A stretch of 64,000 bases of DNA from Halorarum halophilum (GTDB lineage: Archaea; Halobacteriota; Halobacteria; Halobacteriales; Haloferacaceae): positions 2,418,001-2,482,000 of the forward strand of contig NZ_CP058529.1 of the NCBI RefSeq assembly GCF_013401515.1. The letters are read 5' to 3'. Numbering within the stretch: position 1 is the stretch's first letter; the number at the start of each line of letters is the position of its first letter. Shown piece after piece: positions 1 through 64,000 of the stretch. A program made the translations under genes and the position numbers. Below the pieces are notes generated by a model that made no database searches, was not told where the DNA came from, and worked only from the letters and a program-made list of their open reading frames with translations.

Positions 1-1
1 C

Positions 2-1573
2 GGCCCCCTGGCGGACGTACTCGGCAACGAGTTCTACGTCGTCCGCGTGTTCGGGTTCACCGCCTGGCAGGCGTTCCTCTCGACGCTCGCCAGCGTCGCG
101 CTCGGCCTGCCGGGCGCGTGGGTGCTCGCCCGCTTCGAGTTCCGGGGCCGCGAGACGCTGAAGTCGCTGACGATGGTGCCGTTCGTGCTCCCGTCGGTAA
201 TGGTCGCGGTCGGCTTCTACGCGACCTTCGGCGCGGCGGGCACCCTCAACGACGTGCTCGGGGCGCTCGGCCTCGGCGAACTCGACCTCCTCCCCTCGCT
301 CGGCGCGATCATCCTCGCGCACGCCTTCTACAACGCCCCGCTGGTGACCCGCGTGACGACGGCCGCCTGGGAGTCCGTCGACGCGGGCGCGGTCGAGACG
401 GCCCGATCCCTGGGCGCGTCGCCCCGGCGGGCGTTCCGGGACGTGGTCGTCCCACAGCTCCTGCCGGCAGTGCTGATGGGCGCGACCCTGACGTTCGTGT
501 TCACGTTCGCCTCCTTCCCCATCGTGCTCGCGCTCGGTGGGGCGCGCTACGCCACCGTCGAGGTATTCATCTACTCGGCGGTCCGCCAGCTCGACTACGC
601 CGACGCGGCCGCGCTCGCGACCGTCGAGTCCGCGGTGTCGCTCTCGCTCACGGCGCTGTACCTCCGGTACGAACGGGCACAGACCGCTGAGCGCCGGGAC
701 GTTCGGCCGCTCACCCGAGAGCGACTCGTTCCCGAGTCGTGGACGAGCGCGGCCGCCTGGACCCGCGAACGACTCGCCTCCCGGCTCGCGATCGCCGGCT
801 ACGCGGCGATCGTCGCCGTCGTGGTCCTCGGCCCCCTCGTCAGCATGGTGTACGCGAGCCTCACCGTCGACGGGCAACTCACGCTCGACGCCTACCGGTT
901 CCTGCTCCGCCGGCAGGTGTCGGGCGCGGCGTTCCAGGTGAAACCCCTCCCCGCGGTCCTGAACTCCCTCCTCTTCGGCGTCGCCACCCTGGTCGTCGCG
1001 CTCCCAATGGGCGTCTCGATGGCCGTGCTCACGACCCGGAAGTTCCGCGGACGGACGCTCGTCGACGCGCTGTCGATGGCGCCGCTGGCGGTGTCGGGCA
1101 TCGTCGTCGGGCTCGGCCTGCTCCGGGGGCTGGTGTTCGGCATCGAGGCGTTCGGCTACCGGTTCTCCGCGTCTGGGCCAGCCGCCATCGTCGCCGCCCA
1201 CGCCGTCGCCGCCTACCCGTTCGTCGTCCGCAACGTCGCGCCGCCGCTCGACGGCCTCGACCGGACGCTCGTCGAGTCGGCCCGGTCCCTCGGCGCCTCG
1301 CGGGTCCGCGCGCTCCTCGACGTCGAACTCCCGCTCGTCTGGCCGGGCGTCGCCGCGGGCGCGGCGTTCGCGTTCGCCATCAGCGTCGGCGAGTTCGACG
1401 CGACGGTCGTGCTCGCCGAGGGCGGCGGGACGTACACGATGCCCGTCGCCGTCGAGCGGTTCATCGGCCGACGGCTCGGCCCCGCCACGGCGATGGGGAC
1501 GGTGCTGCTCGCGGTGACGGCCGCCTCCTTCGTCGTCATCGAGCGCGTCGGGGGTGGCTTCCGTGGCCGATGA
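2..1573 (+). CDS. ABC transporter permease with two fused permease domains (5' partial)
   Basis: Membrane subunit of an importer of the ThiP/FbpB type, with two permease domains in one chain. Each half has hydrophobic segments and an EAA-type loop that contacts the ATPase: ETARSLGASPRRAF in the first half and ESARSLGASRVRAL in the second. The frame is open to the left edge (codons begin at base 2), so the true start lies outside the window; the GTG at 47 is internal. It overlaps the ATPase gene by 20 bases, indicating one operon. Thiamine and ferric iron are the usual substrates of such double permeases; the binding protein that would decide is not in view. Confidence 0.88.
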   Translation, partial: GPLADVLGNEFYVVRVFGFTAWQAFLSTLASVALGLPGAWVLARFEFRGRETLKSLTMVPFVLPSVMVAVGFYATFGAAGTLNDVLGALGLGELDLLPSLGAIILAHAFYNAPLVTRVTTAAWESVDAGAVETARSLGASPRRAFRDVVVPQLLPAVLMGATLTFVFTFASFPIVLALGGARYATVEVFIYSAVRQLDYADAAALATVESAVSLSLTALYLRYERAQTAERRDVRPLTRERLVPESWTSAAAWTRERLASRLAIAGYAAIVAVVVLGPLVSMVYASLTVDGQLTLDAYRFLLRRQVSGAAFQVKPLPAVLNSLLFGVATLVVALPMGVSMAVLTTRKFRGRTLVDALSMAPLAVSGIVVGLGLLRGLVFGIEAFGYRFSASGPAAIVAAHAVAAYPFVVRNVAPPLDGLDRTLVESARSLGASRVRALLDVELPLVWPGVAAGAAFAFAISVGEFDATVVLAEGGGTYTMPVAVERFIGRRLGPATAMGTVLLAVTAASFVVIERVGGGFRGR

Positions 1574-2654
1574 GGAGTCCGCGACCGGCAGGGATTCGGC
1601 AACGGGCGGACGGTCCGCGGCCGACGTGCGGCTGGACGGGCTCCGGGTCGAGTACGGCGCGACCGCCGCGCTCGACGGCGTCGACCTCCACGTCGAACCG
1701 GGCGAGTTCTTCACCCTCGTCGGGCCGTCCGGCTGCGGGAAGACCACGACGCTCCGGTCGATCGCGGGGTTCGAGACGCCGACCGCCGGGACCGTCGACA
1801 TCGCCGGCGAGTCGATGCGCGGGGTTCCACCCGAGGACCGCGGTGTTGGCGTCGTCTTCCAGAACTACGCCCTGTTCCCGCACATGGACGTCGCCGAGAA
1901 CGTCGCGTACGGCCTGCGCTTTTCGGACGCGCCGGGCGGCGTCGGGCGGGACGAGCGCGTCGCCGACCTCCTCGACCTGGTGGACCTCGGGGGCTTCGGC
2001 GACCGCGACCCGGCGACGCTATCGGGCGGCCAGCGCCAGCGCGTCTCGCTCGCCCGCGCGCTCGCACCCGGCCCCCGCCTGCTGCTGCTCGACGAGCCGA
2101 TGTCCGCGCTCGACGCCCGCCTGCGCGAGCGCCTCCGGGTGCAGGTACGGGAGATCCAGCAGGAACTGGGGATCACGACCGTCTACGTCACCCACGACCA
2201 GGAGGAGGCGCTCGCCGTCTCCGACCGGGTCGCGGTGATGAACGGCGGTCGCGTCGAGCAGGTCGGGCCGCCGCGGCGGCTATACCGGGAGCCGAACACC
2301 CAGTTCGTCGCGGAGTTCCTCGGCGACAACAACGTGTTCGACGGCGGCGTCGTCGCCGCGGACGGCGACCGGGCCACCGTCCGCGTCCGCGGGCACGACC
2401 TCGTCGTCGACGGTCCGGGACTCTCCGTCGGCGACCGCGCGACCGTCTGCGTCCGCCCGGAACGCCTCCGCGTCGACGACGGGGAGAACCGGTTGACCGC
2501 GACCGTCGCGAGCACGGAGTTCCTCGGCGACGCGACGCGCGTCCACTGCGACTGGGACGGGGCGCCGCTCACCGCCCAGACCGACCGCGACCTCTCGGGG
2601 ACCGTGACGTTCGGCTTCGACCCTGCGGACGCGCACGTGGTCCCCGTGGAGTGA
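1554..2654 (+). CDS. ABC transporter ATP-binding protein with C-terminal TOBE-like region
   Basis: ATPase partner of the preceding permease. The Walker A motif GPSGCGKT is near residue 58, the signature is LSGGQRQRVSLARAL, and Walker B is LLLLDEPMSALD followed by a switch histidine in TVYVTHDQEEA. The 366-residue length leaves about 130 residues after the nucleotide-binding domain, typical of the TOBE regulatory region of PotA/FbpC/MalK-type ATPases and longer than classical ThiQ. The start is GTG at 1554, with another GTG at 1563; both overlap the permease stop. Whether it serves thiamine, iron or another anion is inference. Confidence 0.9.
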   Translation: MASVADEESATGRDSATGGRSAADVRLDGLRVEYGATAALDGVDLHVEPGEFFTLVGPSGCGKTTTLRSIAGFETPTAGTVDIAGESMRGVPPEDRGVGVVFQNYALFPHMDVAENVAYGLRFSDAPGGVGRDERVADLLDLVDLGGFGDRDPATLSGGQRQRVSLARALAPGPRLLLLDEPMSALDARLRERLRVQVREIQQELGITTVYVTHDQEEALAVSDRVAVMNGGRVEQVGPPRRLYREPNTQFVAEFLGDNNVFDGGVVAADGDRATVRVRGHDLVVDGPGLSVGDRATVCVRPERLRVDDGENRLTATVASTEFLGDATRVHCDWDGAPLTAQTDRDLSGTVTFGFDPADAHVVPVE

Positions 2655-2669
2655 GCGTCGGCGGTCCAC

Positions 2670-3314
2670 TCACGTCGAACCGTCCGCGGGGGCCTCCTGC
2701 TCGCTTTCCGCCGTCCGGTAATCGAGTAACACCACGCCGTTCGAGAACGTCCGCGAGTCCAGCAGTTCGAGGTCGACCTCGGCCTCGACGTCCTCGAACA
2801 GCCGTTTCCCGGGCCCCAGGACGACGGGGTTGACGAAGAGCCGGTACTCGTCGATCAGGCCGAGGTTCGTCAGCGTCTGCACGAGACTGCCGCTCCCGAA
2901 GATCACGATGTCCTCGCCCGGTTGGGCCTTGAGTTCCCGGACCTCGTCCTCGACGTCCCCGTCGACCAGGCGCGAGTTCTCCCAGTCGACCCGTTCGAGG
3001 GTCTCCGAGAACACGACCTTGGGCAGGCTGTTCATCGCCTCGGTGATGGCCGGGTCCTCCTCGTCCGCCGCGGAGGTCGGCCAGTACTCCTCCATCAGTT
3101 CGTACGTCGTTCGTCCGAACAGGATGGTGTCGAAGGAGTCGATCTGGTCCCTGGAGTACCGTTCTGTCTCGTCGTTCCACACGAACCAGTCGATCTCCCC
3201 GTCCGGGCCGGCGTAGCAACCGTCCACCGTCACGAAGTTCGAGACGACGACCGACCGCCGGGCGGTCCCCGCGCCGTCCTCCTCGTCAGTTCGGTCCGGT
3301 TCCGTGTCGGTCAT
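2670..3314 (-). CDS. dihydrofolate reductase/RibD C-terminal family protein
   Basis: A 214-residue protein of the RibD_C/YwjB group, which shares the DHFR fold. Visible family features are an N-terminal strand (VVVSNFVTVDGCYAG), the segment DTILFGRTTYELM, and the nucleotide-binding strand EDIVIFGSGSLVQTL. The substrate of these stand-alone proteins is generally unknown, and they are not normally the folate enzyme. The start is the ATG at 3314; an upstream in-frame ATG at 3368 would add a tail unlike the family. The gene stands alone, convergent with the ABC operon. Confidence 0.82.
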   Translation of the reverse strand: MTDTEPDRTDEEDGAGTARRSVVVSNFVTVDGCYAGPDGEIDWFVWNDETERYSRDQIDSFDTILFGRTTYELMEEYWPTSAADEEDPAITEAMNSLPKVVFSETLERVDWENSRLVDGDVEDEVRELKAQPGEDIVIFGSGSLVQTLTNLGLIDEYRLFVNPVVLGPGKRLFEDVEAEVDLELLDSRTFSNGVVLLDYRTAESEQEAPADGST

Positions 3315-3432
3315 CGTCGTCGAAGGTCGGCCCCGGATCACCTTGTTATGAGGCGGTCCGGACGGCAAAACTCGGTCCTACTGCCGACACTGGGGCCGCT
3401 CTACCGCGGTTCGGATTCGACCGTCTGGGGAA

Positions 3433-3504
3433 CGCCGCCAGCGGTGATCGCAGGGGCGCCGCCAGCGGTCGTCGCGGGAGCGTTGCCAGCGGCCGCCGGC
3501 GGAC
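3433..3504 (+). repeat. three tandem 24-bp imperfect repeats
   Basis: Three consecutive 24-base units, each beginning CGCCGCCAGCGG or CGTTGCCAGCGG, fill part of the spacer upstream of the Rieske-FAD oxidoreductase. The unit is a multiple of three and the frame of the downstream gene is open through it, encoding PPAVIAG-like octapeptides, but I see no start codon making that translation convincing. The units end about 70 bases before the gene. Confidence 0.7.
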
Positions 3505-3575
3505 GTTCGGAACGCGGCTTGCTGCTCCCGGCCGCGGTGGTTTACGACTACGGGCCGAACTGCGGGTGTCCCAGC

Positions 3576-5141
3576 ATGTCCCCCACCGACGAGTTTCACG
3601 ACCCGAACGCGTCCCGCCCCGACGGAACGAGGACCTCGGTCTGGACGGGGACCAGCCCCGCGACCGACTACGACCCGCTCTCGGACGGCGATCACGTCGA
3701 CGTCGCGGTGGTCGGCGGCGGCATCGTCGGGTTGACGGCCGCCGCCGAACTGGTCGCCGCGGGCCGGTCGGTCGCCCTCGTCGAACGTGACCGCATCGTC
3801 TCCGGCGCGACCGGCAACACGACCGCGAAGGTCACCTCCCAGCACGGGGTCATCTACCGACACCTGATGGAGCTGGCGGGCGCGACGGTCGCCCGCGCCT
3901 ACGCGGAGGCGAACGAGGCCGCCATCGACTACGTGGAGTCGACCGCCGACGACCTCGACGTCGACTGCGGGTTCCGTCGGCTCCCGGCGTACGTCTACAC
4001 GCACGACCCCGACGAGCGCCGACGCTACAGAGCCGAGGCCGACGCCGCGCGCCACCTCGGCATCCCCGCGCGGGCGGTCGACTCCATCCCACTCCCCGAC
4101 CAGCCCGCGGCGGCCGTCCGGTTCGACGACCAGGCCGAGTTCCACCCCCGGAAATACCTGCTCGCGCTCGCCGAGTCCGTCGTCGAGGACGGCGGGCGGA
4201 TCTACGAGGAGACCCGGGCCGTGGACGTCGAGGACGGCTCCGACGGCCCGTGTCGGGTCGACACCGACCGGGGGGAACTGGCGGCCGACGCCGTCGTCCT
4301 CGCCACGCACTTCCCGATGGTCGACCCGGCGTTCTACTTCGCCCGCCTCCACCCGAAGAAGTCCTACGTCGTCGCCGTCGACGCCGCCGACCCGCCCGAC
4401 GAGGGTGTCTTCTACCGCGCCGGCGAGCCGTACCTCTCGGTCCGGACCTGCGAGACCGACGAGCACGGGACGCTGACGCTCGTCGGCGGACAGAACCACA
4501 AGACCGGTCAGGGCGGCAGCGTCGCCGAGCGGTTCGACCGGGTCGAGGCGTCGGCCCACGAACACTTCGACGTCTCCGCGGTCCCGTACCGGTGGTCGAC
4601 GCAGGACTTCGTGTCGGTCGACCGACGGCCGTACGTCGGCGAACTCGAGCGGCGCGAGGACCTGTACGTCGCGACGGGGTTCGGCGGGTGGGGGATGACC
4701 AACGGCACCGCCGCGGGGAGACTCATAGCCGATCTCGTCCGGGGCCGGTCGAACGACTGGGCCCAGTCGTTCGACCCGGCCCGCGTTCCGGACGGGGAGG
4801 GGACGGGGACGCTCCTCCGGGAGAACCTGAACGTCGGCCGGCAGTACGTGGAGGACTGGGCGCGCAAACCGTTCTCCTCGCCCGGAAACCAGACGCTCCG
4901 GAACCTCTCGCCCGGCGAGGGAACGGTCGTCCGCCGGGGCACCGACCTGATCGGCGTATCGCGCGGCGAGGACGGCGACCTGCAGGCCGTCTCAGCGGTG
5001 TGCCCGCACATGGGCTGTGTCGTCAGCTGGAACGACGGGGAGGGGACCTGGGACTGTCCGTGTCACGGCTCCCGGTTCGAGGCGGACGGACACGTCATCG
5101 ACGGGCCCGCCGTCGACGACCTCCCGACGAAGGACGACTGA
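3576..5141 (+). CDS. FAD-dependent oxidoreductase with C-terminal Rieske [2Fe-2S] domain
   Basis: A 521-residue fusion. Residues about 40-400 are a DadA-like FAD oxidoreductase: the dinucleotide motif VVGGGIVG starts near residue 45 and FGGWGMTNG forms the later FAD contact. Residues about 430-521 are a Rieske domain with CPHMGC and CPCHG supplying the two Cys and two His cluster ligands. Such fusions pass electrons between an amine or amino-acid-type substrate and the iron-sulfur centre; the substrate cannot be read. The start is ATG at 3576, matching the family; the longer upstream open frame contains the tandem repeats and is not convincing protein. Confidence 0.9.
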   Translation: MSPTDEFHDPNASRPDGTRTSVWTGTSPATDYDPLSDGDHVDVAVVGGGIVGLTAAAELVAAGRSVALVERDRIVSGATGNTTAKVTSQHGVIYRHLMELAGATVARAYAEANEAAIDYVESTADDLDVDCGFRRLPAYVYTHDPDERRRYRAEADAARHLGIPARAVDSIPLPDQPAAAVRFDDQAEFHPRKYLLALAESVVEDGGRIYEETRAVDVEDGSDGPCRVDTDRGELAADAVVLATHFPMVDPAFYFARLHPKKSYVVAVDAADPPDEGVFYRAGEPYLSVRTCETDEHGTLTLVGGQNHKTGQGGSVAERFDRVEASAHEHFDVSAVPYRWSTQDFVSVDRRPYVGELERREDLYVATGFGGWGMTNGTAAGRLIADLVRGRSNDWAQSFDPARVPDGEGTGTLLRENLNVGRQYVEDWARKPFSSPGNQTLRNLSPGEGTVVRRGTDLIGVSRGEDGDLQAVSAVCPHMGCVVSWNDGEGTWDCPCHGSRFEADGHVIDGPAVDDLPTKDD

Positions 5142-5197
5142 CGGGGCGGGGACGAAGCGACGACTGAGCGACGAAGAAGTCGGGGGACGCTCAGATC

Positions 5198-5926
5198 TCA
5201 GAGTGCCACGCCGACGGTGAGCAGGGTTCCGTAGGTCCGGTACCGTTCGACCATCTCCTCTCGGGTCTCCCAGTTCTCGGTGGGAAACTCCTCGGCCGGC
5301 GGGATCTCCACGTCGCGGTCGGGGACGTTGTCCTGCGAGGCGACCGCGAGCCCCGCCTCCTCGAACGCCTCGCGGTACTGGTCGGCGTCCCAGCGCGTCA
5401 TGTCGACGGAGATGTTGTCCTGCCAGGCGTGGCTGTGGACGTTCTCCTCGTAGTAGTTCACCGCACAGTGGAACGTCCCGCCGGGCCGGAGGACGCGGGC
5501 GACCTCCCGGAGCGTCTCGTGCGGGTCGGCCGAGTAGTAGAACGCCTCCATGGAGAAGGCGTGGTCGATCGAGTCGTCGGCGAACGGGAGGTGACCGAAG
5601 TCGCCGACGACGAAGCCGAGGTCTGCGGTCGAGGCGGCCGGGGTCTCTCCGCCGAGGTCCGCGGCCGAGGGCTCCTCCTCGGTGTACTCGCGGGCGTTCC
5701 GGGCCATCTCGGGGGAGCCGTCGAGGCCGTACCCCCGGGCGATGTCCTTCGTGTCCGCGAGCGCACGAAGCGCGTAGCCGCTGCCGGTCCCCAGGTCGAG
5801 GACGGTGTCGCCCGGCCCTGCCGGCATCCTGGCGAGCGCGTGCTTCGCGGTTTGCCAGTGCCGCTCCTCCATCCCCCGGTCCCGGCCGTCGGCGGCCCAC
5901 GCGTCGAACTCCTGGCGAACGCTCAT
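5198..5926 (-). CDS. class I SAM-dependent methyltransferase
   Basis: A 242-residue Rossmann methyltransferase. Motif I is VLDLGTGSGYAL near residue 40, followed by acidic motif II (YGLDGSPEM) and the post-motif segment LRPGGTFHCAVNYYEE. The substrate is not evident; the fold family includes UbiE/ubiquinone-type and small-molecule methylases. The start is ATG at 5926. It is divergent from the acetyltransferase gene, and the two promoters lie in an almost perfectly symmetrical spacer. Confidence 0.87.
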   Translation of the reverse strand: MSVRQEFDAWAADGRDRGMEERHWQTAKHALARMPAGPGDTVLDLGTGSGYALRALADTKDIARGYGLDGSPEMARNAREYTEEEPSAADLGGETPAASTADLGFVVGDFGHLPFADDSIDHAFSMEAFYYSADPHETLREVARVLRPGGTFHCAVNYYEENVHSHAWQDNISVDMTRWDADQYREAFEEAGLAVASQDNVPDRDVEIPPAEEFPTENWETREEMVERYRTYGTLLTVGVAL

Positions 5927-5947
5927 ACCGGGGGGAGCGGGTCGGCG

Positions 5948-5985
5948 GACGTAAGCCCCGCGGTGGCGTCCGCGGGACTTACGGT
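5948..5985. promoter_or_regulatory. mirror-image divergent promoter pair
   Basis: Two 13-base arms, GTAAGCCCCGCGG (5951-5963) and CCGCGGGACTTAC (5970-5982), match as an inverted repeat at 12 of 13 positions with a 6-base centre. Each arm end carries a weak TATA-like CTTAC placed about 25-30 bases before the start codon of its own gene (5926 on the minus strand, 6011 on the plus strand). The symmetry suggests shared control. Confidence 0.5.
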
Positions 5986-6010
5986 AGTCGGTGCCAAACC
6001 AGCGGCTCAC

Positions 6011-6433
6011 ATGCACGTCCGAGACGCGGTCGAAGCCGACGCCGCCGCGCTCGCGACCATCGCCGACACGCCGACGGAGGCGATGCGGAGCGTCATCCAC
6101 GACCGGACGGTCTACGTCGCGCTCGACGACTCGCCCGCGGACCCGGGGGAGGAGGAGACGGACCCGGACGACGTGCTGGGCTTTCTCAGCTTCGACGCCC
6201 GGGACGGCACCGTCCACGTGACCCAGTTCGGCGGCGCCAGGGACGTCTGTGCCCGCCTGCTCGAGGAACCCCTGCGTTTCGCGTCCAGCGAGGCGATGGG
6301 CGTCGAACTCCTCGTGCTCGACGGGGAGGACGAGATGCGCGAGGCCGCCGAGAGCGCGGGGTTCCACCGGGTCGGGACGGGCCCGCGATTCGAGGGGGAG
6401 CAGACCACCCGCTACCGGCTCGAAGCGCCCTGA
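6011..6433 (+). CDS. GNAT-like N-acetyltransferase, probable
   Basis: A 140-residue protein beginning MHVRDAVEADAAALATIAD, the usual first strand and helix of GNAT acetyltransferases. A central strand, DVLGFLSFDARDGTVHVTQF, is followed by a helix, and the C-terminal AAESAGFHRVGTGPRFEG resembles the late family segment in which a residue gives specificity. The acetyl-CoA loop is not canonical (GGARDVCARLL), so activity is uncertain. ATG start at 6011, probably leaderless. Confidence 0.7.
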   Translation: MHVRDAVEADAAALATIADTPTEAMRSVIHDRTVYVALDDSPADPGEEETDPDDVLGFLSFDARDGTVHVTQFGGARDVCARLLEEPLRFASSEAMGVELLVLDGEDEMREAAESAGFHRVGTGPRFEGEQTTRYRLEAP

Positions 6434-6490
6434 AACCCGTTTCGTCGCGACGGTCACGCTGTACAGCCGGCCGGTAGCTCGTCTCTTCAG

Positions 6491-7501
6491 TCAGAACGGC
6501 CCGACGTCCGTGTAGCGAACCCGTCGGTACAGGTAGAATAGGCCGAACGGGAGCGCGAGCACCAGGCCCCCGATGGCGTACCAGAGCGCGAGCGGCCGCC
6601 AGCCCACGTCGGCCCGGCGGACGGCAGTCGCGTCGTGGTAGAAGGCGAGCGGGACCAGCACGACCCGAAGGAACAGGACGCCGGCGACCGCGGCCAGCAA
6701 CGGCCCGCTCAGCACCATCCCGACGCCGTCGGGGAGCGCATCGATCCCCTCGGAGACGGCGACCAGCACCTCGGTCACGCCGCCGAGGAGGACCCCGACG
6801 GCCACGATGACCCACCAGTTCGACGGGACCGTCCGCCCCTCGTAGAAGGCGAACCGGTCCCCGTACCGCGTCGTCGGGGTGCCGACGTAGCGCCGACGCT
6901 TCAGCAGGTAGAGACAGCAGGTCGGGAGCGGCGCCAGGACAACGGCGGGCCCGTAGAACCGGCGCGATGGCGACCACTCGACCGCGTCGGCGCGTCGGAG
7001 CAGCGTCGCGTCACGGAGCAGTGCGGCGGGGAGGACGACCAGGCGCACCAGCGCCGCCGCCGCGAGCGCGACCAGGACGCCCGCCTCGGCCGCGGAGGAC
7101 AGCCCCCCCGAGAGCGACGGGACCGGCAGGTCGCCGATGGCGAAGGGGAGGCTCCAGGCGGTCGCGACGAACGCCCACGCGACGGTCCCGACAGCGAGCA
7201 CCTGCCACCACGAGGCGCCCGTCGGATCCGATTCGCGGAACGCCGCCGGCGGTCGCGGGAGTTCCGCGGACGCGGTCGATCCCGATTCCGACGGCTCGTT
7301 CGAATCCCCCCGTTCGTCCTCGGCCGGTCCGCCGAGTCGCCGCGACGGTTCGCCCGAGATCCGGACCGTGACCTCCGTTTCCGCAGGAGAATCGCTGGGT
7401 GCGTCAGACGTTCCCACGTCCGACGGTTCCGCAGACTCGACCCACTCGAAACCGTACCCTTCGGCTCGGGCGTCCTCCGAGTCCTCGGGTGAGTCGGCCA
7501 T
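6491..7501 (-). CDS. membrane protein with internally duplicated two-helix unit
   Basis: A 336-residue protein of unknown function. About 95 N-terminal residues are acidic and Ser/Pro-rich and probably cytoplasmic. The rest contains two homologous halves: LVRLVVLPAALLRDATLLRR ... CCLYLLKRRRYVGTP, and LRVVLVPLAFYHDATAVRR ... GLFYLYRRVRYTDVGP. Each half has hydrophobic helices, an HDAT/RDAT-type loop and a basic stretch ending in an RRRY/RRVRY motif. A TATA-like element (GATTAAGTG on the minus strand, 7526-7535) sits about 25 bases ahead of the ATG. Confidence 0.75.
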   Translation of the reverse strand: MADSPEDSEDARAEGYGFEWVESAEPSDVGTSDAPSDSPAETEVTVRISGEPSRRLGGPAEDERGDSNEPSESGSTASAELPRPPAAFRESDPTGASWWQVLAVGTVAWAFVATAWSLPFAIGDLPVPSLSGGLSSAAEAGVLVALAAAALVRLVVLPAALLRDATLLRRADAVEWSPSRRFYGPAVVLAPLPTCCLYLLKRRRYVGTPTTRYGDRFAFYEGRTVPSNWWVIVAVGVLLGGVTEVLVAVSEGIDALPDGVGMVLSGPLLAAVAGVLFLRVVLVPLAFYHDATAVRRADVGWRPLALWYAIGGLVLALPFGLFYLYRRVRYTDVGPF

Positions 7502-7657
7502 CTACCGTCCGGACGGGGGAGTGTCACTTAATCGGGGTGGAAGCGACCGGACTCGCCCGCAGTGGAGACGGTGGTCGTGCGGGAGCGGTACGGTGTCGCC
7601 AGGTCACCCTCCGCGAACGAGGGAGCGAAGCGACCGAGCGAGCGGAATTTTGGCATC

Positions 7658-7764
7658 ACGGGAAATCTTCGATTTCCCGTTAGTAGTGGGATTCCAGAGG
7701 AATCCCACAACATGGACGGGTTTTGCGGGGGTTCGACGAGCGAGCGAGGAGGACCCCCGCAAAA
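7658..7764. repeat. three tandem perfect stem-loops between genes
   Basis: Three adjacent perfect inverted repeats: 7658-7680 (10-bp arms ACGGGAAATC/GATTTCCCGT, loop TTC), 7686-7708 (10-bp arms GTGGGATTCC/GGAATCCCAC, loop AGA) and 7721-7764 (12-bp arms TTTTGCGGGGGT/ACCCCCGCAAAA with a 20-base GAGCGAGCGAGG-rich loop). The last ends 5 bases beyond the polD1 stop codon on the transcribed side, so it could help end that transcript. The GAGCGAGC-type loop resembles the core of the larger dispersed elements at 32, 39.7 and 44.2 kb. Confidence 0.75.
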
Positions 7765-7769
7765 GAGGT

Positions 7770-9536
7770 TCAGGAGAACTTCCTGACGGTCATGTCCAGC
7801 GTGTCGAGTTCCAGGATCGGCGCGTAGCCGGCGTCCGGGTCGATGTTGACGGACTTCTGGAAGGCGGTCTGCGCCTGCCAGCACCCGGAGTTCACCGCGA
7901 GGACGTTGTGGTACTTCCCCCACCCGAGCTTGTGGACGTGCCCGGTGTGGAACACGTCCGGCACCTCGTCCATCACGAGGTAGTCCTTCTCCTCGGGCGC
8001 GATCCGGGTGTGACCGCCGTACTGCGGGGCGACGTGGCGCTTCTTCAGCAGCTGGAACATCGCCTTGTGCGGCTCATCGTAGCTCGCCTTCTCGGCCGGG
8101 AGTTCGGCGATGACCTCGTCGAGCGAGACGCCGTGGTACATGAGGACGTTCACGCCCTCGACGGAGACCGTCGAGGGGTTCCCCGAGATCCGGGGGTCGT
8201 GGGCCGACATGATGTCGCGGAGCTCCTCGTCGAACCCCGGCTGGGGCTCCGCGAGCCGGACCGCGTCGTGGTTGCCAGGGATCATCACGATCTCCATGTC
8301 GCCCGGCACCTCCTTCAGGTACTCCGAGAAGCGCTCGTACTGGTCGTAGATGTCCACTACGTCGAGCTCCTCGTCCTGGTTCGGGTAGACGCCGACCCCC
8401 TCGACCATGTCGCCGGCGATGAGGAGGTACTCGACGCGGTCGGCCTCCTCGGTGTGGAGCCAGTCGGCGAACCGATGCCAGGCGTCGGCCATGAACTCCT
8501 GGGAGCCGACGTGGACGTCGGAGATGAGCGCCGCCTCGACCTGCCGGTCGGCCGTGTTCGGGCGGTACGTGCGGGGCACGTCCGGGAAGTGGATGGCGTC
8601 GACGAACATGATGCCCGCGTCGTCCGCGAGCGTCCCCTGGACGGCGATGCACTCGTCCATGAGGAGTTCGTCGACGAGGTCCGCGATGTCGCGGTCCTTC
8701 ATCACGAGACAGGGGAACGTCCCGGTGGTGTCCTCGAGTTCGATCAGCCAGTGGCCCGAGGCGGTCGAGCGGATGTCGTTGACGAGGCCGATCAGCTCCG
8801 CCTCGCTCCCGCCGGGCATGTCCTGGATGGCCTCAGCGGGACGGTGGTTCACCCGTCCGCGGAGTTGCCCCGCTAGGCGGTCGTAGCGGTCCCGGAACAC
8901 CCGGACGAATTCGTCGTACTCGCCCGTCCCCGTCGACCGGCCGGTCACGTCGTTCGCGATGCCCGGGGCCGGGGGGTCCCGGCCCCCGACGCGCGACGAC
9001 CCCTCCGTTTCGACTGGAGCCGAGGCTGCGGAACCGCCCGACTGCCCGGCCGCAGTTCCAGTCGAAGTGGAGGGGTCCGCAGTGGCGGTACCGCCGCCGG
9101 TTCCCGCGGAATCGGAGGTCCCCGTGGATCCCGTCGCCGACGCGGACGCGGCGGGATCCGTGGTCGTCGACGCCGAGGCCCCGGAGGTCGGCGTACTGGA
9201 CGTCGACGCACTGGACGTCGACGTACCGGAGTCCGCGGTCGGCGCGTGCTCGGTCGGCGTCTGCTCAGTTGTCGCCCCTTCAGTCGGCGCCTGCTCGGTC
9301 GTCGACGCGCCGTCGGCCGCGACCCCGTCGGGATCCGGCGCGGGGGTTGTGGCGAGCGCCGACCGGACGTGGTCGCGGGTCAGCACGAGCGCGTCCTCGG
9401 GGGCCGCCTCGATGGCGGCGTCGAGCGCGAGCGTCGGCGATTCGGCCTCCGCGATGAGGGTGACGGCTTCCCGTTCGGCGTTGTAGCCGCGGCCCGCGAG
9501 CGCCTGCACGACCCGGGAAGGCGTCTCCAGTGGCAC
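7770..9536 (-). CDS. polD1: DNA polymerase D small subunit (DP1)
   Basis: Small subunit of the archaeal replicative polymerase PolD, carrying the calcineurin-like 3'-5' exonuclease fold. Metal-binding motifs are visible in order: SDVHVGS, AGDMVEG, PGNHDAVR, and near the C-terminus HTGHVHKLG. An OB-like segment precedes the phosphoesterase domain. Residues about 60-185 are a low-complexity Thr/Ser/Pro linker. I place the start at GTG 9536 (PLETPSRVV, as in relatives); an upstream TTG at 9551 is possible. It is divergent from sec11 and close to orc1, a typical haloarchaeal origin neighbourhood. Two ORB-like sequences lie inside the linker-coding DNA. Confidence 0.93.
   Translation of the reverse strand: MPLETPSRVVQALAGRGYNAEREAVTLIAEAESPTLALDAAIEAAPEDALVLTRDHVRSALATTPAPDPDGVAADGASTTEQAPTEGATTEQTPTEHAPTADSGTSTSSASTSSTPTSGASASTTTDPAASASATGSTGTSDSAGTGGGTATADPSTSTGTAAGQSGGSAASAPVETEGSSRVGGRDPPAPGIANDVTGRSTGTGEYDEFVRVFRDRYDRLAGQLRGRVNHRPAEAIQDMPGGSEAELIGLVNDIRSTASGHWLIELEDTTGTFPCLVMKDRDIADLVDELLMDECIAVQGTLADDAGIMFVDAIHFPDVPRTYRPNTADRQVEAALISDVHVGSQEFMADAWHRFADWLHTEEADRVEYLLIAGDMVEGVGVYPNQDEELDVVDIYDQYERFSEYLKEVPGDMEIVMIPGNHDAVRLAEPQPGFDEELRDIMSAHDPRISGNPSTVSVEGVNVLMYHGVSLDEVIAELPAEKASYDEPHKAMFQLLKKRHVAPQYGGHTRIAPEEKDYLVMDEVPDVFHTGHVHKLGWGKYHNVLAVNSGCWQAQTAFQKSVNIDPDAGYAPILELDTLDMTVRKFS
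8997..9077. promoter_or_regulatory. inverted pair of ORB-like sites inside polD1
   Basis: Read on the minus strand, 8997-9020 gives CTCCAGTCGAAACGGAGGGG; read on the plus strand, 9053-9077 gives GTTCCAGTCGAAGTGGAGGGG. Both resemble the origin recognition boxes (TTCCA-n-GAAACGA followed by a G-run) at the origin nearby, and their G-runs point outward as in the origin core. They fall in the DNA for the low-complexity linker of DP1. Orc binding is inference. Confidence 0.5.
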
Positions 9537-9714
9537 AAGGAACGCAGTCAACGGGCGAGGGCAAAAGGGTAGCGAACGGCAACAGGTGGTCAGTAACGTG
9601 GGGGACTGACCCTACCTGAAAACCGACGTCGACGATCCTCGTTCGAGTTCGTTCGTCCGAATCGAAATGGGTGAACCCAGAAGGTTCAAAACCAGCGCGG
9701 CGGAATGGCGGGCA

Positions 9715-10569
9715 ATGACCGACGACCGAGGGTCCCCCGACGGGGACCCGTTGACGCGGTTTCTCCGGGCGGATTCGGGCCCGCTCCTGTTCGCCCGGGA
9801 GGTGCTCTCCTCCGCGCTCGCCGTCGCCCTCGTCGGACTCCTCCTGTTCGCGATCGCCGGCGTCTGGCCGCCGATGGTCGCCGTCGAGTCGCCGAGCATG
9901 GAGCCGAACATGCATCCGGGCGATCTCGTGTTCATGACCGAACCCGATCGCTTCTCCCCCTCGTTCGCCGTCGGCGACACCGGCATCGTCACCGAATCGA
10001 TCGGCGAGGACCAGGGGTACCGGACGTTCGACGGCTACGGTTCGGTGATCATCTACCAGACGCCGGACCGGGAGCGACGGGGCCAGTCCCCCATCATCCA
10101 CCGCGCGCATCTCCACGTCGAGGAGGGCGAGAACTGGTTCGACCAGGCGAACCCCGACTACGTCGAAGGGGATTCGTGCGAGGAGGTCCGCTACTGCCCC
10201 GCCCCCTACGACGGGTTCATCACCAAGGGCGACAACAACGCGCAGTACGACCAGGCGCTCAACATCGCCCGACCGGTGAAGACCGAGTGGGTGCGGGGGA
10301 TCGCGCGTGTCCGCGTGCCGTACCTCGGGTGGATCCGCCTCGTCTTCTCCGGCGCGGCGACCACGTCCCCCCCGGTACCGGTCGACGCGGTCGCCGGGTC
10401 GCCGGGGCCGACCGGTGTCGGCGGTTCCTCGGCGGAAGCGGCAGTAACGGATCCTGTAGAGACTACCGTTCCAGCGCAGGTGTCGGCTTCCGAAGGGCCG
10501 TCCGCAGCCCTGTCGCCGAGCGTTAACGGTTCACTATCGTCAGCGAGTCCGTCGCGCGTTCCGGCGTAA
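9715..10569 (+). CDS. sec11: type I signal peptidase (Sec11-like)
   Basis: Membrane signal peptidase that removes Sec signal peptides on the outer face. A transmembrane helix (about residues 30-50) is followed by the catalytic-serine box SPSMEPNM, the conserved PIIHRAH with histidine in place of the bacterial lysine, and the GDNN acid box, as in archaeal/ER-type enzymes. A second hydrophobic stretch (WIRLVFSG) is followed by an unusual Ser/Pro/Val-rich tail of about 70 residues. ATG 9715 is chosen; an in-frame ATG at 9667 would add 16 residues. It lies between polD1 and orc1. Confidence 0.9.
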   Translation: MTDDRGSPDGDPLTRFLRADSGPLLFAREVLSSALAVALVGLLLFAIAGVWPPMVAVESPSMEPNMHPGDLVFMTEPDRFSPSFAVGDTGIVTESIGEDQGYRTFDGYGSVIIYQTPDRERRGQSPIIHRAHLHVEEGENWFDQANPDYVEGDSCEEVRYCPAPYDGFITKGDNNAQYDQALNIARPVKTEWVRGIARVRVPYLGWIRLVFSGAATTSPPVPVDAVAGSPGPTGVGGSSAEAAVTDPVETTVPAQVSASEGPSAALSPSVNGSLSSASPSRVPA

Positions 10570-10627
10570 AATCCGATCGTTTCGACTGGAGCGTTCTATC
10601 CTCAGAATCGATAGCAGTAATCGCCCC

Positions 10628-10650
10628 GTTCAGTGGAAACGAAGGGGTCT
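10628..10650 (+). promoter_or_regulatory. origin recognition box just downstream of orc1
   Basis: GTTCAGTGGAAACGAAGGGG is a close match to the origin boxes at 13.0 and 13.2 kb, with the same GAAACGA core and G-run. It lies 16 bases beyond the orc1 stop codon and outside any gene. Confidence 0.7.
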
Positions 10651-10665
10651 AATCGAGGGGTTCGG

Positions 10666-12384
10666 TCAGTTGTCGAACCGTGCCTGGACGAACGGCTGGG
10701 CGTCCTCGATGTCGCCGAGGCGGGAGTCCGAGAGGAGCACGGCCTCGGTCTCGTCGATCGGAACCGAGAGCGAGATCTCCTTCGTGCGCCCGTAGCGACC
10801 CTTGGAGACGACGACCGCGTTGACGATGCCGAGCATGTCGAGTTCGGAGATGAGGTCGGTCACCCGGCGCTGGGTGAGCACGTCGGCGTCGATCTCCTCG
10901 CAGAGGCGCTTGTAGATGTTGAACACCTCGCCCGTGTTGACGTTGTGGACGCCGTTCTTCTCGAGCAGAATGATGGAGAAGAGGACGATTTTGCTCTGGG
11001 TCGGGAGCGTCCGGACGACCTCGACGACGCGGTCGAGTTCGATCTTGTCCTGAGCCTGCCGGACGTGGGACTCCTCGACGAGGTCGGCCTGCGAGCGCTC
11101 CGCGAGTTCGCCCGCCGTCCGCAGCAGGTCGAGCGCGCGGCGTGCGTCGCCATGTTCCTGGGCGGCGAACGCGGCACACAGCGGGATGACGTCCTCGGTG
11201 AGCGCATCGTCCTTGAACGCGATGTCCGAGCGGTGCTGGAGGATGTCGCGGAGCTGGTTCGCGTCGTACGGCGGGAAGACGATCTCCTCCTCGCCGAGGC
11301 TCGACTTGACCCGGGGGTCGAGGAAGTCGGTGAACTTCAGGTCGTTCGAGATGCCCATGATGGAGATGCGGGAGTTCTCCAGCTCGGAGTTCATCCGCGA
11401 GAGGTTGTACAGCGTGTCGTCGCCGGACTTCTCGACGAGCTTGTCGATCTCGTCGAGCATGATGACGACCACGCGCTCGTGGTAGTCGACGGCGTCGAAG
11501 AACGTCGTGTACACGCGGTCGGTCGGCCATCCGGTCATGGGAACCTCCTCGATCTCCTCCCTGTCGCCCTCCAGGTCGGCGATGCGGTCGGCCACGTCGT
11601 CGACGGACGCGAACTCGGTGCCCGCGAGGGCGTCGAGGTTCTCCGCGGCGTGCGACCGGAGGTCCCGGAGTTCGGACAGTCGGTTGTCGATGACCGCCTT
11701 GTTCTTCTCGATGAACTTGTTCGCGAGCTGGGCGAGCACGCGGTACTGCGTGTCGGTCACCTCGCAGTTGATGTACTCGACCTCGCAGGGGACGTCGTAC
11801 TTCTGGCTCGTGGACTCGAGTTCCTGGGAGACGAACTTCGCGGAGGCGGTCTTTCCGGTCCCCGTCTTCCCGTAGATGAGGATGTTCGACGGCGTCTCCC
11901 CGCGCAGCGCCGAGACGAGGATGGTCGCCATCTTGTTGATCTGGTCCGTCCGGTGGGGGAGTTCGTGCGGCGTGTAGGACGGTCGGAGGACCTCCTTGTT
12001 CTCGAAGATCGGCTCGCCCGAGAGCAGGTCGTCGAACAGACCGGTGTTGTCCTCCTCGTCGGCGAGCACCTCGTCGACGTCGAGGTCGACCTCCGTCTCG
12101 GTGCGGGTCCGCGACCCGAACTCGAAGGCACCGCCGGTGTCGCCGACGTTCGCGCCGTCGCCGGTAGCGTCCCCGGCGGTTCCCCCCTCCGAGGGGACGT
12201 TTTCGACTGGAACCGACTCCGAGGGGTCTTCGTCGGACGGCGTCTCACCAGCGGACGCGCGCTCGCTCGTATCCGAGTCGTCGCTCGCGTCCGTCCGCGT
12301 CGATACGTCGTCACGGTCGATCCGGTCCCCCCGCTCCCCGACCTCCGTGTCTCCGTCAGTCTCGTTCGATTCGTCCCTTGTCAT
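10666..12384 (-). CDS. orc1: Orc1/Cdc6 replication initiator
   Basis: Origin-binding AAA+ initiator of 572 residues. An acidic low-complexity N-terminus (about 1-110) precedes the AAA+ domain: Walker A YGKTGTGKT ends at residue 179, Walker B is VVIMLDEIDKL, and a sensor-like region is ISIMGISNDLKF. A winged-helix domain follows in the last 90 residues (NVNTGEVFNIYKRL, RRVTDLISELDMLG). The start is ATG 12384; an upstream in-frame ATG at 12552 gives residues unlike the family. An ORB lies 12 bases upstream of the start, suggesting autoregulation, and a possible TATA-like AGCTTTTACT on the minus strand lies near 12531-12541. Confidence 0.96.
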   Translation of the reverse strand: MTRDESNETDGDTEVGERGDRIDRDDVSTRTDASDDSDTSERASAGETPSDEDPSESVPVENVPSEGGTAGDATGDGANVGDTGGAFEFGSRTRTETEVDLDVDEVLADEEDNTGLFDDLLSGEPIFENKEVLRPSYTPHELPHRTDQINKMATILVSALRGETPSNILIYGKTGTGKTASAKFVSQELESTSQKYDVPCEVEYINCEVTDTQYRVLAQLANKFIEKNKAVIDNRLSELRDLRSHAAENLDALAGTEFASVDDVADRIADLEGDREEIEEVPMTGWPTDRVYTTFFDAVDYHERVVVIMLDEIDKLVEKSGDDTLYNLSRMNSELENSRISIMGISNDLKFTDFLDPRVKSSLGEEEIVFPPYDANQLRDILQHRSDIAFKDDALTEDVIPLCAAFAAQEHGDARRALDLLRTAGELAERSQADLVEESHVRQAQDKIELDRVVEVVRTLPTQSKIVLFSIILLEKNGVHNVNTGEVFNIYKRLCEEIDADVLTQRRVTDLISELDMLGIVNAVVVSKGRYGRTKEISLSVPIDETEAVLLSDSRLGDIEDAQPFVQARFDN

Positions 12385-12390
12385 CGGTTC

Positions 12391-12420
12391 CCATTTCCCC
12401 TTCGTTTCGATTGGAACGCC
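12391..12420 (-). promoter_or_regulatory. origin recognition box in the orc1 5' region
   Basis: On the minus strand the site reads GTTCCAATCGAAACGAAGGGG, a full ORB match, and begins 7 bases upstream of the orc1 start codon with its G-run pointing into the gene. Orc1 bound here would sit over the transcript start region. A weaker relative, TTCCAGTCGAAAACG, occurs inside the gene at 12197-12213. Confidence 0.75.
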
Positions 12421-13012
12421 GGTGCGCGAGGCCGGTGAAACGGGGGAGAACCCCCTCGAAGCGTCGGTTTCGTCATATCGAGACCGGCCTCCGGCGTCCA
12501 AATGATGCAGGCGAAGCAGATGAACAGGTCCAGTAAAAGCTTTGCCCTTCATCCGGGACCAGGCGGGTCCAGCTTCGATGATCGTCTGCGTTCCACCGGT
12601 GAAATTCTCGGTGTATTCCCCGGGCGAGATGCCGGATTCGTCGATCGAACCTACTCCTCTCGGGATCGGTAAGGCAGTCGAACTCCCCGCGTGCGGCCTG
12701 TTATCGACAGTTCTCGTGGAGACACGATCGTCGAAACCGGCGGAGTCGAACCCCGATCGTTCGCCTGCTCCTGCGGAAATAGGAGCTCCCGATGCCGCGG
12801 CGACCGTCGTGTAGACTCGCAGAGACGAATCGAAGGAAGGGGTTCGTCGAGGGGGGACGGGGAGGGACGGGGTGGTAGACCCGAAACGGGGGTGTCGGTC
12901 ACGGGCAGTGGCCGCGCGTCGTCTCCCTGTGTCGTTCGACGCGGACGGGAAACGGTGGGGAGGTCGTTCGGTCGGACCGATGGACGGTGGACGGGTTCAG
13001 TCGGGTCGGGTA

Positions 13013-13043
13013 ACCCCCCCACCCCTTCGTTTCCGGTGGAGAG
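13013..13043 (-). promoter_or_regulatory. origin recognition box, left arm of origin core
   Basis: The minus strand reads CTCCACCGGAAACGAAGGGG followed by a seven-G run. It faces the plus-strand box at 13201 across about 160 bases. Confidence 0.85.
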
Positions 13044-13083
13044 GCGGAACAGTGGGGTGGGGGAGGGGGTTCTAGGACCCGGT

Positions 13084-13160
13084 ACCTTTATCCCACTCCA
13101 GAGATAACAATATCCGCACGACTAGCAAGTTAGCTTTATTTCTGTTCGGTGTGGTGTCTA
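13084..13160. other. candidate DNA unwinding element
   Basis: This stretch between the two strong ORBs contains ACCTTTATCC, GATAACAATATCC and AGTTAGCTTTATTTCTG and is visibly more AT-rich than its surroundings. The position between inverted ORBs is where haloarchaeal origins carry the unwinding element. Confidence 0.65.
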
Positions 13161-13200
13161 GAGAGGTCGAGCGACCTGACCACCACCCGCCCTCCGACGG

Positions 13201-13233
13201 GTTCCACCTGAAACGAGGGGGTAGGGGAGGGGG
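13201..13233 (+). promoter_or_regulatory. origin recognition box, right arm of origin core
   Basis: GTTCCACCTGAAACGAGGGG begins the site and is followed by GTAGGGGAGGGGG, giving a full ORB plus an extended G-run directed away from the AT-rich core. Confidence 0.85.
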
Positions 13234-13702
13234 CTGCTCGGCACTCGCCCCCGTCCCTCGGCACCAGACCCGTCATCGCCGTCCCCACCCGCCGTCCCGA
13301 CTCGCCGTAACCGACCTCCGCCGCCGTCCTCCCCTCGGCTTACCGCGCCATGGAGTTGGCCTACACGACTGGCACGGCGGGCCGTCCCTTCCGATCGAGC
13401 GATGTCGTCCGACGAGAGACCGAACCCGTCCGACCGACTCTCGCGAACCCCGACTCACCCCGCTCATCGAACGTCCGCCCCGTGGTAATCGAGTTGGCGG
13501 TACGTTGCCCCCGCCCTCCCGAGTAGCCATCCGACGCGGCTCCACCGACGGTTTCGAGGGGAAACCGAGGGCAATACACGAGATCGATCCCCGCGATCCG
13601 ATAGGGGTTGTCCCCGGCGACGCGACTGGATCGCACTCCCATCGGGAACAGAATCCCCCTCGTCGGCCCCCGAAACGCCTGCCTGGTGGCGTCTGACGTA
13701 GT

Positions 13703-13711
13703 GCTTAAGTG
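13703..13711 (+). promoter_or_regulatory. promoter of oapABC
   Basis: The TATA-like GCTTAAGTG predicts transcription starting near 13735. A Shine-Dalgarno-like GGAGG at 13757-13761 then precedes the oapA ATG, so unlike many genes here this one appears to have a short leader with a ribosome binding site. Confidence 0.6.
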
Positions 13712-13766
13712 TCGTCCCCGGTTTGGTGGGGTAACGCCCTCCTACCAGGGGAGGACGGAGGTCAGG

Positions 13767-14408
13767 ATGGGTCTGCTCACGAATCTCAGAGACAGCATAT
13801 CACGCGTCACGGACGGCCTCTTCTCGGAGGCCGAACCGAAGCGCATCGGTATCTACGGGCCGCCGAACGCCGGCAAGACGACGCTGGCGAATCGTATCGC
13901 ACGCGACTGGACGGGCGACGCCGTCGGGCCGGAGAGCCACATCCCGCACGAGACGCGTCGCGCCCGCCGGAAGGAGAACGTCACCATCGAGCGGAACGGC
14001 AAGACGGTGACCATCGACATCGTCGACACGCCGGGCGTCACCACGAAGGTCGACTACAAGGAGTTCCTCGACCACGATATGGAGAAGGACGACGCCGTCA
14101 AGCGGTCCCGCGAGGCGACCGAAGGCGTCGCCGAGGCGATGCACTGGCTCCGCGAGGACGTCGACGGCGTCATCTACGTGCTCGACTCCTCGACCGACCC
14201 GTTCACGCAGGTGAACACGATGCTCATCGGCATCATCGAGAGCCAGGACCTCCCGGTGCTCATCTTCGCGAACAAGACCGACCTGGAGGGGTCGGACGTG
14301 AAGCGCATCTCCGACGCGTTCCCGCAACACGAGACGGTACCGCTGTCGGCGCTTGAGGGGGACAACATGGACGAAGTGTACGAGAAGATCGCGGAGTACT
14401 TCGCATAA
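13767..14408 (+). CDS. oapA: origin-associated Era-like GTP-binding protein OapA
   Basis: A 213-residue small GTPase of the type conserved beside the orc1-linked origin in haloarchaea. G1 is GPPNAGKTT near residue 30, G3 is DTPGVT, G4 is NKTD and G5 is SALEG. The first 20 residues form an N-terminal helix. The cellular role is not settled; conserved linkage to the origin suggests a replication- or segregation-related function, which is inference. Its stop codon overlaps the oapB start (TAATG), so the two are translationally coupled. Confidence 0.9.
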   Translation: MGLLTNLRDSISRVTDGLFSEAEPKRIGIYGPPNAGKTTLANRIARDWTGDAVGPESHIPHETRRARRKENVTIERNGKTVTIDIVDTPGVTTKVDYKEFLDHDMEKDDAVKRSREATEGVAEAMHWLREDVDGVIYVLDSSTDPFTQVNTMLIGIIESQDLPVLIFANKTDLEGSDVKRISDAFPQHETVPLSALEGDNMDEVYEKIAEYFA

Positions 14409-14797
14409 TGCCCGAAGCCACCGCTCCCGACGACGACGCCGTCCGAATCGACCTGATCAGCGGCGCGCGGATGGACGGGCTGACGTCGATGGAGAAGATC
14501 CGGCTGATCCTCGACACCGTGCGCAACGGCGACATCGTCGTCCTCGAGGAGGGCCTCTCACCGGAGGAGGAGTCGAAGCTCATCGAGGTGACGATGACCG
14601 AGATCAGCCCGGACGACTTCACCGGCATCGAGATCGAGACGTACCCGCACTCGCACGCGAAGAGCGGGGGGATCCTCGGCCGGATCATGGGCAAGGACGA
14701 GGAGGCGAAGAAGCTCACGGTCATCGGTCCGGCGAACCAGATCGAGACGCTCCACAAGGACGAGAACCTCATCAGCGCGCTCGTCTCGAGGAAGTAG
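14408..14797 (+). CDS. oapB: origin-associated protein OapB (DUF2073)
   Basis: A 129-residue DUF2073-type protein. The recognisable core is SMEKIRLILDTVRNGDIVVL, then EEGLSPEEESKLIEVTM and a glycine-rich SGGILGRIMGK. Function unknown; it always accompanies the GTPase in this arrangement. The ATG overlaps the oapA stop by one base. Confidence 0.88.
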   Translation: MPEATAPDDDAVRIDLISGARMDGLTSMEKIRLILDTVRNGDIVVLEEGLSPEEESKLIEVTMTEISPDDFTGIEIETYPHSHAKSGGILGRIMGKDEEAKKLTVIGPANQIETLHKDENLISALVSRK

Positions 14798-14874
14798 GAT
14801 GACGAGCGTACGCACCACGACGGATCGGAGCCGAGCCACCTCGGGAGCCGAGCCCGCCCCAGCGAGGACGTAGA

Positions 14875-15390
14875 TTGCCCCACCAGTGCACAAACTGCGG
14901 TCGAACGTTCCCCGACGGGTCGAAGGAGATGCTCACGGGCTGTCCGAACTGCGGGAGCAACAAGTTCCAGTTCAGGCCGAAGGGGAGCGTCGACGAGGGG
15001 GCCGGCGGTCCCGCGCCCGAAGGAGTCGGCGACGGCGAGGAGGACGGCGCGCAGGCGGCGGCTCGCAGCGAGATGGTCAGCCCGTCGGAACTGCCCAGCA
15101 CGGCTGGCGATTCCGACGCCGCCGACGCGTCCGCCGGGTCGAGCGCCGCCGGTTCGTCGGCCGCCTCCGAAGCGACGGACGACCCGGAGTCCGAGGAGGA
15201 CGACCCGGACATCGCGGCACTGCGGGAGAAACTGAACGACCAGTTCGAGTCCATCCGCATCCTCAACCCCGGGCAGTACGAGCTGAACCTGATGGAGCTG
15301 TACGACCGCGAGGAGTACATCATCTCCCTGCGCGAGGACGGCCGGTACGTCATCGAGATGCCCGAGACCTGGGGCGCCGACGACGAGTGA
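14875..15390 (+). CDS. oapC: origin-associated zinc-ribbon protein OapC
   Basis: A 171-residue protein. The N-terminal zinc ribbon has CTNCG and CPNCGSNKF ligand pairs (residues 5-30). An acidic low-complexity middle follows, and the C-terminal 70 residues are a conserved helix-strand domain (LREKLNDQFESIRILNPGQY ... YIISLREDGRYVIEMP). The start is TTG at 14875, giving PHQCTNCGRTF, the family's N-terminus. It is third in the oap operon after a 77-base gap. Confidence 0.87.
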   Translation: MPHQCTNCGRTFPDGSKEMLTGCPNCGSNKFQFRPKGSVDEGAGGPAPEGVGDGEEDGAQAAARSEMVSPSELPSTAGDSDAADASAGSSAAGSSAASEATDDPESEEDDPDIAALREKLNDQFESIRILNPGQYELNLMELYDREEYIISLREDGRYVIEMPETWGADDE

Positions 15391-15642
15391 GCCGGGGGGA
15401 GGCGAGGAACGAACCCCGGAACTCACGAGCGACGGACTCGACCCTCGCTCCTCGCTCGCAGTCTCGATCCACCGTTCTGATCCGGTCTCGTCCATCCAGC
15501 CATCTGTCTCCGACCGTCTCTCCAGCATCCATCCACAGCGAGCACGTCGCGCCAGCGGGCGTCGGCGTAGGTGCTCCGGCCGATCCCGACTGGTCTACAT
15601 CGACCGGAGGGGACCGGCGCACGTCGACGGACACGGATTGAA

Positions 15643-15652
15643 GCCTTTATGC
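15643..15652 (+). promoter_or_regulatory. promoter of the 29-residue membrane peptide gene
   Basis: GCCTTTATGC lies about 27 bases before the ATG at 15676, the spacing expected for a leaderless haloarchaeal transcript. The rest of the 15391-15675 spacer shows nothing else. Confidence 0.55.
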
Positions 15653-15675
15653 CGCGCCCGCGACCACCGTGTACC

Positions 15676-15765
15676 ATGAGCAAGGCGACGAAGATCGTCC
15701 TCGGCGTTGTCGGCATCTCGGCGACCCTGTCGATCGGGCTCGTGTTCGTGCTCGCGTTCGCCTAG
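15676..15765 (+). CDS. 29-residue single-span membrane protein
   Basis: MSKATKIVLGVVGI begins a peptide that is almost entirely one hydrophobic helix (residues 7-29) with two N-terminal lysines, so a membrane insert with N-in topology is likely. A TATA box at leaderless spacing and a 3-base gap to the next gene support it as a real first gene of a two-gene operon. Function unknown. Confidence 0.65.
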   Translation: MSKATKIVLGVVGISATLSIGLVFVLAFA

Positions 15766-15768
15766 ACC

Positions 15769-16653
15769 GTGTTCTCGCGACGCGATCTCGGGGACGACCC
15801 CCCGGACGGGCTCGCGACCGAACTCGCGGCGGTACGCGACGCGTACGCGCCGGACTGTCTCGTCCTCGACGCGGACAGGGATTTCGAGACGGTTCCGCCG
15901 GCCGCCGCGGAGGATCTCGGGCTCCTGGTCGACGCGCTCGACCCGGCGAGCTACCCGGCCGAGTGGCTCCCCGACGACGCGCCGCAGGCCCTCCGGCGGT
16001 ACGCCGGCGGCGACTTCACCGTCGGGATGCCCGGCGACGGCACGGTCGTCCGGACCCGCCAGACCGTCCCGCCGACCGTCATCGTGAAGAAGCGCGCCGA
16101 GGGGACGCCCGAGCCCTTCCGCTCGTTCCTCGTCGCGGAGGCGTTCGTCGAACTGTCGGCGGACGTCCCCGAGCACTTCCTCCCGTTCTTCGGCGAGCGG
16201 TACCGCGACCTCGACGCGGCGGTCCCGCTCGGCCCGGGCGAGGTGTACCAGCTCGCCGCGGCGCTGTTCGACGCCTGGGTCGGACTCCACACCCGCCCGG
16301 AGTTCGTCTCGTGGGGCGGGGGTGGAGACGAGGACGATAGGGACGGGGGCGACAGGGACGGGAGCGACACGGAATGGAACGACCCCCCGGATGAACGAAA
16401 CCGATACCCGGAACTCCACGCGGCGTGGGTCGACGCGGGCGAGCGGTTGACCGGTCGGCTCGACGGCCTGCCGGGCGAGGTCGCGAGGGGCGAGCTGTCG
16501 TTCCCGGCGGCGACGGAGTACGCCTGCTCGACGGTGAAACACGACCTCGACCTGCCGGCGCCGTTCGCCGCGCTCGACACCGCCGCCTACCGGACCCACG
16601 GCGCAGACTACGCGGTGAAGTGGGCGGAGAAGACGTTCGAGAAACTCGCCTGA
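15769..16653 (+). CDS. conserved haloarchaeal protein of unknown function
   Basis: A 294-residue soluble protein starting at GTG 15769. The N-terminal half contains ESVDALDP-like acidic helices and a basic RTRQTVPPTVIVKKRAEG segment. A Gly/Asp-rich insertion (about residues 180-205) separates it from a C-terminal domain ending in AVKWAEKTFEKLA. No catalytic motif is recognised. It follows the small membrane protein by 3 bases and is convergent with the RecA-like gene. Confidence 0.75.
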   Translation: MFSRRDLGDDPPDGLATELAAVRDAYAPDCLVLDADRDFETVPPAAAEDLGLLVDALDPASYPAEWLPDDAPQALRRYAGGDFTVGMPGDGTVVRTRQTVPPTVIVKKRAEGTPEPFRSFLVAEAFVELSADVPEHFLPFFGERYRDLDAAVPLGPGEVYQLAAALFDAWVGLHTRPEFVSWGGGGDEDDRDGGDRDGSDTEWNDPPDERNRYPELHAAWVDAGERLTGRLDGLPGEVARGELSFPAATEYACSTVKHDLDLPAPFAALDTAAYRTHGADYAVKWAEKTFEKLA

Positions 16654-16671
16654 CCGCGAGGACACCCCGAC

Positions 16672-17253
16672 TTATCGTAGTTCGACCGACTCCGACCCGC
16701 CCTCCTCGAGGTCGATGACGCCGTCGAAGAGGTTGCGGAACCGGTCCAGCGTCTCCTCGTCGTGGACCTCCTTCGAGAGGTGGAACAGTCCGACCGCGTC
16801 GTGTTCGACCAGCAGGTCGAGGATGGCCGCGGCCGCCTCGTACACCCCGTCCACGTCGGCGTAGTACGCCATCTCGGTGAGCGAGTCGACGCTGACGCGG
16901 CGCTTGCCGGCCGTGCTCGCCAGGAACGACTCGACCTGCATGACGACCCCTTCGAGATCGTCGGGCGAGGAGACGTAGTGGAAGTGGTCGGAGGAGCGTC
17001 GGGAGTAGCCGCGCTCGACCGAGATGGTGTCGAGGATATCCGCACGCGACTCGTCGACGTCGTAGTGTTCGAGCTTCTGTTCGACCTCGCGGGCGGTGGT
17101 TCGGGTCGAGACGACCAGGAAACGGTCGGTGTCGGTCTTCAGGAAGTCGGTGTCGATGCGGTCCGTCTCGCCGATGCTGGGGTGGAGGAGCAGCAGGCCG
17201 GTGCCCCCCGGGATCGTGGTCTCCTCGTCCCCGATGGCGAGCGTGTAATCCAT
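16672..17253 (-). CDS. RecA/KaiC-like protein lacking a Walker A motif
   Basis: A 193-residue protein with the strand-helix pattern of the RadA/KaiC core: a first strand GTGLLLLHPS where the P-loop should be, then TDRFLVVSTRTTAREVEQKL, RRVSVDSLTEMAYY and later VGLFHLSKEVHDEETLDRF. The P-loop lysine and threonine are absent, so it is probably not an ATPase. Function unknown. ATG at 17253 with minus-strand TATA-like GAATTAAGTC at 17275-17284, giving a leaderless transcript. Confidence 0.72.
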   Translation of the reverse strand: MDYTLAIGDEETTIPGGTGLLLLHPSIGETDRIDTDFLKTDTDRFLVVSTRTTAREVEQKLEHYDVDESRADILDTISVERGYSRRSSDHFHYVSSPDDLEGVVMQVESFLASTAGKRRVSVDSLTEMAYYADVDGVYEAAAAILDLLVEHDAVGLFHLSKEVHDEETLDRFRNLFDGVIDLEEGGSESVELR

Positions 17254-17364
17254 GTCGGAACGTCCGCCTACCCGGACTTAATTCTGCGGGGACTCCGTGG
17301 ACTCCGGGGACGGCGGGCGACGTGCGTTCACGCACCCGACACGTAGGGATCGGAAACGAGTCGA

Positions 17365-17799
17365 TCAGAACACCGAGTCCGCGGTCGCGGCTCCCACCAC
17401 GGAGAACACGGCGCCGACGCTGACCGCTTTCAGGGTGACGAGCGCCTGGGCGAGCGTCCCGTCGCCGTACGTCTCCGCGAGGAACGTCTCGGGCGCGTCG
17501 AACGCGAGCGCGAGGATGAGCACCGAAAGGTACGAGACCGCGATGAGCGAGACGAACCGGACCGGCACCCCGGCGATCTCCGTCTCCCGGTCCGGGTCGC
17601 GGTCGGCGTCGGCCTTGTACAGCGCGCCGTAGCCGATGCCGAACACGATGACCACCGTCGCGACCGCCTGGTACCACGCCATGCTGGCGGCGAGGGTCCA
17701 CACCTCCTCGGTGACCACGAACGGCCCCGCGAGCAGGAAGCCGCCGACGACCTGCTGGGCGGTGTCGGCGAGCTTGAACCGGCGGTTCCGTCCGACCAT
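17365..17799 (-). CDS. DUF2391-like integral membrane protein
   Basis: A 144-residue protein with four hydrophobic segments (around residues 15-33, 37-55, 83-102 and 117-140). Characteristic stretches are QVVGGFLLAGPFVVTEEVW and SLIAVSYLSVLILALAF, which match my memory of the DUF2391 family. Function unknown. A TATA-like CGTTTTTATC on the minus strand at 17820-17830 fits leaderless transcription from ATG 17799. Confidence 0.72.
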   Translation of the reverse strand: MVGRNRRFKLADTAQQVVGGFLLAGPFVVTEEVWTLAASMAWYQAVATVVIVFGIGYGALYKADADRDPDRETEIAGVPVRFVSLIAVSYLSVLILALAFDAPETFLAETYGDGTLAQALVTLKAVSVGAVFSVVGAATADSVF

Positions 17800-17902
17800 G
17801 AACCTACGTGCCGACGACGGGATAAAAACGTCCCGAGGCCTCGTCGGAGTGCATCGACGCCGTCTCGGGATTCGACCGCGGCAATCCTCGGGACGGAGGA
17901 CA

Positions 17903-17912
17903 GTGTTAAACG
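17903..17912 (+). promoter_or_regulatory. promoter of the lysC leader and lysC
   Basis: GTGTTAAACG is a TATA-like element. Its spacing predicts a transcript beginning near 17934, at the ATG of the short leader ORF rather than at lysC itself. Confidence 0.55.
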
Positions 17913-17933
17913 CCGACCAGTGTTACGGCCCCC

Positions 17934-17981
17934 ATGCACTCGGATGGCACTTCGCACCCCTGCGCGGGGGTGCGACGGTAG
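17934..17981 (+). CDS. 15-residue leader ORF upstream of lysC, with hairpin
   Basis: ATG at 17934 opens a 15-codon frame (MHSDGTSHPCAGVRR) that stops with TAG at 17979-17981, directly abutting the lysC ATG and in the same frame. Within it, 17952-17975 forms a perfect 9-bp stem (TCGCACCCC/GGGGTGCGA) with a 6-base loop, ending 6 bases before lysC. This would make lysC translation depend on reading through or melting the hairpin. The peptide has no lysine and only one Asp and one Thr, so classic amino-acid sensing is not obvious. Confidence 0.45.
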   Translation: MHSDGTSHPCAGVRR

Positions 17982-19160
17982 ATGCGGGTCGTCGCGAAGT
18001 TCGGGGGGACTTCTCTCGGCTCCGGTGACAGGGTCGCGCGGGCTGCGGACTCCATCGCGAAGGCGGTGGAGTCGGGACACGAGATCGCGGTGGTCGCCTC
18101 GGCGATGGGGTCGACGACGGACGAACTGCTCGACGAGATCGAGTTCGAGGTCGACGACGCCGACCGTGCCGAGATCGTCTCGATGGGCGAGCGCACGTCG
18201 GTCCGGATGCTGAAGGCGGCGCTCACCGCCCGCGGCGTCGACGCGACGTTCCTCGAACCGGGTAGCGAGGACTGGCCGGTCATCACCAACGAGGTCGGCG
18301 AACTCGACGCCGAGGCGACGCGCGAGCGCGCGGCGAAGCTCGCGGCCGACCTCGAGAACACGGTCCCCGTCATCACCGGGTTCCTGGCACAGACGCTCGC
18401 CGGCGACGTGACGACGCTCGGCCGGGGCGGGTCGGACACGACCGCGGTGATGCTCGGGAAGTTCATGGACGCCGACGAGGTCGTCATCGTCACCGACGTG
18501 GAGGGCGTGATGACCGGCGATCCCCGCGTGGTGGAGGGGGCGCGCAACGTCGCGCGCATCACGGTGGACGAACTGCGGAACCTCTCGTTCCGCGGCGCGG
18601 AGGTCGTCGCGCCCTCGGCGCTCGTCTACAAGGACGAGGACCTCGACGTCCGCGTCGTCCACTACCAGCACGGCGACCTGCTCGCGGGCGGCACCCGCAT
18701 CGAGGGGACCTTCGAGAACCTCATCGACATGCGCGAGGAGTCGCTCGCGTGTATCACCGTCGCGGGCCGCGCGATCCGGAACCGGCCGGGCATCCTCGCG
18801 GACCTCTCGGTCGCGCTCCGGGACGAGGACATCAACATCGACGCGGTCGCCTCGGGGATGGACTCGATCACCTTCTACGTCGACACCGGCATCGCCGAGA
18901 AGGCGCAGGCGACCCTCCACGACGAGGTCGTCGGCGACGAGTCGCTCTCCTCGGTCACCGTCGAGGGGGAGTTCGCGGTCGTCCGCGTGATGGGCGGGGA
19001 ACTGCCGAACCGGCCCGGCGTCATCTCGGACATCGTCGGCCCCATCGCGGCGGCCAACATGACCGTCCACGACATCATCACCTCGGCCACGTCGGTCGCG
19101 CTGTTCGTAGACTGGAGCGACCGCGAGGACGTCCTCGAGATCGTGCAGGGCGAGTTCTAG
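17982..19160 (+). CDS. lysC: aspartate kinase
   Basis: First step of the aspartate family (Lys/Thr/Met), phosphorylating aspartate. The N-terminal kinase domain carries VAKFGGTSLG (residues 4-13), the SMGERTS segment and the LGRGGSDTTA substrate loop. Two ACT domains follow (about residues 260-330 and 335-392: IRNRPGILADLSVAL and LPNRPGVISDIVGPI), the usual sites of feedback control. Length 392 is normal for a monofunctional archaeal enzyme. The start matches the family; the in-frame leader ORF is separated by a TAG. Confidence 0.95.
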   Translation: MRVVAKFGGTSLGSGDRVARAADSIAKAVESGHEIAVVASAMGSTTDELLDEIEFEVDDADRAEIVSMGERTSVRMLKAALTARGVDATFLEPGSEDWPVITNEVGELDAEATRERAAKLAADLENTVPVITGFLAQTLAGDVTTLGRGGSDTTAVMLGKFMDADEVVIVTDVEGVMTGDPRVVEGARNVARITVDELRNLSFRGAEVVAPSALVYKDEDLDVRVVHYQHGDLLAGGTRIEGTFENLIDMREESLACITVAGRAIRNRPGILADLSVALRDEDINIDAVASGMDSITFYVDTGIAEKAQATLHDEVVGDESLSSVTVEGEFAVVRVMGGELPNRPGVISDIVGPIAAANMTVHDIITSATSVALFVDWSDREDVLEIVQGEF

Positions 19161-19230
19161 CCCCGACAGCTCCGCCCTCGAACCGTTCGAACCTCACTCG
19201 AACTTCGAAGCCGACCCGGACTTTCGAACG

Positions 19231-19647
19231 TCACTCGGCTCGCCGCGCCGACCGCTGTAACTCCCGTTCGCGGTCCGTCTCGACGGCGAGCTCCGGCACC
19301 GGCCGGACGTGCTCGTCGGCGTCGATGGCGACGAACGTCAGGTGCGAGGACGCCGTCCCGCGCTTGCCGGCGCAAAACTGCTTCACGAACAGGTCGGGAA
19401 CCCACGCGGCGGTGTTCATGTCGTGGATCCGTCAGCGTTCGTCGCCCGTGTTGCGCTTCAGGTCGAGGAACGGCGGGAAGTCGAGGTGTCACGCCTCCAG
19501 ATACGCGCAAGCCGCGCCCCGGCGCTTTCCGGAGCGGTTGATGGCGCCCGTCACGTCGTTCGAGATCTTGCGGAAGGGGGCGGTCCCGGTGGACTCGACG
19601 CTCGTTGACTGCCTGTTTAGCGGTTCGGCGATCCGCCCATCGGTCAT
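19231..19647 (-). pseudogene. chimeric pseudogene: ribonucleotide reductase fragment joined to thioesterase C-terminus
   Basis: A single 139-codon frame from the ATG at 19647 with two internal TGA stops. The first part reads NDVTGAINRSGKRRGAACAY, LEA*HLDF, FLDLKRNTGDER*RIHDMN and AAWVPDLFVK, an internal piece of a ribonucleotide reductase large chain; the stops replace the Trp and Arg expected there. From about 19376 it continues as GKRGTASSHLTFVAIDAD and VPELAVETDRERELQ, the C-terminus of an acyl-CoA thioesterase of the YciA/BACH type. Both are fragments of longer genes, so neither can be functional. The start overlaps the stop of the next gene. Confidence 0.7.
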
Positions 19648-20723
19648 TAGGGAGCGCCGAGCGACTCAACCAGCGCGCGGAACTCATCGCCATCCAGAAT
19701 CGGGGACGAACCGGCCCACGCCGCGTAGTGGACGCCGTCCTCGACCCAGAACGCCTCCCAGGCGCCGTTCTGCTCGGTCAGCGCGGCGTAGTGGACGGTC
19801 GTCCCGCGCAGGTCGACCGCCCGACGCGTCCCCGCAGACTGCTCGGACGGCTCCGGCGGGATCGAGGGCGCCAGTGGGCTGTCCGGTGTTGCCGCAGCCA
19901 GCCAGAGGTGGTCGCTCCCGTTCTCACGGTGCCGGAAGACGCACTCGACCGCGTCGCCCTCGGGGAACGCGACTGCCGAGTCGAGGCGGAACCCATCATC
20001 CGACGGGACCAGCGGACGGACGGGCGGATCGCCGGCCAGCGCCCTGGGGGAGAGGGGGCGGCTCGCCTCGTAGGGTCGGACGGGCGAGTGGTCCCACAGG
20101 CCGTGGGGGACGGCGACCGGTCGGCACCGGTACCGGACCCAGTAGCTCAACTGGTGGAACGGAACGTCGTGCACGACCCGGGCCGCGTCCGGCGCCGCGC
20201 GGGTCAACCCGTCCATCACGCCCCGCACCTCCTCGTCGTCGAAGCCGCCGTCGAGGACGGAGAGTTCGACCTGCGTCCGGTCGCGCTGGACGCAGGCGCC
20301 CCGCCGGTCCTCGTAGTCGGTTCCCAGCCAGCCGACGGTGTCGCCGCACGCGAACGGCGTCGGCTCTGGCGTGCGCCAGAGCGGCGCGACGCTCGCGGCG
20401 GGGGGCGCCCAGTCGTACAGGAACTGCTTGAGCCGGAACCGCCGATCCTCACCCCCGACGACGACGCGGACGCTGCACGGGTTTCCATCGCTGTGGGGCG
20501 TCTGTCCGATGTCCGCGGCGGAAACGTCGCCGGGGCGGCCGGGCGGCTGTTCGGGGCGCAGCGAGACGGCCGTCACGCGGCAGTCGTCCGGGAGCCACCC
20601 GGGTTCGAAGACGACGAAGTTCACCTCCTCCTGGGCGTCGGCGAGCGTCGTCTCGCGCGGCGGCGCGGCGTCGGCAGGGTCGGCGAGCCGCGCGGAGGGG
20701 TCGGCGGTTCGCCAGACAGTCAT
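19647..20723 (-). CDS. hypothetical haloarchaeal protein, 358 residues
   Basis: A soluble acidic protein. An N-terminal part (EEVNFVVFEPGWLPDDC, then CSVRVVVGGEDRRFRLKQF) and a second part (DRTQVELSVLDGGFDDEEV ... HYAALTEQNGAWEAFWVEDG) both look like beta-rich ligand-binding or anti-sigma-like folds in which W/L-P-x-G motifs recur. I do not recognise a catalytic motif. The stop shares bases with the start of the pseudogene remnant. ATG 20723. Confidence 0.72.
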   Translation of the reverse strand: MTVWRTADPSARLADPADAAPPRETTLADAQEEVNFVVFEPGWLPDDCRVTAVSLRPEQPPGRPGDVSAADIGQTPHSDGNPCSVRVVVGGEDRRFRLKQFLYDWAPPAASVAPLWRTPEPTPFACGDTVGWLGTDYEDRRGACVQRDRTQVELSVLDGGFDDEEVRGVMDGLTRAAPDAARVVHDVPFHQLSYWVRYRCRPVAVPHGLWDHSPVRPYEASRPLSPRALAGDPPVRPLVPSDDGFRLDSAVAFPEGDAVECVFRHRENGSDHLWLAAATPDSPLAPSIPPEPSEQSAGTRRAVDLRGTTVHYAALTEQNGAWEAFWVEDGVHYAAWAGSSPILDGDEFRALVESLGAP

Positions 20724-21032
20724 CGTGGCCTCCGGCAGTGTGGGCGTTTCAGGTGGAACGACGGTTGGAGGGGGTGTCGGTGAGTGCTGTCCGAACGGGG
20801 GTCCTCGTCGGTCGGCATACGACGATCGTCGGAAGTCGCGAGCAAAAGGGTTCGCTGAAGCTATTTCCTGTACGCTAGATGGTAGTTCCGACCGACCCTC
20901 GCGTCGCGGTCGCCGATATCCATCGACAGGTGTCCCTCGCCGTGCCGACCAGTCCATCGCCGTCCGGAGGTGTCGAACGATGTCCACTACGTCTCGTGGG
21001 GTATCTAAGGCGCGGCCCGGCCGAGGGCGACC
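20724..21032. other. intergenic region upstream of tnaA
   Basis: A 309-base spacer without a gene. It holds an ORB-like core on the minus strand (GTTCCACCTGAAACG, 20737-20752) that lacks the G-run of real boxes, and a weak TATA-like GGGTATCTAAGG at 20998-21010 that may serve tnaA. Nothing else is seen. Confidence 0.5.
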
Positions 21033-22397
21033 ATGCGCAACTACAAGGCGAAGATGGTCGAGCCCATCACCCTCCCCTCCCGCGAGCGCCGCGACGCGGT
21101 CCTCGAGGAGGCCGGCTACAACGCGTTCAACGTCGCCGCCGAGGACGTGTACATCGACCTGCTGACCGACAGCGGCACCGGGACGATGAGCGACGCCCAG
21201 TGGGCCGCGCTGATGCGCGGCGACGAGTCGTACGCCGGCAGCCGGTCGTTCGCACACCTCGAGGAGGCGGTGTCGGACGTGATGGGGTTTCCGAACGTCG
21301 TCCCCTGCCACCAGGGCCGGGGCGCCGAGAACGTCCTCTACGGCTGCCTGGTCGAGGAGGGCGACGTCGTGCTCAACAACGCGCACTTCGACACGACCCG
21401 CGCGCACGTCGCGAACCTCGGCGGTGAACCGGTGGACTGCCCGGTCGAGGGCGCCCGCGACCCCGACATCGCGGGCGACTTCAAGGGCGACTTCTCGCTC
21501 GACCGCGCCCGCGCCGCGGTCGACGAGGTCGGCCACGAGAACGTCCCCGTCGTGGTGCTCACGATCACGAACAACTCCACCGCCGGCCAGCCGGTGAGCG
21601 TCGCGAACACCCGCGAGGTCGCCGAGTTCGCCCGCGAGATCGGGGCGACGTTCGTGATCGACGCCTGTCGGTTCGCCGAGAACGCCGAGTTCGTCCGGCG
21701 CCGCGAGGCCGAGTTCGCCGACGCCTCCGTCGCGGACATCGCCCGCGAACAGCTCTCGTACGCGGACGCGCTGGTCATGAGCGGGAAGAAGGAGGGGCTG
21801 TCGAACGTCGGCGGGTTCGTCGCGGTCGCCGAGGAACCCGGCGGCGAGGCGGCCGCCCAGCTGTTCGAGCGCGCCAAGCAGCGCGGCATCCTCTACGAGG
21901 GGTTCCCGACCTACGGCGGGATGGCCGGCCGGGACATCGAAGCGATGGCGGTCGGTCTCCGCGAGGTCGTCGAACCGCCGTACCCCGAGGCGCGCATCGA
22001 CCAGGTGGCGACCTTCGGCGACCTGCTCTCCGAGGCCGGACTGCCGGTCTACCGCCCCGTCGGCGGCCACGCGGTGTACCTCGACGCCGGCGACCTGTTC
22101 CCGAACGTCGCCCCCGACGAGTACCCCGGCCAGGCGCTCGTCTGCGAACTGTACCGCGAGGGGGGCGTCCGCGGCGTCGAACTCGGCAGCTTCGCGTTCC
22201 CGGGGGTCGACCGGCCGGAGCTCGTCCGACTCGCGCTCCCCCGCCGGACGTACGCCCGCGAGCACCTGGAGCACGTCGCCGACGCCGGCGCCGCGCTCCT
22301 CGACCGGCGCCGGGAGGTCCGGGGCCTCGAAGTCGTCTCCGAGCCGCCCGTCCCCGAACTTCGGCACTTCTCGGCCGAACTGCGGCCCGTGGAGTAG
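21033..22397 (+). CDS. tnaA: tryptophanase / aromatic amino acid beta-lyase
   Basis: A PLP enzyme splitting tryptophan to indole, pyruvate and ammonia (or tyrosine to phenol). At 454 residues it matches the family. Visible features: start KMVEPITLPSRERRD, DSGTGTMSDAQWAAL, HQGRGAENVL, the ITNNSTAGQPVS loop, VIDACRFAENA with the cofactor-contacting Asp, and the PLP lysine in MSGKKEGLSNVGG (about residue 253). Tryptophanase and tyrosine phenol-lyase are close relatives; I favour tryptophanase from occurrence in haloarchaea. Confidence 0.9.
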   Translation: MRNYKAKMVEPITLPSRERRDAVLEEAGYNAFNVAAEDVYIDLLTDSGTGTMSDAQWAALMRGDESYAGSRSFAHLEEAVSDVMGFPNVVPCHQGRGAENVLYGCLVEEGDVVLNNAHFDTTRAHVANLGGEPVDCPVEGARDPDIAGDFKGDFSLDRARAAVDEVGHENVPVVVLTITNNSTAGQPVSVANTREVAEFAREIGATFVIDACRFAENAEFVRRREAEFADASVADIAREQLSYADALVMSGKKEGLSNVGGFVAVAEEPGGEAAAQLFERAKQRGILYEGFPTYGGMAGRDIEAMAVGLREVVEPPYPEARIDQVATFGDLLSEAGLPVYRPVGGHAVYLDAGDLFPNVAPDEYPGQALVCELYREGGVRGVELGSFAFPGVDRPELVRLALPRRTYAREHLEHVADAGAALLDRRREVRGLEVVSEPPVPELRHFSAELRPVE

Positions 22398-22435
22398 GCG
22401 GACGTCGCCGAACCCCGCATCCCGCCGCGACGGTT

Positions 22436-23119
22436 CTACCGCCCGTCGTACAGTCGACTTCCGATCCGCTTCGGCAGCCCCGCCGCTTCCACGGCCTCCG
22501 CGACCGCGTCGACGTCGTACTCCACGCGCCGCTCCTCGACCGTCAGGTCGTCGAGGTCGAGTACGGCGTAGGCGGCCCGCGGGTCGCCGTCCCGCGGCTG
22601 GCCGACGCTCCCGGGGTTCATCACGACGCCCTCTGCGAACCGCTCGTACGCCTGGACGTGCGTGTGACCGAGCACGAGGACGTCCGGGTCGTCCCCGCCG
22701 GGCGCGCCGGCGGCCGCCAGCAGCTCCGGGTCGAACTCCTCGGGGTAGGTGTAGTGGTCCCGGCGTTCGGGGTGGCCGTGGACGACGGCGACCCGGCCGT
22801 CCGCCACGGTCATTCCCTCCGGGAGGTCGTCGAGCCAGTCGAGCGCCTCCGCGTCGAGTTCGCGGTGGGCGTACTCCACGCCGGCCCGGCCCATCGAGTT
22901 GAACCCCGACGCGGACCCGGCGACGACGGCGCGGTCGTGGTTCCCCTTCACCGTCGGCACGTCGCGCTCCCGAAGTTCCGCGACGCACTCGGCCGGCCAG
23001 GGGTTGTAACCGACGACGTCGCCGGCGCACACCAGCCCGTCGACCGAGGGCATGTCGTCGAGGACGGCCTCGAGTGCGACCCGGTTGCCGTGCACGTCCG
23101 AGATGACGCCCAGCTTCAT
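22436..23119 (-). CDS. calcineurin-like metallophosphoesterase (YfcE/MJ0936 type)
   Basis: A 227-residue phosphodiesterase-fold protein with all metal motifs: ISDVHGN (residues 5-11), CAGDVVGYN, KGNHDRAV, HGHPE and LGHTHVQ. NPGSVGQPRDGDPRAAYAVL after the last motif is typical of the subfamily. The physiological substrate is unknown. ATG 23119; an in-frame ATG further upstream gives no family-like residues. Confidence 0.88.
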   Translation of the reverse strand: MKLGVISDVHGNRVALEAVLDDMPSVDGLVCAGDVVGYNPWPAECVAELRERDVPTVKGNHDRAVVAGSASGFNSMGRAGVEYAHRELDAEALDWLDDLPEGMTVADGRVAVVHGHPERRDHYTYPEEFDPELLAAAGAPGGDDPDVLVLGHTHVQAYERFAEGVVMNPGSVGQPRDGDPRAAYAVLDLDDLTVEERRVEYDVDAVAEAVEAAGLPKRIGSRLYDGR

Positions 23120-23306
23120 GCCCCCCGTTTCGGGTCCGGGGCAGTTAGCGGTGGTCCCCGGTGCCGACCGCGGCCGTCGGCGGATGGTATCCCCCTTCCG
23201 GGTGAGGTGCATCATATAGGACATCAGATAAATTGTTCGGGCGGTGAAGATCGACCTGGTGGGCCGGAAAACACCGTCTCGCGGGGCCGCAATGGGGTAG
23301 TATCGG

Positions 23307-23316
23307 ATAATATATG
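23307..23316 (+). promoter_or_regulatory. promoter of the membrane protein gene at 23358
   Basis: ATAATATATG is one of the most AT-rich stretches in the area and lies about 45 bases before the GTG start, so a short untranslated leader (about 20 bases) is expected. Confidence 0.6.
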
Positions 23317-23357
23317 TTTTTCTCCCTCCGTGGCGTATGCATACGAGGTGAACAACA

Positions 23358-23867
23358 GTGAGTTCGCAAACCTACCAATCCCCCGGAATCGCGATGCGGT
23401 CCCCCACGCTCTGGGGCGGAGCCGCCGCGGGCGGGCTCGTCGCGGGCGTCGGGATGGGCCTGCTGATGCACTTCCTGATGAACGCGATGCCCCTCGTCGG
23501 GGCGCTCTACGGACAGCCGACCGTCGCGGCCGGGTGGTTCGCCCACCTGTTCCACAGCGTGGTCTTCGCCCTGCTCTTCGCCGGCGTGATCACGAGCACG
23601 TCGTTCCGTGAGTACGGAGTCCTGCGGATCACCGGCCTGGGCGCCGCCTACGGTATCGTCCTGGAGCTCGTCGCAGCCGGTATCGTCCTCCCCGTCTGGG
23701 CGAACGCGGTCGGCGCTGCGGCGCTTCCGGTCCCGTTCCTGCTCCCGATCGGGTTCCTCACGCACCTCGTCTACGGCGTGCTCCTCGGGGCAATCTTCGG
23801 GGTCGTGCTGACCCGGGAGCGGTCGAGAACTGCGACCCGCGACCGGTCCGAACGGCCCGCGGCGTGA
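23358..23867 (+). CDS. four-helix membrane protein of unknown function
   Basis: A 169-residue protein starting at GTG 23358. Four hydrophobic segments (about residues 19-42, 59-81, 91-113, 123-148) contain conserved-looking histidines: LLMHFLMNAMPLVGALYG, WFAHLFHSVVFALLF and THLVYGVLLGAIFG. It resembles YagU/DUF1440-like haloarchaeal membrane proteins, but I cannot assign it firmly. Confidence 0.72.
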   Translation: MSSQTYQSPGIAMRSPTLWGGAAAGGLVAGVGMGLLMHFLMNAMPLVGALYGQPTVAAGWFAHLFHSVVFALLFAGVITSTSFREYGVLRITGLGAAYGIVLELVAAGIVLPVWANAVGAAALPVPFLLPIGFLTHLVYGVLLGAIFGVVLTRERSRTATRDRSERPAA

Positions 23868-24073
23868 CGGTGCGGCCCGCGGCGAACGGCGACCGACAGG
23901 TCGTCGAACGCTCGGCCGGCGAAACCATCGATTTTCCACGCTGCTCGCTCGAGTGACGACCCCGCCTCCGTCGCGGCCGGTTCGAGGGCGATTTCGAACG
24001 GGACCGTACCGGCGACTACCCCAATCGTCGGGTTTCCAGCGTCGAGCGTGGTCCCCGTCGCCCGCGTGACCGC

Positions 24074-24667
24074 TCACTCGTCGCTGTTCTCGATTCCGAA
24101 CCCCGTACTGTCGTCGCCGACGTGGACGCCCGCGGCGCAGACGGCGTGCTCGTAGTCGAGCCCGTACGCCGTCCGTGCGGCCGCGACCGCCGTGTTCGGT
24201 TCGAACTCGAACGGTCGGGGCTCGTCCTCCTCGTAGGTCGCCACGAGGTGCGGTTCGTCCACCTCGCGGACGAGCAGTGCGTCGCGTCGCACGATGCCCA
24301 CGTAACCCGCGTTGCCGTCGACGACACCGGCGACCCGGGGCGTGTCGTAGTCGTCCTTCTCGTAGTCGAGCGCGAGCAGCGCCTCGGCGAGCGCGTCCCG
24401 CGCCGGGTAGCCCCGGTCGTACTTCTCCGCGATCGGGTCGACGTGCGAGCCGTTGCCGAGGACGGCCGCCCGGCGACGGTCGCCGCCCGCGATCCGGACG
24501 CAGTTGTACGAGACGTAGGGGTTGTCCGTCGGTTCGGCGTCGTCGGTCGGACCGACTGTGAGCGTCTCGTCGCCGCGGCGGACGATCTCGCGGTTCGGGA
24601 ACGAGCGGGAGGAGACGCGGTAGGCGCCGACCTTCGGGCCGACGACGACGAAGCGGCCGATGTACAT
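24074..24667 (-). CDS. purO: archaeal IMP cyclohydrolase
   Basis: Last step of purine synthesis, closing FAICAR to IMP, by the archaeal PurO enzyme (Ntn-hydrolase-like fold) instead of PurH. Visible family segments: [20 protein letters not shown] at the N-terminus, [31 protein letters not shown] and [14 protein letters not shown]. The 197-residue length is normal. ATG 24667 is the family start. A lone gene, transcribed away from the tRNA. Confidence 0.93.
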
Positions 24668-24875
24668 GCACGGAGCTGCGCATTCTCGGCGCAAATAGGT
24701 GGCGGTGTGTGCACGTTCGACCGGGTCGGCTTCGGTTCGCCGTTCGACCGCCTCCCGTTCCGGACGGCGAAAGGCGAGTTCGCGACGACGCTCGGGCAGT
24801 CCCACCCCCTTCCGGAAACGCCGTTACCCTCGGGGACCGTCCCCGGACGCGCCGCCGTCCTCGGAAAGCGATAGG

Positions 24876-24885
24876 GTTTAGTTAT
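24876..24885 (+). promoter_or_regulatory. promoter of tRNA-Gln
   Basis: GTTTAGTTAT lies 23-32 bases before the first base of the tRNA, the spacing expected for an archaeal TATA box. Confidence 0.6.
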
Positions 24886-24907
24886 CGAACGCTCTTCTCC
24901 CGTACGC

Positions 24908-24980
24908 AGTCCCATGGGGTAGTGGCCAATCCTGTTGCCTTCTGGGGGCAACGACGAAGGTTCGAATCCTTCTGGGACTA
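24908..24980 (+). tRNA. tRNA-Gln (anticodon CTG)
   Basis: The cloverleaf folds with acceptor AGTCCCA/TGGGACT and discriminator A at 24980. The anticodon stem is TTGCC/GGCAA around the loop TTCTGGG, giving CTG at positions 34-36. The T arm is GAAGG-TTCGAAT-CCTTC. No intron and no encoded CCA. Confidence 0.92.
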
Positions 24981-25329
24981 CTCCTCCGACGTTCGAACCC
25001 TTCAGCCACAGGTGTATCCCGAGCGTGAGCCGCGCTTCGGCTGGAGTGCCGCGCGTCCCCGGCGTGGCCACGTTCCGTGTCCCTGCACGCGGTTTTCGGG
25101 CGAATCCCGACGATTACTCGCTGGTGCGAGCGCGATGAACGGGCGCGCGCGAGACCCCGAGCGATCACTGGTTCGAGCGACGTCGAGGTGCCGTCAAAGA
25201 AACCCGAATCCCGTCAACTAATTAAGAACACGTCCCGGTTCCGGGTGCTACGGGCGTAGAACGACCGAATACGGCTATATAAGCCACCATATTGATGCGT
25301 CATCCTCCCGTAGCAAGAGGAATGCAACC
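24981..25329. other. intergenic region between tRNA-Gln and the amphi-Trp gene
   Basis: A 349-base spacer without a supported gene. It contains the very clear TATA box CTATATAAGC at 25274-25283 for the downstream gene; a start near 25305 would leave a short leader with an AGAGGA ribosome-binding-like site before ATG 25330. No integrase or repeated tRNA end is seen, so I do not call an integration site. Confidence 0.6.
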
Positions 25330-25710
25330 ATGGCCGAAACGACCACCCACACCACCGAGATGACTCGAGAGGAGACGGCCAACTATCTACGGTCGATCGC
25401 CGACGAACTGGGTTCGGGAAGCGGGAGCGTTCGGGTGCCGGTCGGGAACAAGGCGGTACACCTGTCGCCCTCCGACAGCATCGAGTCGGAGGCGACGGTG
25501 ACCGAACGCTCCCGAAAACTCCGTAAGGACACCGAGGAGATGGTGCTCAAGTTCAAGTGGAACCCGGTCGAGGACACCGCCGAATCCAACTACGGCTCGG
25601 AATCCAGCCAGGGTGAAGAGTCCGGACGGGAGTCGGAGTCCCGATCGGAGTCGGAATTCGGACAGGATTCGGAGTCTGGGATGGGAACCGACGACGACAC
25701 GGACCGATGA
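25330..25710 (+). CDS. amphi-Trp domain protein
   Basis: A 126-residue protein. Residues 1-78 match the small amphi-Trp domain: MTREETANYLRSIADELGSG, then VRVPVGNKAVHLSPSDSI and a last strand EEMVLKFKW with the tryptophan. The remaining 48 residues are a Ser/Glu/Asp-rich tail. Function unknown. Its stop overlaps the next start (ATGA), coupling it to the membrane protein that follows. Confidence 0.85.
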   Translation: MAETTTHTTEMTREETANYLRSIADELGSGSGSVRVPVGNKAVHLSPSDSIESEATVTERSRKLRKDTEEMVLKFKWNPVEDTAESNYGSESSQGEESGRESESRSESEFGQDSESGMGTDDDTDR

Positions 25711-26129
25711 TAGCGAGTCTCGGCGGGGTGGTCAACGGTGCGCTTCTGCAGGCCGAGGTCAGTTCGGAGGGGATCGTCAGCGCCGTCTTCATCTTCCTCG
25801 TCAGCCTCCTCGTCGGGGCGGCGGCGATCCACCTCGGGGCACAGCTGCTGGTCGACCGCGACACCGGCTTCCGTCGGGCCACCGTGACGGCGCTGATCGG
25901 GGCGATCGTGTACACCCTCGTGGGGCTGTTCCTCGGGTGGATTCCCCTCCTCGGCCCGCTTCTCATGCTCGTGGCGTGGATCGCCGTCATCAACTGGCAG
26001 TACCCCGGCGGCTGGGGGACGGCGATCGGGATCGGGCTCGTCGCCTGGATCGTCGCCGTTCTCATCCTCTTCGGGCTCTCCCAGCTCGGCATCGTCACGC
26101 CCGACGCGCTGGGCGTCCCGGGCTCGTAG
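25707..26129 (+). CDS. small integral membrane protein, coupled to the amphi-Trp gene
   Basis: A 140-residue protein with four predicted helices (about 22-45, 57-78, 80-95, 103-125). The segment VYTLVGLFLGWIPLLGPLL and the short loop WQYPGGWG are distinctive. Unknown function; the 4-base overlap suggests it works with the amphi-Trp protein. ATG 25707. Confidence 0.75.
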   Translation: MIASLGGVVNGALLQAEVSSEGIVSAVFIFLVSLLVGAAAIHLGAQLLVDRDTGFRRATVTALIGAIVYTLVGLFLGWIPLLGPLLMLVAWIAVINWQYPGGWGTAIGIGLVAWIVAVLILFGLSQLGIVTPDALGVPGS

Positions 26130-26211
26130 CTCCCCTCGCTTCTCCACTCTGTATTCGAGAACTCGTCAGGAGACTCCAGGCGGTCGCTTCCTGCCCGTTG
26201 ATTCGGGGGAA

Positions 26212-26309
26212 CGGTAGGGGTGGGATTCGAACCACACGGGGCTAGCGGGTTCCCACCAGCCTCCACCTCGTTCGGACGGGTGGTGCTCTTGCCAGCGAGC
26301 TACCCTACC
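26212..26309 (-). tRNA. aberrant tRNA-like element (pseudo-tRNA or tRNA with unusual insertions)
   Basis: On the minus strand: a perfect 7-bp acceptor (GGTAGGG/CCCTACC), then TA, a perfect D arm (GCTC/GAGC), a CCACC/GGTGG stem closing an 11-base loop instead of 7, then a canonical TTCGAAT T loop. The T stem 3' side, CCCAC, pairs poorly with the bases directly before the loop but perfectly with GTGGG 20 bases further upstream. So removal of 20 bases at the stem-loop junction would restore a T arm. With the oversized anticodon loop no amino acid can be assigned. Confidence 0.4.
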
Positions 26310-26399
26310 ACGCTGTGCACCTGGTCCTCCGGGGGGGACACGATTAGTAACTCCCCGGTTAACCCCGTTTCATCCCCGTCTCCGGATCACGACGGGGCC

Positions 26400-26483
26400 T
26401 CAGAACAGCATGACCGCGTAGGCGAGCGAGGAGAACACCATCAGCCCGACGAGCACGATGGCGAGCACTTGCTGTCGATCCAT
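26400..26483 (-). CDS. 27-residue membrane peptide
   Basis: MDRQQVLAIVLVGLMVFSS begins a peptide that is one hydrophobic helix after a charged N-terminus. A minus-strand TATA-like CGGTTATACGTGG at 26503-26515 lies about 25 bases before the ATG, fitting a leaderless transcript. Small single-helix proteins of this kind are common in haloarchaea; function unknown. Confidence 0.6.
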   Translation of the reverse strand: MDRQQVLAIVLVGLMVFSSLAYAVMLF

Positions 26484-26521
26484 ACGCGGCCTTGACGTGC
26501 TCCACGTATAACCGCTGTGCC

Positions 26522-27748
26522 CTACGACTCGGGCGCGTACCACGCGAGAACCACGCCCAGCAGGCCGAGCACGCCAGCGACCGCGAACGCGGCCCCGTAT
26601 CCCGTGGCGCCGATGAGGGCGCCGGCCGCGATGGGTGACAGGAACGCCCCGGCCAGCCCGACGCTCGTGAGGAACGCGACCGCGGTGGCGGCCACAGCGG
26701 GTTCGACCAGCTCGCGCACGTAGGCGAACACGAGCCCGAGACAGAGCTGGATGGCGAACCCGGCCACGAGGAGCGCCGCCACGACCACTGGGACCGTCCG
26801 GAGGGCGGTGAACCCGGCGACGATCGGCGTCGACACGAGGAACGCGAGCAGGACGACCGGCCTGCGTCGTCCGTCGAACAGCCTGTCCGACAGGAGGCCG
26901 CCGGTCACCCGCGAGAGGATCCCGACTGCGGGGAACAGCGCGGCGAGCACGCCGCTGACCGCGAGCGACAGTCGCAGCTCCTCCGTCAGGTACGACGGCG
27001 CCCAGCTGTTCATGAACAGGTACACCGCGTAGGCGAGGAACCCGAGCCCGCAGACGATCCAGACCCGCCGGTTCGTGACGACGGCGCCGAGGTCGGACAA
27101 GGTCGGCGTCGGCGTGTCGACGGCCCGCCCGCGTCCCCGGCTCGTCGGCCAGAACAGCGTCAGCCCGACGAGCGCGCTCGCGGCGAACGCGGGGAAGACG
27201 GCCGGCCAGCCGAGCGCGTCGGCGATGATCGGACCGACCCCCTGTCCGACGGCGAAGCCCAGCGGGCCGCTCGCGGTGAACGTCCCCACCGCCGTCGCCT
27301 GGCGGTCCGCCGGGAACGACCGGCCGACCACGTCGATGCCGGCGTTCCAGACGACGACGTAGGCGACGCCGCCGAGCACCCGCGAGGCGAGCAACGAGGG
27401 GTACGAGCCGTCGGCGCCCGCCTGCCATCCCCAGACGCCGGCGACGAGGAGCAGTCCGACCGCCGCGGCGATCGCCCGCCGGGAGTCCGTCCGGTCGAGG
27501 ACGACGCCGACGGGGAGGCTCGCGACCACGGCCGTCCCGAACGTCACGCTGACGAGGAGGCCGGCCGCGGACGGCCCGACGCCGAGCGATTCGCGGAGGA
27601 GCGGCGTGACGCTCGCCGGGACGAGTTCGTAGGCCCCGAGCGACACCGCGATGAGGCTCGCGCCGACGAGGAGGCCCCACGGAGCTCGATCCGCCGTCCC
27701 CGCCCCGTCGGCGCTCGTGCTCCCTGCCGATCCCTCGTGACTCGACAC
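26522..27748 (-). CDS. MFS transporter
   Basis: A 408-residue major facilitator with 12 predicted helices. The loop 2-3 signature is GVVLDRTDSRRAIAAA, with a related motif in the second half (GGLLSDRLFDGRRRPVVL). It resembles CynX/drug-exporter branches; the substrate is not evident. The start is GTG 27748. Transcribed alone. Confidence 0.88.
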   Translation of the reverse strand: MSSHEGSAGSTSADGAGTADRAPWGLLVGASLIAVSLGAYELVPASVTPLLRESLGVGPSAAGLLVSVTFGTAVVASLPVGVVLDRTDSRRAIAAAVGLLLVAGVWGWQAGADGSYPSLLASRVLGGVAYVVVWNAGIDVVGRSFPADRQATAVGTFTASGPLGFAVGQGVGPIIADALGWPAVFPAFAASALVGLTLFWPTSRGRGRAVDTPTPTLSDLGAVVTNRRVWIVCGLGFLAYAVYLFMNSWAPSYLTEELRLSLAVSGVLAALFPAVGILSRVTGGLLSDRLFDGRRRPVVLLAFLVSTPIVAGFTALRTVPVVVAALLVAGFAIQLCLGLVFAYVRELVEPAVAATAVAFLTSVGLAGAFLSPIAAGALIGATGYGAAFAVAGVLGLLGVVLAWYAPES

Positions 27749-27845
27749 GACAGTGTGGCTCGCCAGCCCGTCGTATCAACCTTGGTGAGCGGGCAACCGT
27801 CCCCGATTCGACGGTTCCGGTTCCGAGCCGGCGTGTCCGAGGGGC

Positions 27846-28790
27846 TCAGACGATCCGGTTTACGTACGCCTCGTCCGCGGTTCGCCGGTCGTAGTTGGTG
27901 AGGAACAGCTCCACGAACCGCCCGACGAAGTTCCGGGACCGTCCGGCGACGTGGGGCGTGACGACGACTTCGTCCCGGTCCCAGAGCGGCGACGACTCGG
28001 GCAACGGCTCCGCCTCGAACACGTCCAGCCCCGCGCCGGCGAGTTCGCCCGCGTCGAGCGCCGCCAGCAGCGCCTCCGTGTCCACGACCGGGCCGCGGGC
28101 GACGTTGACGAGCAGGGCGGAGTCGGGGAGCGCGCTCAGCGCGTCATCGTCCACGAGACCGCGCGTCCCGTCCGTCAGCGGAACGGCGAGCACGAGCACG
28201 TCCGTCTCGGGAAGTACCTCGTGGAGGTCGTCGGCGGGCAGCACCCGGTCGTCGGGAAGCCGGCCGCCGTAGCTGTCCGGGTCGCGTTTGGTCCCGTAGA
28301 CGGCCATGTCGAACCCGAGCGCGCGGCGGACGACCGACTCGCCGACGTCGCCGAGGCCGACGACGGTGAGCGTCCGTCCCTGGAGGTCGACGAGCGCGTC
28401 CCCCACGGCGCGGTCCCACCGGCGGTCACGCTGCTGGTCGAGACAGGCGGGAACGCCCCGTGCCAGCGCGAGGATCAGCGCGAACGCGTGGTCCGCGACC
28501 GGCGGACCGAAGTTCCCGACGGCGTTCGTGAAGACGATGTCGCGCTCCTCGAACGCCTCCAGGGGGAACGCCGCGTAGCCGGTGCTGGTCGCCTGCACCC
28601 ACGTCCCCGGTTGGAGCCCGTCGAGGTACTCGTCGTCCCAGTTCGTCGGATTGATGACGAAGGCGTCCGCGTCCGGAAGTACCGCGAGCGCGTCGGCCCT
28701 CGTGTCGGCGTCGACGACCGAGAGGCCCGGCCGCGCTCCCTCGAGTTCCTCGGCGATCGGCTGATCGTGACGGACGACGACGACTGGCAT
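27846..28790 (-). CDS. D-isomer-specific 2-hydroxyacid dehydrogenase
   Basis: A 314-residue NAD(P)-dependent dehydrogenase. The dinucleotide motif is VVGLGDVGESV (about residue 147), NVARGPVVDTEALLAAL carries the conserved Arg, LDVFEAEPLP the Glu, and VVTPHVAG the catalytic His. A GT-rich GNFGPPVADHAFAL substrate loop precedes the Rossmann domain. It could reduce glyoxylate, hydroxypyruvate or another 2-oxoacid; the sequence does not decide. Confidence 0.9.
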   Translation of the reverse strand: MPVVVVRHDQPIAEELEGARPGLSVVDADTRADALAVLPDADAFVINPTNWDDEYLDGLQPGTWVQATSTGYAAFPLEAFEERDIVFTNAVGNFGPPVADHAFALILALARGVPACLDQQRDRRWDRAVGDALVDLQGRTLTVVGLGDVGESVVRRALGFDMAVYGTKRDPDSYGGRLPDDRVLPADDLHEVLPETDVLVLAVPLTDGTRGLVDDDALSALPDSALLVNVARGPVVDTEALLAALDAGELAGAGLDVFEAEPLPESSPLWDRDEVVVTPHVAGRSRNFVGRFVELFLTNYDRRTADEAYVNRIV

Positions 28791-28951
28791 GCGGGAGGAT
28801 TCGACGCCGGGAGTAAACGCGTGTCGGGTCCCGAACTGAGGGGGTTCCGAGAATCGATCTCGCCTGTGGGCCGATGGCTACGGTAGGATACGTCACCTCT
28901 CCACCTCCGGACACTTGTTTCAACTGCAACACCTCCCCCGATCTCGTATAG

Positions 28952-28980
28952 CTCTCTCCACAGGAAACGAAGGGGTGTGT
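28952..28980 (+). promoter_or_regulatory. isolated origin recognition box
   Basis: CTCCACAGGAAACGAAGGGG matches the strong origin boxes, including the G-run, but lies about 16 kb from the origin in the 250-base spacer between the 2-hydroxyacid dehydrogenase and the KEOPS gene. No partner box is seen nearby. Confidence 0.65.
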
Positions 28981-29042
28981 CCGACGTTCGTCAGTCGCGC
29001 GTCAGACGAATCTCGATACTGCGATTCGAACGTCCGATGACG

Positions 29043-29540
29043 CTACTTCTCCACGTCCAGCAGCGCGACTCGCTCGAGGACCACGTCGGGGAGTGTGCCC
29101 GCCGTCGCGGCCAGTTCCCGGTCGGTCACGTCGAAGAACTCCCTGACCAGTTCCTCGTCGTAGTTGCCGAGCGTCTCGCCCGGTTCAAGCAGGTCGCGAA
29201 CTCCCCCCGCCGCATCCGCCTCGGCCCCCTCGTCGTCGCCGACGCACACCGCGACGACCGGCACCTCGCCCTCGGAGACGCCCATCGCGAGCGCCCGGTC
29301 GATCTGCCGGCGGCCGGCGGCGTACAGCATGATCTCGACGCCGCGGTCGCGGGCGACGTTCTCGCCGCGGTCGAACGCCCGGTCAGCGAGTTCCACCGCC
29401 CGTTCGAGGTGCGCTCGGTCGACGACGTACCCGGCGTCGAACGCTTGCACGGTCGTCCCGGTCGCCCGGGAAACCTCGTCCAGGTCTGCGAGGAAGTCGT
29501 CGAGGTCGTTGACTTGGGCGACCCCCTCGACGAGCCTCAC
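29043..29540 (-). CDS. KEOPS complex Cgi121-like subunit
   Basis: A 165-residue protein of the Cgi121/TPRKB family, which binds the Bud32 kinase in KEOPS and helps tRNA t6A modification. Family-like features: [42 protein letters not shown] (the conserved LY-A-RQI region) and VVAVCVGDD. The start overlaps the hel308 stop by four bases (ATGA), so it is translationally coupled behind the helicase. Confidence 0.87.
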
Positions 29541-31957
29541 GAGAAATCACCGAACGTGGCCTGTCCGTCCCCGTCCCCGTCGCCGTCCGCAGCGGCGGTC
29601 GCGGCCGCCGACGCGCTGGCGTCCTTTTGCACGCCGTCCATCGATGGGTCCTTCCGGCCGACGTTCTCCAGCACGCGCTCGGCGGTCTTGCGCCGCCCGC
29701 GGAGTGCGCCGAGCACGACGGACTTGTCCGCCTCCCGGAGGTCGGCGCGGGACTGAATTCCGGCCTCGTAGAGCCGCCGGGCGCGCTTGCGCCCGAGGCC
29801 GCGGACGCCCGCGAGGTCGAGCAGTTCCTCGCCGACGCCGTACTCCACGCGCTTTTTCGCCTCGCGGATGGCGACCGTGGAGTCGAGGCCGAGTTCGGTG
29901 CTGAGCTGTTCTGCGGCGCCGAGCAGCCACTCGGCGGTCTCGACCTTCCCGCGGATATCGCCCGGGCCGACGCCGTAGCGCTCCGTGATGTGGTCCTCGT
30001 CGAGTTCCGAGGCCCAGTCCTCGAGCAGCCGGGCGGTCTTGAGTGCGGAGAGCCACTCCTCGAAGGCGACGTCCTCGAACTCCGAGGGGGCGCCGCCGAG
30101 GAACTCGTTCTCGCGCTCGTAGAACTCCTCCCGGTACGTCTCCTTGTCGCCCGACTTGAGGTAGAGCTGGTACATGTCGGGGGTTCGCGAGACGAGGTGG
30201 TAGAGGCCGAGCGGCGTGATCTCCCCGCCCTCCTCCTCATCCGCTGCGGCGTCGGCGAGCTCCGACCCCGTGACGAACCCGGCCTCTTCGGGGGTGGCCG
30301 CGTCGTCCTCCCCCGCATCCGCCGCCTCCGCGTCGGGTCGCCGGCCGGCGGGGGATTTCCTGAGCGACGTCCGCCCGGCCTCGGCGGCCTCCAGCCCGTC
30401 GACGATCTCGGCCGCGCTCATCGGGTCGAGGTAGAGCCGCGAGACGGTGTGGCCGATGCTCGTCGCCGTCAGGGTCCCGCCCTCCCGGTCGAGGAAGTCG
30501 TTGACCTCCAGGTACTCCAGCACGCGGTCTGTCACCTCCGCCAGCCGCGCGTCGTCGTCGGTCTGGCTGGCGTACAGCGTCCGGTCGAGGAAGTCGAGCA
30601 GCCCCTCCCGCGAGGTGGCGAACCCGGAGGCGACCGTCGCGAGCACGTGCGTCCGGAGCGCGGGCTCGGCGGCCAGTTTGGAGCGCACCGGCTCCGGCTC
30701 GGCCCAGACGTACCGCTCGAACAGCTCGTCCATCGTGTCCCGGTCCTTCGCCAGCAGGACGGCCTCGCCGTAGGGGTCGAGCCCCGGCCGGCCGGCGCGT
30801 CCCATCATCTGGTGGACTTCCAGGGTGTCGAGCGGGGCCATCCCCCCGAACTCGCCGTCGTAGCGCTTCCAGTCACGGACGACCACCCTGCGGGCGGGGG
30901 TGTTGACCCCGGCGGCGAGCGTCGGCGTCGCGCAGATGCACTTGACGAGGCGGTCGCGGAACGCGTCCTCGACGAGCGAGCGGTGTTTCGAGGCGAGCCC
31001 GGCGTGGTGGAACGCGGCGCCCTTCCTGATACAGCGGGCCAGGTCCTCGCTCGTGTCCGTGTCGGAGACGTCGCGGATCTCCTCCGCGAGTTCGCGGAGG
31101 TCGGCCTTCTCGCCCCCGGTGATGCGGCGGCTCGTCACCTCCGCCATCCGCTTTGCCGCGCCCTCGGCGTTCCGGCGGGAGTTGACGAACACGAGCGAGG
31201 AGCCGCCCTGCCCCTCGACGCGCTCGTCCAGCGCGTCGGCCACGAGCGCCTCGGTCTGCTTCTCGCCCCGCTCGACGGGCACCTCGCGCTGGCTCCCGTC
31301 GTCGAAGTTGATGGCGTTGCCGTAGTGGACGCCCATCTTCAGGTCGATGGGGCGCCAGTCGGACTCGACGAGTTCGGCGTCGAGCCAGTCGGCCACCTCG
31401 TCGGCGTTGCCGACGGTCGCCGAGAGCGCGACGACCTGCAGGCCGGGGTTCACCCGGCGGAGCTTCGCCAGGGTGACCTCCAGGGTCGGGCCGCGGTGGG
31501 AGTCGTCCACGAGGTGGACCTCGTCGGCGACGACGCAGGTGAGGTCGTCGACCCACGCGGCGCCGTTGCGCACGAGCGAGTCGACCTTCTCGGAGGTGGC
31601 GACGATGATGTCCCGCGAGGCGAGCCACTCGCCGTCGGACTCGTAGTTCCCGGTGGAGACGCCGACGTCGATTCCGTACTCCTCCCAGCGTTCGAACTCG
31701 GTCTTCTTCTCGGAGGCGAGCGCGCGCAGCGGGACGATGTAGAGCGCCTTCCCGCCGTGCTGGACCGCCGACAGCATCGCCAGCTCAGCGATGAGGGTCT
31801 TGCCCGAGGCCGTCGGCACGGAGGCGACGACCGACCCCCCGTCGGCGACGCCGGCCTCCACCGCCGCGGCCTGGGGCGGGTAGAGCTCCGCGACCCCCTC
31901 CTCCTCCAGCGCCTCGGGGACGCCGGGCGGGAGGGTCGAGAGGTCGGATGGCTTCAT
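29537..31957 (-). CDS. hel308: ATP-dependent DNA helicase Hel308
   Basis: A Ski2-family 3'-5' helicase of 806 residues acting at stalled forks. Motif I is VPTASGKT (47-54), motif II is ADEVHLVDD, motif III SATVGN and motif [13 protein letters not shown]; the winged-helix, ratchet and HhH domains follow ([19 protein letters not shown] near the C-terminus). An unusual acidic Ala-rich insertion (about residues 535-580) splits the ratchet region. The start is ATG 31957; longer upstream reading lacks family sequence. It overlaps the KEOPS gene. Confidence 0.95.
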
Positions 31958-32099
31958 TGGGTCCCCTAGCGCCGTTCCGTGGTTTAAACTGTCGGACCCG
32001 GGGTGGAAGTGATTATTCGGTGCTGTCGTTTCGGGTGGATTCGGTTTCTTCGTCGGTGCTGTCGGTTGTGGGACCGGGTGTGTGGCTACCGTAGTGCAG

Positions 32100-32235
32100 A
32101 CCGCGAAAGCCCCCGCGGCTGTCGGCTCGGTGCGGCCGCTGCGCTCCTCGTCACTCGGCCTTCGGCCTCGTTCCTGCGGTGCTTGACGGTCCGCGCCGTC
32201 GCCCACAGCCACGGCCCCTTTCAGTCCCGCCCACC
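32100..32235. repeat. dispersed stem-loop element, copy A
   Basis: Left flank ACCGCGAAAGCCCCCG, arms CCGCGGCTGT (32113-32122) and ACAGCCACGG (32205-32214), right flank CGGCCCCTTTCAGTCCCGCCC. The core between the arms is in reverse orientation (minus strand AAGCACCGCAGG ... GAGGAGCGCAG). Confidence 0.75.
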
Positions 32236-32470
32236 GTACCCGCACCACAGCCACAGCCTCCCCAACCGATTCACTCTCTGTGGCGCGCCACAGGGGCGCG
32301 CCGGCTCACTCATCCCTCGCGCGCGTCGCCTCGCCCCTCCGGGGCTCGCCGTCACGCGCGCCGACTGCAACCGCGTCGACGCCGGTCTTCCGGTCCAGCG
32401 TCGACCCCCTCACTTCCGGTGGAACGCGGACCGGCTGGCCGGTTTCACGACGTTCCATCCTCCTACCAGC

Positions 32471-32603
32471 GGGGTGGGAATCGAAGGGGCCGGTTTCTGG
32501 ACGAAGCACGACGACGTAAGCACCGCAGGGAGTGAGGGCGAAGCCCGAACGACGGAGGAGCGCAGCGAGGCGCGCGAGTCCAGAAACCGGGGGCTTCGGG
32601 GCT
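32471..32603. repeat. dispersed stem-loop element, copy B
   Basis: Perfect 13-bp arms CCGGTTTCTGGAC (32490-32502) and GTCCAGAAACCGG (32578-32590) enclose the core GTAAGCACCGCAGGGAGTGA ... GAGGAGCGCAGCGAGG in forward orientation. The flanks are the reverse complements of those of copy A (GTGGGAATCGAAGGGGCC on the left, GGGGGCTTCGGGG on the right), so core and flanks have the same relation as in copy A. Confidence 0.8.
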
Positions 32604-32663
32604 GTTAGCAGTCGAAAACGCGAAACCGAACGCAACCGAAACGACGCCGACCGAGACGAACCC

Positions 32664-34451
32664 TCAGGCCAACGCGGAGAGGTCGAACTCGAAGGCGGCG
32701 ACGGGGACCTCCATGTCGTGCTCGACCAGCACCTTGGGGTGTAGTTCCCCGATCACGCCGACCGACTCCCCGTCGATTACGATCTCCGCAACTCGACCCG
32801 AAATGAAGCTCGGATGATCGATCGCGGGGGTCGCCAGGTCGGCGTCGAAGTCGTCACACAGCGCCTGGAGGCGCGCCTTCGCGTCCTCGTAGGTCGCGTC
32901 CGTCCGGGCGACCGCGGCGGCGACGTGGTGGGCCTCGGCGACGCGCGTGTTCACCTCGTCGTCGCGGTGGGCGACGAAGCCGACCTCGGCGAGGTCCTGG
33001 GGGTACGACCGGTGAGTGTTGTTCTCCAGCACCTGCGCGAGCGAGGGGAGCGCCCAGGTCCGCAGTTGGGTGTAGTCCTCGCTGTACGGGGAGGTGATCT
33101 CGGCGCGCTCGCCGGCGCCGAAGGCGTCGTTCCCCTCCTCGATTCCCATGCGCTCGTAGTTCTCATTGGCGCTGGTCATGTGGAAGTTCAGCGTGTCCTG
33201 GAAGCCGAGGCCGATCAGGGTCGTCCGGACGGCGTCCTCCAGCCGCGAGCGCTCGTGGCGCCCGCCGATGGTGCCGATGTCGGGGTACTTCGGTTCGAGC
33301 GTGTTGAAGCCGTAGGCCCGGCCGACGTCGTCCACGAGGTCGAGCGGGTGGAGCACGTCGACGCGGTAGGGGGGGATCGTCACGTCGTAGGTCGTCTCCT
33401 CCTCTCCTAGGGTGTATGCGGCGTCCAGCCCCGAGCGCTCGAACAGGTCGACCACCTCCTCGCGCTCCAGCTCGATGCCGAGGATCGACTCGATGCGCTC
33501 GTGTGTGACGGACTTCTCGTCGGTCTCCAGGTCCGGGCGGATCAGCTCCGGCCCGTACTCGTCGGGGTGGGTCGCGCCGTCGTCGTAGACGACCTCGACC
33601 TCCTCGATCGTCCCGCCGCGCGCGGCGAGCGCGTAGCAGATGATGACGCACATCCGGTCGATGGTCCACTGGTCGGTGCCGGTGAGTTCGACGAACAGGT
33701 CCCGCGAGTCCGTGGAGACCTCCGTCCGGCGACCGTTGATGACCGGCGGGAACGAGAACAGGCCGAGTTCGTCGTAGATGGCGGGGTAGCGGTTGAGCCC
33801 CTCCACGAGGTCGGCGTACTTCCCGCCCGTCGGGTGCTCCGCCAGCACCTCGGCGGGCGTGAGCTCCTTGTCCGAATCGAGCGGGACGAAGCGGTCGCCG
33901 TCCGGGTCGACCCCGCGGTAGGTGATGGTGTTCGGCGTCCCGCTGAGCTGGGAAGCCGGACCACCCGTCGTGCCGGCCGTCTCGCCCTCCTGCCGGAGCA
34001 CCTCCCCTTTCAGCATCGTGAGGTCGTGGATGCCGATGGCGCCCTTCGCCCGGTCGCGCCCCATCGTCGCGTGGAGCTTCTCCTGGAGCTGGATGAGCGA
34101 GTCGAGCGCCGACTCGTCGAGGTCCAGCCCTCGGACCACGGCACCCGTGACGAACGGTCGCTCGTCCGGGACGGACTCGTCCACCTCGATGGTCCAGTCC
34201 GGGTCGTTCGGGTCCGGGACGTGGACGCCGCGCGCGTCGCCGTACTGGTACCGGAGCGACCTGGCGACGCCCTCGACGGAGAGCCGGTCGAGCCGGTCCG
34301 GGCCGAACTCGAACTGAAGTTCGCCCTCGTCGGTCTCGCCCTCGAACTCCAGCCCGAGCGCGAACAGGTCCTCCTCGAACTCCTCGTCGCTCTTCTCCTC
34401 GTGGCCGGTCAGTTCGCGCAGTTCGTCCGTGTCGATGTCGACGACGGGCAT
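32664..34451 (-). CDS. pheT: phenylalanyl-tRNA synthetase beta subunit
   Basis: Beta chain of the alpha2-beta2 PheRS, cytoplasmic. At 595 residues it is the short archaeal/eukaryotic type without the bacterial EMAP domain. Visible: MPVVDIDTDELRELTGHEE, B3/B4-type segment HDLTMLKGEV, the IINGRRTEVS-like VINGRRTEVSTDSRDLFVEL, the B5 domain around DVTIPPYRVDVLHPLDLVDD, and IGELHPKVLVEHDMEVPVAA at the end. The ATG overlaps the pheS stop by one base (TGATG), so the two subunits are coupled. Confidence 0.96.
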   Translation of the reverse strand: MPVVDIDTDELRELTGHEEKSDEEFEEDLFALGLEFEGETDEGELQFEFGPDRLDRLSVEGVARSLRYQYGDARGVHVPDPNDPDWTIEVDESVPDERPFVTGAVVRGLDLDESALDSLIQLQEKLHATMGRDRAKGAIGIHDLTMLKGEVLRQEGETAGTTGGPASQLSGTPNTITYRGVDPDGDRFVPLDSDKELTPAEVLAEHPTGGKYADLVEGLNRYPAIYDELGLFSFPPVINGRRTEVSTDSRDLFVELTGTDQWTIDRMCVIICYALAARGGTIEEVEVVYDDGATHPDEYGPELIRPDLETDEKSVTHERIESILGIELEREEVVDLFERSGLDAAYTLGEEETTYDVTIPPYRVDVLHPLDLVDDVGRAYGFNTLEPKYPDIGTIGGRHERSRLEDAVRTTLIGLGFQDTLNFHMTSANENYERMGIEEGNDAFGAGERAEITSPYSEDYTQLRTWALPSLAQVLENNTHRSYPQDLAEVGFVAHRDDEVNTRVAEAHHVAAAVARTDATYEDAKARLQALCDDFDADLATPAIDHPSFISGRVAEIVIDGESVGVIGELHPKVLVEHDMEVPVAAFEFDLSALA

Positions 34452-35956
34452 CAGTAGGTCACCTCCGCGTTCCGCAGGAACTCGATGTCCGCGAGCGTGC
34501 CGTGGAGGTCGCGGATGTCCTCGGCGCCCGTGGTGAGCATCGCCAGCCGCTCCAGCGCGAGCCCCCAGGCCATCACGTCGCACTCCACGCCGAGCGGTTC
34601 GAGCACCTCGTCGCGGAAGATGCCGGAGTTACCGATCTCGATCACCTCGCCCGTCTCGGGGTGCCGCCCGAACAGCTCGAAGGACGGCTCGGTGTACGGG
34701 TTGTAGTGGGGCTTGAACTCGATGTCGGTGATGCCGAACTGGCGGTAGAACTCCTCGAAGGTACCCATCAGGTCGCGCACCGAGAGGTCCTCGGCCATCA
34801 CCCACCCCTCGATCTGGAAGAACTCCAGCAGGTGGGTCGCGTCCAGCGTGTCGTTCCGGTACGCCTTCTCGAGCGAGAAGTAGCGTTTCGGCGGGTCGAC
34901 GTTCTCTCCAGCGTACCCCGAGAGGTAGCGCATCGTCAGCGACGTGGTGTGGCCGCGTAGCGCGATGGCCCGCGCGAAGTCCTCGGACCACGGCGAGTGG
35001 TAGCCGTCGCCGTCCTCGCCGACGCCCTCGCGGTGGGTCGCCTCGACGCGCTCGACCAGCTGCTCGGGGAGCTCCCGGACCGGCGGCACGTCCAGCGCAA
35101 AGCGGTCCCAGTGGGTCCGCGCCGGGTGGTCCTGGGGCATGAACAGGCAGTCGTTGATCCAGAAGTCCGCGTCGGCGTGCGGGCCCTCCATCTCCTCGAA
35201 GCCCATCCCCACGAGCACGTCCTTCACGCGGTCCGCGACCCCGCGGAGCACGTGTTTGCGCCCGCCCTCGACGTCGGGCGCGTCGGCCTCGACGTTGTAC
35301 TCGGAGAACTCGGCGTCGGTCCACTCGCCCGAGGTCAGCATCTCGGGCGTCAGGCGGTCGGCGGTCTCGGCGACCTCGACGCCCTCCATCAGGGCGGTGA
35401 CGCCCTCGTCGGTGAGCGTCACCGAGCGGACGGTCCGTTCGGTCACCTCGACGAGCCCTCGGCGGTCGAGCTGGGAGAGCACGTCGTCGTCCGCGACGGG
35501 TTCGTCGGCCGCCAGCGCGGCGAGCGCGGCTGCCTCGGCGTCGGAATCGGGGTCGGCGTCCGGGTCGGCCGAGAGTTCGCCGGAGTCGATGGTTCCGTAC
35601 CCCTTCCGGGCGAAGTTCGAGAGCGCGATGTCGACCTCGGGGCCTTCCAGCCCCGACGCGCCGATGACCTGGCCCATCTGTACGGGGTCCTCGTCGGCGT
35701 CCGCGTCGACGGCGGCCCGGTAGAGCCGGACCTCGGGGAGCCCGTCGTCGGCGTATCTCCGGCCCTCGTCGGTGATGGTCGCGGACTCCTCGGTCGCCTC
35801 CTCGACCGCGACGAGCCCGTCGTCCCGGAGGTCGAAGGCGGCGCGGGTGACTGTCTCCGGTTTCAGGTCCGTCTCCGCGGCGAGCTGTTCTACCGTCTTC
35901 GCGTCGGTCGCGCTGGCGGCCTGCAGGAGCGTGACCTCTGCCTCTGAGCGTGGCAT
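34451..35956 (-). CDS. pheS: phenylalanyl-tRNA synthetase alpha subunit
   Basis: Catalytic alpha chain of 501 residues. The N-terminal 230 residues are winged-helix tRNA-binding repeats (LLQAASATDAKTVEQLAAET), interrupted by an acidic D/A-rich stretch. The class II core follows: motif-1 region MGFEEMEGPHADADFWI, RTHWDRF, then LEKAYRNDTLDATHLLEFFQ with the motif 2 arginine, and motif 3 AWGLALERLAML. Upstream on the same strand is a Phe-rich leader peptide and a structured 182-base leader. Confidence 0.96.
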   Translation of the reverse strand: MPRSEAEVTLLQAASATDAKTVEQLAAETDLKPETVTRAAFDLRDDGLVAVEEATEESATITDEGRRYADDGLPEVRLYRAAVDADADEDPVQMGQVIGASGLEGPEVDIALSNFARKGYGTIDSGELSADPDADPDSDAEAAALAALAADEPVADDDVLSQLDRRGLVEVTERTVRSVTLTDEGVTALMEGVEVAETADRLTPEMLTSGEWTDAEFSEYNVEADAPDVEGGRKHVLRGVADRVKDVLVGMGFEEMEGPHADADFWINDCLFMPQDHPARTHWDRFALDVPPVRELPEQLVERVEATHREGVGEDGDGYHSPWSEDFARAIALRGHTTSLTMRYLSGYAGENVDPPKRYFSLEKAYRNDTLDATHLLEFFQIEGWVMAEDLSVRDLMGTFEEFYRQFGITDIEFKPHYNPYTEPSFELFGRHPETGEVIEIGNSGIFRDEVLEPLGVECDVMAWGLALERLAMLTTGAEDIRDLHGTLADIEFLRNAEVTY

Positions 35957-36138
35957 CTTCTTGGCTTGGTGTGTGGCGTGTCGTCCGATAGGCGTTCCGT
36001 TAGTAGCTCGGGCGGCGGTAGAACGCCGCCCGACGATGAGCCGCCCGGGCGAGGGAGGGGACCCTCAGCCGAGCGCCGCGCCGAACGGGACGGTTTCGCG
36101 CCGCGGGCCCTCCCGGGTCCCGCTCGGGTCCGCCGCCC
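35957..36138 (-). promoter_or_regulatory. pheST leader RNA with two competing pairings
   Basis: Read on the minus strand, after the leader-peptide stop comes GGGCGGCGG (36138-36130). Further on, UCGGGCGGCG (36033-36024) and CGCCGCCCGA (36017-36008) form a perfect 10-bp hairpin with a 6-base loop, ending 51 bases before pheS. The 3' half of that hairpin, CCGCCGCCC (36018-36010), can instead pair perfectly over 9 bp with the segment at the leader stop codon. The two structures exclude one another. No U-run follows the hairpin, so transcription termination is not proven; control of pheS translation is an alternative. Confidence 0.5.
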
Positions 36139-36219
36139 TCAGGCGCGGAAGAAGTCGAAGCCGAACCCGCCGGTGGTCGTCTCGGGGGCGATGCGGTCGG
36201 CGGCGGGTTCGGGCGCCAT
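36139..36219 (-). CDS. 26-residue phenylalanine-rich leader peptide of pheST
   Basis: The ATG at 36219 opens a 26-codon frame (first residues MAPEPAADRIAPETTT) whose last ten residues are GGFGFDFFRA, with Phe at positions 19, 21, 23 and 24, all TTC. The minus-strand TATA-like GCTTTTGTTC at 36241-36250 is at leaderless spacing from this ATG. A Phe run just before the stop, ahead of Phe-tRNA synthetase genes, is what a ribosome-mediated attenuator would use. That it is translated is inference. Confidence 0.6.
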   Translation of the reverse strand: MAPEPAADRIAPETTTGGFGFDFFRA

Positions 36220-36302
36220 ACCGCCGACTGTGACCCTCTCGAACAAAAGCGTTGCCGTGGGCGCGACTCGTCCTCGCTGGGCACCGGCCCGACGCCGTCG
36301 GC

Positions 36303-36311
36303 GTTTTTATC
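36303..36311 (+). promoter_or_regulatory. promoter of the membrane protein gene at 36336
   Basis: GTTTTTATC lies 25-33 bases before the ATG, indicating a leaderless transcript. Confidence 0.6.
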
Positions 36312-36335
36312 CTCTCACGTCGCCCACTCCACGTC

Positions 36336-36884
36336 ATGCCCGCCGACGACACCCTAAAGAACGCCGCGATCGGCGCGGTGGCCTCCATCGTCCTGTTCTT
36401 CCTCCCGTTCTCGCCGGCGCTCGGCGGGGCGCTGGCCGGCTACCTCCAGGGCGGCGACACGGACGAGGGGCTCCGCGTCGGTGCGCTCTCGGGCGCTATC
36501 GCCGCCGTCCCGCTCGCGGTGCTCGCGGTGCTCGTCACCGCGGTGTTCGTCATCGCCGCGCCGGGTCGGGCGGCGCTGGCGTTCGTCGTGTTCTTCGTCG
36601 TCGTGCTGTTCGTCGCGTTGCTGTACGGCGTCGGCCTCGGCGCGCTCGGCGGCCTCCTCGGCGCGTACCTCAACGAGGAGTTCGACGGGTCGGCGCGGAC
36701 CTCGCCCGAACCCGTCCACCGCAAGCCGGAGTCCGCCCGCGACGAGCGCGTCCCCGCCTCCGAACGCCCGGCGTTCGAGGGATCGCCCGCCGGCGTCGAC
36801 GAGCGGGACGCCGCCGCCGGCGACGCGGACGTTCGCGGCCGCGACAGTCGGACCGACGACGGGTGGGACGCCGATCGTCGCTGA
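36336..36884 (+). CDS. DUF5518-like membrane protein
   Basis: A 182-residue protein. Residues 1-115 hold four hydrophobic helices with glycine-rich turns: LKNAAIGAVASIVLFFLPF, GGALAGYLQGGDTDEG, AVPLAVLAVLVTAVFVIAA and GVGLGALGGLLGAYL. The GALAGYLQGGD-type turn is typical of haloarchaeal DUF5518 proteins. The last 65 residues are a hydrophilic D/R/A-rich tail. Function unknown. Confidence 0.75.
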   Translation: MPADDTLKNAAIGAVASIVLFFLPFSPALGGALAGYLQGGDTDEGLRVGALSGAIAAVPLAVLAVLVTAVFVIAAPGRAALAFVVFFVVVLFVALLYGVGLGALGGLLGAYLNEEFDGSARTSPEPVHRKPESARDERVPASERPAFEGSPAGVDERDAAAGDADVRGRDSRTDDGWDADRR

Positions 36885-36953
36885 CGCTCCGGATCCTTCG
36901 AACCCCCGAGAAACCCGAACGGAAACCGAACCGACGGCCGACGTGACGCTCCT

Positions 36954-38555
36954 CTACTCCTCTGCGGTCGGCGCGATGCCCCGCCTGCTCGCGTCCACGT
37001 CGAGGTCGATGTCCAGGTCGGCGAGCACCTCCTCGGCCTCCTCGCGCTTCTCCTGGTGCTCGGCGAGGAACTCGCGCATCAGCCCGGCGGCCTGTTCCTT
37101 GCAGTCGCCACACAGGCGCTCGCCGCCGACGCACTCGTCGTACACCAGTTCGGCGAAGTCGTCGTCGTCGCCCGCGAGGAGGTAGGCGTACAGCTCGTAG
37201 ACGGGGCACTCGTCGGCCCGGCCGCCGAGTTCGCGCTGCTCCTCGGCCGTGTCCCGCCCGCCGGTGGTCGCGGCCATCACCTTGTCGTAGCCGTCCTCCG
37301 GGTCGTCGAGCAGCGAGATGTGCGAGGCGGGCACCGAGGAGGACATCTTCCCGCCCGTGAGGCCGGTCATGAACCGGTGGTAGATGGACGAGGGCGCGAC
37401 GAACCCGAACCCGTCGTGGTCGACCTCGATCTCGCGGGCGAGTTCCTCGGCCGCCGTCCGGTCGAGGTCGAAGGCGTCGACGTGCGCCTCGAAGACGCGC
37501 TTCTCCCCGTCGACGGCCTCGATGAGCGCCTCGAACGCCTCGTCGGTCGCGTTGCGGTCGAAGAAGCGGACGCGCGGGCGGAGCGGCTCCATCCCGGCGT
37601 TCTCGAGCTTCTCGATCGTCGAGTCGATCACGTCGGCTGCCGCGTCGAGGCCCCCCGGGTCGCCTCGGATGTACTCGGCCGCCTCCTCGCACCGCGGCGT
37701 GTCCGCGTCCGCAGCGTACTCCTCGCGGTCGTCGTACGCGACGGCCACCACCCGGCGCTCGTCGTCGTCGAGTTCGAAGCTGGCGAACGCGTCGGTCACC
37801 TTGAAGTAGCGCATCCGCGCCGCGATGTCCCGCGAGAAGCGGACGTGGGGGTCCTGGTCCGGACCGACGGGGATGACCGTCGGCTTCGGCTCGTCCACCA
37901 GTTGCGGGTAGAGGATGTCGGCCATCTGCGTGACGACCGACTGCATGTGCGAGACGGAGGTGCCGCCGCCGAAGCCGTAGATGCCCTCGAACTCCGCGAA
38001 GCGGGCCTTGGCGCCGAGTTCGAACGCGAGATCCTGCAGCTCCCGGTTCGTGGACTGCCGGTACAGCGTCCCCTCCTCGGCGTCGAACCCGAGCGCGAGG
38101 AGCGAGAGCAGGTAGTCCCTCGCGTGCTCGTCGATCTCCGCCCACGTCATCCCACGGGCCGAGTGGGCCTCCAGGTCCGCGATGAGGCCGTACGTGTCGG
38201 CGCCGTGCTCCTGGTGCCAGATCAGCTCGTCGAACACCAGCTTGTGGCCGATGTGGGGGTCGCCGGTCGGCATGAACCCCGAGAGGGCCGCGACGTCCTC
38301 GCCCTCGCGCATCGCGTCCGCGACGGCGTCGTACCCCCGGTGGCCGAAGATGACGCCGCGGCGCATCAGGTAGTGGGGGTCCGGGACGCGGTCGATGATC
38401 TCGTCGAACTCCTCGATGCCGAACTCCTCGAACAGGTTCCGGTAGTCGCCGACGGTCGCCGAGCCCCAGGGGTCGAGCGCGACGCCACCGTCGGCTTCCC
38501 CGCTCGATACCTCGTCGGCCGTGCCCCCGTCGGGGGCGGAATCGTCGCTCGTCAT
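36954..38555 (-). CDS. trpS: tryptophanyl-tRNA synthetase
   Basis: A class I synthetase of 533 residues. The HIGH motif appears as PTGDPHIGH (near residue 97) and KMSKS as GGKMSSS (near residue 396). The N-terminal 30 residues are acidic and variable. FGGGTSVSHMQSVVTQMADI and VPVGPDQDPHVRFSRDIA-type segments bind substrate in the archaeal/eukaryotic branch. It overlaps endA (ATGA), whose product would process the intron of tRNA-Trp in many haloarchaea. Confidence 0.96.
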   Translation of the reverse strand: MTSDDSAPDGGTADEVSSGEADGGVALDPWGSATVGDYRNLFEEFGIEEFDEIIDRVPDPHYLMRRGVIFGHRGYDAVADAMREGEDVAALSGFMPTGDPHIGHKLVFDELIWHQEHGADTYGLIADLEAHSARGMTWAEIDEHARDYLLSLLALGFDAEEGTLYRQSTNRELQDLAFELGAKARFAEFEGIYGFGGGTSVSHMQSVVTQMADILYPQLVDEPKPTVIPVGPDQDPHVRFSRDIAARMRYFKVTDAFASFELDDDERRVVAVAYDDREEYAADADTPRCEEAAEYIRGDPGGLDAAADVIDSTIEKLENAGMEPLRPRVRFFDRNATDEAFEALIEAVDGEKRVFEAHVDAFDLDRTAAEELAREIEVDHDGFGFVAPSSIYHRFMTGLTGGKMSSSVPASHISLLDDPEDGYDKVMAATTGGRDTAEEQRELGGRADECPVYELYAYLLAGDDDDFAELVYDECVGGERLCGDCKEQAAGLMREFLAEHQEKREEAEEVLADLDIDLDVDASRRGIAPTAEE

Positions 38556-39583
38556 GGGGTGAGTCGTGCGACCGTCAGGTACGCGACCGAATCGTCGCCG
38601 GCCAGCGCAAAAACCATTCGCTTCCGCACGCCGCCGGCGAGGCGCACGTCTAGCGCGAGGTCCCGCGGGTGGAACCGGTGGTCGGGCTCGACGACCCGAA
38701 CCAGTGCCTCGGAGTGCGGGAGGTCCGCCACCGATTCGACCGCGTCGTACGTGCGGAAGTCGGCGCCGAACTTGTAGCCCGTCTTGGGGACGACGCCCCG
38801 GTCGCGCAGGCGTCGGTAGACGGTCAGCCGGCGATCGAACCTGCTCCCCTCGACCTCCCGGCCGCGCTCGACGACCGCGTCCGGATCGAGGGCCACGGTC
38901 CCGCGCTCGGCGAGGTCGGCGGCCTCGAGCAGCGAGAGCTGGAGGCCGGCCACCACGGCGGCGTCCCGCCCCGCGATCGGCTGGCCGTAGAACGCCGACT
39001 CGTACAGCGACTCGGGCGGGTCCCAGCAGACGACGCGGTCCTCCAGCAGGTCGGCGTCGAGCGACCGGGGGAGGTCGTACTCGGTGTCGCCCTCGAAGCC
39101 CCCGCCCGCCGCGCAGTCGAAGTACGTCACCTCGCTCTCCTCGTCGACGACGGCGAGCGAGAGGTCGGCCAGGTCGCGGGCCGGGAGCTCCTCGCGCTCG
39201 CCGGCGACGCGAATCCGGTAGGCCACGTCGCCGCCGGGCTTCTCCCCGCGGGCGAAGACGGTGAGGTCCGGGAGCGGGTCGGCGCCCTCGCCCGGCCAGC
39301 CGTCGCGGTCGGGTGTGACGTAGAAGCCGCGCTCGCGCAGGTCGGCGTACACCAGGAACCGGGCGGCGAACCGCTTCCCCTCCGCCACCGACCGGGTGAA
39401 GAACTCGCGGAACCCGCTCCCGTCGACGGACTCGAGGTCGCCGCGGTACAGCAGATGGGCGGCCTCGATGCGGGCGAGCGTGACCTCGGCGCCGCGGGCC
39501 CGGCCGTAGCCGCGCGAGTCGTGGAACCGCTGGCGGGCGTCGCCTGAGGCGACCACGACGTCGTCGCGGAGCGTGGCTTCCAT
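38552..39583 (-). CDS. endA: tRNA-splicing endonuclease
   Basis: A 343-residue enzyme cutting tRNA introns at the bulge-helix-bulge. It contains two EndA-like repeats, as in the halophile/euryarchaeal homodimer: an N-terminal half (RDDVVVASGDARQRFHDSRG ... RGFYVTPDRDGWP) and a C-terminal half with the catalytic Tyr in KTGYKFGADFRTY, the His in LPHSEALVRVV and the Lys in GGVRKRMVFAL. First gene of the endA-trpS operon; start ATG 39583. Confidence 0.93.
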   Translation of the reverse strand: MEATLRDDVVVASGDARQRFHDSRGYGRARGAEVTLARIEAAHLLYRGDLESVDGSGFREFFTRSVAEGKRFAARFLVYADLRERGFYVTPDRDGWPGEGADPLPDLTVFARGEKPGGDVAYRIRVAGEREELPARDLADLSLAVVDEESEVTYFDCAAGGGFEGDTEYDLPRSLDADLLEDRVVCWDPPESLYESAFYGQPIAGRDAAVVAGLQLSLLEAADLAERGTVALDPDAVVERGREVEGSRFDRRLTVYRRLRDRGVVPKTGYKFGADFRTYDAVESVADLPHSEALVRVVEPDHRFHPRDLALDVRLAGGVRKRMVFALAGDDSVAYLTVARLTP

Positions 39584-40105
39584 TGTCGGTGTGGGGTGGG
39601 GTTCGGGTTTAGGGTCTGCGGTCCCGCGTGAGCGATTCTGATTCGGATTTGCTGGTCGAGTTGGTCGTGACTCGGCGAACGCTACCGTGCCGACCGCGAA
39701 AGCCCCCGCGGCCATCGAGGAAGGCGGACAAAGTAAGCACCGCAGGCGAGGGAGCGTCAGCGACCGAGCTGAGGAGCACAGCGAGGCCCCCGACTCGATG
39801 GCCGCGGCCCCTTTCAGTCCCACCCACTGCCTCGTCCTCCCCAGCCGATTCGCTCGCCTTCGCGGGACTCGCTCCGCTCGACCCGCGTGCTCTCGCTCGC
39901 TTCGCTCACGAGAACTTCGGCTCGCTCACCCCTCGCGCGGTTCGGCCGCGCACGGGGCGCGGCCGCCGCGCGCCACGATGGAAGGGATCAGCTTCGACGG
40001 AAGTGGACACTTTGGCGCGCCATCCGTCGGAGGGGTTGGCAGTCGCCGTTCGGTCGACAATCCGGCAGTCGCGGTCCGGTCCAAGGAACCGCGTTCGTCG
40101 ATGGT
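39584..40105. other. 522-base gene-free spacer with dispersed repeat
   Basis: Between endA and the zinc-finger gene there is no supported protein. It contains copy C of the stem-loop element (39692-39825), followed by a second shared block (CCTCCCCAGCCGATTCGCTC near 39838, then GGCTCGCTCACCCCTCGCGC) that recurs in the 32-kb spacer. The last 100 bases show nothing. Confidence 0.7.
39692..39825. repeat. dispersed stem-loop element, copy C (core inverted)
   Basis: Left flank GACCGCGAAAGCCCC, perfect 14-bp arms CCGCGGCCATCGAG (39706-39719) and CTCGATGGCCGCGG (39794-39807), right flank CCCCTTTCAGTCCCACCC. The core (GTAAGCACCGCAGGCGAGGG ... GAGGAGCACAGCGAGG) runs in the same direction as the flank sequences, opposite to copies A and B. 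Confidence 0.8.
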
Positions 40106-40864
40106 TCAGGGCCCGGCGTTCGCGCCCGAACCGTGCTCGCAGGTGCCGTCGAGACACCTGACGCCGGTCGCCGTCTCGAATAGGGGCAGGCCACAGACGC
40201 AGGTGCCGACGGTCTCGCCCGCTGGGATCGAGAACGCCGTCTGGCAGTCGGGGTGGGCGTCGCAGCCGAGGAACGTCCGGCCCCGGTGTTCCACGACTCG
40301 GAGGTCCTCGCCGCAGTCCGGGCAGTCGTACGTCCGGTCGAGCGCCTCCCGGACCCGGGCGGCGAGCGAGTCGCACGCGTAATCGATGCACAGGTCGAAC
40401 GTCTCGCCGCGCGAGACGCGCATCAGCGGGAGGCCGCAGTCGTCGCAGGCCTCGTCGGTGACGGTCGCCCCCGACGGGAGGCCGTAGCGCTCCTCGCAGT
40501 CGAGACAGACCACGTCGCCGCCGGCCCTGACCATCGGGCTCCCGCAGTCCGGGCACTCGCCGACGGGGGTGCCGCCCTCGGTCGCCGGGAACGTCGCGCG
40601 TTCTCCCGGGCCGTGCGAGCAGACGCGGAGGACCTGGTCGCCGTCGCGGGCGGTGACGGAGAAGCCGTCGTCGTCGGCCTCGACGGTCAGCGAGTCGGCG
40701 CGGGTGAGCCACGCGAGGGGCTGGTAGCCGTTCGCGTCGTGGACGAGGAGCGTCTTATCGGGCTTGGCGACGACCAGGACGTGGCCGCGCTGGAGGCGCT
40801 GACCGCGCGGGGCGTCGAACTTGGTGCTGCAGTCGCCGGCGAAGACGCGGAGGGTCTCGGGCAT
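40106..40864 (-). CDS. NucS-N-like domain fused to topoisomerase-type zinc fingers
   Basis: A 252-residue protein. Residues 1-85 resemble the N-terminal DNA-binding domain of NucS/DUF91 (GHVLVVAKPDKTLLVHDANG then YQPLAWLTRADS). From residue 98 on there are four Cys-rich modules: CPDCGSPMVRAGG ... CLDCEERYG, CDDCGLPLM ... CIDYAC, CPDCGEDLRVVEHRGRTFLG then CDAHPDC (classical topoisomerase C4 type) and CVCGLPL ... CLDGTC. The NucS nuclease domain is missing, so it is probably a DNA-binding or recruiting protein. Start ATG 40864. Confidence 0.82.
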   Translation of the reverse strand: MPETLRVFAGDCSTKFDAPRGQRLQRGHVLVVAKPDKTLLVHDANGYQPLAWLTRADSLTVEADDDGFSVTARDGDQVLRVCSHGPGERATFPATEGGTPVGECPDCGSPMVRAGGDVVCLDCEERYGLPSGATVTDEACDDCGLPLMRVSRGETFDLCIDYACDSLAARVREALDRTYDCPDCGEDLRVVEHRGRTFLGCDAHPDCQTAFSIPAGETVGTCVCGLPLFETATGVRCLDGTCEHGSGANAGP

Positions 40865-40948
40865 GGGGGGTCCTGGTCCCGTCACCCTACTTGGACCCTC
40901 GGACCCGCCAGCCGCAAGGACGATGCCGGCGGGCGCGAACAGGGGATT

Positions 40949-41770
40949 GTGAGCGAGAGCGACTCCCAGGCCGACCGGTCCGCCGACGAGGCCGCCGACG
41001 CGACGGACTCCGCGAACACCACCGATTCGGCCGACACCACCGGGTCGGCGGGCGGCACCGATTCGTCGGGTCCGATCGACCCGCCGGTCGCCGTCTGCTT
41101 CGACATGGACGGCGTCCTCGTCGACTCCGAGGACTACTGGCACCCGGCCGAGCGCGACCGCATCTTCCCGGCCGTCCTCGCCGGCGAACTCCCCGACCTG
41201 GACGAGGTCACCGGGATGAACTACCGCGAGATCTACGACTACCTCGACGACGAGTACGAGGTAACCGTCTCGGAGGCGGAGTTCGTCGAGTTGTACGACG
41301 AGACCGCGACCGAGGTGTACGGCGAGCGCGTCCGCCTGCTTCCCGGCGCCCGCGAGTTCGTCGACGACCTCCGCGACGCTGGCGTGCCCGTGGCGCTCGT
41401 CTCCTCCTCGCCCCTCCACTGGCTCGACATCGTCCTGGATCGCTTCGATCTGGAGTTCGACCTCGTGGCCTCCGCCGACGAGTTCGATGGGCTGGGGAAG
41501 CCCGAACCGGGGGTGTACGAGGACGCGATCGACGACCTCGGGACGGTGCCCGAGCACACGGTCGTGATCGAGGACTCGCGGAACGGCGTGCTCGCCGCAC
41601 ACCGTGCCGGTGCGCGGGTGATCGCCTACCGCGACGAGCACAACGCCGACACCGACCTCTCGGAGGCGGACGAGGTCGTCGAGGGGCCGGAGGAACTGTT
41701 CGCGGCGGTGCGTCAGTCGATCGAGACGGTCCGGGCGTCGGCCTCGGGCAGCAGCGGCAGTTCGGGGTAG
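40949..41770 (+). CDS. HAD-superfamily phosphatase (beta-phosphoglucomutase-like)
   Basis: A hydrolase of about 273 residues. Motif I is CFDMDGVLVDSE (nucleophile Asp near residue 52), motif II is ALVSSSPLHW, motif III GLGKPEPGVYEDA, and motif IV VIEDSRNGVLAA. A helical cap lies between motifs I and II. The first 45 residues are a Ser/Asp/Thr-rich tail; GTG 40949 is the best start, with no ATG nearby. Its last 58 bases overlap the end of the convergent helicase gene. Confidence 0.85.
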   Translation: MSESDSQADRSADEAADATDSANTTDSADTTGSAGGTDSSGPIDPPVAVCFDMDGVLVDSEDYWHPAERDRIFPAVLAGELPDLDEVTGMNYREIYDYLDDEYEVTVSEAEFVELYDETATEVYGERVRLLPGAREFVDDLRDAGVPVALVSSSPLHWLDIVLDRFDLEFDLVASADEFDGLGKPEPGVYEDAIDDLGTVPEHTVVIEDSRNGVLAAHRAGARVIAYRDEHNADTDLSEADEVVEGPEELFAAVRQSIETVRASASGSSGSSG

Positions 41771-44055
41771 ACGACCTCGATCCGGTACTCGATCTCCGCC
41801 TCGCCGGGCGGGCCGAACACGCCCACCGGCACGGTCGTCTCGTCGCCGAGGTACAGCGACTTCTCGTGCATCTCCACGCCGTTCGCGGTCACCCGGATCC
41901 CCGCGCGGGCGCCGCCGCCGACGTTGCGCACGGTCACCTCGCGCATGTCGTTCTCGCCGACGCCGATCGAGTCGGGGAAGGAGCCCCACTCCACCACGGC
42001 CCGGGGGAGCGCCTTCGCCTGCCGGACCACGCGTTCGGCGACGCCCTCCGAGAGGCCGGCGTTCGTGAGTTCCGACACGCCGGCGTCGACGACGTCCGCG
42101 GGGGAGGTGATGCCGCCCGCGGCGAGGTTCTCCGCGCGGCTCGAACCGACGCCCTCGACGGCCGTCAGCCCGACCGCGTCCGCGGGGACGCCGTGCTCGA
42201 CCCTGGCCTCGACGCGGGCTGCGAGGTTCGCGGCGCGCGGGCCGGCGAACTCGTCGAGGAACTCGCCGAGCGCGGCCAGCAGGCGGAGCGCGTTTTGTCG
42301 GATGACCCAGGCGTCCGAGCGGAGGTCCGAGGGCGTGGTTCCCTCGACGGCGGCCCGGAGGATGGCCAGCACCTTGCGGTTCCCACCCTCCAGGTCTGTC
42401 GAGACGTCCGAGAGCACGCGGTCCACGGCGTCCCGCTCGGACGAGCGCGCGGACACGGAGTCGAACTCGCGGGCGCCGGCGACGGCCCGGAGGATCCCGG
42501 CCTCGTCGATGGTCTCCTGCCGGGCCAACTCGCGGAACCGCTCGGCGGTGTCGAGGCGCATGTAGTACTTCGAGGTGAGGCGCCCGAGCGCCGTGCCGGC
42601 GACCGCGAGCGACTCGTCGGTCTCGACGAACCCCCGCGTGACGAGCGAGTCGAGCGTGTCGCGCACGCGGTCGCGGATGCCCTCGAAGCCGTACTCGTCG
42701 GGCTTCGACCGGGCGCGGACGTAGTAGAACGTCGTCTCCAGCCAGTCCATCACGTCGTCGAGGCCGGTGATGGTGCCGAGCGCGATCTCGGCGTTCAGGT
42801 GCGAGTCCACCTCGGCGGCGAGCCGCGACTCGATGTCCTTCCCCTCCCGCAGGAGGCGCCGGTACTTGTCCGCGTCCGCGCGGTCGCAGACGACCCAGCC
42901 GTAGCCGACGTCGTCGTAGCCGGGCCGGCCGGCGCGGCCGAGCATCTGGAGCACGTCGAGTTCCGAGATGTCCACCTCGCCCTCCAATGGGTCGTGGTGT
43001 TTCGTGTCGCGGATGACGACGCAGCGGGCCGGGAGGTTCACGCCCCAGGCGAGCGTCGAGGTGGAGAAGAGGAGCTGGATCTTCCCCTGTTTGAACCACT
43101 CCTCCACCTTGTCGCGGTCGTTCTTCGAGAGCCCGGCGTGGTGGAACGCGACGCCGTCCGGGACGGACTGGCGGAGCGTGTCGTTGTTGAGGTCCTTCGC
43201 CTCGGTGTGGAAGTCGTAGTCGCCGCGGGCGCCCATCGGCACGTCCCGCTCGGCCACCTCGTCGCGGGCCTTCTTCGCGGCCATGACGGTGTCCTGCCGG
43301 GAGGAGACGAAGACGAGCGACTGGCCGTCGTCGCGGATGTGCGGCTCCGCGAGGTCAAGGGCGCGGTACAGGCGGCGGTACTTGTCGGCGAACGTGTTGT
43401 CGCCGTGGGTGTACGTCTTGACGCCGGTTTCGAGGTCGACCGGGCGGTACTCGTCGCCGAACTCGAACGTGGTCTCGGGCGGCGCGTCGAGCCACTCGGC
43501 GACGTCCTCGACGTTCGGCATCGTCGCCGAGAGGGCGATGATCCGGGGGTCACACAGCCGGCGCAGCCGGGATATGGTGACCTCGAGGACGGCGCCGCGC
43601 TTCTCCGAGTCGAGCAGGTGGACCTCGTCGATGACGCAACAGTCCACGTCGGTGACGAAGCCGTAGCGAGCCGACTCGTGCTTTCGCGTCGCGGAGTCGG
43701 CCTTCTCGGGCGTCATCACGAGGATGTCCGCGCGCTCGGCGCGCCGGGGGTTGAGGTCCCGCTCGCCGGTGACGACGTAGACGGAGTAGCCGAGCGACTC
43801 GAAGCGGTCCCACTCGGCCTCCTTCTCGTTGGTCAGCGCGCGGAGGGGGGCGATGAAGAGGGCCGTCCCGCCCTCGCGCAGCGTCTCGCAGATGGCGAGT
43901 TCGGCGAGGGCGGTCTTGCCCGAGGCGGTGGGCGCGGCGGCGACGACGTTCTCGTCGGACTCGAGCAGGCCGGGCAGCGCCTCCCGCTGCATCCGGTTGA
44001 ACTCCTCGAAGCCGAAGGCGTCGGCGAACTCGGGGATGGCGTCTGCGACCTTCAT
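41713..44055 (-). CDS. Ski2-like superfamily 2 helicase (Hel308 paralogue)
   Basis: A 780-residue helicase. Motif I is APTASGKTALAEL (near residue 41), motif II IDEVHLLDSEKRG, motif III SATMPN and motif VI LQMLGRAGRPG. A winged helix and ratchet-like helices follow, then an HhH module (GLTAVEGVGSSRAENLAAGG). Unlike Hel308 it ends in a beta-rich CARDB-like domain of about 85 residues (REVTVRNVGGGARAGIRVTA ...). Role inferred to be in RNA or DNA unwinding during repair. ATG 44055. Confidence 0.9.
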   Translation of the reverse strand: MKVADAIPEFADAFGFEEFNRMQREALPGLLESDENVVAAAPTASGKTALAELAICETLREGGTALFIAPLRALTNEKEAEWDRFESLGYSVYVVTGERDLNPRRAERADILVMTPEKADSATRKHESARYGFVTDVDCCVIDEVHLLDSEKRGAVLEVTISRLRRLCDPRIIALSATMPNVEDVAEWLDAPPETTFEFGDEYRPVDLETGVKTYTHGDNTFADKYRRLYRALDLAEPHIRDDGQSLVFVSSRQDTVMAAKKARDEVAERDVPMGARGDYDFHTEAKDLNNDTLRQSVPDGVAFHHAGLSKNDRDKVEEWFKQGKIQLLFSTSTLAWGVNLPARCVVIRDTKHHDPLEGEVDISELDVLQMLGRAGRPGYDDVGYGWVVCDRADADKYRRLLREGKDIESRLAAEVDSHLNAEIALGTITGLDDVMDWLETTFYYVRARSKPDEYGFEGIRDRVRDTLDSLVTRGFVETDESLAVAGTALGRLTSKYYMRLDTAERFRELARQETIDEAGILRAVAGAREFDSVSARSSERDAVDRVLSDVSTDLEGGNRKVLAILRAAVEGTTPSDLRSDAWVIRQNALRLLAALGEFLDEFAGPRAANLAARVEARVEHGVPADAVGLTAVEGVGSSRAENLAAGGITSPADVVDAGVSELTNAGLSEGVAERVVRQAKALPRAVVEWGSFPDSIGVGENDMREVTVRNVGGGARAGIRVTANGVEMHEKSLYLGDETTVPVGVFGPPGEAEIEYRIEVVYPELPLLPEADARTVSID

Positions 44056-44542
44056 TTGATGAATGTTCGACTTCTGGGCCGGTCCACGGGGACCGGCCCG
44101 AGGGCTGTGTAGTTGTCGGGGGGGTTTCGCGGATAGGTGTTTCCTTCCGTGTGCGGGTTGCCGTGATTTGGATCCGATTCGTGTTCGGTAGGTGTGGAAT
44201 CGTCGTCGGCGCCGGATGGGGTGTCGAGCGTAGGGCTCCCGTAGTGGGGACCGTGAAAGCCCCCGGGGCTCTCGGGTCGCGCGGCACGCTCTGCGCTCCT
44301 CGCTCCCTGCGGTCGCTCGCGGTCGCGCCCGCCGCATCCCCTCGACCGTCGGTCGGCGAGCGCCACGGGGGCTTCCGCGCTCGTCACGACGGTAGTAGCG
44401 GTGACGATATCGACACCGACAGAGTTGCAGATCGACGGGCTGGCGGCGTCCATGGACGCAACCGCGGTACTCCGACCGTCTTCACCCGTGTCAACACACG
44501 CGGATTCCCGCAATTTTTGTAACAGCGCGACGACCCGAGGCC
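44056..44542. other. 487-base gene-free spacer with repeat copy D
   Basis: No supported protein lies between the helicase and threonine dehydratase genes. It holds a divergent copy of the dispersed element (44248-44378) and an AT-rich CAATTTTTGTAAC at 44510-44523 that could be the promoter region of ilvA. Confidence 0.65.
44248..44378. repeat. dispersed stem-loop element, copy D (divergent)
   Basis: Left flank GACCGTGAAAGCCCCCGG; the core is reversed (minus strand CCGCAGGGAGCGAGGAGCGC). The right end is CACGGGGGCTTCC, an inverted relative of the left flank rather than the CCCCTTTCAGTCCC flank of the other copies. Confidence 0.6.
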
Positions 44543-45763
44543 ATGACCGACGCCGTCGATATCACCGCCATCCGGGCGGCGCGCGAACGGTTCGACCCCG
44601 ACATCGTCCGCGAGACGCCCGTCGAGCGCTCGCGCTCGCTCTCCGAGCGCGCCGGCGCGGACGTGCGCCTCAAGATGGAGCACCTCCAGCGAACCGGCTC
44701 GTTCAAGACCCGCGGCGCCTCGAACAAGCTCTCCCGGGTCGCCGAGGCCGGCGAGGCCGAGCGCGTCGTCGCCGCCAGCGCGGGCAACCACGCCCAGGGC
44801 GTCGCGCTCGCGGCCGCCCACGAGGGCATCCCCGCGACGATCGTCATGCCGCGGAACGCCCCGCAGATGAAGGTGAACGCCACACGGGGCTACGGCGCGG
44901 AGGTCGTCCTCCACGGCGGGGAGTTCCAGGAGGCGCTCGCGCGCGCCGAGGAACTGGCCGAGGAGCCGGGGAGCCTCTTCGTCCACGCCTACGACGACCC
45001 GGACATCGTCGCCGGCCAGGGAACCCTCGGGCTCGAGATCGCCGAGCAGGTGCCCGACGTGGACACCGTGGTCGTCCCCATCGGCGGCGGCGGGCTCATC
45101 TCCGGCGTCGCAACTGCGCTGGCCGCCGTCGCGCCCGAGGTCCGCGTCGTCGGGGTGCAAGCCGAGGAGGCCGCCACGGTCCCGCAGAGCCTCGACAAGG
45201 GTGAACCGGTCGGGATCGCGGAGACGCGAACCATCGCGGACGGCATCGCAACAGGCGCCATCTCCGGGCTCACCTACGACCACATCGAGGCGCACGTCGA
45301 CGAGGTCGTCACCGTCAGCGACGACGAGATTTCCGACGCCATCCTCACGCTGCTCCAGCGCGCGAAACAGCTCGTCGAGGGCGCCGGCGCCACCTCCGTC
45401 GCGGGGATGCTCTCGCCGGACGTGGATGTGGCGGGCGAGACGGTCGTCCCGCTGCTCGGCGGCGGCAACATCGACATGTCGCTGCTGCAGACGGTGCTCA
45501 CCCACGCGATGACCGACCGCGAGCAGCTCCTCCACCTGCGGGTCCGCATCGACGACGAGCCGGGTGAGATGGCGAGCCTCTCGGACCGCATCGCCGCGCA
45601 GGGTGCCAACATTCGCCACGTCCGGCACGACCGCGCGGTCGACGACCTCCGCGTCGGCGAGGCGTACCTCGTCTTCCGCGTCGTCACCAGCGGCCGCGAG
45701 CACGCGAACCAGGTGCTCTCGGCCGTGCGCGAGGGGGGCTACGAGGTCGAGCGAGTGAACTGA
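44543..45763 (+). CDS. ilvA: threonine dehydratase with C-terminal ACT domain
   Basis: A PLP enzyme turning threonine into 2-oxobutyrate, for isoleucine synthesis or threonine breakdown. The PLP lysine is in LQRTGSFKTRGA (near residue 55), SAGNHAQGVALAA is the substrate loop, and PIGGGGLISG is the phosphate-binding glycine loop. Residues about 325-406 form an ACT domain (LRVRIDDEPGEMASLSDRI). At 406 residues it resembles the ACT-bearing TdcB/IlvA type; which role prevails is not settled. Confidence 0.92.
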   Translation: MTDAVDITAIRAARERFDPDIVRETPVERSRSLSERAGADVRLKMEHLQRTGSFKTRGASNKLSRVAEAGEAERVVAASAGNHAQGVALAAAHEGIPATIVMPRNAPQMKVNATRGYGAEVVLHGGEFQEALARAEELAEEPGSLFVHAYDDPDIVAGQGTLGLEIAEQVPDVDTVVVPIGGGGLISGVATALAAVAPEVRVVGVQAEEAATVPQSLDKGEPVGIAETRTIADGIATGAISGLTYDHIEAHVDEVVTVSDDEISDAILTLLQRAKQLVEGAGATSVAGMLSPDVDVAGETVVPLLGGGNIDMSLLQTVLTHAMTDREQLLHLRVRIDDEPGEMASLSDRIAAQGANIRHVRHDRAVDDLRVGEAYLVFRVVTSGREHANQVLSAVREGGYEVERVN

Positions 45764-45820
45764 ACGGACGCCGAGCGCTCGGATTCGTAATTGGTACTAC
45801 TCACCGTGGTAACTTCCCTC

Positions 45821-45844
45821 GTTCCACCCGAAACAGGGGGGTAG
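45821..45844 (+). promoter_or_regulatory. isolated ORB-like site
   Basis: GTTCCACCCGAAACAGGGGG is close to the origin boxes but has CA in place of GA after the GAAAC core. It lies about 33 kb from the origin, in the spacer between ilvA and the DUF460 gene. Confidence 0.5.
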
Positions 45845-46011
45845 AGAACTGTTGGATCGGGAGAATTCTTGCGCCGCCGTCATGCGTTCGTGAGCTGTTC
45901 GCACCCTCGGTTCGACAGCGGGGTCTCTAGTCTGCTACTAACCGTTTCTCTCGGGGCTGTACGGGGTCAACTGGCCGTTCTCCGGAATCGTTCGCGCCCG
46001 CTATCGCTCGC

Positions 46012-47979
46012 TCACTCGACCCCGCTCGCCCGATGCTCGGAGATGATCTCGTCGACCATGTCGACGGTCTGCTGGCGCTCGCGCTCTACCGCCCGGTCGT
46101 GCCAGTCGTCGATCAGCGCCTCGACGTCGCTCTCGCGGGCGACGGCCAGTTCGTCCACCTCCTGGGTCCCCACGTCGTCGGCCGGCCCGACCGGGATCTC
46201 GTGCTCGAACAGCACCTCGTCGGCGACGTCCGAGAGCCCGCCGGTCCGGAGCACCGCCCTGGGCTCGGTTTCGGCGAGCAGTTCCGCGGTCGCGCGGCCG
46301 GCACCCGAGGCGTCGCGGAGGAGGACCACGTCGCCCGCGGCGAGCCCGAACGACTCCTGCGCGTGCTCGATGGCGGACTTGGTGAACTGCTCGACCACCT
46401 TCACCGGGACGAGGTCGCGGCCCTCGGCCACGTCCGCGAAGTTGTCGTGGTCGAGCTTCCAGAGCGCCTTCAGTCGGTCGAGTTTCCCCTCCAGCTCCTC
46501 GGCCTCCTCCCTGGCCTCGTCGCGCTCGCGCTCCAGCCGGTCGTTCTCGCGACGGAGGCGCGTCACCTCGCGGTCCCGCCGAGCCTCGCGTCGCTCCTCG
46601 CGCCTGGCGTCGGTGAGTTCGGCCTCCATCTCCTCGATCTCGTCGTCCTTCGCGTCGAGGTCGTCCTTCAGGTCGTCCGCGTGGTCCTGGAGGCGGTCGA
46701 CTCGGGCCTCGAGGTCGCGGATGCGCTTCTCCTCCTCGGTGAGTTCGCGCGGCTCGTGGCCCGACTCCTCCTCGTTCTCCTCCGGCTCGTCGGTGAGCTT
46801 CCGGAGCGCGGCCTCCACCGACAGCCCGCCGGCGACGACGCGGGCGATGACCTCGCCGCGCTCCACCCCGGCGGGCGTCTTGCGCGTGATGCGCTCGAAC
46901 TGGTCCTCGTGGGCGTCGAACGCGTACAGCGCCGCGGCGAGCGCGTCCCGCTCGTGGTCGTTCTCGTAGGCGACGTCCTCGGTCCGCTGGAGCTTGTCGT
47001 CCACCGGCAGGTCGCGGTCGGGCGCCCAGCCGGCGGCGTCGAACGAGCGCCGGAACTTCTCGACCGTCTCGGGCATCGGGTGCACGTCGGCGGCGACGAC
47101 GACGGGCCGGCCGCGCTCGACGAGCCACTCGATGACCTCCGCCGTGTCGGCGGTCCTGGTCGAGAGGGTGTCGAGCACGTTGCCGTCGAGGTCGAGGATG
47201 GCGGCCGCGGTCGTCGTCCCGGGGTCGATGCCGACGATGACGTGGTCCCGGCGCTTGGCCAGCGGCTCGAACTCCACGCCGTCGCGGCGCTCCTGCTCGA
47301 TCTCGACCCGGGTGTCGCCCGAGCGGTTGCGCGAGACGGGGATGTCCTGCGGGGGTGCCTCGACGGTGAAGACGGCGTTGCCGTAGCCGCCGTACTTCTC
47401 CTTCACCTCCATCTCGTACTCCAGTTTCGCCTCCTTGAGCGTGGATTCGACCTCGCGGGCGCGCCGCTTCACGTTACCGTGGATGCGGCGGGTGAACCGG
47501 TCCTCGCTCCACCCGCCCTTTCCGGTCGACCGGCCGCGCGAGACCTTGACGGTCGTCGTGTCGGCGAACGCGCGCACCGCGTAGCCGACGTTCGCGGCCG
47601 CGAGCCGCGCCGCTGCCTCGGCCTCTTTCATCGGGTCCTTGCCGTACGGGACGCCGTGGCGGGACGCGACCCGCGAGAGGGGTTCGGGCCGCTCGGCGCC
47701 GGTCACCTGCACGAGTGTCGTCTCGGCGGGGAGCGCGCGGAGGAAGTGGACGAGGGCGTCCTTGTCCTCGGCCAGTTCGTACATGTTGTCGGTCGCGACC
47801 AGCGCCGGCCCCTCGGCGTCGATGAGCCGGCGGAGCTTCCGGTGGCTCACCACGTCGCGTTCCAGCGTTTCACCGTCGAAGGTGACCAGGGCGTAGGAGG
47901 GCGCGTCGCCCCGGATGTCACCGCTCTGCACGTCGACTCCGTAGACGAGGGAGTCGAGCACGCTCGTCCGGGCGTTCAC
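46012..47979 (-). CDS. DUF460 protein with RNase H-like domains and coiled coil
   Basis: A 655-residue protein. An N-terminal domain (VYGVDVQSGD ... YALVTFDGETLERDVVSHRK) and a second RNase H-like domain (IVGIDPGTTTAAAILDLDGN, residues about 255-375) both show the acidic first-strand pattern of RuvC/RNase H folds. A long charged coiled coil spans about 425-515 (RIRDLEARVDRLQDHADDLK and on). A C-terminal domain ends in TVDMVDEIISEHR. DUF460 proteins are predicted nucleases; the activity is unknown. The start is GTG 47979. Confidence 0.85.
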   Translation of the reverse strand: MNARTSVLDSLVYGVDVQSGDIRGDAPSYALVTFDGETLERDVVSHRKLRRLIDAEGPALVATDNMYELAEDKDALVHFLRALPAETTLVQVTGAERPEPLSRVASRHGVPYGKDPMKEAEAAARLAAANVGYAVRAFADTTTVKVSRGRSTGKGGWSEDRFTRRIHGNVKRRAREVESTLKEAKLEYEMEVKEKYGGYGNAVFTVEAPPQDIPVSRNRSGDTRVEIEQERRDGVEFEPLAKRRDHVIVGIDPGTTTAAAILDLDGNVLDTLSTRTADTAEVIEWLVERGRPVVVAADVHPMPETVEKFRRSFDAAGWAPDRDLPVDDKLQRTEDVAYENDHERDALAAALYAFDAHEDQFERITRKTPAGVERGEVIARVVAGGLSVEAALRKLTDEPEENEEESGHEPRELTEEEKRIRDLEARVDRLQDHADDLKDDLDAKDDEIEEMEAELTDARREERREARRDREVTRLRRENDRLERERDEAREEAEELEGKLDRLKALWKLDHDNFADVAEGRDLVPVKVVEQFTKSAIEHAQESFGLAAGDVVLLRDASGAGRATAELLAETEPRAVLRTGGLSDVADEVLFEHEIPVGPADDVGTQEVDELAVARESDVEALIDDWHDRAVERERQQTVDMVDEIISEHRASGVE

Positions 47980-48095
47980 GCCCTCTCGTTGGCGGTTCGG
48001 GGCTAAAAAGGCCCCGCCGGAACCGACCGCCGACGGCGAGGACCGGGGGCGTCCCGACCCGGTAGCTCCGCTGCGCGAAACGGGTCAGTCCTTCC

Positions 48096-49046
48096 TCAGC
48101 CGTCCGCGTCGGGGAACGGCACCTCCACCTCGTCGCCGTCGTCGGGGACGAACACCTGACCGTCGAATCCCGACTCCGCGAACACCTCCTTCGCCTCGGA
48201 CTCCAGAAGCCCCGCGCGGGCCGCGTACCGCGAGGAGATGTGCGTCAGGGCCAGCCGTTTCGCGCCGGCCCGCCGGGCGATCTCGGCGGCCTCGACGGCC
48301 GTCGAGTGGGCCGTCTGGCGGGCGCGGTCAGCGTCGTCGCCCGCGAACGTCGCGTCGTGGACCAGCAGGTCGGCGTCGGCGGCGGCCTCGACGGTCGCCT
48401 CGACCGGACGGGTGTCGCCGGTGTAGACGACGGTTCGACCGGGTCGGGGCGGTCCCACGACCTCCTCGGGCCGGACGACCGTGCCGTCGTCCAGTTCGAC
48501 GGGCTCGCCGCCGTGGAGCTTCCCGTAGGCCGGGCCGGGCGGGATGTTCAGCTCCTCCTCGGCCTTCTCGCGGTCGAAGCGGCCCTTCCGGTCCGCCTCG
48601 GCGAGCACGAACCCCATCGAGGTCGTCCGGTGGTCGGTCTCGAACGTCCGGACCTGGTACTCCTCGCGGGCGAGCGCGACGTTCCCCGGGCGGACCTCGT
48701 CGATCCGGATCGGGAAGTTCGGGTCGTGACCGCCGGCGTGGACGAGCTGGCGGATGGTCCGCTTCGACCCCGGCGGGCCGTGGATGGCGAGCGCCTCCTC
48801 GCGGTCGTTGAAGTCGAGGCTCTGGACGAGCCCCGGCAGCCCGAGGATGTGATCGCCGTGGAGGTGCGTGAGGAAGACGTGCGAGAGGCCGAATCCGGTG
48901 CCGTACCGCATCATCTGCCGCTGGGTGCCCTCCCCGCAGTCGAACAGGAGCTCCTCGCCCTCGCAGTTGACGTGGATCGCGCTGGGGGCGCGCTCGACCG
49001 TCGGTACCGCGCCGCTCGTCCCGAGGAAGGTCACCCGCAGCGTCAT
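48096..49046 (-). CDS. rnz: ribonuclease Z
   Basis: A tRNA 3'-end endonuclease of the metallo-beta-lactamase superfamily, 316 residues. Features: MTLRVTFLGTSGAVPTVERA, FDCGEGTQRQM, the metal motif THLHGDHILGLPGLVQS, VYTGDTRPVEA and the later LVHDATF and LALTHISSRY His/Asp ligands. The region after THLHGDH contains the expected exosite segment (PGPAYGKLHGGEPVELDDG). It should cut after the discriminator of pre-tRNAs such as the CCA-less tRNA-Gln here. Confidence 0.95.
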   Translation of the reverse strand: MTLRVTFLGTSGAVPTVERAPSAIHVNCEGEELLFDCGEGTQRQMMRYGTGFGLSHVFLTHLHGDHILGLPGLVQSLDFNDREEALAIHGPPGSKRTIRQLVHAGGHDPNFPIRIDEVRPGNVALAREEYQVRTFETDHRTTSMGFVLAEADRKGRFDREKAEEELNIPPGPAYGKLHGGEPVELDDGTVVRPEEVVGPPRPGRTVVYTGDTRPVEATVEAAADADLLVHDATFAGDDADRARQTAHSTAVEAAEIARRAGAKRLALTHISSRYAARAGLLESEAKEVFAESGFDGQVFVPDDGDEVEVPFPDADG

Positions 49047-49249
49047 TGGCGGGAGTCGGGCGGCCCCCGGTGAAACGCTGTCGAAACGCCGTCGGCCCCT
49101 CGTCCGGCCCCCGCGTGCACGCTGCCATGACTGTCCCTTCTCGACCGTCTCCCCCGACCGTGACGCGGGCGTCGGGCCCCGTAGTACGTGGCAAGCGTCG
49201 GTATCGAACCTGTAACTACAGCTATCGGGTCGCGTCACCGACTCGCGTC

Positions 49250-50047
49250 ATGCCGGTCGTACAGTGCAATGGCGCGGGACTCTACTACGAGGATCTCGGA
49301 GACGGGCGTCCGATCGTCTTCCTCCACGGGATGGCGGCGGGTCTCCGCTACTTCGAGCCGCAGCTGACGGGACTCTCGGACGAGCACCGGACGGTGGCGT
49401 TCGATTTCAGGGGACAGGGCCGTTCGGAGAAGACGGAGCTAGGGCACACGCTGGCCCAGCACGCTCGCGATCTGCGTACCGTCCTCGAACGGCTCGACCT
49501 CGACGACGTCGTCGTTGTCGGCTGGTCGATGGGTGCGCTCGTCTCCTGGGACTACGTCGACCAGTTCGGAACGGACCGCATCCGGGCGCTGGTGGACGTC
49601 GACATGGAGCCGTCGCCGTTGCAACGGGAGGGCTACGACCACGGCACCTACACGGTCGAGGGGCTCAGGACGGCCCTCGTCGGAGTCCAGACCGACCCCG
49701 TGGGTCTCACCGAGGACCACATCGATGCCCTGCTGAAGGACTCTCCGTCCCGGGAGCTACGAACGATGATGCTCGACGAGGGTACCCGGACCCCGCCGCC
49801 GATCCAGGCCGCGATGCTCCTCGAACTGCTCCGGGACTACCGGGACGTGCTCCCGGACGTCGACGTCCCGACACTGGTGTGTGCCGGGGCGGACGAGAAG
49901 TGGCGGACGGTCGCGGCCGTCCGGTACGCCGCCGACCTCGTTCCGGACGCCCGGTTCGAGCGCTTCGAGGGGAGCGGCCATTGCCCCACGGTCGAGGAAC
50001 CCGAACGGTTCAATCGGGTGCTGACCGAGTTCGTGAACTCGCTGTAG
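49250..50047 (+). CDS. alpha/beta hydrolase
   Basis: A 265-residue hydrolase. The oxyanion region is VFLHGMAAGLRYFEPQL, the nucleophile elbow is VGWSMGALVSW (Ser near residue 95), the acid lies in LVCAGADEKWRT and the catalytic His in FEGSGHCPTVEEPERF. Family members include esterases, haloperoxidase-like and dienelactone-type hydrolases; the substrate is unknown. ATG 49250. Confidence 0.88.
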   Translation: MPVVQCNGAGLYYEDLGDGRPIVFLHGMAAGLRYFEPQLTGLSDEHRTVAFDFRGQGRSEKTELGHTLAQHARDLRTVLERLDLDDVVVVGWSMGALVSWDYVDQFGTDRIRALVDVDMEPSPLQREGYDHGTYTVEGLRTALVGVQTDPVGLTEDHIDALLKDSPSRELRTMMLDEGTRTPPPIQAAMLLELLRDYRDVLPDVDVPTLVCAGADEKWRTVAAVRYAADLVPDARFERFEGSGHCPTVEEPERFNRVLTEFVNSL

Positions 50048-50062
50048 GGGGGACGACGCTGG

Positions 50063-50668
50063 TCAGGACTCGGTACCGGTCGCCTCGTCGCCGGCGGAGC
50101 CACCGACCGTTTCGTTGTCGTCCGTGTTTCCGCCGGCCGCATCACCGCCGGCCGCGTCGCCCCCCGACACGCTCCGACCGGCGCCGGCGCTCCCGCCGGC
50201 GACGTCGGACGACGCGTAGTTCACGCCGACGTACTCGCCGTCGTGCAGCAGGACGAGGGTGTACTCGTCGGGGAGGGTCATGTTCGCGGCGAAGCGCGCC
50301 TCGGATCGGCCCGACTCGCAGGTCGCCTCGCTCTTCCCCGGAACCGTCTCTACCTCGAGGAGGTACGTCTCCGGCGCGATGCGATCGAAGCGGGCGTCGA
50401 GGCCGGCCTCGGGGGAGGGGACAGTGAGGTTCTCGCGGAGCGTGAGGTCGCTTCCCGAGTCGTTCGGGGTGCTCTCGGTTCGGTCGACCCTGCCGGGTTC
50501 GGTCGGGTCGACGCAGCCGACGGCGGTCGTTTCGAAGCTCTGGAGGGCGGATTCGGGCTGTTCGGAGAACGGGTCGTCGATGGCCACGGCCGTCGTGACG
50601 CCGCCGGCGGCGGCGCCGCCGACGAACGCGAGGAGGGCGACCGCGATCGTGGTGGTACGGGAGACCAT
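50063..50668 (-). CDS. secreted or membrane-anchored hypothetical protein
   Basis: A 201-residue protein with an N-terminal hydrophobic segment (TTTIAVALLAFVGGAAAGGV) acting as signal or anchor. The body has two cysteines (VGCVDP and ATCESG) and a strand-rich stretch (TYLLEVETVPGKSEATCESG, TLVLLHDGEYVGVNY); the tail is Gly/Ser/Asp-rich. No known function. Confidence 0.7.
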   Translation of the reverse strand: MVSRTTTIAVALLAFVGGAAAGGVTTAVAIDDPFSEQPESALQSFETTAVGCVDPTEPGRVDRTESTPNDSGSDLTLRENLTVPSPEAGLDARFDRIAPETYLLEVETVPGKSEATCESGRSEARFAANMTLPDEYTLVLLHDGEYVGVNYASSDVAGGSAGAGRSVSGGDAAGGDAAGGNTDDNETVGGSAGDEATGTES

Positions 50669-50730
50669 GCGTTCCCCCCGTCCACCCGCGGTACAATGGT
50701 TCTGTTGGATCCGTCAGCCATCGAAGGGGT

Positions 50731-50931
50731 TCACGGGTCGAGACGCCCGCAGACGCCGGCCTCGTTGCCGGCGCGTTCGACCCCCGATGCGAGCCGGCTC
50801 AGCTCCCACAGGGGGTCGTGGCCGGTCCCCTCCCGATGCTCCTCGATGCGGGACCGGGCCGCCGCGAGCGTCCCGAACGACTCCTCGAGCCCGCAGGTCG
50901 GACAGGTGACGGTCGCCTTGCGTTCCGTCAT
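50731..50931 (-). CDS. small zinc-finger protein
   Basis: A 66-residue protein with one C2H2-like finger: VTCPTCGLEESF followed by HREGTGHDPLWEL, so Cys-x2-Cys ... His-x5-His. Such small fingers are abundant in haloarchaea and mostly of unknown function. ATG 50931, 166 bases from the clamp-loader gene. Confidence 0.75.
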   Translation of the reverse strand: MTERKATVTCPTCGLEESFGTLAAARSRIEEHREGTGHDPLWELSRLASGVERAGNEAGVCGRLDP

Positions 50932-51096
50932 ATCTCGACGGAGGCGCGGCGGGACGATAATCCCGTTGCTCCGGTCGAAGCCCCGTCGCCCGTCCGGTTC
51001 GAAGGGGCCCCTCGTCTCGCCGTTTGCGTCGCCCGGTGGGTGTCTTCCGGGGCCGAACGGCCACGTTCATACCCCCCCGCCCACTACCGGGACCCA

Positions 51097-52140
51097 ATGG
51101 ACGGCCCGCTGTGGACCGAGACGCACGCCCCCGACCTCGCGGACCTCCCCCAGCCGGAGGTGCGCGAGCGGCTCGCCCGCGCGGTCGACGAGCCGATGAA
51201 CCTCGTCGTGCAGGGCCCGCCCGGCGTCGGCAAGACCGCCGCGGTGCGGGCGCTCGCCCGCGAGACGCACGAGGACGCGGACAACGACCTGATCGAGATC
51301 AACGTCGCCGACTTCTTCGACCGCACGAAGAAGGAGATCCGCACCGACCCGCGCTTCGAGCCGTTCCTCCAGGGTCGGAGCCGCATGGCGAAACGCGACA
51401 TGATCAACCGCGTGCTGAAGGAGTCGGCCGCCAACGCGCCGATGTCCGGCCGGTACAAGACGGTGCTCCTGGACAACGCCGAGGCGATCCGCGAGGACTT
51501 CCAGCAGGCGCTCCGGCGCGTGATGGAGCGGTACCACCGCACGACCCAGTTCGTCATCACGACGCGCCAGCCCTCGAAGCTCATCCCGCCGATCCGGTCG
51601 CGCTGCTTCCCCGTCCCGATGCGAGTGCCCACGACCGACGAGACGATCGGCGTCCTCGCGGACGTCTGCGAGGCCGAGTCGGTCGAGTACGACGACGACG
51701 GGCTGGAGTACGTCGCCAGCGCGGCCGACGGCGACCTCCGGAAGGCGGTGCTGTCGGCCCAGGCCACCGCCGTCGAGCACGACGAGGTGACGATGCAGGG
51801 CGCCTACGAGACGCTGAACGAGATCGGCACCGACGAGGAGGTGCTCTCGGCGCTGGATGCCGCCCGGGAGGGCGACCTGAAGGGGGCCCGGAGCACCCTC
51901 GACGACCTGCTCTCGGACGAGGGGTTCGAGGGGAACGACCTCCTCCGCGAACTGTGCCGCGTCGCCCGGTCGAAGTCCGACGCGTCGCCCGACGCCGTCG
52001 CGCGTCTCCACGCGCTCGCCGGCGAGGTCGACCTCGACCTCTCCGACGGCCTCGACGACCGCCTCCACCTCACCCACCTGCTCGCGGCGTGGGGTGCGGG
52101 TCGCCGGACGACCGAGCAACCGCTCCGCGGCGAGGCATGA
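51097..52140 (+). CDS. rfcC: replication factor C small-subunit paralogue (RfcC-like)
   Basis: A clamp-loader AAA+ subunit of 347 residues. Walker A is GPPGVGKT (near residue 41). The Walker B region reads LLDNAEAI instead of the usual LLDEAD, so the catalytic acid pattern is altered. The SRC arginine-finger motif is present (PPIRSRCFPVPM). The C-terminal collar follows. This fits a second or third small-subunit paralogue rather than the main RfcS; the letter is from haloarchaeal practice. It overlaps asd (ATGA). Confidence 0.87.
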   Translation: MDGPLWTETHAPDLADLPQPEVRERLARAVDEPMNLVVQGPPGVGKTAAVRALARETHEDADNDLIEINVADFFDRTKKEIRTDPRFEPFLQGRSRMAKRDMINRVLKESAANAPMSGRYKTVLLDNAEAIREDFQQALRRVMERYHRTTQFVITTRQPSKLIPPIRSRCFPVPMRVPTTDETIGVLADVCEAESVEYDDDGLEYVASAADGDLRKAVLSAQATAVEHDEVTMQGAYETLNEIGTDEEVLSALDAAREGDLKGARSTLDDLLSDEGFEGNDLLRELCRVARSKSDASPDAVARLHALAGEVDLDLSDGLDDRLHLTHLLAAWGAGRRTTEQPLRGEA

Positions 52141-52733
52141 GCGCGAGATTCGCCCCCGGCGCCTGGCGGTACGTCCTCCCACCGCTCCTGCTCGGCCTCC
52201 CGGTGCTCCTCATCGCCGCGCCGGTCGGCCTCGCGCTGGTCGCGCTCGCCGGCTTCCTCGCCTGGTTCTTCCGCGACCCCGAACGGACTCCCGCCGGCGA
52301 GGGCGTCGTCTCGCCGGCAGACGGCCGAGTCACGGTGCTACGCGAGGAGGGTGACCGCGTTCGCGTCGGGGTGTTCATGAGCCCGTTCGACGTCCACGTC
52401 AACCGCGCTCCGGTGAGCGGCGAGGTGACGCGGCTCGACCACCGCGGCGCCGCACACAAACCGGCGTTCTCGAAGGATTCCGTCCACAACGAGCGCGTCG
52501 AGTTCACGGTCGGCGACGTCGACGGGGCGCTCATCGCGGGCTGGTTCGCCCGCCGCATCTCCCCCTACGTTTCCCGTGGAGACGAGGTCGACCGCGGCGA
52601 CCGGATCGGTCATATCGCGTTCGGCTCGCGGGCCGACGTGGTGTTGCCGTCGGGATACGACCTCGGTGACGTTCGCGTGCAGAAGGGCGAGAAGGTTCGT
52701 GCCGGCCGGTCGATCCTCGCACGCCCGGAGTGA
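52137..52733 (+). CDS. asd: archaetidylserine/phosphatidylserine decarboxylase
   Basis: A 198-residue decarboxylase making the ethanolamine headgroup of archaeal lipids. An N-terminal hydrophobic pair of segments (about 12-45) is followed by the catalytic region: FFRDPERTP, VSPADGRV, VFMSPFDVHVNRAP, HNERVEF and FGSRADVVLP. Autocleavage before the Ser of that FGS would form the pyruvoyl cofactor. Translationally coupled to the clamp-loader gene by a four-base overlap. Confidence 0.92.
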   Translation: MSARFAPGAWRYVLPPLLLGLPVLLIAAPVGLALVALAGFLAWFFRDPERTPAGEGVVSPADGRVTVLREEGDRVRVGVFMSPFDVHVNRAPVSGEVTRLDHRGAAHKPAFSKDSVHNERVEFTVGDVDGALIAGWFARRISPYVSRGDEVDRGDRIGHIAFGSRADVVLPSGYDLGDVRVQKGEKVRAGRSILARPE

Positions 52734-52772
52734 CCCGGGGCGGTTTTAGACCCCGTCGTCGTAGCGCCGCCC

Positions 52773-53159
52773 GTGCCCTCCTCTGTCCCACCCTGGCGCT
52801 ACGGCGTCGCCCTGTTCCCGCTCGCCCCGCTCGCGTCGCTCGGCTCCACCGCCGGAACCCGGTTGTTCTTCGGCCTCTCGCTGAGGGGCCACGCCGGCGA
52901 GACGGAGGCGCTGGCGGCCGTCCTCGCGTTCCTCCTCTCGGCGGTCCTCTCGTGGGCGGGCGTCGTCGTCGCGCTCCTCGTCATCGCGGCGCTCGTCCTC
53001 GATGCGAGGGCGCTCCGCCGCGGGGATGCCGCCTTCTCCCCGCAGCCGGCGCTCGCCGCCCTTCTCGGTTTCGTCCACCTCGCCGCGTCGGCCCTTCCGC
53101 CGCTGTACGTTTTCTCGGTGCCGCCGCTCGGGTACTACACCTACCGCCGATTCGCGTGA
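52773..53159 (+). CDS. small membrane protein of unknown function
   Basis: A 128-residue protein with three or four hydrophobic segments (about 12-24, 44-75, 88-105) and a C-terminal PPLGYYTYRRFA. The GTG start at 52773 is 25-30 bases after TATA-like CGGTTTTAGA (52741-52750), so it may have its own leaderless transcript despite following asd by 39 bases. Confidence 0.7.
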   Translation: MPSSVPPWRYGVALFPLAPLASLGSTAGTRLFFGLSLRGHAGETEALAAVLAFLLSAVLSWAGVVVALLVIAALVLDARALRRGDAAFSPQPALAALLGFVHLAASALPPLYVFSVPPLGYYTYRRFA

Positions 53160-53188
53160 AGGGCCACGGTCACCCGTAGTTCGGCCGC

Positions 53189-54196
53189 TCACCCGCGCTC
53201 CAGAACCAGTACGTGCCGAACCAGTGACCGGTGGACGCGACGCTCGAACGAGTCCGTCACCGTCCACCCGGCCGCTTCCGCCTCCGAGCGCCACGATCGG
53301 TCGGCCACCAGCACGCCGCGCGGCGCGACCCTCGCCGCCTCCGAGAGCGCGCCCGCCACGAGGTCCTCAAGCCGGTGTCTGGCGATCTTGGACTGCCGGC
53401 CGTAGGGTGCGTCGAACACGACGCCGTCGACCGCGTCGTCCCGGATCCCCAGCTCGGTCGCGTCGCCGCGGACGAGTTCAAAGCCGTCGTCGAGGTACCG
53501 TGCGAGGTTCTCGCGGGCGCCCCGGACCATCTTCGGCTGGGCGTCGTTGCCGACGACGGCGCTGCCGACGAGGCCGGCCTCGATGAGGACCCCGCCGGTC
53601 CCGCACATGGGGTCGATAATCCGGGTTTCCGGGCCGGCGCCGGCGAGGTTCGCGTACGCCCGGGCGTCCATCGGCGCCATGCTCCCGGGCTGGAAGAACG
53701 GCCGGTCGGTCGGCTTGCGTGTCGAGAAGTCCCGGACCGACTCGGCGACGACCCAGCCGACGAGGCAGACGTCGCCCGCGAACAGCACCCGGAGGACGCG
53801 GTCCGGGTCGTCGAGGTCGACGGCGAAGCCGCGGTCGACGAGGGCCGCGCCGCACTCGCGCTCGGCCGCGCCGGTGCTCACGTCTGCCCCGTCGCGGACG
53901 ACGCGGGCGCGGACCGCGACGGTCGGTTCCCGATCGGCGTCGGCCGCGTCGGGGTCGCCGCGTGGTCCCCCGAGGCTGGCCGCCTCGACGATGGCGCGAG
54001 CGCTCGCGATGTCGGCTTCCCCGCGTCCGAGCAGGTCGAGCGCGCGGCGGGTGTAGGCGAGGCCGCGGACCCGTTCCCGGTCGACCGCGTCCGCGACGGC
54101 GAGGCCGGGGGCGACCACGTCCACGTCGCTCGCGGTGGTCGCCGCCTCGCGGGCCGCGAAGGCGTCCTCCTCGCCGGCGAGTTCGAGGCCGTACAC
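53189..54196 (-). CDS. tRNA (guanine10-N2)-dimethyltransferase (Trm-G10 type)
   Basis: A tRNA methyltransferase of about 335 residues. The N-terminal THUMP-like region is followed by the Rossmann catalytic domain: PFFQPGSMAPMDARAYANLA, motif I IDPMCGTGGVLIEAG, VVGNDAQPKM, and the N-methylase motif DGVVFDAPYGRQSK. The DAPYG motif marks amino-methylation of guanine. I place the start at GTG 54196 (YGLELAGEEDAF, the family N-terminus); TTG 54226 would add 10 residues. Confidence 0.9.
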   Translation of the reverse strand: MYGLELAGEEDAFAAREAATTASDVDVVAPGLAVADAVDRERVRGLAYTRRALDLLGRGEADIASARAIVEAASLGGPRGDPDAADADREPTVAVRARVVRDGADVSTGAAERECGAALVDRGFAVDLDDPDRVLRVLFAGDVCLVGWVVAESVRDFSTRKPTDRPFFQPGSMAPMDARAYANLAGAGPETRIIDPMCGTGGVLIEAGLVGSAVVGNDAQPKMVRGARENLARYLDDGFELVRGDATELGIRDDAVDGVVFDAPYGRQSKIARHRLEDLVAGALSEAARVAPRGVLVADRSWRSEAEAAGWTVTDSFERRVHRSLVRHVLVLERG

Positions 54197-54290
54197 GGGC
54201 GGCACGTCGCGGGCGTCGGGTATCAACCCCGCGACTCGCCCGCCTCCGCCGACATCGAGAGCGCCCTGTCGTGCCGGTGTCCGGTGGCGG

Positions 54291-54325
54291 TACTACTTTA
54301 AGCCTTAAATACGTCGCTTAAAGCG
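54291..54325 (+). promoter_or_regulatory. tbp promoter with palindromic elements
   Basis: TATA-like GCCTTAAATAC (54302-54312) lies about 25 bases before the tbp ATG, indicating a leaderless mRNA. It is bracketed by CTTTAAG (54297-54303) and CTTAAAG (54318-54324). A perfect 11-base palindrome CGCTTAAAGCG occupies 54315-54325, between the TATA box and the start codon, a place where a bound protein would block transcription. Confidence 0.6.
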
Positions 54326-54329
54326 AGAG

Positions 54330-54890
54330 ATGGCCGACGCAAAGGAGTCGATACACATCGAGAACGTCGTCGCGTCGACGGGAATCGGGCAGGAACTCGA
54401 CCTCCAGACGGTGGCGATGGACCTCGAAGGGGCGGACTACGACCCAGAACAGTTTCCCGGGCTGGTGTACCGGACGCAGAACCCGAAGAGCGCCGCGCTC
54501 ATCTTCCGCTCGGGCAAGATCGTCTGTACCGGGGCGAAATCGACCGACGCGGTCCACGAGGCGCTCCACCTCGTGTTCGACGAGCTGCGCGCGCTCGACA
54601 TTCCCATCGAGGACGAGCCGGAGATCACCGTCCAGAACATCGTCACCTCGGCGGATCTCGGCGCCTCGCTCAACCTCAACGCGATCGCCATCGGCCTCGG
54701 CCTCGAGAACATCGAGTACGAGCCGGAGCAGTTCCCCGGGCTGGTGTACCGCCTCGGCGAACCCGACGTCGTGGCGCTGCTGTTCGGCTCGGGCAAGCTC
54801 GTGATCACCGGCGGGAAGGAGCCTGTCGACGCGGAGGAGGCCGTAGACGTCATCACCGAACGGCTCTCGGACCTCGGCCTGCTCGGCTGA
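54330..54890 (+). CDS. tbp: TATA-box-binding protein
   Basis: General transcription factor of 186 residues with the two pseudo-symmetric repeats of the saddle: IENVVASTGIGQELDLQTVA ... FPGLVYRTQNPKSAALIF, then VQNIVTSADLGASLNLNAIA ... FPGLVYRLGEPDVVALLF. GKIVCTGAKS and GKLVITGGKE are the paired DNA-contacting strands. It is acidic as usual in halophiles. One of several Tbp paralogues in most haloarchaea. Confidence 0.97.
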   Translation: MADAKESIHIENVVASTGIGQELDLQTVAMDLEGADYDPEQFPGLVYRTQNPKSAALIFRSGKIVCTGAKSTDAVHEALHLVFDELRALDIPIEDEPEITVQNIVTSADLGASLNLNAIAIGLGLENIEYEPEQFPGLVYRLGEPDVVALLFGSGKLVITGGKEPVDAEEAVDVITERLSDLGLLG

Positions 54891-54894
54891 CGGG

Positions 54895-55248
54895 ATGCTC
54901 CTACAGACCTCGCCGGGCCGGGTCGTCGCCGGGTTCCTCCTCATCGCCCTCCTCTCCACGTTCATCGCCAACACAGCCGCCTACTTCGTGATGGGCGACG
55001 CCGCGGAGCTCCGCCGGGCCGTGCTCCCGGGGATTGCGATGGCGGGCGTCGGCCTCACCGCCGCCGTCCTGCCCGTCGCCGCCGTCATCGCGCTCGCGCT
55101 CGCCGTCGACTTCGTCGCCGTCTCGCTCGCCTACGAGTTGAACCGCCGCGGGACGGCGCTGGTGACCGCGATGCACTACACGCTCACCGTCGTCGTTGCC
55201 CTGTTCGCGAACTACTCGCTCGCGCTGTACCAGGACGCCCCGCTGTGA
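54895..55248 (+). CDS. three- to four-helix small membrane protein
   Basis: A 117-residue hydrophobic protein (segments at about 8-30, 43-63, 65-80, 92-110), four bases after tbp and overlapping the next gene by GTGA. Unknown function; probably co-transcribed with tbp. Confidence 0.75.
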   Translation: MLLQTSPGRVVAGFLLIALLSTFIANTAAYFVMGDAAELRRAVLPGIAMAGVGLTAAVLPVAAVIALALAVDFVAVSLAYELNRRGTALVTAMHYTLTVVVALFANYSLALYQDAPL

Positions 55249-56216
55249 CCGGCGCGCCCGACTCCCCCGGCCCGTCGGACCGTCCCGATCGGTCGGCCCG
55301 GTTCCCCCGACTCCGCCGGTTCGTCTGGATCGCCGACGAGCGCCGCCCGACCGCGCCGCTCCGCCTGCTCGCCGCGCTGATCGTCGTGGGGATCCTCGCG
55401 GTCGGCACGTCGTTCCTCCTCCTGGTCCTCCCCCTCTCGGGCGTCGCGTTCACCGTCGTCGCCGGCCTCGCGGTGCCGGTCGCCGTCACACTCGCCGTGC
55501 TACTCGTGGCCCGGTTCGTCGACCGACGCAGGCTCTCGGACCTCGGCCTCCGTCGGGAACGGGGCTGGCTCGCGGACCTCGGCTTCGGCCTCGTGCTCGG
55601 CGTCGGCCTCCAGGCGCTCGTCGCGGTCGTGGGCCTCGCTGCCGGCTGGTACCGGCTCGCCGGGGTGCTCGTCGGTCCGCCGATCGGCCTGCTGACGACG
55701 CTCGCGCTGTTCGTCGGGGTCGGGGTGTACGAGGAGCTCCTGATCAGGGGCTACCTGCTCACGAACCTCGGCGAGTGGTTCGGGCGCCACGCCGGGTCGA
55801 TCCGCGCGGCCGCCCTCGCCCTGCTCGCCTCCAGCGGCGTGTTCGGTGCGGCCCACCTCGCCAACCCCGGTTCGACGGCCGTCTCGACGCTCGGCATCAC
55901 GTTCGCGGGGGTCTTCCTCGGCCTCGGCTACCTGCTCACCGGGCGGCTCTCCCTGCCGATCGGCGTCCACATCTCGTGGAACTACGCGCAGGGGAGCGTG
56001 TTCGGCTTCCCCGTCAGCGGGCTGAACGTGGAGTCGAGCCTGCTCGCGCTGGAACCGACCGGCCCCCGTGTGGTCACCGGCGGCTCGTTCGGCCCCGAGG
56101 CCGGCTTGCTCGGCACGCTCGCGCTCTGCGTCGGCATCGCGGCGACGGTCCTGTGGGTCCGGTGGCGCGGTGGGCGGGGGCTGGACGGTCGGGTGCTGAC
56201 GCTCGACCGCCGCTGA
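55245..56216 (+). CDS. CPBP (CaaX/Rce1-type) intramembrane metalloprotease
   Basis: A 323-residue membrane protein with about eight helices. The family motifs are present: GVYEELLIRGYLL (EExxxR), then GAAHLANPGS and IGVHISWNYAQG (HxxxN), which together bind the catalytic metal. Family members process prenylated proteins or peptides; the substrate is unknown. The GTG start at 55245 overlaps the preceding stop. Confidence 0.9.
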   Translation: MTGAPDSPGPSDRPDRSARFPRLRRFVWIADERRPTAPLRLLAALIVVGILAVGTSFLLLVLPLSGVAFTVVAGLAVPVAVTLAVLLVARFVDRRRLSDLGLRRERGWLADLGFGLVLGVGLQALVAVVGLAAGWYRLAGVLVGPPIGLLTTLALFVGVGVYEELLIRGYLLTNLGEWFGRHAGSIRAAALALLASSGVFGAAHLANPGSTAVSTLGITFAGVFLGLGYLLTGRLSLPIGVHISWNYAQGSVFGFPVSGLNVESSLLALEPTGPRVVTGGSFGPEAGLLGTLALCVGIAATVLWVRWRGGRGLDGRVLTLDRR

Positions 56217-56268
56217 TCGGTTGGCCGGTCGGCCGACACGGACCGCAGAAACTCGTTACTTCGTCCGT

Positions 56269-57120
56269 CTACTCCACGAGCCGCTCGATCTCGGTGACCA
56301 GGATGTCGCTCGCGCCGACCGACTTCAGGTCCGAGATAACGCCGAACACGTCGCGCTCGTCGACGACGACGTGGACCGCGACGTGGTCCTCCTCGCCGTC
56401 CGCCACGTCCATCACGGTCGGCCCGCCCATGCCCGGGATGACGTCCTTCACGTCCTCCAGCCGGTCGCTCGGGGCGTTCATCATCAGGTAGCGCTTCCCG
56501 TCGGCGGCGATTACCGACGAGAAGGCGGTCTCCACCTCGCCGACCTTCGGGTCGTCGACCACGTCGGGGCGGGCGAACAGGCGGACGGAGGAGGCCAGCA
56601 CCTCGTCGACGACCGCGAGCCGGTTCACCTGTAGCGTCGTGCCCGTGGAGGTGATGTCCACGATGGCGTCGGCCATCTCCACGTGCGGGGTGAGTTCGGT
56701 GGCGCCCGTCACCTCGACGACCTCCGCGTCGATGCCGCGCTCGGCGAGGTAGTCGCGGGTGATTCGCGGGAACTCGGTCGCGACGGTCCTGCCCGCCACG
56801 TCGCCGGGTTCGGTGATGTCGCCGTCCTCGGGCGCCGCGAGCACGAGTCGGCAGCGACCGAAGCCGAGGTCGAGCAGGTCCGCGAGGTCCTGCCCGGACT
56901 CGCGCGCCTGGTCGAGCCCCGTGACCCCGAGGTCGGCGGCGCCGTCGGCGACGTACTCGGGGATGTCGGCGGCGCGCGCGAACAGCACGGAGACGTCGGG
57001 GTCGACGGTGTCGGCGTACAGCTGTCGGTCGGCGGTCTCCTCCACGTGCAGGCCGGCCCGTTCGAGGAGGTCCATCGTCGGCTCGTGCAGGCGCCCCTTG
57101 TTGGGCACGGCGATGCGCAT
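56269..57120 (-). CDS. hisG: ATP phosphoribosyltransferase, long form
   Basis: First enzyme of histidine synthesis. At 283 residues it is the long HisG with the C-terminal regulatory (ACT-like) domain. Features: [49 protein letters not shown], and the PRPP loop [19 protein letters not shown]. The regulatory domain spans about residues 205-283 and should confer histidine feedback. No His-rich leader is visible upstream. Confidence 0.95.
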
Positions 57121-57200
57121 GGGCGAGTCGAGGGCGTCGGTCGGGAACTGTCTTTCCCTCCTAGCGGAACGCATTTGCCCGATCGCTCTGTGCCCCCGGT

Positions 57201-58429
57201 GTGCTCGCCCTCCACCGGTTCCCGCCCTCCGTCGTCCTCCAGTCCGGCTCGACGGCCGAAGCCCCCGCGCTCGGGCCGCCACTCGCGGCCTGGGTCGTGC
57301 CCTGTCTCGTCGGCCTCGTCCTGGGTCTCGTCGGCGCCGCCATCGTCCGGCGACTGTCGAACCCGGTTGGGAAGTTCCGCCTGCTATACCTCGGCGTCGT
57401 CGCGCCGTTCGGGCTGTTCGCCTACGGCGTCCTCTCGCTGCTGGACTTCGGGGCGGCGTTGCGTGCCCCGCTGGTCGGCCCCGGCTCCGGACCGCTCCGC
57501 GTCGTCCTCGCCGACTTCCTCACGATGCTCGCGGCCGGCATCGTCGGGTTGGCCGTCTACGCACCGACGGTGCGCGCCGTGAGTGACGCCCGCGACATCG
57601 ACCTTGGAACCCGGGGGAGCCTGGCGACGATGGCGCGCTACCTCCTCGGCCTCAGCCTGCTGTTCGCGCTCGCGTTCGCACCGTTCCGTCTCGGCGGGGC
57701 CGACTCCCCACTCGCCGTCGCTGCCGGCCTCCTCGTCCTGGTCGGTGTCCTCGTCGCCGCCTCGCCGTGGCTCGTCGCTGTACTCCGGTCGACGAGCCGC
57801 CCCACCGGTGCCGACGCCGACCGCCTCGCCGCCCTCCGGGATCGCGCCGGCCTCGACGTCCGGGACGTCCGCGTGCTCGACACCGACGACAAGGAGACCG
57901 CGAGCGCGCTCGTCCGCGGGCCGCCGGGCTACCGCCGGCTGTTCGTCACGAGCACGTTCCTCGACGCGTTCGACGACGACGCGGCGACCGCCCTGCTCGC
58001 GGTCCAGGCCGGGCGGGTGCGATCGCGCGTTCTCGTCCGTCGGTTCTGCGCGCTCGTGGGCGCCGTGTTTCCGCTCGTGGCTGCGCTGTCTGGTTGGGGA
58101 CCACGGTGGCCCCTGCTCATCGCAGCGGCCCTCGCGCTCGTCGGCGGGCTCTGGCTCGCCCGTCGGGCATCCTCGCGGCCGACGACCACGCCGTCGATCG
58201 GGTCGGCGCGGACGCCCTGGCCGACGCGTTCGAGCGATACGCCGCGTTCCACAACCTCGAACCGTCGCGCCGCCGTGTGCCGAATCCGCTCTCGGTGAAG
58301 GTCCCGCTCGGCGACCGCATCGACCGAATCCGGGACCGGGCGGGCGGCGGTGCCGGCGGGGACGAAGGGGATGACGGCACCGGCGGCGGAACCGGGGAGG
58401 ACGGGACACCGACTCCTTCGACGGATTGA
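57201..58429 (+). pseudogene. M48-peptidase-like membrane protein, frameshifted and lacking HExxH
   Basis: The frame from GTG 57201 encodes membrane helices and the conserved segment VLDTDDKETASALVRGPPGY, but near 58164 it leaves the family sequence. A one-base loss there shifts reading; the expected continuation (GILAADDHAVDRVGADALAD through to the stop at 58429) is in another frame, while the unshifted frame ends at 58298. Where M48 proteins carry HExxH, this one reads LLAVQAGRV, so catalysis was already lost. The G-rich site (CGTCGGGC) could also be a sequencing error. Confidence 0.65.
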
Positions 58430-58455
58430 GGGTTCGGCGCTGCGCAGGCCGGGAC

Positions 58456-59790
58456 ATGAGCACCCTCGCAGTCGCGGGCGGACGCGTCCTCCTCCCGCAC
58501 CGAGACGACGAAACGAGGTCGTCTCGGGCATCTGACCACTCCATCGCCGAGGCCGACGTACTGGTCGACGCCGACTCCGGCGAAGTTCTTGATGTCGGCC
58601 CGGACCTCGTCGACTCGGCCGACGAGACGCTGGACGCCTCGGGCGGCCTCGTGATTCCCGGCCTCGTGAACGCCCACGGGCACGCGGCGATGACGCTCCT
58701 GCGCGGCTACGCCGACGACAAGCCGCTGGAGGCGTGGCTGCAGGAGGACATCTGGCCCGCCGAGGCCGAACTCGCCGCCGAGGACGTCGCCGCCGGCACC
58801 AGGCTCGCGGCCGTCGAGATGATCCGGAGCGGGACGACCGCGTTCGCGGACATGTACTTCCACGTCGGCGAGGTCGTCGAGGCTGTCCGGGAGGCCGGCC
58901 TCCGGGCGCGGGTCGGCCACGGCGTCGTCACCGTCGGCAAGGACGAGAAGGCGGCCCGAGCCGACTTCGCGGAGTCGCTGTCCGTGGCCGAGGAGTTCGA
59001 CGGCGCCGCGGACGGCCGGGTTCGAACGGCAGTGATGCCCCACGCGCCCCACACCGTCGGCACCGAGTACTTCGAGGAGTTCGTCCCCCAGGCACGCGAG
59101 GCGGGCATCCCACTGCACTTCCACCTCAACGAGACCGAGGCCTACCTCGACCCAGTCGAGGAGGAGGCGGGGGTGCGACCGACCGAGTACGCCGACGACC
59201 TCGGCCTCCTCGCCGAGGACACCTGGGTCGCCCACGGCGTCCACCTCGACGCGGGGGAGATCGAGCGCCTCGCCGAGACCGGCACGACCGTGGCTCACTG
59301 CCCGGCGTCGAACATGAAGCTCGCGTCCGGGATGGCGCCCATCCAGGACCTGCTCGACGCCGGCGTGAACGTCGCGCTCGGCACCGACGGCGCGGCCTCG
59401 AACAACGACCTCGACATGTTCGACGAGCTGCGCGACGCGGCGATGCTCGGGAAGCTCGCCGCGGACGACGCGGAGGCGGTCGACGCCGACGCGGCGGTCC
59501 GGATGGCGACCGAGGGCGGCGCGGAGGCGCTGGGCTTCGATGCGGGCCGGATCGAGACGGGCGCGAAGGCCGACCTCGCGGTCGTGGACTTGGAGGCACC
59601 TCACCTGACGCCACAGCACGACCTGGTCTCGCACCTGGCCTACGCTGCTCGGGGGAGCGACGTTCGCCACACCGTGTGTGATGGCGAGGTATTGATGCGG
59701 GATCGGGAGGTGCTGACGCTGGACGAGGAGGCGGTTCGGGAGCGTGCCGAGGAGGCCGCGAGGGAGTTGGTGGCGCGGGCCGAGGGCTGA
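58456..59790 (+). CDS. mtaD: 5-methylthioadenosine/S-adenosylhomocysteine deaminase
   Basis: An amidohydrolase of 444 residues deaminating MTA or SAH. Metal ligands: NAHGHAAMTLLRG (HxH), HFHLNETEAY (third His) and GTDGAASNNDLDMF (Asp). The Trp-rich loop KPLEAWLQEDIWPAE is typical of MtaD. Start ATG 58456. With ahcY 630 bases downstream it indicates a local S-adenosylmethionine by-product salvage group. Confidence 0.93.
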   Translation: MSTLAVAGGRVLLPHRDDETRSSRASDHSIAEADVLVDADSGEVLDVGPDLVDSADETLDASGGLVIPGLVNAHGHAAMTLLRGYADDKPLEAWLQEDIWPAEAELAAEDVAAGTRLAAVEMIRSGTTAFADMYFHVGEVVEAVREAGLRARVGHGVVTVGKDEKAARADFAESLSVAEEFDGAADGRVRTAVMPHAPHTVGTEYFEEFVPQAREAGIPLHFHLNETEAYLDPVEEEAGVRPTEYADDLGLLAEDTWVAHGVHLDAGEIERLAETGTTVAHCPASNMKLASGMAPIQDLLDAGVNVALGTDGAASNNDLDMFDELRDAAMLGKLAADDAEAVDADAAVRMATEGGAEALGFDAGRIETGAKADLAVVDLEAPHLTPQHDLVSHLAYAARGSDVRHTVCDGEVLMRDREVLTLDEEAVRERAEEAARELVARAEG

Positions 59791-59854
59791 CGCCGTCGGC
59801 CGCCGCGGTATCCCCGCCCGCCGAGATCGGTGCTACTGGTAGTGTCCGTCGCCA

Positions 59855-59864
59855 GTTATATAGG
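59855..59864 (+). promoter_or_regulatory. promoter of the small gene at 59889
   Basis: GTTATATAGG lies 25 bases before the ATG, indicating a leaderless transcript. Confidence 0.65.
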
Positions 59865-59888
59865 CGGAATGTGCGACCGGGAGGACGG

Positions 59889-60242
59889 ATGCACAAACGG
59901 GAACTCACCGTCCATGGCCCCGCAGTAGACGAGTTGCCGGGAGCCCTCTACAGCGAGCTGAAAGCGGAGCGGAAGGGGAGCGTGGAACTGTACGAGGGGG
60001 ACGGGTTCGACGTCGTCGTCGTGGAACGATACTACCTTCGAAACAACTCGGACCAGCAGGCGACGGTACTCCTCGACCGGCTGGACGAGGAGACGTCGCT
60101 GGTTACGATCCTCTCCGGCGGCGGCGGGGCCGGGCTGCTCCAGTTCAGTATGGGATCACACCAGGCGCAGGCGGGAAAGCTAGCGAACCGGATCGCTGAA
60201 CTCTGCGAGTCCGAGGAGCTGTCGCTGCGCGTGACGGACTGA
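59889..60242 (+). CDS. small conserved hypothetical protein
   Basis: A 117-residue soluble protein with alternating strands and a glycine-rich turn: VELYEGDGFDVVVVERYYLR, TVLLDRLDEETSLVTILSGG, then GGAGLLQFSMGSHQAQAGKL and a final helix. It is reminiscent of DUF6054-type proteins, without certainty. Own promoter; lies between mtaD and ahcY. Confidence 0.72.
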   Translation: MHKRELTVHGPAVDELPGALYSELKAERKGSVELYEGDGFDVVVVERYYLRNNSDQQATVLLDRLDEETSLVTILSGGGGAGLLQFSMGSHQAQAGKLANRIAELCESEELSLRVTD

Positions 60243-60390
60243 CTCGAACGGTCGTCCGTACCAGCATCGGGCGTCTCCCGGCCCCATCAGCCCCGGTCCC
60301 CGAGTGGGTTACCCGCCCACACGTTGGCCCCGCCCGCACGTGTGAATGTGAATGCCATCGGGGCAGTCACACCGAGGTCCTCCTTCGGCG

Positions 60391-60400
60391 GCGTTAAGGC
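60391..60400 (+). promoter_or_regulatory. promoter of ahcY with repeated CACGTG
   Basis: GCGTTAAGGC is a TATA-like element 24-33 bases before the ahcY ATG. Between them CACGTG occurs twice (60403-60420, as CCACGTGAACCCACGTGA), so two palindromes lie in the initial transcribed region. Confidence 0.5.
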
Positions 60401-60423
60401 CCGACCACGTGAACCCACGTGAT

Positions 60424-61713
60424 ATGAGCGAAACGTCCTACGCGCCGGTCACCGAGCACCTCGACGACCCCGACGAAGCCGCGGAGGAGGGACGACGAAA
60501 GATGGACTGGGCGCTCCAGCACATGCCCATCCTCTCGAACCTCCGCGAGGACTACGAGGAGTCGAAACCCTTCGAGGGCCAGGTCATCGGCATGGCGATG
60601 CACGTCGAGGCGAAGACCGCGAACCTCGTCGAACTGCTCGCCGACGGCGGCGCCGAGGTCGCCATCACGGGCTGCAACCCGCTCTCGACCCACGACGACG
60701 TGAGCGCGGCGCTCGACGCGCACGACAACATCACCTCCTACGCGGTCCGCGAGGTCGACGACGAGGGCTACTACGCCGCCATCGAGTCGGTGCTCTCCCA
60801 CGAGCCGACCCTCACCGTCGACGACGGGATGGACATGGTCGCGGCCGTCCACGAGGACTACCCCGAACTCATCGACTCCATCGTCGGCGGCTGCGAGGAG
60901 ACGACGACGGGCGTCCACCGCCTGCGCGCGATGGACGCGGACGGGGCGCTCGAGTACCCCATCTTCGCCGTGAACGACACGCCGATGAAGCGCCTCTTCG
61001 ACAACGTCCACGGCACCGGCGAGTCCTCGCTCGCGACCATCGCGATGACGACGAACCTCTCGTGGGCCGGCAAGACCGTCGTCGTCGCCGGCTACGGCTA
61101 CTGCGGGAAGGGCGTCGCCAAGAAGGCGGCCGGCCAGAACGCGAACGTCGTCGTCACCGAGGTCGAACCCCGCCGGGCGCTCGAGGCGCACATGGAGGGC
61201 TACGAGGTGCTGCCGATGGCCGAGGCCGCCGCGGAGGCCGACGTGGTGCTCACGACGACCGGCAACCGCGACGTGGTCACGCGCGAGCACTTCGAGGTCA
61301 TGCCCGACGGCGTCCTGCTGGCCAACGCGGGCCACTTCGACATCGAGGTGAACCTCGACGACCTCGACGACCTGGCAGTGGACCGCTACGAGGCGCGCGA
61401 CGGCGTCGAGGCGTACGAGCTGCCCGACGGTCGCCGGCTGAACGTGCTCGCCGAGGGGCGACTCGTCAACCTCGCGGCGCCCATCGCGCTCGGCCACCCG
61501 GTCGAGGTGATGGACCAGAGCTTCGGCGTCCAGGCGGTCTGCGTCCGCGAACTGGTGGAGCACGGCGACGACTACGAGGCCGGCGTCCACGAGGTGCCGG
61601 ACGACCTCGACCGCGAGGTCGCGGAGATCAAACTGGCGGCCGAGGGCGTCGCGTACGACGAACTCACCGACGAACAGCGCGAGTACATGGGCTCCTGGCA
61701 GCACGGGACCTGA
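60424..61713 (+). CDS. ahcY: adenosylhomocysteinase
   Basis: Cleaves SAH to adenosine and homocysteine, keeping methylation running. It has 429 residues, close to the archaeal size. Features: LRPF-like start replaced by EGRRKMDWALQHMPIL, MAMHVEAKTANLVELLADGG, ITGCNPLSTHDDV, the NAD motif VVVAGYGYCGKGVAKKAAG, and NAGHFDIEVNLDDL. Start ATG 60424. Together with mtaD it suggests parallel hydrolytic and deaminating routes for SAH. Confidence 0.96.
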   Translation: MSETSYAPVTEHLDDPDEAAEEGRRKMDWALQHMPILSNLREDYEESKPFEGQVIGMAMHVEAKTANLVELLADGGAEVAITGCNPLSTHDDVSAALDAHDNITSYAVREVDDEGYYAAIESVLSHEPTLTVDDGMDMVAAVHEDYPELIDSIVGGCEETTTGVHRLRAMDADGALEYPIFAVNDTPMKRLFDNVHGTGESSLATIAMTTNLSWAGKTVVVAGYGYCGKGVAKKAAGQNANVVVTEVEPRRALEAHMEGYEVLPMAEAAAEADVVLTTTGNRDVVTREHFEVMPDGVLLANAGHFDIEVNLDDLDDLAVDRYEARDGVEAYELPDGRRLNVLAEGRLVNLAAPIALGHPVEVMDQSFGVQAVCVRELVEHGDDYEAGVHEVPDDLDREVAEIKLAAEGVAYDELTDEQREYMGSWQHGT

Positions 61714-61818
61714 TCGGACCGACTCCACGTCGGCCCCGCCCCGCCGGTACTCGGCCGGTTCGTTCCTCCACCCTAGCGGGCCACCACCGTCTTGTGATGC
61801 CGGTCACCAGTTACGACC

Positions 61819-62898
61819 ATGAACGCCGCCGTCATCGCCGTCAGGCTCCTCGCCGGGGTCGCGCTCATCCTGGCGAACGGCTTCTTCGTCGCCATCGAGT
61901 TCGCGCTGACCCGGGTCCGACAGTACCCCGAATCCGAGTTCGACGCGCCGGGGCTCCGCCGGGCGTGGGAGATGACCAACGACCTGGAGATCTACCTCAC
62001 GACCTGCCAGGTCGGTATCACCGCCTCCTCCATCGCGGTCGGCATCGTCGCCGAACCGGCGCTGGCGGCCATCTTCGAGCCCTACCTCGCGAACACGTTC
62101 TGGGCGTCCGTCGGCGCCGGCGGCATCATCGCGTTCCTCATCATCAACCTCGTCCACCTCACCCACGGGGAGCAGACGCCGACGTACCTCGGCGTCGAGC
62201 GGACGAAGTTCGTCTGTCGGTACGGTGCGACGCCGCTGTACTACTTCGCGAAGCTCCTCTACCCCGTGATGTGGGTCGGCGACCACATCGCGAAGTGGAC
62301 GCTCGCCCTCTTCGGCGTGGAGATGACCGGCGCGTGGCTCGAGGCGGAGGAGGACCGGGTTGAGAGCCGAGCGCAGCTCCGAAACCGGCTCGACACGCTC
62401 CTCGAGAAGGGCGACCTCTCCCGGGAGCGTCACGAGGAGGTGCTGAACGCGCTCACCGCCGGGGAGCGCCCGGTCGTGGACGTGATGGTCGACGTCGACG
62501 ACGTGGTGTTCCTCTCGACGACCGCCTCCGCCGAGGAGAACTTCGAGCGGCTGGCGTCCTCGCCGCACACTCGCTACCCGATCGTCGGCGAGGAGCCCGA
62601 GGAGTTCGTCGGCATCGTGTACGTCCCGACGGTCCTCGACGCCGTTGACGAACTGCGGGCCGGGGAGACGACCCTGGAGGAGCTCGCCGCGTCGCCGATG
62701 ACGCTCTCGCCGGACACGACCGTCAGCGACGCCGTCGATCAGTTCCAGGACGAACGGCAGGAACTCGCGCTCGTGGTCGCCGAGGGTCAGGTGGTCGGCC
62801 TGCTCACGGCCACCGACGCGTTCGAGGCGGTGATGGGACAGATGGAGGACCCGCTCGACGACGGGGCGCCGACGAGCGGTCGGGCGACCGGGGCCTGA
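61819..62898 (+). CDS. CNNM/CorC-type membrane protein with CBS pair
   Basis: A 359-residue protein. The N-terminal CNNM (DUF21) domain has four hydrophobic segments (about 5-27, 62-80, 90-115, 135-155) with LANGFFVAIEFALTRVR and LTTCQVGITASSIAVGIVAE. CBS domains follow (RPVVDVMVDVDDVVFLSTTA; ASPMTLSPDTTVSDAVDQFQ). The usual C-terminal CorC/HlyC domain is missing. Related proteins move magnesium or other divalent ions; the ion is inference. Confidence 0.88.
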   Translation: MNAAVIAVRLLAGVALILANGFFVAIEFALTRVRQYPESEFDAPGLRRAWEMTNDLEIYLTTCQVGITASSIAVGIVAEPALAAIFEPYLANTFWASVGAGGIIAFLIINLVHLTHGEQTPTYLGVERTKFVCRYGATPLYYFAKLLYPVMWVGDHIAKWTLALFGVEMTGAWLEAEEDRVESRAQLRNRLDTLLEKGDLSRERHEEVLNALTAGERPVVDVMVDVDDVVFLSTTASAEENFERLASSPHTRYPIVGEEPEEFVGIVYVPTVLDAVDELRAGETTLEELAASPMTLSPDTTVSDAVDQFQDERQELALVVAEGQVVGLLTATDAFEAVMGQMEDPLDDGAPTSGRATGA

Positions 62899-62997
62899 CC
62901 CGGGAACCGCGTCGTGGACCGGTCGGAATCAGTGGGGCCGGTGGAGGACGGTGAAGGCCGGTGGGGAACGGTCGGGACTCCCCGGCACGGTCCCTCG

Positions 62998-63801
62998 TCA
63001 GCTCGTGCGGACGACGTAGCCGTACTTCAGGAGCGCGACGAACACCGCGCCGCCGACGGCGTTGCCGGCGGTCGTCAGGACCATGAACCGGAGGTACTCG
63101 GGGATGCTGACATCCGCTGGGGAGAACACCGCCATCAGTACCTCGACGTTGCCGGCGATCGAGTGAGGGAGGTGTGCGAACCCGATGGCGCCGGTGATGA
63201 CGACGACGGCCGTGAACCGTGCCAGCGAGGAGTCCGCGGCGGCGACGAGCCACGCGACCAGCCCCATCAGCCAGCCGGCCAGGACGGCGCCGCCGAGGAG
63301 CGCCATCGCCGTCTGCTTGATGAACGGCTCGGCGAAGTCCTCGAACGCGGCGACCTCGGCGAGGCCGTACTCGGGCGCGAACCAGACCGCGAAGGCGGCG
63401 AAGGCGGCGCCGCCGATCACGTTCCCCGCGAACACGAGCCCCCAGAGGAGGCCCAGGTCGTCCAGCCCGGCCTCGCCGTCGAGGACGGGAAGCACGGCGA
63501 GCGACGTGTGCTCGGTGAACAGCTGGGTCCCGCCGAGGATGACGAGCACGAACCCGAACGCGTAGGCGAACGAGGTGAGCAGCCGGGTCGTCGGCTCCGC
63601 GTACACGTCCGTCGTGAGCGTGAGCGTCGCGGCTACGAGCAGCGGGCCGAAGCCGATGTCGAGGCCGGCCGAGAGTCCCGAGAGGAACAGCGACGAGTTC
63701 GGACGCTCCATCTCGTGGACGCCGGTCTCGACGAGCCGTCCGACGATGGTCCGATCGGCGACGCGTTCCTCGCTCGCGACGGCCCCTTCCGCGTCGTCCA
63801 T
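62998..63801 (-). CDS. formate/nitrite transporter (FNT) family channel
   Basis: A 267-residue pentameric-type channel protein with six predicted helices. FNT features: LFLSGLSAGLDIGFGPLLVA, FGFVLVILGGTQLFTEHTS, LVFAGNVIGGAAFAA and the second re-entrant loop region FAHLPHSIAGNVEVLMAVFS, then LRFMVLTTAGNAVGGAVFVA. The central histidine typical of FocA/NirC is probably that in FAHLPHSIAGN. Substrate (formate, nitrite or other small anion) unknown. ATG 63801. Confidence 0.88.
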   Translation of the reverse strand: MDDAEGAVASEERVADRTIVGRLVETGVHEMERPNSSLFLSGLSAGLDIGFGPLLVAATLTLTTDVYAEPTTRLLTSFAYAFGFVLVILGGTQLFTEHTSLAVLPVLDGEAGLDDLGLLWGLVFAGNVIGGAAFAAFAVWFAPEYGLAEVAAFEDFAEPFIKQTAMALLGGAVLAGWLMGLVAWLVAAADSSLARFTAVVVITGAIGFAHLPHSIAGNVEVLMAVFSPADVSIPEYLRFMVLTTAGNAVGGAVFVALLKYGYVVRTS

Positions 63802-63895
63802 GGCCGCCCGTTCGGACGCGCGAGGGATGAACCCTCGTGGTTCGCGACCGGCGCGTCGCCCCAATTCGATTCGCCCCGGCGGGACCGTCCCCGAC

Positions 63896-64000
63896 TCACA
63901 CCTCGAACCATGCGACGGTCCGGTAGGTCGGCCCCTCCGACGAGAGCTCGCTCGCCTTCAGCCGGAGCTCCGTCGCCTCGAACCACCCCACGTCTGGGTC
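63896..64000 (-). CDS. C-terminal end of an unidentified gene (partial)
   Basis: A minus-strand frame with stop at 63896-63898 is open to the window edge, covering the last 34 codons: DVGWFEATELRLKASELSSE, then GPTYRTVAWFEV. Alternating strands and good codon usage make it credible. The protein cannot be identified from this end. Confidence 0.6.
   Translation of the reverse strand, partial: DPDVGWFEATELRLKASELSSEGPTYRTVAWFEV

Follow-up and report, generated by a model that had tools for sequence, protein, structure and literature searches.

A candidate phenylalanine-sensing leader peptide for the haloarchaeal pheST operon

In the attenuator of the E. coli pheST operon (pheM), a Phe-rich leader ORF lies directly 5' of the Phe-tRNA synthetase genes, its stop codon follows soon after the Phe codons, and the position of the translating ribosome can choose between RNA folds, namely an intrinsic terminator with its U-run and an exclusive antiterminator pairing. 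The DNA upstream of pheST in the haloarchaeon Halorarum halophilum is arranged in the same way, with a Phe-rich ORF and a prompt stop, and ribosome position could select among RNA folds here as well. According to Blombach et al. 2021 (PMC8448881), archaea have no known case of transcription attenuation or antitermination, and a literature search turned up no description of a pheS leader in archaea; its scope did not extend to two Haloferax Ribo-seq papers in which the ORF is possibly listed. The haloarchaeal pheST leader resembles starvation sensors that, to date, have been described from bacteria alone.

Locus, distribution and promoters of the leader

The window analyzed here is a stretch of 64,000 nucleotides of the H. 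halophilum chromosome (contig NZ_CP058529.1), and all features of the operon lie on its minus strand. The pheS gene, encoding the alpha subunit of Phe-tRNA synthetase, occupies positions 34451 to 35956 (ATG at 35956), as assigned from the ORF list and by a similarity search that finds PheS in 193 of 195 genomes of the order. The ORF at 32664 to 34451, which overlaps the pheS stop codon by one base, we take from its position and sequence to be pheT, encoding the beta subunit. Upstream of both genes, the first-pass annotation had reported a 26-codon ORF and, close to its stop, four TTC codons, and both features are borne out. The ORF, MAPEPAADRIAPETTTGGFGFDFFRA, spans 36139 to 36219, from an ATG at 36219 to a TGA at 36141-36139, and its Phe-codon run (36148 to 36165) comprises TTC codons at 36165-36163, 36159-36157, 36153-36151, and 36150-36148, followed by Arg-Ala-stop.

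We searched 195 genomes of the order for PheS, along with GTDB species contigs, and the extraction of further upstream regions brought the sample to 191 distinct regions. The Phe run and the ORF frame, on whose conservation in relatives the earlier reading had been staked, are kept in 150 of these 191, as an ORF with the consensus M-[AP]-S-E-[PS]...G-F-G-F-F-F-A-stop in the orientation of pheS; the distance from the leader stop to pheS is 88-245 nt among these 150. Matches to the leader in other genomes all lie at pheS, save two or three weak ones at chance level. Short ORFs with an ATG start number 5490 in 1.26 Mb of this genome, and just 4 of them carry at least four Phe residues among their last 12; no comparable leader for another amino acid stood out in 1.2 Mb of chromosome plus the window, about one-third of the chromosome.

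The leader ORF is present in 13 of the 17 sampled families of the order and was not seen in sampled members of families f2, f9, f11, and f13. It is absent or degraded in sampled Halohasta, Halonotius, Natronomonas, Halomicrobium, and part of Halorubrum, and a search of 20 outgroup genomes from other orders of the phylum found no recognizable leader. On a PheS tree built from 101 sequences, presence and absence change 10 times, a count that by itself cannot separate gain from loss. Taken together, the breadth of this distribution, its patchy gaps, and the empty outgroups suggest that the leader is ancient, arose within the haloarchaea, and was lost several times. Two regions, from Halomicrobium and a relative, retain a TATA box and the RNA element that follows the leader (helix B/C, below), with an apparently decayed ORF and no ATG-started Phe ORF, a possible case of recent leader loss. 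In one metagenome-assembled genome (MAG), a single frameshift separates the leader start from the Phe codons, reflecting either an assembly error or a genuine loss.

A putative core promoter, P1, lies at 36244 to 36257, approximately 26-37 nt 5' of the leader ATG, and consists of a BRE (CGGCAAC) and a TATA-like element (GCTTTTG). A divergent gene of unknown function (36336-36884, plus strand) has its 5' end facing P1 and its start region near the leader promoter. When the 150 leaders are aligned on their ATG, the resulting logo places AAC at -34 to -32 and TTTT at -29 to -26, at a fixed distance. In haloarchaea, a BRE/TATA pair held at fixed distance from the ATG, here from -37 to -26, implies a predicted transcript start at or next to that codon, i.e., a leaderless transcript. 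Leaderless transcripts account for 72% of those in Haloferax according to the figure of Babski et al. as cited in PMC8576121.

A second element, CGGAACCGCTAACTGAC, begins approximately 43 nt before pheS in most species and resembles the P1 core when scored with a P1-type matrix. Its counterpart in the window is CGGAACGCCTATC (35987 to 35999), where most species have CGGAACCGCTAAC. The element is found in nearly all haloarchaea sampled, including species that lack the leader, and can be read as a second core promoter, P2, whose TATA box is unusual. Both P1 and P2 thus appear to be present in most species, and P2, lying beside pheS, would probably supply basal pheST expression in them; it could account for most pheST mRNA. 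Four leader-bearing species (L062, L098, L124, and L129) have an absent or weakened P2. In two further regions, L298 and L299 (genomes G012 and G039), the leader stop lies only 35-37 nt before pheS, leaving no room for P2, and therefore P1, the only candidate promoter, must alone serve pheS there. These two regions represent a minimal form of the leader, in which P1, the Phe-run ORF, and the helix formed by the ORF ends (helix A, below) are retained while B/C and P2 are lost, and they offer a good system for isolating the core mechanism.

Conserved RNA structures and proposed control by Phe-tRNA supply

Two RNA structures are conserved in the leader transcript. In helix A, the 5' arm CCGAACCCGCCG (36201 to 36212; transcript nt 8-19) is a perfect 12-nt complement of the 3' arm CGGCGGGTTCGG (36161 to 36172), which comprises the Gly-Gly-Phe-Gly codons, including the first Phe codon. 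Across species, transcript nt 8-16, within codons 3-6, pair with the Gly-Phe-Gly codons. Among 144 distinct sequences, 92.7% of cells are paired, compared with 84.3% (sd 0.6) for arms exchanged between species; cells changed on both sides number 94 versus 32.6 with exchanged arms. Halorubrum provides an example of such compensatory change, with Leu-Glu-Arg in one arm and Ala-Phe-Gly in the other. The conserved Ser-Glu-Pro of the leader therefore reflects pairing. Helix A also appears in the minimum free energy structure of the leader in the window; fold energy alone (z = -0.43) is uninformative in GC-rich DNA.

The second structure, helix B/C (36087 to 36138), begins within a few nucleotides of the leader stop and consists of an outer stem (36138-36133 with 36093-36087), an internal loop of the form YGGA/GAAA (here CGGA at 36132-36129 and GAAA at 36097-36094), and an inner hairpin (36128-36098). 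Its covariation score of 0.506 compares with 0.178 (sd 0.019) for shuffled and at most 0.20 for slid alignments, and 15 of the 17 model pairs show changes on both sides. A search of the genome with the corresponding model, R1, returns the window match (E = 1.5e-5) as its sole significant place. The possibility of paralogous copies of this post-stop element was considered and set aside, as further matches in the same genome are at chance level and those in 59 genomes lie almost only at pheS. The symmetric internal loop hardly varies while lying between two strongly co-varying helices, and looks like a site for a protein or a tertiary contact. Helix B/C is unrecognizable in L298, L299, and L301 and is therefore not essential to the mechanism. 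Neither a T-box fold nor any other known RNA was recognized in the leader by Rfam, even at E values up to 1.

The helices A and B/C are located where a ribosome translating the leader would be expected to toggle them, as judged from its known footprint. If charged tRNA-Phe were scarce, the first ribosome would stall on the Phe codons; with its A site at the first Phe codon it would cover the 3' arm of helix A, and because that codon mostly lies 30-35 nt from the YGGA sequence, its front edge would end short of the outer B strand, leaving B/C free to fold. If Phe were plentiful, the ribosome would reach the stop codon and cover the 5' strand of B/C, and helix A could close behind it. We infer that ribosome position would set the two helices to opposite states even though they share no sequence. 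In the stalled state, RNA polymerase would proceed into pheST; in the fast or ribosome-free state, transcription would mostly halt before pheS.

How such a halt might be brought about is suggested by the base composition of the leader RNA, whose most U-rich 12-nt window is the Phe run in 147 of 150 species. An intrinsic terminator, i.e., a hairpin plus U-run before pheS, was not found in any of the 150 species. The first-pass annotation had already remarked that no U-run follows its hairpin, and from the leader stop to pheS the longest stretch of T is indeed 1-3 in 150 of 150. With no U-tract terminator and the Phe run as the sole U-rich site, factor-dependent arrest by FttA/aCPSF1 is favored. 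FttA prefers U-rich RNA and binds approximately 30-36 nt behind the RNA 3' end (PMC11616081), and transcription-translation coupling has been proposed in Haloferax (PMC8576121). FttA/aCPSF1 could thus load on the exposed UUC run once RNA polymerase has entered or passed B/C, at a site that a stalled ribosome would mask. The FttA step is one that we infer from position only. Selection for U-richness of the Phe run was also considered: the TTT fraction is higher there than in pheS (0.21 versus 0.04), but the excess is equal in the rest of the leader, and the signal vanishes.

These components are proposed with different degrees of confidence. A Phe-sensing leader peptide of the pheST operon is, as a whole, the best explanation of the locus and probably the right one, even though no terminator/antiterminator alternative co-varies and several lineages manage without a leader. 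That Phe-tRNA supply controls pheST through this leader is likely. Whether control acts at transcription elongation is evenly poised. Attenuation via FttA on the Phe run is possible, though we hold it at less than even. The combined proposal, that this is the first archaeal amino-acid-responsive attenuator, dispensing with an intrinsic terminator and using the Phe run as both codon sensor and FttA loading site masked by the stalled ribosome, is also held at less than even.

The same sensor might instead have a different output, in which the stalled ribosome affects the translation or stability of the P1-derived pheST mRNA, as in translation attenuation or nuclease protection, and not transcription. 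The lack of a recognizable terminator is in keeping with such an output, as are the mere 35-37 nt between leader and pheS in L298 and L299 and the nearly invariant YGGA/GAAA loop, suggestive of a binding partner. This alternative is nonetheless less likely than not, since the leader arms do not co-vary with the pheS start (E1-S, 0.54; E2-S, 0.53; O3-S, 0.45) and the distance to pheS ranges from 35 to 245 nt with no matching structure.

More conventional attenuation was the logic of the first-pass annotation, in which the segment at the leader stop, GGGCGGCGG (36138-36130), and one arm of a 10-bp hairpin compete for CCGCCGCCC. Both pairings can form in this species, where GGGCGGCGG does lie just after the stop and the hairpin, TCGGGCGGCG-TTCTAC-CGCCGCCCGA, is present at 36008 to 36033 (arms 36033-36024 and 36017-36008). 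The hairpin is not conserved, the sister species L002 lacks both pairings, and just 2 of the tested species have CCGCCGCCC downstream of the leader stop. Pairing of the post-stop segment with the downstream region does not exceed chance and shows no co-variation (AUC 0.49), and no U-run follows. The post-stop sequence GGCGGCGGA is conserved, yet its partner is the CCG after GAAA in helix B/C. Nor do the Phe arm, 5' arm, or O3 arm co-vary with GAAACCG, the pre-pheS element, or the pheS start (AUC 0.44-0.58), and among the pairings tested no mutually exclusive terminator/antiterminator pair co-varied or was recognizable. The idea of a leader peptide thus stands, with ORF, frame, Phe run, leaderless promoter, and link to pheS all conserved, whereas the particular RNA logic is unsupported because its pairings are private to this species, making attenuation by this route highly improbable.

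Probable translation of the leader ORF

The 5' motif and the Gly-Phe motif are separated by 37, 43, 46, 49, 52, 55, or 58 nt, and 116 of 120 such spacings, scored with no requirement for an open frame, equal 1 modulo 3. Of the off-frame cases inspected individually, three are motif mis-assignments within fully open ORFs and the fourth is a truly broken copy in one MAG. Thirteen spacing changes map onto the PheS tree with the frame preserved. In the ORF frame, the first stop comes no more than 10 codons after the first Phe codon in 147 of 150 species, compared with 14 and 9 in the other two frames. Codons in the middle of the leader are nearly free to vary (0.185, 0.210, and 0.255 by codon position), and the third-position T/(T+C) ratio there is approximately 3.5 times that of pheS in a comparison of leader ORFs with pheS genes from 77 species, a relaxed codon bias as expected for a sequence whose product goes unused. 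A variable middle, a kept frame, and a close stop characterize leader peptides rather than functional small proteins, and the ORF is almost certainly a translated Phe leader belonging to pheST.

The conservation of [AT]-S-E-P at the N terminus and GFGFFFA at the C terminus as peptide could point to a functional microprotein whose proximity to pheS is incidental. The SEP and GFG motifs change together, a behavior explained by RNA pairing, and the unconstrained middle, the variable length, and the confinement of all but chance-level matches to pheS make this reading very improbable. Least credible is an untranslated structured RNA, with helix A giving rise to the ORF and Phe run incidentally because the DNA is GC-rich. 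Helix A does include parts of both ORF ends and so limits change in codons 3-6 and the first Gly-Phe-Gly, but the frame is preserved through 13 spacing changes, Phe codons 2-4 are conserved outside the helix, and stop placement holds in one frame only.

Comparison with known systems

Compared with E. coli pheM, the Phe-sensing leader proposed here has an archaeal host, a leaderless start codon, and a second promoter 3' of the leader. It lacks an intrinsic terminator and U-run, and its conserved folds are not a terminator/antiterminator pair. The helices A and B/C, having no sequence in common, also differ from those of the trp attenuator. The sensor is that of bacterial pheST attenuation, but a terminator and exclusive pairings, the features that define a classical attenuator, are lacking.

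Other bacterial systems offer parallels for individual steps. T-box riboswitches likewise place aminoacyl-tRNA synthetase genes under the control of tRNA charging, but the haloarchaeal sensor is translated and is not a tRNA-binding RNA. Rho-dependent, translation-gated leaders resemble the proposed mechanism in terminating without an intrinsic terminator and in that a ribosome on the leader could mask the loading site; archaea have no Rho, and the candidate factor here, FttA/aCPSF1, binds U-rich RNA (PMC11616081). A leader peptide spread over 13 haloarchaeal families, the genetically tractable Haloferax included, is a concrete candidate for archaeal attenuation. If true, this would suggest that archaea evolved control by leader peptides independently, with initiation that is leaderless and an output different from that of the bacterial counterparts.
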